Of a stretch of DNA of 43,641 nt, positions 1 through 43,641 are shown piece by piece. How positions within the stretch are numbered: the first letter of the stretch is position 1; each line of letters opens with the position of its first letter. The stretch spans positions 1 to 43,641 of the forward strand of contig NZ_JABDRI010000042.1 in assembly GCF_013041805.1 (NCBI RefSeq), in the 5' to 3' direction. The stretch is from Lutibacter sp. Its GTDB lineage: Bacteria > Bacteroidota > Bacteroidia > Flavobacteriales > Flavobacteriaceae. The notes beneath the pieces were generated by a model. It was not told the origin of the DNA, ran no database searches, and worked only from the letters and a program-made list of their open reading frames with translations. Made by a program: the position numbers and the translations under genes.

Positions 1-111
1 CTTTATTCTTCTAGTTTTACTCTGTCAAATTGAACAGTAGAATAAAATGATTTGTAAGAGTCCATACCAACATTTCATTTTAGAAATTATCATAAGTAAA
101 CATAAAGTATA

Positions 112-3100
112 ATGAAAGAAGAGAAGAAAAAATTAATTTGTGATGCGAATGAGGCAGTAGCAATTGTTGCTCACAAGACTAATGAAGTTTGCGCTATTTA
201 CCCGATCACACCAGCTTCTCCAATGGGAGAGCACGTTGATGTATACAGTGCAAAAGGACAAAAAAATATTTGGGATAATATTCCTAAAATTGTAGAAATG
301 CAAAGTGAAGGTGGTGCTGCAGGTGCTGTGCACGGTTCTCTACAAGGTGGTGCTCTTACAACTACATTTACTGCATCTCAAGGATTATTATTAATGATAC
401 CTAATATGTATAAAATTGCAGGTGAGTTATTACCATCTGTTATTCATGTTGCAGCAAGAACTGTTGCTACCCATGCGTTATCAATTTTTGGAGATCATTC
501 AGATGTTATGGCCACTAGAGCAACAGGTTTTTCTATGTTGTTTGCTGGAAATGTTCAAGAAGCACACGATTTTGCTTTAATTTCTCAAGTAGCTACATTA
601 AAAAGTAGTGTTCCATTTTTAAATATATTTGATGGATTTAGAACTTCACACGAGATTTCTAAGATTGATGCAATTCCTGATTCGGTTATCAAATCTATGA
701 TGCCAGAAGAGGAAGTAATGAAATTGAAGAAAAAATCGTTAGATTCTGACAATCCTGTAATAAGAGGTACTGCTCAAAATCCAGATGTATTTTTTCAAGC
801 ACGTGAAGCAGCAAATAATTATTATACAAAAGTTCCTGAAATTGTTCAGGATACAATGGATGAATTTTATAAGCAAACAGGAAGAAGATATAGCTTATTT
901 CATTATGTAGGACACCCTGAAGCTGAAAAAGTTGTAATAATTATGGGTTCAGGAGAAGGACCTGTTAATGAAACTGTTGATACATTAGTTGAGCAAGGTG
1001 AAAAAGTAGGAGTTTTATTTGTTCGTTTATATCGTCCGTTCTCTATAAGTGATTTTCTTGAAAGATTGCCAAAAACTGTTAAAAAAATAGCTGTTTTAGA
1101 TAGAACAAAAGAACCAGGAAGCATTGGAGAACCATTATATTTAGATGTGGTAACTGCTTTTGTTGAGATGGGAGAAACTATGCCTACAATTGTTGGAGGT
1201 AGATACGGACTTTCGTCTAAAGAGTTTACACCAGCAATGGTTAAAGGTATTTTTGATGAGTTAGACAAAGAAGAACCTAAAAACCACTTCACTATTGGTA
1301 TAAATGATGATGTCACTCATACTAGTTTAAGCTATGACCCTGATTTCAAATTAAGTAAAGATACTTTTAATTGTATGTTTTATGGTTTAGGTTCTGATGG
1401 TACGGTTGGAGCAAATAAAAACTCTATTAAAATTATTGGTGAAACAACAGATAATTTTGTACAGGGATATTTTGTTTATGATTCTAAAAAGGCAGGAGCT
1501 CAAACAGTATCTCATTTACGTTTTGGACCAGACCCAATTTATTCTTCGTATTTAATTAGCAATGCGAACTTTATAGCTTGTCACCAACCTAATTTTATTA
1601 ATGAATATGATATTTTAAAAAATATTAAAGAAGGAGGAACCTTTTTATTGAATACACCACATTCTAAATATAAAGTTTGGGCTGAGTTACCAGGTGTTGT
1701 TCAACGCAAAATTATTGATAACAATGTTGAATTTTATGTAGTTGACGCAACTAAAGTAGCCCAAGAAGCTAAATTAGGTAAACGTACAAATACAGTATTA
1801 CAAACGTGTTTCTTTGCAATATCTGGGGTTTTACCTAAAGATGAAGCTATAAAGAAAATTAAAGATGCTATTGTAAAATCATACTCTCATAAAGGAGATA
1901 AAGTTGTTGAGATGAACTTTAACGCGGTAGATAAATCTTTAGAAAATCTTCAAAAGGTTGAATATCCTCGTCATACAACAAATGAAAATGGTTTAGTACC
2001 AATGATGACTGAAAATGCCGATGATTTTGTGAAAGAAATTTTAGGAACTATTTTATCTGGTAATGGAGATTCTCTTCCAGTAAGTGCTTTCCCAGTTGAT
2101 GGAACTTTCCCAACAGGAACAACACAATACGAAAAAAGGGGAATTGCAGATTTTGTACCAACTTGGGATGATGCAGAACTTTGTACACAATGTAATAAGT
2201 GTGTAGCTATTTGTCCACACGCAGCCATTAGAGCTAAAGTTGTTTCAAACGACTTACTTGTAAACGCTCCTGATTCATTAAAACGTGTTCCAGCAAAAGG
2301 AAGACCATTTAATAGTGAAACAGAAAGTTATATTTTACAAGTTTCTCCTGAAGATTGTACAGGATGTGATTTATGTGTTGCTGTTTGTCCGGCTGAAAGT
2401 AAAGAAGTTGCAAATACGTTTGCAATTAACTTAGCTAAAAAAGCAGATGTTGAAGAAGTAGAAAATCCACATTGGGATTACTTTATTGATCTTCCAGATT
2501 ATGACAGAGCAAAATTAGTAACTTCAACTGTTAAAGGTTCACAATTCTTGCAACCATTATTTGAGTTCTCAGGAGCTTGTTCAGGTTGTGGAGAAACTCC
2601 ATATATCAAATTAGTAACTCAGTTATTTGGTGATAGTATTTCAATTGCGAATGCAACAGGTTGTTCTTCAATTTATGGTGGTAATTTACCAACTACACCT
2701 TATACTAAAAATAAAGATGGTAGAGGACCAGCTTGGGCAAATTCGTTGTTTGAAGATAATGCAGAGTTTGGTTTAGGTATGAAGCTAGCATTAGGTAAAA
2801 AACAAGAAATTGCGGTTGACCTTTTAAAATCTTTAGAAAGTAAAATAGGAAGTATTTTAGTGAATAATATTCTAGAAAATGCTGAAACTAATGAAGCTTT
2901 AAAAGAGGAGAAGTTAAACCATATTGATGAACTAAACGGAATTTTAGATACCATTGATACGTATGAAGCTAAAAAACTAAGAAATCTATCTGAATATTTA
3001 CGTAAAAAAGACGTTTGGATTTTCGGTGGTGACGGTTGGGCTTACGATATTGGTTATGGAGGTTTAGATCACTTATTCTCGTCAGGAGAAAATATCAATG

Positions 3101-3642
3101 TATTAGTAATGGATACAGAGGTATATTCAAATACAGGAGGTCAAATGTCTAAAGCTACACCACTAGGAGCAAGTGCTAAATTTGCAATGGGAGGTAAAAC
3201 AACATCTAAGAAAAGTTTAGCTTTACAAGCTGTTTCTTATGGAAATGTTTATGTAGCTCAAATAGCAATTGGAGCAAAAGACAATCAAACATTGAAAGCT
3301 ATTGAAGAAGCTGCAGCTTATCCTGGACCTTCTTTAATTATTGCATATTCACATTGTGGAGAGCACGGTTACGATTTAAAAGACGGTGCAACTCATCAAG
3401 AAAAAGCGGTAGAAACAGGGTATTGGCCTTTATTTAGATTCAACCCATTAGCAAAAAAAGGGAAGAAATTTAGATTAGACTCTAAAGCGCCTTCTGCACC
3501 ACTTGAAGAATTTATGTATACAGAAACTCGTTTTACTAGAGTTGTTAAAGACAATGCAGAGTTAGCTGCAGAGTTACTTGAGCAAGCTCAAGAACAAGTT
3601 GATGTTCAATGGGAAAGATTAGAATTATATAAAAATCTATAA
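112..3642 (+). CDS. nifJ: Pyruvate:ferredoxin (flavodoxin) oxidoreductase
   Basis: Cytoplasmic enzyme that oxidatively decarboxylates pyruvate to acetyl-CoA and CO2, passing electrons to ferredoxin or flavodoxin. At 1176 aa it is the full-length single-chain homodimeric form. Visible in order: N-terminal pyrimidine-binding domain with YPITPASPMGEH near residue 27; the gamma-type middle domain; two [4Fe-4S] motifs, CTQCNKCVAICP near residue 690 and CTGCDLCVAVCP near 749; the proximal-cluster motif ACSGCGETPY; and the TPP site around GGDGWAYDIGYGG (about 972) with NTGGQMSKATP behind it. All expected cluster cysteines are present, so it should be active. It stands alone as a single-gene unit closed by a strong terminator. 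The ATG at 112 matches the family N-terminus. It could feed electrons to ferredoxin-linked reactions and, indirectly, to the hydrogenase at 25-30 kb (inference). Confidence 0.97.
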   Translation: MKEEKKKLICDANEAVAIVAHKTNEVCAIYPITPASPMGEHVDVYSAKGQKNIWDNIPKIVEMQSEGGAAGAVHGSLQGGALTTTFTASQGLLLMIPNMYKIAGELLPSVIHVAARTVATHALSIFGDHSDVMATRATGFSMLFAGNVQEAHDFALISQVATLKSSVPFLNIFDGFRTSHEISKIDAIPDSVIKSMMPEEEVMKLKKKSLDSDNPVIRGTAQNPDVFFQAREAANNYYTKVPEIVQDTMDEFYKQTGRRYSLFHYVGHPEAEKVVIIMGSGEGPVNETVDTLVEQGEKVGVLFVRLYRPFSISDFLERLPKTVKKIAVLDRTKEPGSIGEPLYLDVVTAFVEMGETMPTIVGGRYGLSSKEFTPAMVKGIFDELDKEEPKNHFTIGINDDVTHTSLSYDPDFKLSKDTFNCMFYGLGSDGTVGANKNSIKIIGETTDNFVQGYFVYDSKKAGAQTVSHLRFGPDPIYSSYLISNANFIACHQPNFINEYDILKNIKEGGTFLLNTPHSKYKVWAELPGVVQRKIIDNNVEFYVVDATKVAQEAKLGKRTNTVLQTCFFAISGVLPKDEAIKKIKDAIVKSYSHKGDKVVEMNFNAVDKSLENLQKVEYPRHTTNENGLVPMMTENADDFVKEILGTILSGNGDSLPVSAFPVDGTFPTGTTQYEKRGIADFVPTWDDAELCTQCNKCVAICPHAAIRAKVVSNDLLVNAPDSLKRVPAKGRPFNSETESYILQVSPEDCTGCDLCVAVCPAESKEVANTFAINLAKKADVEEVENPHWDYFIDLPDYDRAKLVTSTVKGSQFLQPLFEFSGACSGCGETPYIKLVTQLFGDSISIANATGCSSIYGGNLPTTPYTKNKDGRGPAWANSLFEDNAEFGLGMKLALGKKQEIAVDLLKSLESKIGSILVNNILENAETNEALKEEKLNHIDELNGILDTIDTYEAKKLRNLSEYLRKKDVWIFGGDGWAYDIGYGGLDHLFSSGENINVLVMDTEVYSNTGGQMSKATPLGASAKFAMGGKTTSKKSLALQAVSYGNVYVAQIAIGAKDNQTLKAIEEAAAYPGPSLIIAYSHCGEHGYDLKDGATHQEKAVETGYWPLFRFNPLAKKGKKFRLDSKAPSAPLEEFMYTETRFTRVVKDNAELAAELLEQAQEQVDVQWERLELYKNL

Positions 3643-3658
3643 CATAAAGTAATTTTTG

Positions 3659-3692
3659 AAGTGCCAAGTATAGTATACTTGGCACTTTTTTT
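3659..3692 (+). terminator. Rho-independent terminator of nifJ
   Basis: Stem arms AAGTGCCAAGT and ACTTGGCACTT with a 7-nt loop, followed by a run of seven T. It begins 17 nt after the nifJ stop codon. Confidence 0.92.
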
Positions 3693-3707
3693 ATACCTTT
3701 AAATTTG
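3679..3707 (+). promoter_or_regulatory. Possible promoter for the HEPN-like gene
   Basis: TAAATTTG at 3700-3707 matches the Bacteroidetes -7 consensus TAnnTTTG, and a TTG at 3679-3681 lies 18 nt upstream as a possible -33 element. The -33 would fall inside the nifJ terminator hairpin. The leader to the ATG at 3790 would be about 75 nt. Pattern match only. Confidence 0.35.
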
Positions 3708-3789
3708 TGAAAATTGTATAAATGGAATAGTTATAATATAATTTATTAAATTTATCATCGTAAAAACTTTAACCAAAAAATTAAATAAA

Positions 3790-4164
3790 ATGACATCAAG
3801 ATCTGAAGCTTTTTTAAATGAAGCAGAAAAAAAACTTAAAATAGCAAAGGAAGAAATGTTTAAACCTGCCGAAGATTTTGTTAGTTATTCGGTTTGTAAA
3901 AATTCACAGTTCGCTATTGAAAATTTTTTAAAAGGTTTTTTAACTAAAAATGAAGTGAAAATTGATTCTAATGAAACAATAACATCTTTATATGAAAAAT
4001 GTATAGCTATTGATAATGATTTCAAATTAATTGATATGGGAGCGATAGGATGTAAAAATGAAGCAATAGACTCTCGATACTGCTCTGAAATTAATTCAGT
4101 AAGCGCTTGTTTCGATACAGCTGATAATATTGACACTTATTTAAAAAGAAAGAAAATTATATAA
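3790..4164 (+). CDS. Small HEPN-like domain protein
   Basis: A 124-aa helical, soluble protein without signal peptide. The N-terminal pattern, a helix with EAFLNEAEKKLKIAKEEM, then a Ser/Tyr-containing segment and a helix with QFAIENFLKGFLTK, resembles HEPN proteins of the COG1895/COG2250 type. Active HEPN RNases carry an RX4-6H motif; this protein contains no histidine at all, so that activity is not expected. HEPN proteins often pair with a nucleotidyltransferase (MNT) antitoxin, but neither neighbour is one: nifJ lies upstream and a GlmU-like sugar nucleotidyltransferase downstream. It appears to be its own transcription unit between a terminator and the next promoter. The function is unknown; the HEPN assignment is by eye and moderate. 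Confidence 0.7.
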   Translation: MTSRSEAFLNEAEKKLKIAKEEMFKPAEDFVSYSVCKNSQFAIENFLKGFLTKNEVKIDSNETITSLYEKCIAIDNDFKLIDMGAIGCKNEAIDSRYCSEINSVSACFDTADNIDTYLKRKKII

Positions 4165-4180
4165 AACACTTTTTTTTAAG

Positions 4181-4211
4181 TTTGACATCCCTAAAACTTG
4201 CTGTACATTTG
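4181..4211 (+). promoter_or_regulatory. Bacteroidetes-type promoter of the GlmU-like gene
   Basis: TTTG (4181-4184, within TTTGAC) and TACATTTG (4204-4211) are separated by exactly 19 nt, an exact match to the Bacteroidetes sigma-ABfr form TTTG-N19-TAnnTTTG. Transcription would start near 4217, about 12 nt before the ATG at 4229. Confidence 0.8.
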
Positions 4212-4228
4212 CTTAAATTATTTTTGAA

Positions 4229-5404
4229 ATGAATTATATTTTATTTGATGGAACAGTTCGGAAGGCGCTTTTACCATTTACCTATACTAGGCCCGTTGCA
4301 GATATACGAATTGGAATATTAACAATTCGTGAAAAATGGGAAAAATATTTAGGTTTTACTACAACTACATTAACTGAGGAGTATTTAGAAGAAAAATACC
4401 CGATGGTAGAATTAGAAAATAATGTAATGATTAATGCTTCTTTTTTACCTACAAAAGCATTGATAAATGAAGTTAAAAAATTAAAAGAAAATCAAGCCAT
4501 TTTTAAAAATGATGAAGTTGTTGCTTTTTTTACAAAAGAGAGTCAAGAGGAAGTAAATTTTGATAATTATGAGTCAATTGATTTTGTTTTTGATGTGCTC
4601 CAAATCAAAAATACTTGGGATATCTTTTTATTCAATGATCAGGCAATTAGTGATGATTTTGAGTTATTAACTGAAGGAAGAAAATCACAACCAATACCAG
4701 AAGGTGTACAGTATATAAATAAAGCAAACATTTTTATAGAAGAAGGGGCTGAAATTTTATTTTCAGTTTTAAATGCCAGTACTGGCCCAATTTATATTGG
4801 TAGGGATACTTTAATTATGGAAGGTAGCTTAATACGCGGACCTTTTGCTATGGGGCAGCATTCCGTATTAAAAATGGGATCAAAAGTATATGGAGCAACT
4901 ACATTAGGCCCAAAATGTAAAATTGGTGGAGAAGTGAACAACGTGGTCTTATTTGGAAACTCTAGTAAAGGACATGAAGGTTATCTTGGAAATGCTGTGA
5001 TAGGTGAGTGGTGTAATATTGGTGCAGATACAAATAATTCTAACTTAAAAAATAATTATGCTGAAGTTAGATTGTGGAATTATGAAACTGAAGGTTTTGA
5101 TAAAACAGGATTGCAATTTTGCGGTTTAATTATGGGTGATCATTCTAAAAGTGCTATAAATACTATGTTTAATACGGGAACGGTAGTAGGTGTTAGTTCA
5201 AATATTTATGGAAGTAATTTTCCACGTAATTTTATCCCTTCTTTTAGTTGGGGTGGGGCATCTGGGTTTACTACTTATCAAATAAATAAGGCTTGTGAGA
5301 CAGCAAATTTAGTGATGAAGCGTAAAAATGAGTTGTTTGATGAGAAAGAACAACGTATTTTAGAACACGTTTTTGAAATTACTAAAAAATATAGAAATTT
5401 TTAA
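4229..5404 (+). CDS. GlmU-like sugar-phosphate nucleotidyltransferase, Bacteroidetes type
   Basis: A 391-aa protein of the Bacteroidetes GlmU-related family (TIGR03991-like), thought to act in UDP-GlcNAc or another nucleotide-sugar synthesis in the cytoplasm. The N-terminus, MNYILFDGTVRKALLPFTYT followed by RPVADIRIGILTIREKW, is characteristic of this family and lacks the LxxGxGTRM loop of true GlmU. From about residue 170 onward the sequence shows the hexapeptide-like pattern of a left-handed beta-helix (IYIGRDTLIMEGSLIRGPF, then GNAVIGEWCNIGADTNNSNL), as in GlmU acetyltransferase domains. It has its own close-fitting promoter and a bidirectional terminator. The real substrate cannot be decided from sequence; glucosamine-1-phosphate or GlcNAc-1-phosphate is the usual guess. 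Confidence 0.85.
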   Translation: MNYILFDGTVRKALLPFTYTRPVADIRIGILTIREKWEKYLGFTTTTLTEEYLEEKYPMVELENNVMINASFLPTKALINEVKKLKENQAIFKNDEVVAFFTKESQEEVNFDNYESIDFVFDVLQIKNTWDIFLFNDQAISDDFELLTEGRKSQPIPEGVQYINKANIFIEEGAEILFSVLNASTGPIYIGRDTLIMEGSLIRGPFAMGQHSVLKMGSKVYGATTLGPKCKIGGEVNNVVLFGNSSKGHEGYLGNAVIGEWCNIGADTNNSNLKNNYAEVRLWNYETEGFDKTGLQFCGLIMGDHSKSAINTMFNTGTVVGVSSNIYGSNFPRNFIPSFSWGGASGFTTYQINKACETANLVMKRKNELFDEKEQRILEHVFEITKKYRNF

Positions 5405-5437
5405 AAAAAATCCCATTGAATTCAATGGAATTTTTTT
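5403..5437. terminator. Bidirectional terminator between convergent genes
   Basis: The palindrome CCATTGAATTCAATGG (5413-5428) is flanked by an A-run on the left and a T-run on the right, so it can terminate both the GlmU-like gene (+) and the GIN-domain operon (-). Confidence 0.85.
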
Positions 5438-5446
5438 AATGAGCTT

Positions 5447-6172
5447 TTAATTTTTATTTATAATTGAACCAGAACCAACTGAAGTAGTTTTTTCCACACT
5501 AGGATTTCCTATGTAATAAATATTTCCTGATCCTGCAGATTTTGCTTGGATTTCCTCAATAGCATGAACTTTAACATTTCCAGAACCTGAAATTTTAGCT
5601 GTAGCTATTTTAGCAGTTAAATCATATGCATTAATATTCCCAGAACCTGCAATACTGCAATTAAATTCATCAGAATCTCCTTTTAGCGTAATATCTCCAG
5701 AACCTGCAATTGATGAACTTAGATTTTTTGTTGAAACGGCTAAGTTAAAATCTCCAGAACCAGCTAAACTTAATTTTAAATTTTTGGTATCTATAACATC
5801 ATCAGAATAAACATCTCCAGAGCCAGCAAGCGAAACCGCAGAAATATCATCAAAAGGGACTGAAATTAAAATTGTTTTAGTTCCTCTAATATTGTAACCT
5901 TTTTTAGTCTTAATTTTTAAGTCACCATTCTTTACTTCGGTTATTATATACTCCATTAAATTTTCATCAGCTTTAATAGTTATTTCACCTTCGTTTCCTT
6001 TAAATAACTTTACATCAAAAGCACCTGCTATTCCAATTTTTTCGTAATTAGAAACAGTTCTTGTTTTTGTTATAATATCACCATTTCCTTTAATTTTTTT
6101 TGTAAAGAACTGTGCATTTATATTAGTGCTTATAATAAGTAAAGCTACGATACTTGTTAGTAATTTTTTCAT
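5447..6172 (-). CDS. Secreted GIN-domain (DUF2807) repeat protein
   Basis: A 241-aa protein with an N-terminal signal peptide (KKLLTSIVALLIISTNINA, cleavage near residue 20). The C-terminal half carries seven copies of an (A/S/V)GSG(D/N/S) turn at about residues 116, 137, 156, 175, 195, 213 and 232, spaced 18-21 residues, which fits the rungs of a right-handed beta-solenoid of the 'head GIN domain' family. It is the last gene of the operon with the ECF sigma factor, 23 nt after the preceding repeat protein, and is closed by the bidirectional terminator. Location is periplasm or cell surface. Function is unknown in the family; an adhesin-like role has been suggested by name only. Confidence 0.85.
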   Translation of the reverse strand: MKKLLTSIVALLIISTNINAQFFTKKIKGNGDIITKTRTVSNYEKIGIAGAFDVKLFKGNEGEITIKADENLMEYIITEVKNGDLKIKTKKGYNIRGTKTILISVPFDDISAVSLAGSGDVYSDDVIDTKNLKLSLAGSGDFNLAVSTKNLSSSIAGSGDITLKGDSDEFNCSIAGSGNINAYDLTAKIATAKISGSGNVKVHAIEEIQAKSAGSGNIYYIGNPSVEKTTSVGSGSIINKN

Positions 6173-6195
6173 GTTGCTGTTTTGTTTATACTTTA

Positions 6196-7272
6196 TTAGT
6201 TATTTGTAAAGGTTACATTTCCGTAACTAGTTTTTATCGTAATATTACTACCTGAATTAGAAGTTCCATAGTAACCTTCATACTGGTTTGAAGAATTCTT
6301 TTTTATTTCTTTGGTGAAGGTAAACCCATTTCCATATTTCAAATTACCGTAACTCAATGAAGCATTAATATTAAATGATGTGGAAGGTTTTATACCAAAT
6401 TTTATATGTGTATAGGAAGATGAAACATCTATACTTTTAAAATTATCACCAAGCTCATTAATTTTTATAGAACCATAATCTGATTTAAAATCACCAGTAC
6501 CTCTTAATTTTTCAACAGTAGTGTGCATATAGTCACTATTTCCAACTAAATTTCCACAATCTTCAATTTTTAAATCTCCATAATCACAGCTATAATTTAG
6601 AGTGGCTACCATTTTGAATGAAATGTGTGAATAATCAGCATTTAATTTAGTTCTACCAGATCTTTCAACATGTAGTGTTGAATAATCAGCATTAATTTCA
6701 CCATCTTTCATAAAGTCAATAGTTGATTTGTTTGTGTAATCAATGTTAATTTTATTGTCAGAATTTAATAATTCGCCAATATTTAATCTTCCGTAGTCAC
6801 AATTAATTTTTGCAGCCCCTTCCAATTTATCTAAGCTAATTTCACCATAATCGTTTGAGAGATTAACATTATTAGTAATAGGCATTTTAATAGTATAATT
6901 AATTTGCATACTTACATTGTTTTTCTTCCCCCATAAATTCCAAGAACTTGAAGTTTTTTCAATAATTGTTTTCGCGGACACATTATTTGAACTTGATTCA
7001 AATTCTACATCAATTTGCTCTAAACGGTTTTTTACTTTATCCTCGTCGTCTCCATTAGTTGTAATACGAACCCTAATAGTAATTTTATTTTCGCTCCACG
7101 AAACCACATCAATGTTACCATACTTGTTAGAAATTGCTAAAGTGGCGTTATTATTTACATTAAATTCTTTTGTAATAACTTTGTTTTCGGTATATTTTCC
7201 TTCGCCACCAGTTGCAGACATTGTAAGAGGTATTAAGAAAAGAATTAATACTATTTTATACATATTTTTCAT
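6196..7272 (-). CDS. Secreted DUF4097-like beta-solenoid protein
   Basis: A 358-aa protein with a signal peptide (IVLILFLIPLTMSATG, residues about 7-22). From about residue 130 it repeats a (C/N/S)DYG or ADYS turn roughly every 20 residues (NDYGEISL, CDYGRLNI, ADYSTLHV, ADYSHISF, CDYGDLKI, SDYGSIKI), ending in SYGNVTFTNN. This gives a strand-turn periodicity typical of a beta-solenoid and of DUF4097-type proteins. Its start codon region overlaps the end of the upstream anti-sigma-like gene by 17 nt, which implies translational coupling. It has the same architecture class as the next gene downstream but a different turn motif, so the two look like diverged relatives. Likely exported; no catalytic motif is visible. 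Confidence 0.82.
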   Translation of the reverse strand: MKNMYKIVLILFLIPLTMSATGGEGKYTENKVITKEFNVNNNATLAISNKYGNIDVVSWSENKITIRVRITTNGDDEDKVKNRLEQIDVEFESSSNNVSAKTIIEKTSSSWNLWGKKNNVSMQINYTIKMPITNNVNLSNDYGEISLDKLEGAAKINCDYGRLNIGELLNSDNKINIDYTNKSTIDFMKDGEINADYSTLHVERSGRTKLNADYSHISFKMVATLNYSCDYGDLKIEDCGNLVGNSDYMHTTVEKLRGTGDFKSDYGSIKINELGDNFKSIDVSSSYTHIKFGIKPSTSFNINASLSYGNLKYGNGFTFTKEIKKNSSNQYEGYYGTSNSGSNITIKTSYGNVTFTNN

Positions 7273-7792
7273 TGTTTTGTGTTTTTAGTTGTTTTAAATC
7301 CTCTATTTGTATTAATAGACTTTGTAATACATCAATACGTTGTTGAAAATTTGAAATCATAGCGTAAATGATTCGCTTATCTTCAGTACTTTCTTTAAGC
7401 TCTAATGTAAGTTTACTGTATTGATCTTCGAGTTTGTTTATTTGTAAAAGAGCATCATTAATGAGCTGCTCAGTATCATTGTTTCGTTCATTTTCAATAG
7501 TTGCAAGTTCATTTTTGATTACTGAAACAAAATAGCTTTGAGTTTCTTGCATTTCAGGAGAAATAGTTGCTAATTCCATTCCAGAACTTGAAAATGAAGT
7601 TCCTAACCAAACCCCAAATAATAAAACTATTGATGCCGCTACTGCTACATATGAAAATAATTTAAAGTTTTTCTTTGGTGTTGTTGTTTTATTCAATCTA
7701 GCTTCAAATCTATTAAAGTGTCCAATAGAAGGTTCTTCAAGATCAAATTGATTTTCTAGATTTTTAAATATATGTTCTAAATTATCTTTCAT
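7256..7792 (-). CDS. Single-pass membrane protein, probable anti-sigma factor
   Basis: A 178-aa protein with a cytoplasmic N-terminus of about 42 residues, one transmembrane segment at about 45-66 (LFSYVAVAASIVLLFGVWLG) and an outer part of about 110 residues predicted to be coiled coil (LEDQYSKLTLELKESTED, LQSLLIQIEDLKQL). It starts 1 nt after the ECF sigma stop codon, the normal place for a cognate anti-sigma factor. It lacks an evident zinc-binding HX3CX2C motif, and I do not see a standard FecR domain, so the anti-sigma role rests on position and topology. It overlaps the next gene by 17 nt. Confidence 0.75.
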   Translation of the reverse strand: MKDNLEHIFKNLENQFDLEEPSIGHFNRFEARLNKTTTPKKNFKLFSYVAVAASIVLLFGVWLGTSFSSSGMELATISPEMQETQSYFVSVIKNELATIENERNNDTEQLINDALLQINKLEDQYSKLTLELKESTEDKRIIYAMISNFQQRIDVLQSLLIQIEDLKQLKTQNNEKYV

Positions 7793-7793
7793 G

Positions 7794-8336
7794 TTATTGA
7801 GATAAAAGTTGTCTTAATTTATTTTTTGCTCGTGATACTGTTGTTCTGCTATTTTCATAACTTATATCCATAATTTGCGCGATTTCCTCATAATCGTACC
7901 CTTCAATTAAATTAAGGGTAATTGCTACTTTGTAATTATTTTTTAGCTGTGAAACTTTGTTTAAAATATCATTAGCTTTAAGTAAATTATAATCTGGTTT
8001 CACTTCGTCTTCTTCAACTTCCTTTGGGGTTACTTTTTCAAGTGAAACAATATCTAATTTATTTTTATTTTTTAAAGCTGTTAAACTATTATTTATGACA
8101 ATTCTTTTAAGCCAAGCTCCAAAAGTTACAGTTCCGCTAAATGAATCTAATTTTGTAAACGCTGCTAAAAATGAATCTTGCATAATATCTTCTGCTTCAA
8201 AACTATCGTTTATAATTCTCAAAGCCGCATTAAACATAGCTCTATAATATTGTTTGTAAATTGTAAATTGGGCAGTTTTATCACCTCGTTTACAACGATC
8301 TAATAGTTGGTTGATATGCTGATTTTCTGTTTTCAA
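7794..8336 (-). CDS. ECF-type RNA polymerase sigma factor
   Basis: A 180-aa sigma-70 family member with region 2 at about residues 25-90 (MFNAALRIINDSFEAEDIMQ, including the core-binding acidic patch) and region 4 at about 120-178 (LNLIEGYDYEEIAQIMDISY, an HTH, followed by RAKNKLRQLL). The start is TTG at 8334-8336: an in-frame TAG lies two codons upstream and the next in-frame Met is around residue 32, inside region 2, so no ATG can give a full protein. It leads an operon with a membrane anti-sigma candidate and two secreted solenoid proteins; it may direct its own operon. The 237-nt space to lon (8337-8573) holds both promoters, but I could not assign them confidently. Confidence 0.93.
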   Translation of the reverse strand: MKTENQHINQLLDRCKRGDKTAQFTIYKQYYRAMFNAALRIINDSFEAEDIMQDSFLAAFTKLDSFSGTVTFGAWLKRIVINNSLTALKNKNKLDIVSLEKVTPKEVEEDEVKPDYNLLKANDILNKVSQLKNNYKVAITLNLIEGYDYEEIAQIMDISYENSRTTVSRAKNKLRQLLSQ

Positions 8337-8573
8337 AAACTAAATTCTACTAAAAAGACTTGACTATTTATGAACTGTTACAGTTTTATTTAAAATTACT
8401 AAAAAAAAATAGTAATAAGTTTCCACTTAATTGGCATAACAATTGAAATTTAATAGATGAATGTATATGAATTATACAAGTAATATATTGATAATCAGAA
8501 AAATAAATTAATTTTGTTGATATAACTTCTATTTTATAGAAATTATTTATGACAAAATGTCCCTATACAGACT

Positions 8574-11027
8574 ATGAGCGATTCAAAATTTTTAAATTTA
8601 GACAATATGTCATTACAGCATATTTTAGATGAAGATGCAGATTTAATACCATTAATGACTCCTGAAGACGAAGAGGAAATAAACAAAGAAGAGGTTCCTG
8701 AAGTTTTACCTATATTACCTTTAAGAAATACGGTTTTATTTCCAGGTGTTGTAATTCCTATTACCGCAGGGCGAGATAAGTCTATACAGTTAATTAAAGA
8801 CGCAAATAAAGGAAATAAAATTATTGGGGTAGTAGCTCAAAAAAATGAAAGCGTTGAGGATCCAACAGTAAATGATATTCATAAAGTTGGAACTGTTGCT
8901 AGAATTTTAAGAGTTTTAAAAATGCCTGATGGTAATACAACGGTAATTATTCAAGGAAAAAAACGATTTGAAGTTGATACTTTTGTACAGGAAGAACCCT
9001 ATATTCAAGCTACAGCAAAACCAAGAGTTGAAGATAGAGGAGAAGAGAAAGAGCCTGAATTTGAAGCTATTATTGATTCAATTAAGGAAATGGCCGTACG
9101 TATTATTAAAGAAAACCCAAATTTACCTTCAGAAGCTTCTTTTGCTATAAAAAATATTGAAAGCAAACCGTTTTTAATAAATTTTGTTTCTTCAAACATG
9201 AATTTAAAAGTGGAGGAAAAGCAAGAATTATTAGAAACCACAAATTTAAAAGAGAGGGCTTTACTAACATTAAAAAAGATGGATGCTGAATTGCAGCGTT
9301 TAGAATTAAGAAGTGATATTCAATCTAAAACGCGTTCAGATATGGATCAACAGCAACGTGAATATTATTTACATCAGCAACTCAAAATAATTCAAGAAGA
9401 ACTAGGTGGTGTTTCGTATGATGAAGAGCTCGAAGAAATGCGTATAAAGTCTAAAACTAAAAAGTGGAATAAAGATATTCAAGAAACTTTTGATAAAGAA
9501 TTAGGCCGTTTAAAGCGAATGAATCCTCAAGCTGCAGAATATTCAGTTCAGCGTAATTATTTGGATTTACTATTAGAATTACCATGGAATGAATATTCTG
9601 AAGATAAATTCGATTTAAAGAGAGCTCAAAAAATATTAGATAGAGATCATTTCGGATTAGAAAAAGTAAAGGAACGTATTATTGAGCATTTAGCCGTTTT
9701 AAAATTAAAAGGTGATATGAAATCACCTATAATTTGTTTGTATGGACCTCCAGGTGTTGGTAAAACTTCTTTAGGAAAATCAATTGCAGAAGCATTGGGA
9801 AGAAAATATGTTCGTATGTCATTAGGTGGTGTTCGTGATGAAGCTGAAATACGTGGGCATAGAAAGACCTATATTGGAGCTATGCCTGGCCGAATTATTA
9901 AAGACATTAAAAAGGCGGGTACATCCAATCCTGTATTTGTATTAGATGAAATTGATAAATTGGCATCTTCAAGTCATAACGGAGATCCATCTTCAGCAAT
10001 GTTAGAAGTACTTGACCCAGAGCAGAATACGGCTTTTTACGATAATTACTTGGAAAAGGATTACGACCTTTCTAAAATACTTTTTATTGCAACGGCAAAT
10101 AGTCTATCAACAATTCCTTGGGCGTTACGTGATAGAATGGAAATTATAAATGTTTCAGGTTACACCGTTGAAGAAAAAGTTGAAATAGCAAAACGTCATT
10201 TATTACCAAAACAGCTAAAAGAGCATGGATTAACTTCAGAACATCTTCAAATAGGTAAAAAACAATTGGAAAAAATAGTAGTTGCGTATACACGTGAATC
10301 AGGTGTTAGAGGTTTAGAAAAGCAAATTGCAAAAATGGTTCGTTTTGGAGCAAAATCAATTGCAATGGAAGAGGAATATGATACTAAAATTTCTATAGAG
10401 ACTATTGAAAAAGTATTAGGTCCGTCACATTTAGAACGTGATAAGTACGAAAGTAATGATGTTGCAGGGGTAGTTACTGGCTTAGCTTGGACTAGTGTTG
10501 GTGGTGATATTTTATTTATTGAATCTATTATTTCCAAAGGAAAAGGACTTTCAATTACGGGTAATTTAGGTAAGGTAATGAAGGAGTCGGCTACTATTGC
10601 TATGGAATACATTAGAGCTAACGCAAGTGATTTTGGTATTGAAAATAAATGGTTAGATGAGTATAAAGTACATATTCACGTCCCTGAAGGAGCAACTCCA
10701 AAGGACGGTCCAAGTGCAGGAATTACAATGTTAACTTCTTTAGTATCAGTTTTTACACAACGTAAAGTAAAATCAAAACTAGCAATGACTGGAGAAATTA
10801 CTTTGAGAGGTAAAGTTTTGCCAGTTGGAGGAATTAAAGAAAAAATATTAGCAGCAAAGCGTGCCAATATTAAAGAATTAATTCTTTCTGAAGAGAATAG
10901 AAAGGATGTTGAGGAAATTAAAGCATCCTATTTAACTGGATTAAAATTTAATTATGTTTCAGAGATGAAAGAAGTAATTGATTTAGCTTTAACCAAGCAA
11001 AAAGTTAAAAACGTTAAAAAATTATAG
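8574..11027 (+). CDS. lon: ATP-dependent Lon protease
   Basis: Cytoplasmic AAA+ serine protease that degrades misfolded and regulatory proteins. It is 817 aa, a normal length. Visible: N-terminal LON substrate-binding domain ([19 protein letters not shown]), coiled middle region ([18 protein letters not shown]), Walker [14 protein letters not shown] near residue 391, Walker [11 protein letters not shown], and the C-terminal protease domain with the Ser-Lys dyad, Ser714 in DGPSAGITM and Lys757 in [12 protein letters not shown]; the 43-residue spacing equals that of E. coli Lon (S679/K722). It carries an acidic N-terminal extension of about 40 residues before the LON domain. Single-gene unit with its own terminator, divergent from the sigma operon. 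Confidence 0.98.
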
Positions 11028-11034
11028 TTAAAAA

Positions 11035-11057
11035 AGCAGCCAAATGGCTGCTTTTTT
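11035..11057. terminator. Bidirectional terminator between lon and the MBL gene
   Basis: AGCAGCC / GGCTGCT stem with an AAAT loop, with six A before and six T after it. It sits between the convergent stops at 11027 and 11071. Confidence 0.9.
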
Positions 11058-11070
11058 AATTTATAGTTAT

Positions 11071-12429
11071 CTAGTTTAAATAATAATCTTTATTCATTTT
11101 TGCAACGGTGCATTTCCAATTGAGCGTTGTCTTTATTTTAGTGCTTAGCGCTTGGCTTTGGTGTGGCTCTCCGTGATTAATAAATAATAATTTAGGAGGG
11201 GTTTTAAAATGTTGCAGCCAATCTAATAATTCACTTTGATCTGCGTGTCCAGAAAAAGCATTTATTTTAAATACTTCAGCGTTAATTTTATAATACCTTC
11301 CAAAAAATTTAATCTCTGAATCACCAGAAATTAAGGATCTACCGCGAGTCCCTAAAGCCTGATAACCTACAATTAAGATACTATTTTTAGCATCTTCAAT
11401 ACATTTGTCCAAATAATGTAAAACTCTTCCTCCTGTTATCATGCCACTTCCAGCTAGTACAATTTTCGGATTGTTATCGTTTACAATACTTTTAGAAGTA
11501 TTTACATCACTAATTAATTGAACAGTTGCTTGCATACTATTAATATCTTCGCTTGTTAATGTATGATTTTTTGTATGTGAATAATATACTTCAGTTGCAT
11601 TAACACCCATAGGACTATCTAGGTAAACTGGAATTTTAGGTAATTTATTCTGCCTCTTTAAAATACTTAATAAATAAATAATTTCTTGTGCTCTTTCTAC
11701 AGAAAAAGTTGGTATTATTAAAGTTCCCTGTTTGGAAAATGTAAGTTTTATATATCTAAGAAGTTCATCTAAAATTGAAATATTTTTATGAAACCTATTT
11801 CCATATGTAGATTCAATTACTACATAATCTGCTTTTTCTATATATTCATACTGTGGCAAAAGTATTGGTTTCTTTCTCCCAATATCGCCAGAGAAAACAA
11901 ATATTTCTCCGTTAACATCTAAAAGAATGAATACACTACCTAGTATATGGCCGCTATTTATAAATTTGAATTTAATGGAATCATTAAAAGTATGCCATTC
12001 ATTTGGTTCGAATGTTTCGAAATGATTTAAAGATATTATAGCATCATTAACAGTGTATAATGGATTTGCTTGTTGATGCTTGGAGTATTTATATTTATTG
12101 GCGCGCTCAGCATCTTCCTGTTGTATTTTCCCACTATCTAATAAAATTATTTTAGTTAAGTCTTTTGTTGCTTTTGTACAATAAATTTTTCCTTTATAAC
12201 CATTTTTAATCAATATTGGAATATATCCAGAGTGATCTAAATGAGCATGTGATAATATAACCAAGTTTAATTCATTTAAGTTTATAGGGAGAGTGTCCCA
12301 ATTTTTTAAACGCAATTCTTTTAAACCTTGAAATAATCCACAATCTATTAGTATTTTTGTGTAATTGCTCTCTAGTAGAACTTTAGAGCCAGTTACAGTT
12401 CCTGCACCTCCTAAAAATGTTAGTTTCAT
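11071..12429 (-). CDS. Metallo-beta-lactamase fold, beta-CASP RNA-processing nuclease-like protein
   Basis: A 452-aa cytoplasmic protein of the COG1236 type (Ysh1/CPSF73-like). The metal site motif SHAHLDHSGY is at about residues 60-69, with a later His in NSGHILGSV and an Asp in FSGDIGR. The beta-CASP insertion follows (TLIIPTFSVERAQEIIYLL) and the late motifs GSGMITGGRV and NAFSGHADQSELLDWL complete the family pattern. Bacterial members are presumed RNA exo/endonucleases; the in vivo substrate is unknown. No operon partner: it is convergent with lon and divergent from the cupin gene. Start ATG at 12429 fits the family beginning MKLTFLGGAGTVTGS. Confidence 0.92.
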   Translation of the reverse strand: MKLTFLGGAGTVTGSKVLLESNYTKILIDCGLFQGLKELRLKNWDTLPINLNELNLVILSHAHLDHSGYIPILIKNGYKGKIYCTKATKDLTKIILLDSGKIQQEDAERANKYKYSKHQQANPLYTVNDAIISLNHFETFEPNEWHTFNDSIKFKFINSGHILGSVFILLDVNGEIFVFSGDIGRKKPILLPQYEYIEKADYVVIESTYGNRFHKNISILDELLRYIKLTFSKQGTLIIPTFSVERAQEIIYLLSILKRQNKLPKIPVYLDSPMGVNATEVYYSHTKNHTLTSEDINSMQATVQLISDVNTSKSIVNDNNPKIVLAGSGMITGGRVLHYLDKCIEDAKNSILIVGYQALGTRGRSLISGDSEIKFFGRYYKINAEVFKINAFSGHADQSELLDWLQHFKTPPKLLFINHGEPHQSQALSTKIKTTLNWKCTVAKMNKDYYLN

Positions 12430-12558
12430 CTCAGTTGAATTAAATTAAAATTTATTTCAAGTTATGGTTGCTAATTGTCTCTCTAATTTACGATTTTAAA
12501 ATGGTTTTTTTATAGAATATGATTTTAAATTCGTATCGTTGATTTCATTAATAATTTA

Positions 12559-12566
12559 TAAATTTG
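12559..12566 (+). promoter_or_regulatory. Possible -7 element for the cupin/VOC operon
   Basis: TAAATTTG matches TAnnTTTG, with a TTG at 12539-12541 upstream (17-nt spacer). It lies only 4 nt before the ATG, so if used the transcript would be leaderless or start inside the gene. Weak. Confidence 0.25.
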
Positions 12567-12570
12567 AAAC

Positions 12571-12930
12571 ATGAAGAAATATAGAATACAAAAAGAGCCA
12601 TTTGTAATTCCAACTGCAGATGGTAAATTGATTGAAGAGCATTTTGGTCATACAACAGATAATGGTGAGTTAAGTTTAGCTCATATGATAGCTCCACCAG
12701 GATGGAGTGAACCTTTTCAAACCCCTAATTTTGATGAATACACTTACATAATTAGAGGTAAAAAACAAATAATTATAGAAGGCGAAAAAATTGTTTTAGA
12801 AGCAGGTCAATCAATTAAAATTGAAAAGGGAGTAAGAATTCAATATGCAAATCCTTTTGAAGAAGAGTGTGAGTATTTAGCAGTTTGTTTACCTGCGTTT
12901 TCTGTTGGTTTAGTAAATAGAGAAGAATGA
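12571..12930 (+). CDS. Cupin-domain protein
   Basis: A 119-aa small beta-barrel protein. The conserved double-strand region is visible: [20 protein letters not shown] (motif 1 in degenerate form, with Asp/Glu but only a partial His set), then [20 protein letters not shown] (motif 2 region, PG replaced by AG). The usual metal-binding histidines of motif 1 (HxH) are missing, so metal binding is uncertain. It overlaps the following VOC gene by 4 nt (ATGA), a typical coupled pair. Small-molecule binding or isomerase-like activity is possible; no substrate can be assigned. Confidence 0.88.
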
Positions 12931-13352
12931 AAAATATACAGCCATTCCATTTAGCAATTCCAGTGCATAATTTAGCAGTATGCAGAAAATTTTATAATGA
13001 AGTAATTGGATGCACTGAAGGAAGAAGTAGTGAGCATTGGGTGGATTTTAACTTTTTTGGTCATCAATTAGTGATACATTATAAGCCAAAATCTGAGTTG
13101 GAAGAATTACATACTAACCCAGTTGATGGTAAAAATGTGCCAGTACCGCACTATGGTGTAGTTTTGGAGTGGGATGTGTTTCAAAAATTTGCTGCACATC
13201 TAAAATCGAAAGAAATTGAATTTATTATTGAACCATATATTAGATTCAAAGGTGAAGTTGGGGAACAAGCTACTATGTTTTTTTTAGATCCAGCAGGTAA
13301 TGCCTTAGAGTTTAAATCCTTTAAAGATATGGGTCAGTTATTTGCCAAATAA
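12927..13352 (+). CDS. VOC-family (glyoxalase/dioxygenase fold) protein
   Basis: A 141-aa protein with the two beta-alpha-beta-beta-beta modules of the vicinal oxygen chelate fold. Candidate metal ligands are His8 (PFHLAIPV), a His in QLVIHYKP, a His in [10 protein letters not shown] and the late Glu in [14 protein letters not shown]. Close relatives are annotated only as glyoxalase/bleomycin-resistance-like or dioxygenase-like. Its ATG overlaps the cupin stop by 4 nt, so the two are translated together and may act on one small molecule. Reaction unknown. Confidence 0.88.
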
Positions 13353-13381
13353 ATTTAGAATTTTTCTAGTATCATTTTAAA

Positions 13382-13416
13382 AAAGTATGGCAACTAATAT
13401 TTGGTTGCCATACTTT
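13382..13416. terminator. Bidirectional terminator hairpin between VOC gene and folD
   Basis: Perfect 13-bp stem AAAGTATGGCAAC / GTTGCCATACTTT with a 9-nt loop. On the minus strand it is followed by a T-run, so it best serves the folD operon; on the plus strand only a short T-run follows, for the VOC gene. Confidence 0.8.
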
Positions 13417-13446
13417 ATAAATCTTAATTTTTTTCTAGAAAAGAAG

Positions 13447-13480
13447 TTTAGTAAAATGAATAAATAAATCATTTACTAAA
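13447..13480. repeat. AT-rich inverted repeat downstream of folD
   Basis: TTTAGTAAAATGA (13447-13459) and TCATTTACTAAA (13469-13480) form a stem with one bulged base and a 9-nt loop, 10 nt after the folD stop. No T-run follows on either strand, so it may be an mRNA 3'-end stabiliser instead of a terminator. Confidence 0.5.
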
Positions 13481-13489
13481 AAAAACTAA

Positions 13490-14362
13490 TTATTTTCTTT
13501 CACAAGCTAGCAAGGTATTTTTCATAAGCATTGCAATAGTCATTGGTCCAACGCCACCAGGAACTGGCGTTATATAAGCAGACTTTGGAAATACACTTTC
13601 AAAATGTACATCACCAGCTAAACGGTAACCACGTTTTTTTGTTGAATCTTCAACACGAGTAATTCCAACATCAATAATTGTAACACCATCTTTAACCATA
13701 TCACCAGTTAAAAACTCTGGAATTCCAAGCGCAGCAACAATAATATCGGCTTGTAATGTTAATTCCTTCATGTTTTTAGTCCTACTATGTGCCACAGTAA
13801 CGGTTGCATTACCGGCTTTTCTTTTTTGACTCATTAAAATACTCATTGGTCTACCAACTATATGGCTTCTTCCAATTACAACAACATGTTTTCCTGATGT
13901 TTCAACATTGTAGCGTTCTAATAATTCTAAAATTCCAAAAGGAGTTGCAGGTAAAAAGCAAGGCATGTCTAAAGCCATTCTACCAACGTTTGTAGGGTGA
14001 AAACCATCTACATCTTTATCTGGGTTTACAGCATTTAATACTTTTTGCTCATCAATATGTTTAGGCAAAGGTAATTGAACTATAAAACCATCAATGTCGT
14101 TATTAGTATTTAAATTGTGAATCTCCTGCAATAATTTTTCTTCAGTAGTCTCCTCAGGAAGTTCAATTAGAGTTGAATTGAAACCAACCAATTCACAAGC
14201 TTTTACTTTCGCATTAACATAGGTCATACTCGCACCATCACTCCCAACTAAAATAGCGGCTAAATGTGGTGTTTTTTTCCCTTCAGCTGTTAGTTTTTTC
14301 ACAGATGCAGCAATTTCAACTTTTAAATCTGCTGATGTTTTTTTTCCGTCTAGTAAAATCAT
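13490..14362 (-). CDS. folD: Bifunctional methylenetetrahydrofolate dehydrogenase/cyclohydrolase
   Basis: FolD interconverts 5,10-methylene-THF, 5,10-methenyl-THF and 10-formyl-THF in the cytoplasm, supplying one-carbon units for purines and formyl-Met. 290 aa, standard length. Diagnostic motifs: catalytic region [14 protein letters not shown] with the conserved Lys, [28 protein letters not shown], the NAD(P)-binding [14 protein letters not shown], and the C-terminal [16 protein letters not shown]. The ATG at 14362 is only 8 nt from the repeat that borders the upstream four-helix-bundle gene, so an older ffh-folD linkage appears to be interrupted there. Terminated by the hairpin at 13382-13416. 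Confidence 0.97.
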
Positions 14363-14369
14363 TTTATAT

Positions 14370-14830
14370 AGTTTACAGTAAATCAGTTTCAGTTTACAGT
14401 TTTACACCGAACTTTTCAGGAAAATTAATCATATAGTTAATTAGTTTTCCAACTTCAATACTTTTAGTTGATAATTTTTGTTGTTGTTCAGAATTAATAT
14501 AATTGCAAGAAAATGAAAAGTCAATCCAAACTTGTGTTTCAGAATTTTCACTATCTGAATCTGATAGTTTACTAATAAAGTGTTTTGGATATAATCTTTT
14601 TCGATATGCTTCAGCAATATTAGCACAAACTGATCTTGAACTTCTTCTAACTTGATCTGTTAATGAATAAGTTTCTTCTTTTGGAAACGATTTTGATAAC
14701 TCAAATATTTCCATTGAAAGTTCAAATGCTTTTTGATATGCAAGTAACTTTTTGAAACTCATTGTTAATTATTATAAATTTAATTAAAAAAATGCTGCCA
14801 ACTGCAACTGTAAAATGCATACTGCCAACT
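14370..14830 (-). mobile_element. Candidate repeat-flanked four-helix-bundle cassette
   Basis: A segment of about 460 bp fits exactly between the ffh stop codon and the folD start and holds a single gene. On the folD side, AGTTTACAGT occurs twice (14370-14379, 14391-14400). On the ffh side are CTGCCAACTGCAACTGTAAA (14795-14814) and ACTGCCAACT (14821-14830), the latter overlapping the ffh stop. TTTACAGT on one side is the inverted match of ACTGTAAA on the other. No transposase is encoded, so mobility, if any, would be in trans or historical. The element call is inference. Confidence 0.45.
14394..14762 (-). CDS. Four-helix-bundle protein (S23 / 23S rRNA intervening-sequence type)
   Basis: A 122-aa soluble helical protein of the TIGR02436 family, related to the S23 protein encoded in intervening sequences of spirochaete 23S rRNA and to Avd of diversity-generating retroelements. 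Typical features: [25 protein letters not shown], then [20 protein letters not shown] and the aromatic third helix ([14 protein letters not shown]). The basic RRSSRS segment suggests nucleic-acid contact. Its last codons and stop lie in one of the flanking AGTTTACAGT repeats. It interrupts the housekeeping ffh and folD genes. No reverse transcriptase or rRNA is nearby, so a role in either system is not supported here. Function unknown. Confidence 0.9.
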
Positions 14831-16160
14831 ATTTCCCCATTCCTTTCATCATTTGCATCATTTGTCTGCCACCACCACCTTGCATCATTTTCATCATTTT
14901 ACTCATTTGAGTAAATTGTTTTAGCAATTGATTTACATCTTGTATAGTTGTTCCACTACCTTTTGCAATTCTCTTTTTTCTACTCGCATTTATAGTTTTT
15001 GGCTCAGCTCTTTCCAAAGGAGTCATAGAATGAATAATAGCCTCAATACCTTTAAAAGCATCATCATCAATATCAACATCTTTCATCATTTTTCCTGCTC
15101 CAGGAATCATACCCATCAAATCTTTCATATTACCCATTTTTTTAATTTGCTGAATTTGCTTCAGGAAATCATCAAAACCGAATTGATTTTTTGCAATCTT
15201 CTTTTGAATTTTACGGGCTTCTTCTTCATCGTATTGCTCTTGGGCTCGCTCAACTAATGACACTACATCACCCATTCCCAAAATACGATCAGCCATACGG
15301 TTTGGATGGAAAACATCAATTGCTTCCATTTTTTCACCAGTACCAATAAACTTAATGGGTTTGTTAACAACCGATTTTATGGATAAAGCAGCACCACCTC
15401 GAGTATCACCATCTAGTTTTGTTAAAACAACTCCTTCAAAATTTAAGATGTCATTAAAGGCTTTAGCTGTATTTACAGCATCTTGCCCTGTCATAGAATC
15501 CACAACAAATAATGTCTCTTGTGGGTTTACAGCTTTGTGAATGTTAGAAATTTCAGTCATCATTTCTTCATCTACAGCTAAACGACCAGCTGTATCAATA
15601 ATAACTACATTTTTACCTGTTGCTTTTGCATGCTTTAATGCATTTTGCGAAATTTCAACAGGGTTTTGATTTCCAACTTCCGCATAAACTTCAACTCCAA
15701 TTTGTTCTCCAACAACTTGTAATTGATTTATTGCTGCTGGACGATATACATCACAACCAACCAATAAAACTTGTTTTGACTTTTTTGTTTTTAAGTAATT
15801 AGCAAGTTTACCCGAAAAGGTTGTTTTACCAGAACCTTGTAAACCAGACATTAAAATAATAGTTGGTGTACCTGAAAGATTAATTCCAACAGTTTCGCCT
15901 CCCATTAAACTTGTTAATTCATCTTTTACAAGTTTAACCATTAATTGCCCAGGATTCAGCGTTGTCAATACATCTTGACCTAGTGCTTTCTCTTTTACAA
16001 TAGTAGTAAAGTTTTTAGCAATTTTAAAGTTAACATCGGCATCTAAAAGAGCTCTTCGAACCTCTTTTAATGTTTCGGCAACATTTACTTCGGTTATTTT
16101 TCCGTGTCCTTTCAGTACATGAAAGGCTTTATCTAATTTTTCACTTAAATTATTAAACAT
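14829..16160 (-). CDS. ffh: Signal recognition particle protein Ffh (SRP54)
   Basis: SRP GTPase that binds signal sequences of nascent membrane proteins with 4.5S RNA and docks to FtsY. 443 aa, typical. N domain at the start (MFNNLSEKLDKAFHVLKGHG), G domain with GLQGSGKTTFSGKLA (G1), DTAGRLAVDEEMM (G3), TKLDGDTRGGAALS (G4 region) and FIGTGEKMEAIDVF (G5), then the methionine-rich M domain ending KMMKMMQGGGGRQMMQMMKG. The stop codon TAG lies in the repeat bordering the four-helix-bundle cassette. A TATATTTG sequence upstream is a probable -7 box. Confidence 0.98.
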   Translation of the reverse strand: MFNNLSEKLDKAFHVLKGHGKITEVNVAETLKEVRRALLDADVNFKIAKNFTTIVKEKALGQDVLTTLNPGQLMVKLVKDELTSLMGGETVGINLSGTPTIILMSGLQGSGKTTFSGKLANYLKTKKSKQVLLVGCDVYRPAAINQLQVVGEQIGVEVYAEVGNQNPVEISQNALKHAKATGKNVVIIDTAGRLAVDEEMMTEISNIHKAVNPQETLFVVDSMTGQDAVNTAKAFNDILNFEGVVLTKLDGDTRGGAALSIKSVVNKPIKFIGTGEKMEAIDVFHPNRMADRILGMGDVVSLVERAQEQYDEEEARKIQKKIAKNQFGFDDFLKQIQQIKKMGNMKDLMGMIPGAGKMMKDVDIDDDAFKGIEAIIHSMTPLERAEPKTINASRKKRIAKGSGTTIQDVNQLLKQFTQMSKMMKMMQGGGGRQMMQMMKGMGK

Positions 16161-16187
16161 AGAATCTATCTTCGTTTTTTAGAAATG

Positions 16188-16195
16188 CAAATATA
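16188..16195 (-). promoter_or_regulatory. Probable -7 promoter element of ffh
   Basis: On the minus strand this reads TATATTTG, an exact TAnnTTTG match, 28 nt before the ffh ATG. A clear -33 TTTG at the proper spacing is not seen. Confidence 0.45.
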
Positions 16196-16220
16196 CTAAA
16201 ATGTTATCAAATTTTTTTGA

Positions 16221-16352
16221 AAAGGTGATAGTAATAATAATTACAATCTACCTGATAAAATTGTTGAAGATTTCCATAAATTTTATGAAAGCAAAATGAA
16301 AAAAATGATAATAATTGGAGCTGATAGTCAATTTTTAAGTTTGGAAACCTAA
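16221..16352 (+). pseudogene. Possible decayed gene fragment
   Basis: An open frame of 43 codons directly after a TGA, with no start near its beginning, translates to a protein-like sequence: LPDKIVEDFHKFYESKMKKM then IIIGADSQFLSLET and TAA. It could be the C-terminal remnant of a deleted gene, a short ORF from the internal ATG at 16291 or 16300, or chance. I do not recognise the family. AT-rich DNA of this length is open by chance reasonably often, so confidence is low. Confidence 0.25.
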
Positions 16353-16408
16353 GGTTGATATATTAAAGTTAAGCAATAAACTTAGATATTTTAATATATA
16401 GTTAGAAT

Positions 16409-16449
16409 AAAAAACAGCACTTATATTTCAGTCAAAGTGCTGCTTTTTT
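16409..16449. terminator. Terminator hairpin after msrB
   Basis: CAGCACTT (16415-16422) pairs with AAGTGCTG (16435-16442) around a 12-nt loop. On the minus strand a T-run follows, serving the hydrolase/msrB operon; a T-run also follows on the plus strand. Confidence 0.8.
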
Positions 16450-16508
16450 AATACTATGACAGTTAGCTTTATGTTGATTATAAGCTTGAATCTAATTTAG
16501 ATGTTAAT

Positions 16509-16985
16509 CTACTTTTCTTCTTTCACAAATGTTATAGAAGTTGTATTAACACAATAGCGTTGTCCAGTAGTTTCTTTTGGTCCATCGTTAAATATATGTC
16601 CTAAATGTCCATCACAAGACGCGCAAATTATTTCAGTCCTTATCATCCCATGGCTTTTATCTAAAACAAAATTTACAGTTCCTTCAATAGCATCATCAAA
16701 TGATGGCCAACCACAGTGCGATTCAAATTTACTATTTGATTCAAATAATTGCGCATCACAAGCTGCACAGTGATAGGTTCCTTTTTCAAAATGAGCAGTT
16801 AACCCACCTTCACTTGGCGCATCTGTTCCTTTTTGACGTAAAACAAAAAATTGTTGAGGTGTTAATTCTTTCTTCCACTCTTCTTCAGTTTTGGTCACTT
16901 TTTTAATCATTTTTTTGTTTGTTTTTTGTTGAGAATAACTTTGAAAAGTTGCTAATACAAATAAAGTTAACATTATTTTTTTCAT
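16509..16985 (-). CDS. msrB: Peptide-methionine (R)-S-oxide reductase, exported
   Basis: Reduces methionine-R-sulfoxide in oxidised proteins. 158 aa with an N-terminal signal peptide (KKIMLTLFVLATFQSYSQ), so it should work in the periplasm or envelope, unlike the common cytoplasmic MsrB. The zinc site is complete: Cys73/Cys76 (HCAACD) and Cys121/Cys124 (CASCDGHLGH). The catalytic Cys145 is in QRYCVNTTSITF, and Cys91 in SHCGWPSF is a candidate resolving residue. It begins 1 nt after the upstream alpha/beta hydrolase gene ends, so the two share a transcript. No msrA is adjacent. An extended basic linker (residues 21-32) separates signal and domain. Confidence 0.95.
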   Translation of the reverse strand: MKKIMLTLFVLATFQSYSQQKTNKKMIKKVTKTEEEWKKELTPQQFFVLRQKGTDAPSEGGLTAHFEKGTYHCAACDAQLFESNSKFESHCGWPSFDDAIEGTVNFVLDKSHGMIRTEIICASCDGHLGHIFNDGPKETTGQRYCVNTTSITFVKEEK

Positions 16986-16986
16986 A

Positions 16987-17868
16987 TTAATACGTTCTAT
17001 TTATAAAGTTTATAATTCGATTTATAACCTGCTTATCTTTTAATATACGTCTGTGTCCTAACCCGTTTGTAATTAAAAGTTCACCATTTTGTAAGTTTTG
17101 ACGAATATTATGGGCACAACTTACAGGAACATCATAATCTTCTGTATCATGAATTACCAATACTGGAATTAGTATTTCTTTAGCAGCTACACTAGCTGAA
17201 TAATTATCAATATCTTCATTAAATTTAGTAAAGAATTTCTTTTTTATTCTTTGAACCATTTTTGTATTCATATCTAATTTATGAACAAAATCATAAATAA
17301 TATCCGTAATTATATCACCAGCTCCAATAATAATTGCTTTTTTTATAGATAAGCCTTGTTTTACACTATTTAATACACTCATACCACCTAATGAATGTCC
17401 GATTGCAACTTCAAATGGCCCATATTTTTCTTCAATTATTTTTGTAGTTTTTATAAATTCATGCATCATAGTAGTTTTACCAGAAGATTCGCCATGAGCT
17501 GGCCCATCAAAGCTAACAGTCATAAACCCTTGTTCTAATAACCTGTCAGCAATTTTATATAATTGTGTACCTCTTCCTGACCAGCCGTGAATTAACAATA
17601 CTTTTCTTTTTGAATATCCATAGCTATAAACCATTACTGATTTGTTCAATTCAGGGATAAAGATTAACTCTTTTTGAGCACTTTTTGCCATCATTTTTTC
17701 ACGCTCAGGAGTTTGAAATCTTATTGGGGTTTGGAATAGTTTAATTGCAAATGACGTTGCCAATGGTGGGGCAATAAATTGTAGTATTTTTCCTGTGTAA
17801 ATTATAGATGAGGGTATTTTTTGAACAGCATTTTTGGGATTCGTGTTTGAAGTTTTCGAATTAGTCAT
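16987..17868 (-). CDS. Alpha/beta hydrolase
   Basis: A 293-aa serine hydrolase fold protein. The oxyanion region LLIHGWSGRGTQ is at about 91-102, the strand FDGPAHGESSG at about 120, and the nucleophile elbow GHSLGG has Ser159. A late Asp in VIHDTEDYDVPV and a His in GLGHRRILKD complete the triad. The N-terminus is extended and has a moderately hydrophobic stretch (LQFIAPPLATSFAIKLF) that may associate with the membrane. First gene of a two-gene operon with msrB. Related proteins are often described only as putative esterases; no substrate is suggested. Confidence 0.9.
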   Translation of the reverse strand: MTNSKTSNTNPKNAVQKIPSSIIYTGKILQFIAPPLATSFAIKLFQTPIRFQTPEREKMMAKSAQKELIFIPELNKSVMVYSYGYSKRKVLLIHGWSGRGTQLYKIADRLLEQGFMTVSFDGPAHGESSGKTTMMHEFIKTTKIIEEKYGPFEVAIGHSLGGMSVLNSVKQGLSIKKAIIIGAGDIITDIIYDFVHKLDMNTKMVQRIKKKFFTKFNEDIDNYSASVAAKEILIPVLVIHDTEDYDVPVSCAHNIRQNLQNGELLITNGLGHRRILKDKQVINRIINFINRTY

Positions 17869-17942
17869 TTAATCTTTTATATTTGTGGCTAAAGATAGAA
17901 TTTGTAACTTTATAAAAATAGAATTTTTTAAAAAACTAAGAA

Positions 17943-18746
17943 ATGAAAAAAATAATAACATTAGGCGTCCTATTTCTTTTTATTGTAAGCTGCAGTACAG
18001 TACCAATTACAGGTAGAAAAAGAGTAAATTTAGTAAGCGATGCTCAAATTTTGCCAGCTAGTTTTGCTCAATATGAAGGGTTTTTGAAAGAAAATAAAAT
18101 TTCCTCAAATGTAAAAATGACCAATGAAATTCAAGATGTTGGTATGAATATTTCAAAAGCTGTAGATAAATTTATGCGTGCCAATGGAATGGTTTCTGAA
18201 GCTGATAGCTATCGCTGGGAATTTAATTTAATTGATGATGAAACTGTAAATGCTTGGTGTATGCCAGGAGGGAAGGTTGTTTTTTATACAGGAATTTTGC
18301 CAATTTGCGATAACACTGATGGAATTGCTGCTGTAATGGGTCACGAAGTTGCCCACGCGTTTGCAAAGCACGGTCAAGAAAGAATGACAAGCGCTTATGG
18401 ACAGCAATTAGGAGGTATAGCAGTGGCTATTGGGACTAATAATAAAGATCCAAAAACAAGAGCTTTATGGAATACTGTTTATGGAGTGGGATCTACTGTT
18501 GGGATGCTAGCATATAGCAGAACTCACGAAACAGAAGCTGACAAGCTAGGTATGGTATTTATGATTATGGCAGGTTATAAACCTGAAGAAGCAGTAAATG
18601 TTTGGATTCGAATGGGGCAAAGAGCAGGAGGTCAGGCTCCACCGGAGTTTTTAAGTACACACCCATCAAATGAATCACGTGTTAAAAATCTTAGAGCATA
18701 TTTGCCAACGGCAATTGAGCAAGCTAAAAAATATGGAGTTCAATAG
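17943..18746 (+). CDS. M48-family metallopeptidase lipoprotein
   Basis: A 267-aa zinc protease of the BepA/LoiP type, anchored in the envelope. The N-terminus is a lipoprotein signal with lipobox FIVSC (Cys at about residue 17). The domain shows the zinc motif HEVAH (His134, Glu135, His138) within GHEVAHAFAKHGQERM and the third ligand glutamate in THETEADKLGM. The C-terminus ends with the usual PPEFLSTHPSNESRVKNL. In related bacteria such proteases help quality control of outer-membrane proteins. Monocistronic with a strong terminator; it is divergent from the alpha/beta hydrolase operon with 74 nt between starts, and a TATATTTG at 17878-17885 might be its -7 box. Confidence 0.95.
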   Translation: MKKIITLGVLFLFIVSCSTVPITGRKRVNLVSDAQILPASFAQYEGFLKENKISSNVKMTNEIQDVGMNISKAVDKFMRANGMVSEADSYRWEFNLIDDETVNAWCMPGGKVVFYTGILPICDNTDGIAAVMGHEVAHAFAKHGQERMTSAYGQQLGGIAVAIGTNNKDPKTRALWNTVYGVGSTVGMLAYSRTHETEADKLGMVFMIMAGYKPEEAVNVWIRMGQRAGGQAPPEFLSTHPSNESRVKNLRAYLPTAIEQAKKYGVQ

Positions 18747-18793
18747 TTATTAGTAAAGTCATTTTAGTAAAAAAAATAATTGCACTATATTGT

Positions 18794-18824
18794 AAACCGT
18801 TCTCACTTATGAGAACGGTTTTTT
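18794..18824 (+). terminator. Rho-independent terminator after the M48 gene
   Basis: Perfect 11-bp stem AAACCGTTCTC / GAGAACGGTTT with a 6-nt loop and a T-run. It ends only 12 nt before the next start codon. Confidence 0.9.
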
Positions 18825-18836
18825 ATGTGATAGAAT

Positions 18837-20141
18837 ATGTTAAAAAAAGGCGATAAAAAATTAATTAATGGTTGGGCATTTTACGATTGGGCAAACTCGG
18901 TATACTCTTTAGTGATAGGTACTGCTGTTTTTCCTATTTATTATGAATCGATTACAAGTGGGGAAGGAGGTATTGTTCAATTATTTGGAACTAACTGGCA
19001 CAATACAACCTTGTATTCATATGCATTAGGTTTTTCATTTTTAGTAGTTGCATTTCTATCTCCAATTCTATCTGCCATTGCAGATTACACGGGGAACAAA
19101 AAGAAATTTATGCAATTTTTCTGTTTTTTGGGCTCGTTTTCAGTAATGTCACTTTATTTTTTTACAGGAAAAGAAACAATTTGGGTTGGAATCTTATTTA
19201 CAATTTTAGCTAGTATTGGTTTTTGGGGAAGTATTGTTTTTTATAATGCCTATTTACCAGAGGTCGCAGAACCAAAAGACCATGATAGAGTTAGTGCTCG
19301 AGGTTTTATGCTAGGATATATTGGTTCAATTTTGTTATTAGGATTTAACCTTTCTATGGTTATGAAACCTGAAATGTATGGAATTACAGATACTACATTT
19401 CCTGCAAGAGTCTCATTTCTTACAGTTGGAATTTGGTGGTTAGGTTTTGCGCAAGTAACTTTTAGTCGTTTACCAAATAACCCATTTAAAAGAAAACCCG
19501 AAAAAGATTTTATTTTTAAAGGTTATCGAGAACTTAAAATAGTACTTCAAGAAATAAAAACACAAAGTCAATTGAAAATATTATTGATTTCATTTTTTTT
19601 ATATAGTATTGGGGTACAAACCGTTATATTATTAGCTTCTGTATTTGGAACTAAAGATTTAGGGTTGGAAACGAGTAATTTAATAATTACAATATTATTA
19701 ATTCAACTGGTTGGTGTAGTAGGAGCGTTTCTTTTTTCAAGATTATCTGAAAAAATCGGGAATATTAAGGCATTAAAAATTACTATTTTAATTTGGAGTG
19801 TAGCTTGCATGGGAGCTTATACTTTGCATAGAGAAGATCCCAATGTTTATATTAAATTTTATGCGCTTGGTGGTTTTATAGGATTGGTTTTAGGAGCAAT
19901 TCAAACATTATCTAGATCTACGTATTCGAAGTTAATACCAGATACAACACAAGATCACGCCACGTATTTCAGTTTTTATGATGTTACTGAGAAGATTGCT
20001 ATCGTTTTTGGTATGACATTGGCAGGAATTGTAACATCCTTTACAAGTTCATTACGTTTATTTATATTAATTTTAGCTGTCTTTTTTATAGCAGGTTTTG
20101 TAACTTTAAGCTTTATGAAAGGGTCAAAGTATGTCAAATAA
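18837..20141 (+). CDS. MFS transporter of the UMF1 (Atg22-like) family
   Basis: A 434-aa polytopic inner-membrane protein with about 12 hydrophobic segments. The start, NGWAFYDWANSVYSLVIGTA, and the later YNAYLPEVAEPKDHDRVSARG match the UMF1 group of the major facilitator superfamily, whose substrates are mostly unknown (amino acids in fungal Atg22). It begins 12 nt after a strong terminator, so its promoter must overlap that hairpin or some read-through must occur. It overlaps lhgO by 11 nt, so the two are translationally coupled. Confidence 0.92.
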   Translation: MLKKGDKKLINGWAFYDWANSVYSLVIGTAVFPIYYESITSGEGGIVQLFGTNWHNTTLYSYALGFSFLVVAFLSPILSAIADYTGNKKKFMQFFCFLGSFSVMSLYFFTGKETIWVGILFTILASIGFWGSIVFYNAYLPEVAEPKDHDRVSARGFMLGYIGSILLLGFNLSMVMKPEMYGITDTTFPARVSFLTVGIWWLGFAQVTFSRLPNNPFKRKPEKDFIFKGYRELKIVLQEIKTQSQLKILLISFFLYSIGVQTVILLASVFGTKDLGLETSNLIITILLIQLVGVVGAFLFSRLSEKIGNIKALKITILIWSVACMGAYTLHREDPNVYIKFYALGGFIGLVLGAIQTLSRSTYSKLIPDTTQDHATYFSFYDVTEKIAIVFGMTLAGIVTSFTSSLRLFILILAVFFIAGFVTLSFMKGSKYVK

Positions 20142-21336
20142 AGAATATGATTTTATAGTTGTTGGAGCAGGTATTGTTGGAACAGCAACGGCTTATAAAT
20201 TACAGTTAAAATATCCAAGTAAATCCATAGCAATATTAGAAAAAGAAGCTGAAATTGGTTTGCATCAAACGGGGAGAAACTCAGGTGTAATTCATTCTGG
20301 GATTTACTATAAACCTAGTTCTTATAAAGCTTTAAATTGTAATAATGGAAGGTCTCAACTGGTTAAATTTGCAAAAGAATTTAATGTGAATCATGATGTT
20401 TGCGGAAAAGTAATTGTAGCAACTTCAAAAGAGGAAATTCCTGTATTAGATGCTATTTTTGAAAGAGGAATTAAAAATGGAACTGAAGGAATTTGTTTTT
20501 TGTCTTCTGAAGAATTGAAAGAAAAAGAACCTTTTATTGAGGGAATAAAAGCGATTTGGGTTCCAACGGCTGGTATCATAGATTATGTAGGTGTTTCAAA
20601 AACGTTTATAGATCAAATTTCAAAAATTAATTCTAAAAGTGAGTTGATATCTTCTTGCAAAGTCGAGAAAGTAATTTCAACTGAAAATAGTGCTACACTT
20701 CAAACATCAAAAGGTGATTTCACTACTCCAAAAGTTATTTTTTGCACGGGTTTGCATTCAGATAGAATTGCAGAAAAAGATGATTTAAAATTAGACATGC
20801 ATATTGTTGGTTTTAGGGGTGATTATTTTGAATTGAAACCTGAAGCCGCCCATAAAATTAACAATCTTGTGTATCCTGTACCAGATGTGAAGTTTCCATT
20901 TTTGGGCGTACATTTTACACGAATGATAAATGGTGGAGTAGAATGTGGACCAAATGCCGTTTTTACTTTTAAAAGGGAAGGCTATTCGAGAACAAGTTTT
21001 AGTTTAATAGATACTTATGAAGCATTGACATATGCAGGGACTTGGAAACTTTTTGGAAAGCATTGGCGCAAAGGTATTGATGAGTATAAAAGGGCATTTT
21101 CTAAACGATTATTTGTAAAGGCTTTGCAAAAAATGATGCCTGGAATAACAGTAAATGATGTAATGCCTGCAAGAGCTGGTGTTAGAGCCCAAGCAATAGA
21201 TTATGAAGGTAATATGGTTGATGATTTTAAAATTATGAAGCACAACAGTAATATTCACGTGATAAACGCACCGTCACCGGCGGCAACTGCATGTATGGCC
21301 ATTGCGGATGAAATTGTTAATGTTGCTACAACTTAA
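20131..21336 (+). CDS. lhgO: L-2-hydroxyglutarate oxidase/dehydrogenase
   Basis: FAD-dependent enzyme that oxidises L-2-hydroxyglutarate to 2-oxoglutarate, probably delivering electrons to the quinone pool at the inner membrane. 401 aa, typical. The dinucleotide-binding motif VVGAGIVGTATAYKLQ starts at about residue 10, followed by GLHQTGRNSGVIHSGIYY, which is diagnostic for LhgO/YgaF. The C-terminal FAD region includes PARAGVRAQAIDYEGNMVDD and NAPSPAATACMAIAD. It overlaps the upstream MFS gene and is followed after 6 nt by the YjbQ gene, making a three-gene operon. Confidence 0.95.
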   Translation: MSNKEYDFIVVGAGIVGTATAYKLQLKYPSKSIAILEKEAEIGLHQTGRNSGVIHSGIYYKPSSYKALNCNNGRSQLVKFAKEFNVNHDVCGKVIVATSKEEIPVLDAIFERGIKNGTEGICFLSSEELKEKEPFIEGIKAIWVPTAGIIDYVGVSKTFIDQISKINSKSELISSCKVEKVISTENSATLQTSKGDFTTPKVIFCTGLHSDRIAEKDDLKLDMHIVGFRGDYFELKPEAAHKINNLVYPVPDVKFPFLGVHFTRMINGGVECGPNAVFTFKREGYSRTSFSLIDTYEALTYAGTWKLFGKHWRKGIDEYKRAFSKRLFVKALQKMMPGITVNDVMPARAGVRAQAIDYEGNMVDDFKIMKHNSNIHVINAPSPAATACMAIADEIVNVATT

Positions 21337-21342
21337 TATGAT

Positions 21343-21765
21343 ATGAATTTTTATCAAAAAGAAATTATACTTAAACCGTTTGTTAGAGGTTTTCATTTGA
21401 TTACTAGAGAAATAATTAAAGAAATTCCTGAAATTTCAAAAATTTCAATAGGGCAATTACAGGTTTTTATCAAACATACATCGGCAAGTTTAACTATAAA
21501 TGAAAATGCTGATGCCACGGTAAGAGAAGATTTTGAAAGTCATTTTAATGAAATTGTTCCTGAAAATTCGTCCTATTTTAAGCATACTTATGAAGGTGCA
21601 GATGATATGCCAGCTCATTTGAAGTCTTCTATTTTAGGTAGTTCAATTCAAATACCAATATCAAATGGTAAATTAAATTTAGGAACTTGGCAAGGCATTT
21701 ATTTGTGTGAACATAGAGATTATGGTGGTTCTAGAAAATTAGTTTTAACAGCGTTTGGGAACTAA
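21343..21765 (+). CDS. YjbQ/UPF0047 secondary thiamine-phosphate synthase-like protein
   Basis: A 140-aa cytoplasmic protein of the UPF0047 (YjbQ) family. Conserved motifs: HTSASLTINENADATVREDF, then PAHLKSSILGSSIQIPI and the final GTWQGIYLCEHRDYGGSRK, which together give the family's histidine-rich active pocket. Some members complement thiamine-phosphate synthase weakly, but the physiological role is unsettled. It starts 6 nt after lhgO. Its stop codon overlaps that of the convergent M1 peptidase by 2 nt, so no intergenic terminator exists between them. Confidence 0.93.
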   Translation: MNFYQKEIILKPFVRGFHLITREIIKEIPEISKISIGQLQVFIKHTSASLTINENADATVREDFESHFNEIVPENSSYFKHTYEGADDMPAHLKSSILGSSIQIPISNGKLNLGTWQGIYLCEHRDYGGSRKLVLTAFGN

Positions 21766-23393
21766 TTTAAATGTTTTGATTCTACATAAAAATTTTCATC
21801 TATTTTAAAGCCTCTTATAGATGAATTAACTTTTAATTCTTTCCATTCTTTTGATGGGAAAATCCATTTTTCAGACGAATTGATAGAAACTTTTATAGGC
21901 ATATCAAAATCGTTTACAATATGTATCCATCTATAAGTTAATTGGTTATCATTAATTTTATATTCAAGTGTAGGAATTCTTGTATCTCGTAAATACTGAT
22001 TGAAAAAAGCGGTAAGATTAATTTTAGTTTTCTCGCTTAAGTAGTTTTCAATTTGTTGAGTGGTTACTGTTTGATGATAAAACTCAGCATTTAAACCTCT
22101 AAGAATTTGGCGCCACTTCTCATCATCTTCTATCAACTGTCTTAATGTATGCAACATATTTGCTCCTTTATAATACATATCTCCAGAGCCAGCATGATTT
22201 ACGTTGTATTTTCCAATTATAGGTCTATCATTTTGAATACTTTGTCTAGTTCCAATTACATATTCACTACTTGCTAATTTTCCAAAATGATAATCTAAAA
22301 ACAAGTTTTCCGAATAGGCAGTAAAACTCTCATGAATCCACATGTCTGCAATATCTTTGTTGGTGATATTATTTGCAAACCACTCATGACCTGATTCATG
22401 AATAATTATAAAATCGAATTTCAACCCCCAACCTGTATTACTTAAGTCCCTGCCTAAATAGCCATTTTGATATTGATTTCCATAGGTTACAGAGCTTTGG
22501 TGTTCCATTCCTAAATAGGGAACTTCAACTAATTTATAACTATCTTCATAAAAAGGATATGGGCCAAACCAGTGTTCAAAAGCTTCTAACATTTTGGGTA
22601 CATCTTTAAATTGTTGCTTTGCTTTTTCAAGGTTTTCTTTTAAAACATAATAATCACAATCGAGTATCCCATTTTCGCCATTATATTTTTCAGAAAAATG
22701 AGCATAATCTCCAATATTCATATTTACCCCATAATTATTGATTGGATTTTTTACATACCAATGATATGTTTTTGTGTCATCATTATTATCTGTTACGGTT
22801 TTCAGTCTACCATTTGAAACATTAATTAAATGACTTGGAACTGTAATATTGATAGCCATACTTTCGGGCTCATCATACATATGATCTTTGCAAGGCCACC
22901 AGAGGCTTGCGCCATCACCTTGACAAGAAGTAGCAATAAAATCGATACCTTTTGAATCTTTTTCCCACGTTAGTCCGCCGTCCCATGGTGGATTGACAGC
23001 AATTGTTGGTTTACCTTTAAAAAATATAGTTATTTCGTTTATTGCACCTTCTAGCTGTTTGCTTTCAAGTTTGATAAAATAAGAATAGCCATCTTTTTTA
23101 AAATCTAATTTTTTTTCATTTTGAATTACTTTTGAAATCTTCATTGGTTGTTGTAAATCAATTTGCATGATTTGAGAGCTTTCAAGAACTTCATATGTTA
23201 TACTATTTTTACCAGATAGAAACTTTTTATTCGGATTTACTTTTATGCTCAAGTCATAATGTTTTAAATCCCACCAAATTCGTTCTTTTGTGATAGAACC
23301 TCTTAAAGTATCCTGATGCGTAAAATTTTTACTTTGAGAAAATAGTTGTGTTGAAACGAATAGTAGAAATATAACAAATATTATCTTTTTCAT
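21762..23393 (-). CDS. Secreted M1-family zinc metallopeptidase
   Basis: A 543-aa exported aminopeptidase-like protein. The signal peptide is KKIIFVIFLLFVSTQLFSQ. The zinc motif is HESGH (His332, Glu333, His336) in IIHESGHEWFANN with the third ligand Glu355 in WIHESFTAYSE; the exopeptidase loop reads GMEHQ, a variant of GAMEN. It ends shortly after the catalytic domain, lacking the long C-terminal helical domain of PepN, as many Bacteroidetes members do. I chose ATG 23393: the open frame can be extended five codons to a TTG, but the signal peptide begins at the ATG. A TAATTTTG on the minus strand at 23413-23406 is a possible -7 box. Confidence 0.94.
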   Translation of the reverse strand: MKKIIFVIFLLFVSTQLFSQSKNFTHQDTLRGSITKERIWWDLKHYDLSIKVNPNKKFLSGKNSITYEVLESSQIMQIDLQQPMKISKVIQNEKKLDFKKDGYSYFIKLESKQLEGAINEITIFFKGKPTIAVNPPWDGGLTWEKDSKGIDFIATSCQGDGASLWWPCKDHMYDEPESMAINITVPSHLINVSNGRLKTVTDNNDDTKTYHWYVKNPINNYGVNMNIGDYAHFSEKYNGENGILDCDYYVLKENLEKAKQQFKDVPKMLEAFEHWFGPYPFYEDSYKLVEVPYLGMEHQSSVTYGNQYQNGYLGRDLSNTGWGLKFDFIIIHESGHEWFANNITNKDIADMWIHESFTAYSENLFLDYHFGKLASSEYVIGTRQSIQNDRPIIGKYNVNHAGSGDMYYKGANMLHTLRQLIEDDEKWRQILRGLNAEFYHQTVTTQQIENYLSEKTKINLTAFFNQYLRDTRIPTLEYKINDNQLTYRWIHIVNDFDMPIKVSINSSEKWIFPSKEWKELKVNSSIRGFKIDENFYVESKHLN

Positions 23394-23517
23394 AATATAT
23401 GACTTCAAAATTAGATGTTGAAGATAATAATTAATTTAAATATGAATACTTAGTATTAGATATTTTTTGTGAATTTAGAAATTATGATGATTTTAGAAAA
23501 TAGGTATGGTAACTTTC

Positions 23518-25182
23518 TTAAGCTGTATTTTCTTCTAAATATTTTTTTGCTTTTGTAATCGCTTTAGATATATCAGGAACAATATATTTTCTTTCTATAA
23601 TCTCAAACATATTATTTTTTCTGAAACTTTTATTTAAATCAGATCCAATACCAGAAAGAATAACAAGTATTCCTCTTTCTTTAAATGTTTTAACTATTTC
23701 TTTTAAACTTTGAAAGCCTGTAGCATCAATAATTGGAACATAACGCATTCTTATTATAATTACTTTATAATATTTATTAAAAGCTGTAATTGTTTCTTGA
23801 AATTGTCTTGCAGCACCAAAAAATAAAGGACCATTTATTTCATAGAGCAACACTTCTTTTGGTAAATTTGATAATTCTTCATCAAAAAGATGTTCACCTT
23901 TTTTAATTTCAGAAGAAATATTTTTAACGTGAATAGATTCACTCATCCTTTTCATAAACATAAGGCTCGCAAGTACAATTCCAATTTCAATAGCTATAAT
24001 TAAGTCGAAAATTACTGTTAAAAAAAACGTAGTAAGTAAAATAATAATATCCATTTTATTTCCTTTTAAAATGGATTTAAATTGCCTCCATTCGCTCATG
24101 TGGTAGGCAACAACAATTAAAATACCTGCTAAGCACGACATTGGTATTAGTTTAGCATAAGGTGCAAATAATAGCATAATTGCAAGTAATATGAATGCAT
24201 GAACTATTCCTGCTATTGGAGTTCTTCCACCATTTTTAACGTTTGTTGCTGTTCTTGCAATAGCACCAGTTGCTGGAATTCCACCAAAAATTGCGGTAAA
24301 AATATTTGCGGCACCTTGTGCTACTAATTCCATATTGGAACGGTGCTTACCACCAATCATAGAGTCTGAAACAACCGCAGAAAGTAATGATTCTATACTT
24401 CCTAAAATGGCAATTGCAAATGCAGGTTGTATCAATGCTTTTACAGTCTCAAAATCTACTTTTGGGATTGAAGGCAAGCTTATACTGCTAGGAATTTCAC
24501 CATAATTACTTTCTATAGTAGCTACTGGAATATTAAAATATTGAACGATAAGAGTTGCAAGTAAAATAGCAATAATTGAACCTGGAAGTTTATTTACTAT
24601 TTTTTGAAAATACAATGTTATTAAAATGGTGGATACAGCAATTGTTACTGAGTACCAATTAATTTTACTAAAACTGTTAAAATAAACAATCCATTTATCA
24701 ATAAAATCAGCAGGTACATTTGAAATATTAAGTCCTAAAAAGTCATTTATTTGAGAAGAAAATATAATGAGTGCAATACCGCTTGTAAAACCAACAATTA
24801 GTGAGTAGGGAATAAATTTCAAATAATTCCCTAATTTAGCAAAGCCCATTATAATTATAATAAAACCAGCCATAAAAGTTGCAATGGTAAGTCCATCGAC
24901 ACCATATTGCTGAACAATTCCATAAACAATTACAATAAATGCGCCTGTTGGACCTCCAATTTGAACTCTACTTCCTCCAAAAACTGAAATAATTAGTCCA
25001 GCAATAATAGCTGTAATTATACCTTTTTCGGGGGAAACACCAGAAGCTATTGCAAATGCAATTGCTAAAGGAAGTGCTACAATTCCTACAATTAAACCCG
25101 ATAGAATGTCTTTGATTAAAGTTTCCTTAGATATTCCGTGTTTTAAAAGGGAAAACAATTTTGGAATATATTCTTTTTGCAT
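23518..25182 (-). CDS. SulP-family anion transporter with STAS domain
   Basis: Inner-membrane transporter of the SLC26/SulP family, moving sulfate, bicarbonate or another anion. About 554 aa from the ATG at 25182 (an upstream in-frame TTG is less likely). The membrane domain starts with DILSGLIVGIVALPLAIAFA and GVSPEKGIITAIIAGLI, contains GGPTGAFIVIVYG, and has the late motif GGIPATGAIARTATNVKNGG typical of SulP. A cytoplasmic STAS domain covers about residues 430-545 (VPIIDATGFQSLKEIVKTF, with the conserved Asp before Ala-Thr). It follows the hydrogenase maturation protease gene by 32 nt on the same strand, with no terminator between, so it is probably the last gene of the hox operon. Substrate not determinable. 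Confidence 0.93.
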   Translation of the reverse strand: MQKEYIPKLFSLLKHGISKETLIKDILSGLIVGIVALPLAIAFAIASGVSPEKGIITAIIAGLIISVFGGSRVQIGGPTGAFIVIVYGIVQQYGVDGLTIATFMAGFIIIIMGFAKLGNYLKFIPYSLIVGFTSGIALIIFSSQINDFLGLNISNVPADFIDKWIVYFNSFSKINWYSVTIAVSTILITLYFQKIVNKLPGSIIAILLATLIVQYFNIPVATIESNYGEIPSSISLPSIPKVDFETVKALIQPAFAIAILGSIESLLSAVVSDSMIGGKHRSNMELVAQGAANIFTAIFGGIPATGAIARTATNVKNGGRTPIAGIVHAFILLAIMLLFAPYAKLIPMSCLAGILIVVAYHMSEWRQFKSILKGNKMDIIILLTTFFLTVIFDLIIAIEIGIVLASLMFMKRMSESIHVKNISSEIKKGEHLFDEELSNLPKEVLLYEINGPLFFGAARQFQETITAFNKYYKVIIIRMRYVPIIDATGFQSLKEIVKTFKERGILVILSGIGSDLNKSFRKNNMFEIIERKYIVPDISKAITKAKKYLEENTA

Positions 25183-25214
25183 TTTAAGAAAATTAAAGTG
25201 CAAATTTAATGATT

Positions 25215-25658
25215 TTAAAAATCTAACAGTTTAAAATTAGCAATAGTTTTTGTTAAATTATTTAATGCTTTTTTAGTAAGCCCAATTTTAATATCCCAAT
25301 CATAGCCTTGAATTTTAATTAAAGTTGCAACTGGGTTTTTATTATATACAGTTTGGCATAAATTTAATATTTGATTTGGAGGAACCTCATGTGTAGAAAA
25401 AGAAACTTGTTTTGAAGCATAAATACGTTCTATCGAAAATCCATTAGGTAATGGTGATTTACAAGCATCAACAAAAACTACATTTGAATAGTTTGAAATG
25501 AGCTCTGCATCTTCAACCATTAATTGATATTTGTATACCAAATTATTTGAATTGAAATTATTTTTTTCAAGTAATTCTATGAAACTCCAACCAAGACCGT
25601 CATCTTGGCGTGTATTATTTCCTATTCCAATGATTAAGGTGTTATCTAATTTTTTCAT
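25215..25658 (-). CDS. hoxW: [NiFe] hydrogenase maturation protease (HoxW-like)
   Basis: A 147-aa endopeptidase of the HybD/HycI family that removes the C-terminal tail of the large subunit once nickel is inserted. The family motif IIGIGNNTRQDDGLGW is at 9-24. The three expected nickel-sensing residues are visible: Asp20 (equivalent of HybD Glu16), Asp64 in FVDACKS and His90 in STHEVPP. Its start overlaps the end of hoxH by 17 nt, so protease and target are translationally coupled. HoxH carries the matching uncleaved tail. Other maturation genes (hypA-F) are not in this window. Confidence 0.92.
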   Translation of the reverse strand: MKKLDNTLIIGIGNNTRQDDGLGWSFIELLEKNNFNSNNLVYKYQLMVEDAELISNYSNVVFVDACKSPLPNGFSIERIYASKQVSFSTHEVPPNQILNLCQTVYNKNPVATLIKIQGYDWDIKIGLTKKALNNLTKTIANFKLLDF

Positions 25659-27093
25659 GAATCAAATGTCCTTGGTTATCTTCTAATCGCAAAATTAATG
25701 GCATTTGTCCCAGTGCATGAGTAGCACAACTTAAACAAGGGTCATAAGCCCTAATGGACATTTCAATTTGATTTAGCATTGGTTCAGTAATTTCAAGTTG
25801 ATTACTTAATACATCTTGAGCAACAGTTCTAATGCCTTTGTTTAACGCTTCGTTATTGTGGGTTGTGGAAACAATTAAATTACATTTTGTAATTAATCCC
25901 TTATCATCAATGTGGTACTCATGAATTAAGGTGCCTCTCGGAGCTTCAATAATACCAATTCCTTTATTTCTAGGAATACCTTTCATTACTAAATCAGTTC
26001 CCATAATATCATCATCAAGTAATAATTCTTTTATTTTTTCAGCACAATGCAGCAATTCAATTAACCGAGCCCAATGTGAGTGCATGGTCATATTATTAGG
26101 TTTGTTATTGGTCTGTAGTTTAAATAGTTGTCTTTCTTTTTCAGCTAAAGGTGTATCTATGTGTGAACAAGTGTTTATTCTTGCCAAAGGTCCAACTCTA
26201 TTCCAGCCATCTTCTCTGCCATATGTTGTCATATATGGAAATTTCATATAGGACCAAGGCTCAACGGCTTCTTTAAAATGATTTCTATAATCAATATCTT
26301 CAATATTTAATAATTCATTTCCTTCAAAATCTATTGAGCGCAGATTTCCATCATATAATTCTAAAGCTCCGGTAGTTTTATCTACTATGCCTAAATGATT
26401 TGTAGGATACGATGCGAAATTATCAATCCATTCTCTATTTTCTTGATGATATTTTTTCATAAAAAGGATTACTTCTTCAGACCAAGAAATCATTGTATCT
26501 ATATTCGGGATTTGTTTTCCATTTAAAAAATAGTTACGTTCTTCATTTGTAAAAGTTTTATGCACACCACCAGGGACCGCAAGTGTTCCGTGAATTTTTT
26601 TTCCAGTTAAAGCATGAATAATTTCTTGCCCAAATTTTCGCATCAAAATTCCTTTTTTGGCAAGCTCTTTATTTTCAGAAGCTACAGCAACAATATTTCT
26701 TTTTTCTGCTGGAGCATTAATACCGAAAAGCAAATCTGGTGAGGCTAAATAGAAAAAGTGTAATGCATGAGATTGAAAAACTTGTCCGTAGTGTAATAAT
26801 TTTCTCAGTTTTGTAGCTGTGGAAGATAGATTTTTAGGATCGACACCTACTAATTGATCAATAGCTTTTGCTGCTGCTAAGTGATGACTTACCGGGCAAA
26901 TACCGCACAATCTTTGAACGAGAATAGGAACTTCCCAATAAGGATGACCTTGTATAAATTTTTCAAAACCTCTAAATTCTACTACATGCAAAAAAGCATT
27001 TTTAACAAGACCATTGTCATCTAATTGAATGGTTACTTTGCCGTGACCTTCAACACGGGTTACTGGATCTATGGTGATTTTTTTTGGTTTCAT
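25642..27093 (-). CDS. hoxH: Bidirectional NAD-linked [NiFe] hydrogenase large subunit
   Basis: Catalytic subunit holding the NiFe(CN)2CO site of a group 3d-like soluble hydrogenase. 483 aa, close to other HoxH proteins. The N-terminus ITIDPVTRVEGHGKV is typical. The L1 motif RLCGICPVSHH provides Cys63 and Cys66, and the L2 motif DPCLSCATH (451-459) provides Cys453 and Cys456. A 24-residue tail beginning ALGQM follows His459, the predicted cleavage point for the adjacent protease. GTLIHEYHIDDKG, a conserved stretch, precedes L2. Second last of the hydrogenase genes, 17 nt after the hoxU-hoxY fusion. All four nickel ligands are present, so the enzyme should be functional. Confidence 0.96.
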   Translation of the reverse strand: MKPKKITIDPVTRVEGHGKVTIQLDDNGLVKNAFLHVVEFRGFEKFIQGHPYWEVPILVQRLCGICPVSHHLAAAKAIDQLVGVDPKNLSSTATKLRKLLHYGQVFQSHALHFFYLASPDLLFGINAPAEKRNIVAVASENKELAKKGILMRKFGQEIIHALTGKKIHGTLAVPGGVHKTFTNEERNYFLNGKQIPNIDTMISWSEEVILFMKKYHQENREWIDNFASYPTNHLGIVDKTTGALELYDGNLRSIDFEGNELLNIEDIDYRNHFKEAVEPWSYMKFPYMTTYGREDGWNRVGPLARINTCSHIDTPLAEKERQLFKLQTNNKPNNMTMHSHWARLIELLHCAEKIKELLLDDDIMGTDLVMKGIPRNKGIGIIEAPRGTLIHEYHIDDKGLITKCNLIVSTTHNNEALNKGIRTVAQDVLSNQLEITEPMLNQIEMSIRAYDPCLSCATHALGQMPLILRLEDNQGHLIHEKIR

Positions 27094-27110
27094 TTTAAAC
27101 AGTTTAGCAA

Positions 27111-28373
27111 TTAATCATATTTAAATTCAGGATATGGAATAGCATATTCTTCTTCAAATAATATATTCTTAACCACATTCCATATGTGATTTGAGTTTGG
27201 AGGACAACCAGGTATATGATAATCGATTTTTACGATTTCATGATTTGCATAGACTTTATTAAAAATTTTAGGGATTTCTTCGTGATTTGGAATTATAGTC
27301 TCATCTTGTTCACTTGATAAGGAGTTTTTATATGCTTCATTTAAGCATTCCTCTAATGAAATAGTATTTCTAAGTGCTGGTAAACCACCCCAAATTGCAC
27401 ATTCACCAACGGAGACTAAAATGTCACAATTTTCACGAAATGCTCTTAGCACTTCAAAATTATGTGTATTACTACAACCACCTTCAATAATACCAATATC
27501 ACAACGTTTTGTAAATTTTTTAATATCTGTAAAAGGAGATTTATTAAATTCAACTAGCTCTATTAAATCTAATAATCCTAAATCTATATCGAGCATAGAC
27601 ATATGGCATCCAAAGCAACCAGCTAATGAAGTGGTAGCCACAAGTTTTTTTTGTGTACTATTATTATTTTTATTGGTTTTAAGAAATGGGATTGTTTTTC
27701 CTGGAATACCTTGGTCAAAAATTCGATCGCCAAATGGCTTACTTAAAGATTTTCCTTTCACTAAAATGGCGCCAGTAGGACAAATTTTCATGGCATATTG
27801 AGCTTGAGATTCTGTAAGTTTCTCTTCTTGCTCATAATCAACTGATACAATTGTTTTGTTTCCTTTATTTATAAAGCTAAAAACTTTATAGCCATCATTT
27901 GTTGTAACTTCTTCAAAACATCGCTTACATTTTATACATCTGTTTTTATTTATTACTATGCGTTTTGCTTTTGCATCAATAAATCGTTCAACAAATAAAT
28001 GAGGAAAGCGTGCGGATCTAATGCCCGTTTCATAGCCTAAATTTTGCATTTGACAGTCACCACTTTTTTCGCAAGAAGGGCAAAAATGGTTGCCCTCTAC
28101 AAACATCATTTCTAAAATGGCTTTTCTTGTATCTAATAATATAGGAGTATTGACTTCAATATTCATTCCTTCTTGTACATTTAAAGTACAACCAGCAATG
28201 GCTTTTCCATTGAGTTTAACAGTACAAATTCTGCAACTACCAATAGGGTTTTGATGTTTGAAATGACATAATGTTGGAATAAATATTCCATTTTGTTTGG
28301 CAGCTTCTATAAGGTTCAGTCCTTTGTCTGATGCACAAATTCGTCCGTCTATGGTAAATGATATACGTTCCAT
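27111..28373 (-). CDS. hoxUY: HoxU-HoxY fusion: hydrogenase electron-transfer and small subunits in one chain
   Basis: A 420-aa single frame joining two normally separate subunits. Residues 1 to about 205 are HoxU/NuoG-like: a [2Fe-2S] ferredoxin site Cys36, Cys47, Cys50, Cys62; a His-Cys3 cluster from His96, Cys98, Cys101, Cys107 (GNHFCPSCEKSGDC); and a [4Fe-4S] site Cys146, Cys149, Cys152 with Cys198. A polar Asn/Lys-rich linker lies at about 232-243. Residues about 244-420 are HoxY: TSLAGCFGCHMSMLDID, IIEGGCSNTHN, SVGECAIWGG and HIPGCPPNSNHIW hold the proximal-cluster cysteines (candidates among Cys253, Cys256, Cys300, Cys325, Cys390). HoxY alone is usually about 180-210 aa and HoxU about 230-240, so neither half is badly truncated. 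The gene sits 11 nt after hoxF and 17 nt before hoxH. Confidence 0.92.
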   Translation of the reverse strand: MERISFTIDGRICASDKGLNLIEAAKQNGIFIPTLCHFKHQNPIGSCRICTVKLNGKAIAGCTLNVQEGMNIEVNTPILLDTRKAILEMMFVEGNHFCPSCEKSGDCQMQNLGYETGIRSARFPHLFVERFIDAKAKRIVINKNRCIKCKRCFEEVTTNDGYKVFSFINKGNKTIVSVDYEQEEKLTESQAQYAMKICPTGAILVKGKSLSKPFGDRIFDQGIPGKTIPFLKTNKNNNSTQKKLVATTSLAGCFGCHMSMLDIDLGLLDLIELVEFNKSPFTDIKKFTKRCDIGIIEGGCSNTHNFEVLRAFRENCDILVSVGECAIWGGLPALRNTISLEECLNEAYKNSLSSEQDETIIPNHEEIPKIFNKVYANHEIVKIDYHIPGCPPNSNHIWNVVKNILFEEEYAIPYPEFKYD

Positions 28374-28384
28374 ATCAAAGTAAT

Positions 28385-30103
28385 TTATAAGTTATTAATA
28401 ACATCATCGTATTCCTGAATGGCATTTTCCATATCAAACTCAACGTATTGATTTTCAGTAATAGGTGAGGTTTTTAAATTGAAATAATCTTTAAATTTAT
28501 CAATGGCCATGACCAACGAATTTGGAGATGTTTTACCTAATCCACAGCGGCTAGAAAGTTTAATGATGTTCGCCCATTGTTTAATTTCTTCCAGATCTTT
28601 TTCAGTTGATAACCCTCGCTCAATTTTTTTAATTTTTTCATATAAAATTTGGTTTCCTGCTCTGCATGGAGTGCATACGCCACAGGATTCTATTTTGAAA
28701 AAATTCATAAAATTCTTTTGTATTTGAAGGATGTCTCTTGATCTATTGAAAATCATGATCGAGCCTCCGCAAGCAATATCTTCTTCACAAATTTTCCTAT
28801 CAAATTCAGTAGAGTTTATGCATTCCCCTGATGGACCACTTATTTGAATGTAATAAGGTGAAAGCGCTTCACATAATTTTAATAATTCTCGAATGGTTGT
28901 TCCCCATTCAATCTCGTAAATTCCCGGTTTTGCAACATCACCAGAAATGCTTAATAGTTTTGTTCCTTTACTTTTTTGGGTTCCTATTTTTGAAATATAA
29001 GTAGTACCCAATTCTATAACTCGAGAAGCTTTAGCGAATGTTTCTACATTATTAACTATGGTTGAGTAACCTAAATATCCATTTTGAGTAGGAAAGTATT
29101 TTTGAAGCCTAGGCTCCCCACGCTTACCTTCTAATGATTCAATAAGGGCTTTTTCTTCTCCACAAATATATGCACCTGCTCCTAATTGAATTTTTATATA
29201 AAAATTAAAGTTTGGAATTCCACAAATATGGTCACCTAAAAACCCTTTATCTACAAATTTTTCAAGAGTCTTTTCTAATTTTTTCAGTAGGTATTTATAT
29301 TCGGCTCTTAAATATATGAATCCTTCTTTTGCTCCCGTAACATATGCAGAAATGATCATTCCTTCAATAATCAGTCCAGGATAATTGTTTAACAGCGCTT
29401 TATCCTTAAACGTTCCAGGTTCTCCTTCATCTGCATTGCAAATAATAATTTTTTTATCACTTTTACTTTCTTTGCAATATTTCCATTTTTGTGCTGTCGA
29501 AAAAAAAGCACCTCCACGACCAGTAAGTCCTGATTTTGAAATATTTTCTAAAATTTCTGATGCGCTATATTTTCTTATTTTTTTAAGGGAATTTCCTTCT
29601 ATGTAATTTCTGAACAACATAGTTTTCTCTTCTGAAGGAGTGTATTGTATTTTACTTATAAAAGAACTTGAAATAGTAGCTAACTTTTCATCTTCTTTTA
29701 ATTGTTTAATTATTGTTTTAACCTTTTTCACAGTTAAATTAGTAAAAGGATAAAAATTAATTAACGCAGCTGGTTCCTGGTCACTTAATCCTATACAAGA
29801 GGTTTCAAATAATGAAAAAAGAGGATTTTCATCATATTCGTTAAATGTACACCCTGTTTCTTTTTCAAATGCGGCTTTTATATATTGAAAGCCTTTAAAT
29901 TCTGAAATGATGCTGTTATTTAGATAAATAATGAATTTTCCTGTAGGTTTTTGATGGAAAAAATGATAAAAACTAATAACCCCTTCTATATCTAATATTG
30001 AAACTTTAAGAGATTTAGCAATTTGAGTGATTGCTCTTTTTGAGATATATCCGTGTTTATTTTGATATTCCCAAAGTTCGTTTAATAGGTTAGTTCTATT
30101 CAT
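28385..30103 (-). CDS. hoxF: Hydrogenase diaphorase subunit HoxF (NuoE-like + NuoF-like)
   Basis: The NAD(H)- and FMN-binding subunit of the bidirectional hydrogenase, 572 aa, similar in layout to Ralstonia HoxF. Residues 1 to about 140 are thioredoxin-like NuoE-related (SFYHFFHQKPTGKFIIY), but the cluster cysteines are gone: the first pair is replaced in YLNNSIISEFKG, and only Cys103 of the second pair remains (TSCIGLSDQEPA). Residues about 155-572 are NuoF-like: FMN site GLTGRGGAFFSTAQKWKYC (192-210), ICNADEGEPGTFKDKAL, NADH region LGAGAYICGEEKALIES, and the [4Fe-4S] site Cys474, Cys477, Cys480 (ESCGVCTPCR) with Cys520 (SSRCGLG). First gene of the operon; a 14-bp palindrome lies just upstream. 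Confidence 0.95.
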   Translation of the reverse strand: MNRTNLLNELWEYQNKHGYISKRAITQIAKSLKVSILDIEGVISFYHFFHQKPTGKFIIYLNNSIISEFKGFQYIKAAFEKETGCTFNEYDENPLFSLFETSCIGLSDQEPAALINFYPFTNLTVKKVKTIIKQLKEDEKLATISSSFISKIQYTPSEEKTMLFRNYIEGNSLKKIRKYSASEILENISKSGLTGRGGAFFSTAQKWKYCKESKSDKKIIICNADEGEPGTFKDKALLNNYPGLIIEGMIISAYVTGAKEGFIYLRAEYKYLLKKLEKTLEKFVDKGFLGDHICGIPNFNFYIKIQLGAGAYICGEEKALIESLEGKRGEPRLQKYFPTQNGYLGYSTIVNNVETFAKASRVIELGTTYISKIGTQKSKGTKLLSISGDVAKPGIYEIEWGTTIRELLKLCEALSPYYIQISGPSGECINSTEFDRKICEEDIACGGSIMIFNRSRDILQIQKNFMNFFKIESCGVCTPCRAGNQILYEKIKKIERGLSTEKDLEEIKQWANIIKLSSRCGLGKTSPNSLVMAIDKFKDYFNLKTSPITENQYVEFDMENAIQEYDDVINNL

Positions 30104-30126
30104 ACGAAAAACAATTAAAATTAGCG

Positions 30127-30140
30127 GTAACTAAAGTTAC
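30127..30140. promoter_or_regulatory. 14-bp palindrome upstream of the hydrogenase operon
   Basis: GTAACTAAAGTTAC, with 6-bp arms GTAACT/AGTTAC around AA, sits 24-37 nt before the hoxF ATG. On the minus strand it contains TAACTTTA, close to the -7 form TAnnTTTG, so a bound protein would overlap the promoter. A regulator site is an inference; which regulator cannot be told. Confidence 0.4.
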
Positions 30141-30319
30141 GAAGAAATCTTATTTTTTGTACTGTCTTTCAGTTTGTTATAGTCGATTTATGAGAAATTG
30201 AAATTTTTCTAGAAGCAATTCATATTTTAGCAAAGAATATAACTTATTGAAATAAAGAACTTATAAAAATTACTATTCCTTTATATAATTTTAGGAAGAT
30301 ATTTTGGTAGTAAACTACA

Positions 30320-30374
30320 AAAATCATAAATAATAAAATAGTTTACATTAAACTGTCTTATTATTTATGATTTT
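30320..30374. repeat. Nested AT-rich inverted repeat downstream of the TonB receptor gene
   Basis: Outer arms AAAATCATAAATAATA (30320-30335) and TATTATTTATGATTTT (30359-30374) are perfect 16-nt complements. An inner hairpin AGTTTA-CAT-TAAACT (30340-30354) sits between them with 4-nt internal loops on each side. A second small palindrome, GTAGTAAACTAC (30307-30318), adjoins it. It lies 39-93 nt past the receptor stop on the minus strand and may end that operon, but the following T-run is weak. Confidence 0.6.
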
Positions 30375-30412
30375 GTAAAAAAAATAATTCACTAACTATA
30401 AGTTAGCTAAGG

Positions 30413-32617
30413 CTAAATATTAAATTTTATACTCGCACTAAAATTACTCCCAATATTATTAATTTCGTCTACTTTTAAACGTGATAGATGAGAAATATAG
30501 CTCTTATCAAATATATTATTTCCATTTAAGCTAATATCAAAAGTTGTCTTGTTAATTTGTATTTTTCCGCCAATTCCAATATTTACTAAAGTGTATCCGT
30601 TTGAAGCTGTTTCAAATCCACTTACATTGTTTTGATTAAATGTGCTTGAGACATTTAGCGAGGCAAAACCCTCAGCCAACCATTTGTTATCAAATTCTAA
30701 TCGAATAGTGTTATTCCAATTGTTTGCAGGAATTAGGGGTAAATAATCACCATTTTGTTTTTTCCCAGTTACTGTTTCAAAATTACTCTCAAAATGCAGC
30801 CAATCCAATGGATGTGGATGTAAATGTATTCCCATTTCTCCTCCATATAATTTTGCTTCATTTTGGACATAATTAAAAACGGCATTATCTTCAATTTGAG
30901 TTCCAGAAGGAGAAGTATAAATATAGTTATTTATGTGATTGTAAAACCCATTTATGAAAAACTCAAAATGTTTACTATTGTATTCAAAATTTACATCAGT
31001 TTGTACATTTTGTTCAGTTTTTAAATCACTATTTCCTATTTCATATCTGTTCGTTCCTTCGTGCACACCGTTTGACGTTAATTCTGCTAAATTAGGCGCT
31101 CTAAATCCTGAGGCAACATTTACTCGCAGTAGTAAACGGTCACTTAAACTACTTTTATATCCTAAAGAGGCATTAAAGCTATTGTACGATTTATTTAGTT
31201 TTTCAAAATAACCTTCTTCTCCAAAAATTCCATTTTCCTCAGATGAAATATTTCTATTATCAAATCGGATTCCAGCTTGAAGTACATTCATTTCCCATTC
31301 GTAATTTGCTGTACCATATAAACCAATATCATTTGTAATGGCATTAGGAATTAAATATTCTTCTCCATAATTATCATTGGTTTGATGCATTCCTTGCAAA
31401 CCTACTATTGTTTCAATATTTCCGAGTTTGGGTAAGGTATATTTTGTATTATAATTTAGGGTATTTAATTTCATATGTAAAGCAGCCTCATTACTGTCTT
31501 CAAATTCACTTCTTTCATTTGAAATATACCCTAAATCTACAGCAACTTTTGAATTTTCAAAAAAGAAAATATTATTTAAACTAAGTAAATGATTATTTAC
31601 TTCTTGTTTTGGAAAAATAGTTTTTTTGCTTGTCGTTTGTTCGGAAACACCATCTTCAGGAATACCAATATCTAATTTGTTAAAATTGTAGCGCACTACA
31701 CTTGAAAATTTAGAATTTTGATATCCAATTCCAGTTTTAAAATCTGTTTCGTTAAATCGTGTATTTGTTATTCGGTCTCCGTTTGGAATTTTATAATCTG
31801 ATTGTGTATTGTATGTTCCTCTTACTAAAAATTTCCAATTATTTGATGAAGTTTTTACCCCTATGGATGAATTACTACCTAAGGTATTTGAAAATAATTT
31901 TTGTGTGAAATCAGTTTTTATTGAATTTGCTTCTGCAAATTTTTCTGGAATAAAATATAAAACACCACCCAAAGCATCAGAACCATAAAGTAATGAAGCC
32001 GGACCTTTTATGACTTCTACACTTTCAATACCTGCATCGTTTAAACCTAAACCGTGTTCATCTCCAAACTGCTGATTTTCAATACGTACACCTTGTGAAT
32101 ATACTAGTACACGATTACCACTTAAACCTCTAATCATTGGCTTTCCAATAGAAACACCTGTTGATATTTGAGAAACACCTGGTATGGTTGTTAGACCTTC
32201 AATTAATGTTGCTACTCCTTTTTTTTGTAATGAACTAATACTTTCGTGATCAACTTTCATTACATTTTGTGATTGTAATTTATTAAATGCTGTTGAAATA
32301 ATTATTTCATCCATCTTAAAAACTGCTTCTTCTAAAACAAAATTTATTTCAGTTTCATTATTTTGAATAGTAATTAGTTTTGTTTCAGTTTGATAGCCAA
32401 TGAAGGCAGCAGTTAGTTTAATTTTTGTTGTTGGCAAATTTGTTAACTCGTAATAGCCTTCTTCATTTGTAGATGTTCCTTTATTCAGGTCTTCAGCGTA
32501 AATTTCGACACCCATTATAGGTTCATTTTGACTATTTGTTACAATACCAGATATTTTATTTTGTGCTTGGGAAATAAGAGATAATCCTATAAATAGGATA
32601 GATATATATATTTTCAT
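30413..32617 (-). CDS. TonB-dependent outer-membrane receptor, possibly for metal
   Basis: A 734-aa outer-membrane receptor. Signal peptide KIYISILFIGLSLISQAQ; a carboxypeptidase-regulatory-like domain at about 22-110 (ISGIVTNSQNEPIMGVEIYA); plug domain at about 115-230 with IEGLTTIPGVSQIS, RGLSGNRVLVY and GIESVEVIKGPASLLYGSDA; then a 22-strand-type barrel to the end. The plug stretch NQQFGDEHGLGL and the His-rich loop HLHPHPLDWLHFESN are reminiscent of ZnuD-like metal receptors, so a divalent metal or metal chelate is a reasonable guess, not proven. It follows a small His-containing exported protein by 40 nt, at the end of the efflux gene cluster. Confidence 0.93.
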   Translation of the reverse strand: MKIYISILFIGLSLISQAQNKISGIVTNSQNEPIMGVEIYAEDLNKGTSTNEEGYYELTNLPTTKIKLTAAFIGYQTETKLITIQNNETEINFVLEEAVFKMDEIIISTAFNKLQSQNVMKVDHESISSLQKKGVATLIEGLTTIPGVSQISTGVSIGKPMIRGLSGNRVLVYSQGVRIENQQFGDEHGLGLNDAGIESVEVIKGPASLLYGSDALGGVLYFIPEKFAEANSIKTDFTQKLFSNTLGSNSSIGVKTSSNNWKFLVRGTYNTQSDYKIPNGDRITNTRFNETDFKTGIGYQNSKFSSVVRYNFNKLDIGIPEDGVSEQTTSKKTIFPKQEVNNHLLSLNNIFFFENSKVAVDLGYISNERSEFEDSNEAALHMKLNTLNYNTKYTLPKLGNIETIVGLQGMHQTNDNYGEEYLIPNAITNDIGLYGTANYEWEMNVLQAGIRFDNRNISSEENGIFGEEGYFEKLNKSYNSFNASLGYKSSLSDRLLLRVNVASGFRAPNLAELTSNGVHEGTNRYEIGNSDLKTEQNVQTDVNFEYNSKHFEFFINGFYNHINNYIYTSPSGTQIEDNAVFNYVQNEAKLYGGEMGIHLHPHPLDWLHFESNFETVTGKKQNGDYLPLIPANNWNNTIRLEFDNKWLAEGFASLNVSSTFNQNNVSGFETASNGYTLVNIGIGGKIQINKTTFDISLNGNNIFDKSYISHLSRLKVDEINNIGSNFSASIKFNI

Positions 32618-32657
32618 TTAACTATAATTGATGTATTTAAACTTTTATTATTACTTT

Positions 32658-32993
32658 CTATAAAAAAAATAAAAGTGAAGGTGGAGCTCTAGATGGCCGG
32701 TAAAAAAATGAAGTTGATTCTTTTCCTTTTTCTTGAGTAATTATTTTTTCTTCAATTAAAATGGCTTCATTAGGTGTGAATTTTGAAGAAAAGGTAATTG
32801 TATTGTAATTAATTTGATCATGAAAAAATTTGCAGTCATTTATTGGCAGATGAGCCTGCACATGATTTTCTAAGCTAGTTTCTGAATACTCATGTTTTTG
32901 GAATGCATGAGAAAACTGTATTGTTAAAGGAAACAATACAGTTATAACGAATAGAAATGAAATTATATGTTTAGCTCTAACTTTAATTTTCAT
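32658..32993 (-). CDS. Small secreted or membrane-anchored His-containing protein
   Basis: A 111-aa protein from the ATG at 32993 (an in-frame TTG five codons earlier is less likely). One hydrophobic signal/anchor segment (HIISFLFVITVLFPLTIQ) is followed by a short polar domain with several His and one Cys (HAFQKHEYSETSLENHVQAH, then NDCKFFHDQI) and a C-terminal SRAPPSLLFFL. Small proteins of this shape are common just before TonB receptors and metal-related genes in Flavobacteriia; a metal-binding periplasmic role is plausible but inferred. It lies between the DUF2892 gene (28 nt away) and the receptor gene on the same strand. Confidence 0.7.
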   Translation of the reverse strand: MKIKVRAKHIISFLFVITVLFPLTIQFSHAFQKHEYSETSLENHVQAHLPINDCKFFHDQINYNTITFSSKFTPNEAILIEEKIITQEKGKESTSFFYRPSRAPPSLLFFL

Positions 32994-33021
32994 AAAATTG
33001 AGCTGCAATATTACAAAAAAA

Positions 33022-33207
33022 TTAATCTTTAACGCCTAATTTTTTTAAAATATCAGCCATTAAACACCATTTTGTAAAGGCAGATTGAAGTAAATTAGCT
33101 CCTACAAATGCCGTAAACCATAGCCAGTTAATATTCACTTTAATTGCAAGAATTACACTAAGTAATATAAATGTTCCTGCAACCGCACTAATAATTCTTT
33201 GTATCAT
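33022..33207 (-). CDS. DUF2892 (YgaP-like) small membrane protein
   Basis: A 61-aa inner-membrane protein with two hydrophobic helices (ISAVAGTFILLSVILAIKV and WLWFTAFVGANLLQSAFT) and the C-terminal family signature WCLMADILKKLG, which keeps the Cys and Leu-Gly of the usual CP..LG end. DUF2892 is found attached to rhodanese domains or beside transport genes; its molecular role is unknown. It starts 11 nt after the PII-like gene ends and belongs to the efflux operon. Confidence 0.85.
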   Translation of the reverse strand: MIQRIISAVAGTFILLSVILAIKVNINWLWFTAFVGANLLQSAFTKWCLMADILKKLGVKD

Positions 33208-33218
33208 AATTGATCGTT

Positions 33219-33524
33219 TTAATTTGATTTTTCAATATTCATAAGAACAGCATGAACTTTTGATGATGTTCTTTGTTCATCGTTAAATTTCTTCACGGAA
33301 TTAAATAAATTTTCAGCTTTTTCTTTTGGTACAAATGCATAAAAAATGATAGATTGACTTTCATTCATATCGCTAGCAAACCAATTTTCTCCAACAGATT
33401 CCTCTGATAAATCTCGATGACCTTTAACATCGGTGTAAGAAAAATGTGTAATTGTGCATTTTTTTAATAAAAACTTAATATCTTCTTCGAATGCTTCAAT
33501 TGCGGTAATCATTAGTAATTTCAT
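33219..33524 (-). CDS. PII-like small protein associated with the RND pump
   Basis: A 101-aa cytoplasmic protein with a ferredoxin-like alternation of strands and helices (MKLLMITAIEAFEEDIKFLL, then a polar central loop rich in Asp/Glu/Ser, then QSIIFYAFVPKEKAENLFNS). It resembles PII-like/DUF3240-type proteins that accompany RND efflux genes. The loop at about residues 30-50 contains GHRDLSEESVGENWF where classical PII has its T-loop; the uridylylation Tyr motif is not present. It follows the pump gene by 57 nt, with a hairpin between them, so expression may be lower. Ligand unknown. Confidence 0.7.
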   Translation of the reverse strand: MKLLMITAIEAFEEDIKFLLKKCTITHFSYTDVKGHRDLSEESVGENWFASDMNESQSIIFYAFVPKEKAENLFNSVKKFNDEQRTSSKVHAVLMNIEKSN

Positions 33525-33548
33525 AATTTTTCTTTTTAAGAATTAAAA

Positions 33549-33576
33549 GTTTCAGGCTTATTTCTAAACCTGAAAC
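33549..33576 (-). terminator. Weak intercistronic terminator or processing hairpin after the RND gene
   Basis: On the minus strand GTTTCAGG and CCTGAAAC form an 8-bp stem with a 12-nt loop followed by TTTT. It is too weak to be a full stop and lies within an otherwise tight same-strand gene run. Confidence 0.5.
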
Positions 33577-33581
33577 ATCAA

Positions 33582-36500
33582 CTATTTTTCCCATTTCTTT
33601 TTTTCACTCATATAGTAAATCATTGGTACTACAATAAGAGTTAATAATGTAGAAACTATCGCTCCAGCTACTAAAGAGATGGCTAACCCTTGAAATATTG
33701 GGTCAAATAATATAATTGAAGCACCAATTACAACAGCTCCTGTTGTTAATAATATAGGAGTAGTTCTAACCGCTCCAGCATCAATAATAGCTTGTTTTAA
33801 AGGAATTCCGTCGTTTAATCTAATTTCTATAAAATCAATAAGTAAAACTGAATTCCTTACCATGACACCTGCCAACGCAATCATTCCAATAAATGATGTA
33901 GCAGTAAAAAATGCACCAAATAACCAGTGACCTAATACAATTCCTATTAATGACAGTGGAATTGCTAACATCATTACCATTGGTGTTTTAAAGTTTTGGA
34001 ACCACCCAACAATTAACATATATATAATAATTATAACTATTAAAAAGGCAGCACCTAAATCACGAAAAACTTCTAATGTAATTTGCCATTCACCATCCCA
34101 TTTAACAGCAAAATCACTTTCATCTGAAGGCTGTTCCATATACAATTCATTTAGTTTATACCCTTTAGGAAGTTCTATTTTTTCTAATTTTTCTTTCATC
34201 CCTAAAATCGCATATACTGGACTTTCTAGTCCTCCAGCCATATCTGCAGTTATATAAACAACTTGTTTTTGGTCCTTTCTAAAAATTGTTTTTTGTAACG
34301 TATCTTGTTTAACAGTTACTAAATCACTTATAGGAACAAGATTACCTTGATTTCCTTTTATTTTTATATTTTGAAGATCTTGCAAGCTAGTTTTATCCGC
34401 ATCACTTAACGCAAGTACAATATCTACCTGATCGAAAGACGTTTCGTCGTATAAGTTAGAAATTGGATACTCTTTTAGTAAGTAAGTTAAGTTCCCTACA
34501 ACTTGTTTTGGAGCAATTCCATTTAGCATTGCTTTTTCTTTATCAACCTCTAATCTATATTCAATTTGAACATCTTCCACCATCCAGTCAATATCAACAA
34601 CATCAGTTGTATTTTGCAGAATTTCCTTTACTTGATACGCTACTTTAATTTGTTCTTTATAATCAGGTCCGTATACTTCTGCAACTAGCGTAGATAAAAC
34701 TGGTGGTCCAGGTGGAACCTCAACTAATTTTACATTAGCTCCATATTTTTTTGAAATTTTTTGAATTTCTGGTCTGGCTATCTTAGCAATATCATGACTT
34801 TGTAATTTTCTATCTCCTTTTGGTAATAAATTAACTTGAATATCTGCCATATTACTTCCTCCACGAATATCATAATGACGAACTAATCCGTTAAAAGTAA
34901 TAGGAGCAGAGGTACCAATATAGTTTTGATAGTTTGTTACTTCAGGAATCGTAGATAAGTATTGTGCTATTTCTTTGGTAACAGCAGCTGTTCTTTCTAA
35001 AGTAGTACCTTCAGGCATATCAATTACTACTTGGAACTCATTTTTATTGTCAAAAGGAAGCATTTTTACAGCAACAGACTTTGTAAAAAACATTAATATC
35101 GATCCAAATAATAAAACCACTGTGATTCCTAACATTACCCAACGGTTTCTTTTACTATCTAAAAGTGGTTGTTCTGTTTTTTTATAAATTTTATAAATCC
35201 ATCCAGTGTCAAATCCTTCTTCTTCCTTGTGTTTTTCATTGTCTTTTTCTTGCAATAAGTGGTAACCTAAGTAAGGTGTTACTGTTAAAGCTACAAATAA
35301 TGAAAGTATCATTGCAATGGAAGCTCCAATAGGCATAGGACTCATATAAGGTCCCATCATACCCGATACAAATGCCATAGGTAATATTGCTGCAATAACA
35401 GTAAAGGTTGCTAAAATTGTAGGATTACCAACTTCGTTAATGGCATAAATTGCTGCCTGTTTAAAAGGTAATCGCTTCATTTTAAAATGCCTATGCATAT
35501 TTTCAGCAATAATAATACTATCATCTACAACAATACCAACCACGAAAACCAATGCAAATAATGTAATTCTGTTTAAAGTGTATCCGAGCAAATAATAACT
35601 AAATAAGGTTAAAGCAAATGTTAATGGAACTGAAAAGAAAACAACTAATCCTCCTCGCCAACCCATAGCAAGCATTACTAAAATAGTAACCGCTAATATA
35701 GCAACACCTAGGTGTAGCAATAATTCGCCCACTTTATGTGAAGCTGTTTCACCATAATTTCTTGTTACATCAACGTGAACATCAGAAGGAATTAAGTTTA
35801 ACTTTAATTGGTCAACTTTAGTTAAAATTTTCTCTGAAATTTTCATAGCATCAGCACCTTTTACTTTTGCTACGGAAATTGTTACTGCAGAATATTCAGC
35901 AGGGTTTGCATTGAAATTGTCATTGGCTTTTCCAAAACCAAATGATACATAATTAGCAGGTCTTGATGGACCATCTTGAATTTCAGCTACTTGCTTTAAG
36001 TACACTGGCATATTTTTGTATACGCCAACTACTAGGTTTTTAACATCATCAGCTGAAGTTAAAAATTTACCAGTTGTTATTAAATATTCTTGATCATCTT
36101 TGGTAAAGCTACCAGATTGTGAACTACTATTGTTGGCCTGTATCATTTGCATAATACCAAGTGCATCAACACCGTTCTCAGCCATTTTATCTTTATCAAG
36201 TACAACTTTTAATTGACGGTTTCTTCCACCAATAACTTTAGTTATGGAAACATCTTTAACCTTTTCAATTTCAGAAGTAACTTCTTCAGCAATTTGGCGA
36301 ATTTGAAAATCGTCATAATTTTCACTCCAAAAGGTTAGTCCTAGCATTGGTACATCATCAATAGACCTTGTTTTTACTAATGGTTGCGTAACTCCTGAAG
36401 GAAACATTCCTTGATGTCTCATTAATTCATCATATAATTTTACATATGAATCTTCAGTATTTTCACCAACGTAAAACTGCACAATCATCATAGATTGTCC

Positions 36501-36773
36501 GTTCATGGCTATACTGTGTACATGCTGAACACCTTTAATATTTGAAATTACTTTTTCTAATGGTTTTACAACACGACTTTCTATTTCTGTTGGACTTGCT
36601 CCTGGATAACCAACTAAAACATCGGCCATTGGAACAATAATTTGTGGCTCTTCTTCCCTTGGAATTAAAAATGAACTATAGATACCAATGGCCATTAACG
36701 CTACCATTAACAGAATTGTTAATTTCGAATTAATAAAAACATTGGCTACTTTACCTGATATACCTTCTTGCAT
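33582..36773 (-). CDS. RND-family efflux pump inner-membrane subunit
   Basis: A 1063-aa proton-driven exporter with the RND layout of two six-helix halves and two large periplasmic loops. N-terminal helix SKLTILLMVALMAIGIYSSF, then the porter region GYPGASPTEIESRVVKPLEK. The TM4 motif reads VVGIVVDDSIIIAENM (near residue 412), with the two adjacent aspartates of hydrophobe/amphiphile-type (AcrB-like) pumps; the heavy-metal type normally has a single Asp in that place. Hence, despite metal-looking neighbours, the proton relay resembles HAE or related families. C-terminal half ends SLVAGAIVSTLLTLIVVPMI. It is in one run with MFP and TolC genes, forming a complete tripartite system. Confidence 0.95.
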   Translation of the reverse strand: MQEGISGKVANVFINSKLTILLMVALMAIGIYSSFLIPREEEPQIIVPMADVLVGYPGASPTEIESRVVKPLEKVISNIKGVQHVHSIAMNGQSMMIVQFYVGENTEDSYVKLYDELMRHQGMFPSGVTQPLVKTRSIDDVPMLGLTFWSENYDDFQIRQIAEEVTSEIEKVKDVSITKVIGGRNRQLKVVLDKDKMAENGVDALGIMQMIQANNSSSQSGSFTKDDQEYLITTGKFLTSADDVKNLVVGVYKNMPVYLKQVAEIQDGPSRPANYVSFGFGKANDNFNANPAEYSAVTISVAKVKGADAMKISEKILTKVDQLKLNLIPSDVHVDVTRNYGETASHKVGELLLHLGVAILAVTILVMLAMGWRGGLVVFFSVPLTFALTLFSYYLLGYTLNRITLFALVFVVGIVVDDSIIIAENMHRHFKMKRLPFKQAAIYAINEVGNPTILATFTVIAAILPMAFVSGMMGPYMSPMPIGASIAMILSLFVALTVTPYLGYHLLQEKDNEKHKEEEGFDTGWIYKIYKKTEQPLLDSKRNRWVMLGITVVLLFGSILMFFTKSVAVKMLPFDNKNEFQVVIDMPEGTTLERTAAVTKEIAQYLSTIPEVTNYQNYIGTSAPITFNGLVRHYDIRGGSNMADIQVNLLPKGDRKLQSHDIAKIARPEIQKISKKYGANVKLVEVPPGPPVLSTLVAEVYGPDYKEQIKVAYQVKEILQNTTDVVDIDWMVEDVQIEYRLEVDKEKAMLNGIAPKQVVGNLTYLLKEYPISNLYDETSFDQVDIVLALSDADKTSLQDLQNIKIKGNQGNLVPISDLVTVKQDTLQKTIFRKDQKQVVYITADMAGGLESPVYAILGMKEKLEKIELPKGYKLNELYMEQPSDESDFAVKWDGEWQITLEVFRDLGAAFLIVIIIIYMLIVGWFQNFKTPMVMMLAIPLSLIGIVLGHWLFGAFFTATSFIGMIALAGVMVRNSVLLIDFIEIRLNDGIPLKQAIIDAGAVRTTPILLTTGAVVIGASIILFDPIFQGLAISLVAGAIVSTLLTLIVVPMIYYMSEKKKWEK

Positions 36774-36821
36774 TTTAATTTGTTTAAAGTTTTAAACTAA
36801 AAATTTACGATTAATAGCTGT

Positions 36822-37898
36822 TTATTGAACATTTATTTTTGCTCCATTAAACAATTTTCCATCTGCTGAGACAATGTACTGTTCGTCAGCTGATAACCCT
36901 GATAACACTTCAACTTGATTGCCAAAAGTTTTACCAATTCTTAGCCATCTTAAAATAGCTACATTTCCTTCGCCTATGGTATAAACACCAGATAATTGAC
37001 CTTGTTTAACTAACGCATTTTCAGGAATCAGCAATAAGCTGTTTTTGTTTACATTTTTCTCAATTGGAAATTGTACTGATGTGAACATTCCTGAAAGTAT
37101 ATTTGCATCGGTTTTATCTAAGATTACTTTTACTAAATATTGACCACCAGTATTTTGTGCAGATGAACTTACTTCGGTTACTTTACCTTTTAAAAGTTCA
37201 TTAGTTGTTTTTATAATTACATTTACTGAAGTCTCTTTTTGTATAGAAGTTATTTCAGATTCAGGAACCATTGCAATAACTTGATATTTTCCTGGAGTCT
37301 CAATACTAATTAAAGGTATTCCTGGGTTAGCCATATCTCCTTTATTTACAAATTTACCTGTAATTACACCACTAAATGGAGCTTTAATATTTGAATATGA
37401 TAATTGTGCGTTTACTTGGTTTTTCATTTGGTTTGCCGCTTCTAATCGCGCTTTTGACATTTCAAAGTGTGCAGTCATATCATCCATTTCCTTTTGGGAA
37501 GCACTATTCTCTTTAAATAAAGCAGTAAATCTATTGTAATCTTTTTCAGCGTTTTTAAATGCAGCAGTAGCTTCAGTAATTGAAGCATTAACTTGTGCTT
37601 TTTGCGCATTAATATCTGCACTATTTATACTTAATAGTAAATCTCCTTTTGTTACTTTGTTTCCAACATTCACATAAATGTTGTCTACATAACCCATCAT
37701 ACGTGTACTTAAGTTGGCATTTTGAACTGCTTCAACTTTTCCACTTGCAGAAATAAATAAATTATTTTTCGAAGAAGTTGGGGTGTTTGTTTTTACATTT
37801 ACAGTCGTTCTATTATCAACTATAGAAGCTGCATCTTTTCCACAACTTGTTGCAAAAATTAATGTTGTTATTGCTATTATTTTTACTATTTTTTTCAT
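36822..37898 (-). CDS. RND efflux periplasmic adaptor (membrane fusion protein), lipoprotein
   Basis: A 358-aa adaptor that links the RND pump to TolC. Lipoprotein signal with lipobox FATSC, Cys19, so it is lipid-anchored to a membrane facing the periplasm. The lipoyl/barrel-sandwich halves (GYVDNIYVNVGNKVTKGDLL and YSNIKAPFSGVITGKFVNKG) flank an alpha-helical hairpin of about 90 residues (residues about 105-165), followed by a beta-barrel and a membrane-proximal domain. 48 nt separate it from the pump gene and 54 nt from the TolC gene, same strand. Confidence 0.95.
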   Translation of the reverse strand: MKKIVKIIAITTLIFATSCGKDAASIVDNRTTVNVKTNTPTSSKNNLFISASGKVEAVQNANLSTRMMGYVDNIYVNVGNKVTKGDLLLSINSADINAQKAQVNASITEATAAFKNAEKDYNRFTALFKENSASQKEMDDMTAHFEMSKARLEAANQMKNQVNAQLSYSNIKAPFSGVITGKFVNKGDMANPGIPLISIETPGKYQVIAMVPESEITSIQKETSVNVIIKTTNELLKGKVTEVSSSAQNTGGQYLVKVILDKTDANILSGMFTSVQFPIEKNVNKNSLLLIPENALVKQGQLSGVYTIGEGNVAILRWLRIGKTFGNQVEVLSGLSADEQYIVSADGKLFNGAKINVQ

Positions 37899-37952
37899 TT
37901 TTTGAGTGTTTTAAAACCTATTTTTTTTGATTATTTTTAGCTGTAAGCTTTA

Positions 37953-39263
37953 TTATTTTGATAAAAATTCTACGTAAGCTTTTGTAAAGTTGTAATTAAA
38001 AACTGTTTGTAAATATTCTAATTGTTTTTGTAAATATTGAGTTTCAGAAATCAATAAATCTGAAGTTTTTTCTAACCCTTGCTCAAACCTATTGGTTCTT
38101 ATTCTTAAAGCTTCGTTCGATTGATCTACTGCTAATTGTGTTAGCTTTAATTTGTTTTCAGCATCTTTAAGTTGACGTTTTGCTTTACTAAATTCAAGCT
38201 CACTTTGATTTTTATATTGATCTAAACTTAATTCAGCTTTGTCTAATTCAGCTTTACTCTTTTGAGTTTTACCAACACGTTTAAACCCTTCAAAAACATT
38301 CCATGATAATTGCGCTCCAACAAGATATCCTTTTGCATTTGTTCCAAATAATTTATCATCATATAGCTCATAACTTCCAAACGCATTTAATCTTGGTAAA
38401 TAACTCATTTTATTAGCTTTATGCATATTTGAATAAGCCTCAGTGCTTTTCTCCATGGCTTCAATATCAGCCCTGTTTGAAGAAAGTTCATCATCATAAA
38501 TACCAGTGTTTACCAAAGCCTCTAATTTTGTGGAAGGTTTTAATAATTCAGCACTTGTTTCTCCCATTAAGAACTGCAAATAATCTGAAGCGTTTTTAAC
38601 ATTACTTTTTATTGTAATTAATTGATTTTCAACTTCGGTAACATGTACTTCAACAGATAAAATATCCGCTTTTTGCATATAGCCATTCTTAAAGTTGTTA
38701 TCGGCAATTTTTTTATTTTCTAAAGCAGCTTCTTTCGCTTTTTCTAAAACCTCCACTGCTTTGTACGCAATTTGTAATTGCATATAAGCTTTTTGAACTT
38801 CTAATTCAATATAATCTGTAGTTCTTTCAGTTTGTAATTCAAAAGCATTCATTTTAGCTTTTGCAGCTTTTCGCATATATAAACCATCTGCGTTAAAAAT
38901 TGGTTGTTGAATTTCAATTTTGGTTGCAAAATTTTGAATTTCATCTGGGTCATTTAAAAGATCAGGGTTAAAATCAAATTGGGTTAAAATCTCTTGATTC
39001 AATTTAGATCCAAATGCCATTAATGGATTTGTAGTTGAAATCGCTGAATGCGATACGGAGATGTTTGGAAGCAATATCGAATTGGTTTGATTAAAATCTG
39101 CTTTAGCAGCATTAAAGTCTTGTTCTGATATTTTAATAGTATGATTGTTTTCTCTCACTTTAGTAATTACTTCTTCTAAAGATATTAACTTTTCATTTTG
39201 TGCATTGATTATCAAAATGTTAAAAAGAGAAAATAAAATTAATAAGCTATTTTTAATTCGCAT
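37953..39263 (-). CDS. TolC-family outer-membrane efflux protein
   Basis: A 436-aa outer-membrane channel with signal peptide KNSLLILFSLFNILIINAQ. Two repeats of the outer-membrane efflux domain are seen: long amphipathic helices such as VEVLEKAKEAALENKKIADN and SELEFSKAKRQLKDAENKLK. First gene of the efflux operon; its upstream region has a -7-like box and overlapping palindromes. No lipobox is present, unlike OprM-type members. Confidence 0.94.
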   Translation of the reverse strand: MRIKNSLLILFSLFNILIINAQNEKLISLEEVITKVRENNHTIKISEQDFNAAKADFNQTNSILLPNISVSHSAISTTNPLMAFGSKLNQEILTQFDFNPDLLNDPDEIQNFATKIEIQQPIFNADGLYMRKAAKAKMNAFELQTERTTDYIELEVQKAYMQLQIAYKAVEVLEKAKEAALENKKIADNNFKNGYMQKADILSVEVHVTEVENQLITIKSNVKNASDYLQFLMGETSAELLKPSTKLEALVNTGIYDDELSSNRADIEAMEKSTEAYSNMHKANKMSYLPRLNAFGSYELYDDKLFGTNAKGYLVGAQLSWNVFEGFKRVGKTQKSKAELDKAELSLDQYKNQSELEFSKAKRQLKDAENKLKLTQLAVDQSNEALRIRTNRFEQGLEKTSDLLISETQYLQKQLEYLQTVFNYNFTKAYVEFLSK

Positions 39264-39286
39264 AGTTTTTGTTTTTTAGTACGCTG

Positions 39287-39294
39287 CAAATGTA
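39287..39294 (-). promoter_or_regulatory. Probable -7 promoter element of the efflux operon
   Basis: Minus strand TACATTTG, exact match to TAnnTTTG, 23-31 nt before the tolC ATG; identical to the -7 box of the GlmU-like gene. The -33 position is not consensus and lies beside the palindromes, which would suit a repressed or activator-dependent promoter. Confidence 0.6.
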
Positions 39295-39327
39295 GTTGAG
39301 GAGTTTTTTTAAAACAGTAATAAATAC

Positions 39328-39354
39328 TACAGACTTCTGTAATGATTGTTACAG
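39328..39354. promoter_or_regulatory. Overlapping palindromes, candidate operator of the efflux operon
   Basis: TACAGA-CT-TCTGTA (39328-39341) shares its right arm with CTGTAA-TGATTG-TTACAG (39337-39354). Both lie just upstream of the presumed -33 of the tolC promoter. Two partly overlapping dyads built from one CTGTA half-site fit binding of a dimeric regulator; no regulator gene is adjacent in the window. Confidence 0.5.
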
Positions 39355-39435
39355 TAAATTTTAATTAAATACATAATAAACAATTGGTTAAATTTTATAA
39401 CCCTTGCAAATTGTGAAGTTTTGTAAACTATTTAA

Positions 39436-40206
39436 TTACTTTTTTTTGCGTACTTTCATATTTAAAGCCTCAACACCCAATGAAAAAGCAATAGCAAAGT
39501 ATAAGTAGCCTTTAGGTATGGCGCCAACGTGCTGATTAAAGATGACAGCATTGGATAAGTGAGCACCTTCAGTTACCAGCATAAAACCAATTAAAATTAA
39601 AAATGATAATGCTAACATTTGAATTGTAGGATGTTCATTTACAAAATTTCCAACCGGTGTCGCAAAGATCATCATAATAACTATTGAAATAATTACTGCA
39701 ATAATCATAATTATTAAAGCTCCATCAATACCATTTGTCATACCAACAGCTGTTAAAACAGAATCGAATGAGAATACAATATCAATCATAACAATTTGAA
39801 AAATAACCATTCCTAAAGTTGACGCAATTTTAGCAGTATTAGATTTTTTTTCTGTGGTTGTTCCCTCCACTTTATGGTGAATTTCACTTGTACTTTTATA
39901 AAGTAAAAATACTCCTCCTAGAACTAAGATTACACTTTGACCGGTAATTCCAGCTTTAAACCAAGATAAATCAAAAGAAAAGAAAGGTTCTTTCATAGAA
40001 ATTAAATACGAAACCCCAAGTAGTAATATAATTCTAAAGATAAGTGCAAGAAGTAAACCTATTCTAGTTGCCTTTTTTACTTGGTTTGGTGGTAGTTTTC
40101 CAGCTGTAATCGAAATAAAAATGATATTGTCAATACCTAATATAATTTCTAAAAATGTAAGTGTTAATAACGCTATCCAAGTGTCAGCTTGCAAGAAAAT
40201 TTCCAT
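39436..40206 (-). CDS. TerC-family integral membrane protein
   Basis: A 256-aa inner-membrane protein with about seven hydrophobic helices. Family motifs with in-membrane acidic residues are seen: FLEIILGIDNIIFISI near residue 18 and DIVFSFDSVLTAVGMTNG near 140. TerC/YkoY-type proteins are linked to metal (notably manganese) export or to metalation of exported enzymes; tellurite resistance is only a historical name. Last gene of the purB operon, 8 nt after the lipoprotein gene. No clear terminator is seen before the efflux operon that follows on the same strand. Confidence 0.93.
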   Translation of the reverse strand: MEIFLQADTWIALLTLTFLEIILGIDNIIFISITAGKLPPNQVKKATRIGLLLALIFRIILLLGVSYLISMKEPFFSFDLSWFKAGITGQSVILVLGGVFLLYKSTSEIHHKVEGTTTEKKSNTAKIASTLGMVIFQIVMIDIVFSFDSVLTAVGMTNGIDGALIIMIIAVIISIVIMMIFATPVGNFVNEHPTIQMLALSFLILIGFMLVTEGAHLSNAVIFNQHVGAIPKGYLYFAIAFSLGVEALNMKVRKKK

Positions 40207-40214
40207 TGTATAAT

Positions 40215-40580
40215 TTATTTTTTATAGAGTGTCCCTTTTTGAATGAAGTTAGAATGTCCAATTCTAATCTCGAAGTCGTATGAGTTTTTATTTAAATTTG
40301 TAATCTTAACATACATTGGTTCTTCGTCAATTGCTGTTTTTGGATGCAACATTTTAAGCGTATAATTAAAATTGTTTTTCCAAACTATTGATAACGAGTC
40401 TATTCGATCTTCATATTTTTCAATTTGAAGTGAATCTTGTCTAATAATGATGGTTTTTTCATACCCTTTTCCTTCAGGGATTTCAAAAATTCCTGTTTTA
40501 AATCTATCTGGATTTAGCTCATCACTTTCACAAGAGAACAGTGATACTAATAAAACGAATATTAGAACAATTTTTTTCAT
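40215..40580 (-). CDS. Small lipoprotein of unknown function
   Basis: A 121-aa protein with a lipoprotein signal KKIVLIFVLLVSLFSCESDE (lipobox SLFSC, Cys17) followed by about 100 residues of beta-rich sequence (KTIIIRQDSLQIEKYEDRID, then FEIRIGHSNFIQKGTLYKK). Ser/Asp/Glu after the Cys suggests outer-membrane or surface sorting cannot be excluded. Its ATG directly abuts the purB stop with no gap, so it is translationally coupled to a purine enzyme of unrelated function. Family not recognised. Confidence 0.85.
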   Translation of the reverse strand: MKKIVLIFVLLVSLFSCESDELNPDRFKTGIFEIPEGKGYEKTIIIRQDSLQIEKYEDRIDSLSIVWKNNFNYTLKMLHPKTAIDEEPMYVKITNLNKNSYDFEIRIGHSNFIQKGTLYKK

Positions 40581-41924
40581 TTATATACCTGTATAATTAT
40601 TTGGCGTTATTGCTTTTAACTCATTTTTTATATCGTTAGAAACTTCTAAACTTTCAATAAAATCAGACATAGATTTTTGGGTGATTTTTTCGTTGGTCCT
40701 AGTTAACCCTTTTAACGCTTCATATGGATTTGGATATGCTTCTCTGCGTAAAATTGTTTGAATGGCCTCTGCAACTACTGCCCAATTATTCTCTAAATCT
40801 TCAGCAAACTTCTCTCTATTAATTAATAATTTATTCAATCCTTTTAACGTAGAACTAAACGCAATAATTGTGTGACTAAATGGAACACCAACATTTCTTA
40901 ATACAGTAGAATCTGTTAAATCACGTTGCAAACGTGAAATAGGTAATTTCGCCGACAAATGTTCAAATAAAGCATTTGCAATCCCTAAATTACCTTCTGA
41001 ATTTTCAAAATCTATAGGATTTACTTTGTGTGGCATTGCTGATGAGCCAACTTCACCTTTCTTAATTTTTTGCTTAAAATAATCCATAGAAACATAAGTC
41101 CACATGTCTCTATCAAAATCAATTAAAATTGTGTTGATTCTTTTTAAAGCATCAAAAATACCAGCTAAATGGTCGTAATGTTCTATTTGTGTTGTTGGAA
41201 ATGAGTGATGCAATCCTAATACTTTTTCAACAAAATGGGTTCCAAAAACTTTCCAATCTATTGAAGGGTAAGCTACTTTGTGCGCGTTAAAATTACCAGT
41301 TGCCCCACCAAATTTAGCAGCGTATGGAATTTTTTGTAATTGGTTTACTTGTTGTTCAATACGTTCAATAAAAACTTGAATTTCTTTTCCTAATCTTGTC
41401 GGGGATGCTGGCTGACCGTGAGTTCTAGCTAGCATTGATACATCTGACCAATCTATTGATAATTGTCGTAACTTTTCTAATAATGATGCAAGTTCAGGGT
41501 AATAAACAGCATCAAAAGCATCATTTATAGATAACGGAGTTGCAGTATTGTTAATGTCTTGTGAAGTTAATCCAAAGTGGATAAACTCTTTATATTCTTG
41601 TAAATGTAGCGCGTCAAATTTTTCTTTGATAAAATACTCAACTGCTTTCACATCGTGATTGGTAATACTTTCAATGTCTTTAATTTTTTGAGCTTCTACT
41701 GATGAGAAATCTTTATAAATAGCTCTTAATTGTTCAAAAAGGGACCCATCAAAATTTGCTAATTGAGGAAGAGGAATTTCACATAAAGCAATAAAATATT
41801 CAATTTCAACTTTTACCCGATATTTAATTAAGGCTTCTTCTGAAAAAAAATCAGCTAAACGTTCTACTTTATTTCTGTATCTACCATCAATTGGAGAAAT
41901 GGCATTTAAATTGGTTAAAGGCAT
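40581..41924 (-). CDS. purB: Adenylosuccinate lyase
   Basis: Cleaves SAICAR and adenylosuccinate, releasing fumarate, in purine and AMP synthesis; cytoplasmic homotetramer. 447 aa, of the E. coli-like branch. Family motifs: NAISPIDGRYRNKVERLADF at the start, FGLTSQDINNTATP, ARTHGQPASPTRLGKE (general acid His), and the signature loop GSSAMPHKVNPIDFEN with the catalytic Ser. It lies between a HEAT-like gene (55 nt upstream) and a small lipoprotein gene (0 nt downstream), all on the minus strand. Confidence 0.97.
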   Translation of the reverse strand: MPLTNLNAISPIDGRYRNKVERLADFFSEEALIKYRVKVEIEYFIALCEIPLPQLANFDGSLFEQLRAIYKDFSSVEAQKIKDIESITNHDVKAVEYFIKEKFDALHLQEYKEFIHFGLTSQDINNTATPLSINDAFDAVYYPELASLLEKLRQLSIDWSDVSMLARTHGQPASPTRLGKEIQVFIERIEQQVNQLQKIPYAAKFGGATGNFNAHKVAYPSIDWKVFGTHFVEKVLGLHHSFPTTQIEHYDHLAGIFDALKRINTILIDFDRDMWTYVSMDYFKQKIKKGEVGSSAMPHKVNPIDFENSEGNLGIANALFEHLSAKLPISRLQRDLTDSTVLRNVGVPFSHTIIAFSSTLKGLNKLLINREKFAEDLENNWAVVAEAIQTILRREAYPNPYEALKGLTRTNEKITQKSMSDFIESLEVSNDIKNELKAITPNNYTGI

Positions 41925-41979
41925 TTTTTTAGTTTGAAATGTTTTGCAAATTTAATGAAATTAACCTGAATTCTCCGAT

Positions 41980-42555
41980 TTATTTTTTGCGAATCCAGCT
42001 TAAAATTTTCTTTCCACGAGCTTGGTATGCAGCACTTTCATTTATCATATTATGCTGCAGAATTAATTGTAACTCTTGATGTACCCATTCTTCATTTTTG
42101 CCAAAAAGAAATAACGTCTCCATAGCATACGCTTTTACTGCCACTCTTTGATTTCCAATTAACCAATCAAAACAAGTTTCAATAATCGTATTAATATGGT
42201 TAGTTTTTAGTTGAGATTGAATGAATGATGTATTGTTAGAGGTATAAGCCTTTGCTAAAAATTCACAAATCTTGGAAGCTGGTCTTACGGCACTGTCGAA
42301 CTTCAAAAGTCCTATATTTTTAGTAAAATAGTTGAGGTACGGTGCTAACCAATCTAGTTTTTTTTCACAAACAAATTCTAACACCCAGACAGCTCTGATA
42401 GATAATTTGCTGTTAATTTCAAAAGTAAGATCTAGTAAATGCTTAAAAAGTGATGGATTTTCTAAAACCATATTAGCAACTCTTAAACGATTTACTCGTT
42501 TTGCGTTTTCCATTGCAGTGAGTTGATTAATTAAATATGTTTTAGACGCTATCAC
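41980..42555 (-). CDS. HEAT-like helical repeat protein
   Basis: A 191-aa all-helical cytoplasmic protein; repeated paired helices (LFKHLLDLTFEINSKLSIRA, WVLEFVCEKKLDWLAPYLNY, FDWLIGNQRVAVKAYAMETL) suggest a HEAT/ARM-type fold. The start is GTG at 42553-42555, giving MIASKTYLINQL; the alternative is ATG at 42510. It is located directly upstream of purB, as I have seen for similarly described proteins in flavobacteria, but that association is from memory. No catalytic motif; a protein-binding role is the general expectation. Confidence 0.8.
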   Translation of the reverse strand: MIASKTYLINQLTAMENAKRVNRLRVANMVLENPSLFKHLLDLTFEINSKLSIRAVWVLEFVCEKKLDWLAPYLNYFTKNIGLLKFDSAVRPASKICEFLAKAYTSNNTSFIQSQLKTNHINTIIETCFDWLIGNQRVAVKAYAMETLFLFGKNEEWVHQELQLILQHNMINESAAYQARGKKILSWIRKK

Positions 42556-42571
42556 AATTTTAGTATTGGTT

Positions 42572-42715
42572 TTAGTTTTGTTCTAGGTCTTTGTTTCCGT
42601 CTAGGTCTTTCTTTTTCTTAGGTGATAGTATATATATTAAATATACAAAGCCAGCAATTACGTGACCAATAACAATAATCATAATGGTATAAAACCAAAA
42701 ATTTGACATTCCCAT
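42572..42715 (-). CDS. 47-aa single-pass membrane protein
   Basis: A short frame from ATG 42715 (or ATG 42709) to TAA at 42574-42572: a hydrophobic segment (FWFYTIMIIVIGHVIAGFVY) followed by a charged cytoplasmic tail (SPKKKKDLDGNKDLEQN). The single helix plus Lys-rich tail reads as a genuine small membrane protein. It begins the purB operon, 16 nt before the HEAT-like gene, and is divergent from the DUF1028 gene. Function unknown; related short proteins are common in Flavobacteriia. Confidence 0.7.
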   Translation of the reverse strand: MGMSNFWFYTIMIIVIGHVIAGFVYLIYILSPKKKKDLDGNKDLEQN

Positions 42716-42775
42716 ACTAATGTGTATTTAAATATATGAAAAGAATAGTATCTTTATTTTTTAAAATACGAAATT

Positions 42776-43641
42776 ATGAAATTATCAGCTGTTTTACTAT
42801 TTATACTATTTTTCAATATAAACTCTTTTTCACAGCAAGTATATTCCAAAAAGGAACCTTTTGCACATACGTATTCAATAGTGGCAAGAGATACAATAAC
42901 AGGTGATATGGGTGTTGCAGTTCAATCTCACTGGTTTTCTGTTGGTAGTTTAGTAGCTTGGGGAAAAGCAGGAGTGGGAGTTGTAGCAACACAATCTTTT
43001 ATAAATCCTTCATTTGGACCAAGAGGTTTAAGTTTGCTTGAAAATGGTTTATCTCCAAAATTAGCAATACAAACATTATTGGATTTGGACGAAGGGAGAG
43101 ACGTTAGGCAATTAGCAATTTTAGATGTTCAGGGAAATGTGCACGCATATACAGGTAAAAATTGTATTGAAGCTGCAGGACATATTATTGGAGATAATTT
43201 CTCAGTGCAAGCAAATTTAATGGAGAAAAATACGGTTTGGCCAGCAATGGCAGAAGCTTTTAAAAACTCAACAGGAAGTTTAGCAGAAAGAATGTTAATC
43301 GCAATGGAAGCAGCTCAAAATGAAGGTGGTGATATTAGAGGCAAACAATCTGTAGCCATTTTAGTCGTTAAAGCTAAGAGTTCTGGTAATGCTTGGGAAG
43401 ATAAAGTAGTTGATTTACGCGTTGAAGATAGTGAGAACCCTTTAAAGGAAATGAGAAGACTATTAACAATTCACAAGGCCTATGAATATATGAATCAAGG
43501 CGATTTGGCTGTCGAAACAGGAAATAATGTGTTGGCAAAAGAGCATTATATGAATGCTCAAAAATTAAATCCAGATAATTTAGAAATGAAATACTGGTAT
43601 GCAGTAACTTTGGCAAATAATGGAGATTTAGTTGAAGCTAA
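42776..43641 (+). CDS. DUF1028-family exported protein, 3' end outside the window
   Basis: Open frame from ATG 42776 to the right edge (288 codons, no stop). Signal peptide KLSAVLLFILFFNINSFSQ, then the DUF1028 domain starting HTYSIVARDTITGDMGVAVQ, with AVQSHWFSVGSLVAWGKAGV and GVVATQSFINPSFGPRGLSL; the Ntn-hydrolase-like DUF1028 fold is usually about 210-220 aa. From about residue 235 helical TPR-like repeats begin (HKAYEYMNQGDLAVETGNN, AKEHYMNAQKLNPDNLEMKY). So it is a DUF1028-TPR protein. Enzyme activity is unknown in the family. Divergent from the small membrane protein gene. Confidence 0.9.
   Translation, partial: MKLSAVLLFILFFNINSFSQQVYSKKEPFAHTYSIVARDTITGDMGVAVQSHWFSVGSLVAWGKAGVGVVATQSFINPSFGPRGLSLLENGLSPKLAIQTLLDLDEGRDVRQLAILDVQGNVHAYTGKNCIEAAGHIIGDNFSVQANLMEKNTVWPAMAEAFKNSTGSLAERMLIAMEAAQNEGGDIRGKQSVAILVVKAKSSGNAWEDKVVDLRVEDSENPLKEMRRLLTIHKAYEYMNQGDLAVETGNNVLAKEHYMNAQKLNPDNLEMKYWYAVTLANNGDLVEA

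Follow-up and report, generated by a model that had tools for sequence, protein, structure and literature searches.

The window analysed here, 43,641 nucleotides of contig NZ_JABDRI010000042.1 of a Lutibacter sp., encodes on its minus strand a [NiFe]-hydrogenase whose HoxU and HoxY subunits form a single chain. From the domains, cluster ligands and trees described below, we consider it quite probable that this enzyme is of the SH type (group 3d-like), is coupled to NAD(P) and is composed of three chains, HoxF, the fused HoxUY and HoxH, its modules stapled together by a fusion of one origin. The kind of enzyme is known; the fused chain is new, widespread and apparently unremarked. To our knowledge, no natural HoxU-HoxY fusion has been described, and the full-text literature searched, which included few subscription journals, yielded neither a description of one nor a characterised fused enzyme.

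Four genes form a tight operon on the minus strand, in the order HoxF, HoxUY, HoxH and HoxW-type protease. The hoxF gene (28385..30103, 572 aa, identified by its domains, alignment and structure match) encodes a HoxE-like part joined to HoxF. After a gap of 11 bases comes hoxUY (27111..28373, 420 aa, with its ATG at 28373 and its stop at 27111-27113), and 17 bases further hoxH, the [NiFe] large subunit (25642..27093, 483 aa, identified by its motifs, PF00374 and a match to 5xf9_D). The latter overlaps by 17 bases the gene of a HoxW-type hydrogenase maturation protease (25215..25658, 147 aa, also on the minus strand), which reaches 66.6 bits with TIGR00072 and exceeds the cut-off of 47.45. The gene set HoxF, HoxUY and HoxH claimed in the original prediction is therefore present as an operon; the joining of a HoxE-like part to HoxF was missing from that three-chain picture. 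A TonB-dependent receptor is encoded upstream of the operon, and a SulP-type transporter of the sulfate permease family (23518-25203) after the protease gene. At another locus (L007, 11198-12859) a protein much like this transporter is likewise encoded after the protease gene, so that it is possibly a conserved neighbour of the hydrogenase operon. The same window also encodes a pyruvate:ferredoxin (flavodoxin) oxidoreductase of 1176 aa (112-3642).

The hoxUY frame is open throughout on the minus strand, a strand that had not been named before, and the plus-strand frame of 27111-28373 is full of stops. Using Pfam, the HoxU-type domains Fer2_4, NADH-G_4Fe-4S_3 and Fer4_Nqo3 were detected above their gathering scores within residues 2-203. 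Oxidored_q6, a HoxY-type domain, also exceeded its gathering score, at residues 253-402, and no further cluster domain was found by Pfam beyond residue 205. The HoxU part (residues 1-220, 27714..28373, minus strand) matches chain B of 5xf9 (residues 5-224 against 12-232, E 1.8e-38, 135.7 bits), its best solved match being 7t2r_A (residues 1-210, 139.6 bits). The HoxY part (residues 242-420, 27114..27650, minus strand) has chain C of 5xf9 as its best solved match (residues 13-189, E 1.4e-48). The two halves thus match two separate chains of one NAD-reducing hydrogenase, which, with the 420-aa frame and the Pfam domains, bears out the claim that HoxU and HoxY share one frame.

Twelve ligands of the HoxU part (C36, C47, C50, C62; H96, C98, C101, C107; C146, C149, C152, C198) and four of the HoxY part (C253, C256, C325, C390) are invariant among the 58 aligned relatives. 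On the model of the NuoG and HoxY families, we take the former to hold one [2Fe-2S] and two [4Fe-4S] clusters, one of these with a His ligand, and the latter, placed by established knowledge of HoxY, to hold a single [4Fe-4S] cluster. All 16 expected ligands (16/16) are thus found among the invariant columns, in the order predicted. Between the two parts lies a linker (residues 221-241, 27651..27713, minus strand) without an in-frame ATG, polar as had been proposed and variable in sequence, its length being nearer 21 residues than the 12 or so first put forward. The NCBIfam model for the HoxU equivalog of bidirectional hydrogenases, PRK07569.1, scores 165.8 bits, under its cut-off of 333, and the AlphaFold2 model of HoxUY built from the 58-sequence alignment is weak (mean pLDDT 64.2, pTM 0.45).

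The trees fit a single origin of the fusion, with separate-gene enzymes as the sister group. We collected 127 distinct HoxH rows, comprising 80 fused, 43 separate and 4 without a HoxU match. Near-copies were left out of both HoxH trees, and the smaller one also excluded the rows lacking HoxU, L167 and L133, the latter called separate only through a weak HoxU match of 25%. The HoxU frame of L120 is short, and the loci L169 and L170, which hold hyp genes from pHG1, were left out. In the careful HoxH tree of 69 rows (31 fused, 38 separate), one branch splits the fused from the separate forms with a support of 100/99, and the split is recovered in 100% of 200 bootstrap trees. The same split is obtained in a quick HoxH tree of 96 rows (SH-aLRT 99) and in a tree of the HoxU part only (65 rows, 98/94). 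It is weaker in the 65-row tree of the HoxY part only, where the support of 89/66 is under the starred level and the split occurs in 90% of the bootstrap trees. A HoxH tree had been proposed as a check of whether the fusion is a single clade, and the fused forms do make one. Rooted on the cyanobacterial-type rows, they form a clade inside the SH-type side. It is because of this root that the change would run from separate to fused genes, as trees alone do not tell gain from loss.

To see how the junction may have formed, we compared its length in 30 of the 35 separate pairs and in 83 of the 85 fused proteins. The HoxU tail after the CPxG motif spans 28-42 aa in all 30 separate pairs measured (31-36 in 24 of them), and a HoxY start codon lies 12-13 aa ahead of GCxGCH in 25 of the 30. 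The distance from CPxG to GCxGCH in the 83 fused proteins has a median of 51 aa and a range of 47-77, with 82 values between 47 and 56 and a single one of 77. The latter is the longest linker of the 83 and carries a run of NDNG-like repeats (L038, 4634-5977). The fused tails are about 5 residues longer than both free tails combined, which means that the linker consists essentially of these two tails. The two fused proteins missed by the junction motif, L081 and L082, were read by eye; they branch off first among the fused forms of the 96-row HoxH tree, and both contain KYDxxPIS, to be compared with KYDxxPIGSDIE in free HoxU tails. In 9 of the 30 separate pairs measured, the HoxU stop is in the frame of HoxY, so that the loss of one stop could yield a fusion. 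A check at the level of bases placed 8 of 13 junctions in frame (L149, L150, L168, L152, L154, L119, L122 and L158). At other junctions, such as that of Ralstonia eutropha, where hoxU and hoxY overlap by 4 bases, a change of frame would be needed as well. On our reading, the fusion arose once by end-to-end joining of adjacent genes, probably through loss of the HoxU stop in a shared frame, and was then passed on by inheritance, spreading through Bacteroidota and into some neighbouring groups.

HoxU belongs to the diaphorase module (HoxFU) and HoxY to the hydrogenase module (HoxHY). In the enzyme proposed here, electrons would pass in either direction from the Ni-Fe site of HoxH to the [4Fe-4S] cluster of HoxY, the clusters of HoxU, the [4Fe-4S] cluster and FMN of HoxF and NAD(P)(H). 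The fusion would staple the interface between diaphorase and hydrogenase, so that neither would form free, and since it lies at the HoxU/HoxY interface, free diaphorase in particular should not form in the fused lineage. It may also hard-wire the flow of electrons and alter subunit stoichiometry, as put forward in the original prediction. Dissociation of this kind is documented for separate-chain enzymes: in the excerpts available, the Synechocystis HoxEFUYH is described as readily dissociating into HoxEFU and HoxYH (PMC7363133) and the R. opacus SH as easily dissociating in vitro (PMC3189943). That module stapling is what selection kept is a guess, to which we give somewhat less than an even chance. 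About equally likely, in our view, is that the fusion is neutral, a chance stop loss between neighbouring subunits fixed once and unopposed by selection. The linker, little beyond two joined free tails and variable in sequence, speaks for neutrality, as do several sister junctions that are one stop loss away from fusion. So does the stability of the separate-chain heterotetramer of R. eutropha, described in part of PMC3189943, which indicates that the tetramer can be stable without any staple. However, no split form occurs among the best 80 of 109 relatives, a ranking biased to fused forms, or among the 28 whole-length matches of the genus, and the linker length is kept narrow (47-56 aa in 82/83); these points argue against neutrality but do not prove selection.

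It is unlikely that free HoxY or HoxU is produced as well, through an internal start or cleavage of the linker. Cleavage in the polar, variable linker is plausible, a GTG codon lies 7 residues ahead of GCFGCH in the window, and some ATG, GTG or TTG occurs 8-25 residues before the motif in 39 of the 83 fused proteins. Against this, the other 44 have none of the three codons in that stretch and ATG is found in only 21, so an internal HoxY start is not conserved and was rejected (62/83 without ATG 8-25 residues before the motif).

HoxF carries Complex1_51K and NADH_4Fe-4S above their cut-offs, including the FMN/NAD(H) domain, with C474, C477, C480 and C520 as [4Fe-4S] ligands, and no domain after NADH_4Fe-4S was found by Pfam. 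Its thioredoxin-like, HoxE-like part most likely carries no cluster, since C103 is its sole invariant Cys (66/66); C85 occurs in 23/66. HoxF of R. eutropha likewise lacks the [2Fe-2S] cluster N1a, according to an excerpt of PMC3189943. HoxH contains RLCGICPVSH and DPCLSCATH, is over the cut-off of PF00374 and over no NCBIfam cut-off among the 11 matches listed; its C-terminal tail is presumably removed during maturation. Its best solved match is 5xf9_D (E 6.3e-155), with 7t2r_D second, and that of HoxF is chain A of 5xf9. In the HoxH tree, R. eutropha (L093) falls on the side of the fused forms and Acaryochloris on the opposite side of a fully supported branch, L093 being a long branch whose exact place is unsure. 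The enzyme thus has the large and small subunits, truncated NuoG-like HoxU relay, HoxF and HoxH grouping of the SH type (group 3d). Separate HoxU and HoxY chains, a usual trait of characterised SH-type enzymes which we treat as usual and not as defining, are found neither here nor in the fused clade. In an enzyme of this type NAD(P) would be the partner, and the complex would consist of three chains.

A HoxE with [2Fe-2S] ligands, as in the cyanobacterial type, is absent. HydB of bifurcating enzymes has an added Fe-S region; neither this region nor the C-terminal cluster part of HydA was found. That the enzyme is not simply NAD(P)-coupled, using ferredoxin or bifurcating like HydABC or NiFe-HydABCSL, was judged decidedly unlikely on its domain make-up, although the HoxU part scores highest with HydA (7t2r_A, 139.6 against 135.7 bits for 5xf9_B), HydB and NfnB are among the solved relatives of HoxF, and 7t2r_D comes second for HoxH. 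HoxF, HoxY and HoxH all match best the non-bifurcating 5xf9, HoxF has no domain beyond its [4Fe-4S] region, most cluster ligands are gone from the HoxE-like part, and the C-terminal part of HydA is missing from HoxUY.

The distribution of the fusion was examined by scanning the genomes of 84,980 species. This gave 109 relatives, ranked against the fused query, and we retained the top 80. HoxU and HoxY share one open frame in all 80 (78 complete; L032 and L080 cut by a contig end), and because of this ranking they show the fusion to be common, not universal. Titles of 14 of the 80 name organisms not marked as MAG or uncultured. Whole-genome searches, counting matches at E 1e-50 or better, found HoxUY in 29 of the 38 Lutibacter genomes (28 whole-length without a stop, 1 from a contig edge) and in 14 of 299 of the family. 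That an assembly or sequencing error deleted a stop and a start, the refutation named in the original prediction, has a negligible probability and was ruled out, the frame being open in the 80 relatives, including the 14 not titled as MAG or uncultured, and whole-length in 28 of the 38 genus genomes. The suggestion that other Bacteroidetes would share the fusion was borne out by many Bacteroidota. In a phylum sample of 395 genomes, the full fused form was found in 7, with at least 57% identity, and HoxU and HoxY as separate, close-by matches in at least 16. One genome of this sample (G120) has, among the matches listed, one match with an internal stop; it groups, together with G135, one of the genomes with separate matches, with the separate-gene enzymes in the 96-row HoxH tree.

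Fused operons were also observed in MAGs titled Acidobacteria (L053, 8001-9254) and Planctomycetaceae (L076, 4840-6105). HoxH was above thresholds in 67 of 297 genomes of the titled phylum of L053 and in 24 of 294 of that of L076. Inspection of HoxU and HoxY in 27 and 21 of these, respectively, found them fused only in the starting loci; in 8 of the 21 no HoxU match lies beside HoxY. Both are nested among Bacteroidota in the 96-row HoxH tree, L053 as the sister of a genome from the family to which the window belongs and L076 within a group of Saprospiraceae- and Lewinella-type rows. Composition did not show misbinning of L053, with a locus G+C of 0.58 against 0.587-0.599 in five further stretches from that genome, one of them on the contig of the locus; L076 has 0.516 against 0.491-0.532 in four other stretches, one on the same contig. 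The two operons may result from transfer or from misbinned contigs. Pseudomonadota were sampled through plasmids only.

Some Lutibacter loci carry additional copies of these genes. Two full hoxF genes stand in tandem before one hoxUY-hoxH in nine loci (L007, L008, L011, L018, L020, L024, L026, L028 and L029, at about 4200-7990). The copy adjoining hoxUY reads GAAS in 7 of the 9 and the other copy GAET in 8 of the 9, the motif not being found in the rest; single-copy HoxF reads GEET or GEES in 42 of 53, and the window GEEK. We take this stretch to be part of the nucleotide pocket, and it is a guess that its change would alter nucleotide specificity. It is rather unlikely, though conceivable, that HoxUY-HoxH is an indivisible core and HoxF alone exchangeable, these loci then providing one core with two pyridine-nucleotide heads of differing specificity. 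Elsewhere, hoxF-hoxUY-hoxH occurs twice (L017, 1400-10728), or hoxF-hoxUY precedes hoxF-hoxUY-hoxH (L025, 2894-10732; L027, 2817-10732), the extra HoxUY of L025 and L027 having no HoxH of its own within the stretch.

The genome of the window also encodes, on another contig, a second [NiFe] large subunit beside a small subunit whose start is twin-arginine-like (L181, 245-4463). This enzyme looks membrane-type, with what by eye resembles a cytochrome b and with hypD nearby, the latter indicating maturation capacity on a contig other than that of the hoxUY operon.

The role of separate HoxEFU is named as an open question in Hox enzymes in the portion available of PMC7363133, and comparing fused with split enzymes would test the purpose of module dissociation. 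Recycling of NAD(P)H driven by H2, in which subunit loss can be a weakness, is a use for which a stapled SH of three chains would be a practical candidate; a surplus of HoxF has been reported, with loss of integrity suggested as one cause (PMC12809855, in part). Annotation by gene list can hide the fusion, as it may for a Cyclobacteriaceae MAG for which hoxF, hoxU, hoxY and hoxH are reported in an excerpt of PMC12942990.

Among known systems, the NAD-reducing soluble hydrogenase of Hydrogenophilus thermoluteolus, HoxFUYH (5XF9/5XFA), is the best solved match for HoxF, the HoxY part and HoxH and the second for the HoxU part. It resembles the present enzyme in having no separate HoxE, but its HoxU and HoxY are two chains instead of one. 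HoxFUYHI2 of Cupriavidus necator (Ralstonia eutropha) H16, encoded on plasmid pHG1, has the same order hoxF-hoxU-hoxY-hoxH-protease, and its HoxH is 48.9% identical over 99%. There, hoxU and hoxY are separate CDS, whereas they are fused here, and the protease gene is followed by a gene with a cyclic-nucleotide-binding domain, which we take to be HoxI, in place of the SulP transporter. Its HoxF is also a HoxE-like/HoxF fusion, without the [2Fe-2S] N1a, as described in part of PMC3189943. The nearest separate relatives found, SH-type enzymes in the titled phyla of L053 and L076, reach at most 62% identity in HoxH and 59% in HoxY, and have a HoxU stop before HoxY, some of them with a shared frame. 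The cyanobacterial HoxEFUYH has the same functional parts, but with a separate HoxE, whose cluster ligands are mostly missing here, and its HoxH lies across a fully supported branch.

The electron-bifurcating NiFe-HydABCSL of Acetomicrobium mobile (7T2R) has related parts, and no solved chain matches the HoxU part better than its HydA. Its small subunit is separate, however, and its HydA has a long C-terminal part, bearing a further cluster, which is missing here (PMC8880783, in part). Finally, a HoxU-like Fe-S region is likewise found at the N-terminus of [FeFe]-hydrogenase HydA and of the alpha subunit of NAD-type formate dehydrogenase, joined there to a catalytic part which is an H-cluster or a molybdopterin domain, respectively, and not a [NiFe] small subunit. 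Both are encoded with such a region in the genome of the window (HydA, L002, 355-2148; formate dehydrogenase alpha, L003, 1-2148, cut in the locus). The joining of relay to catalytic module is hence a recurring plan, of which HoxUY is the [NiFe] small-subunit version.
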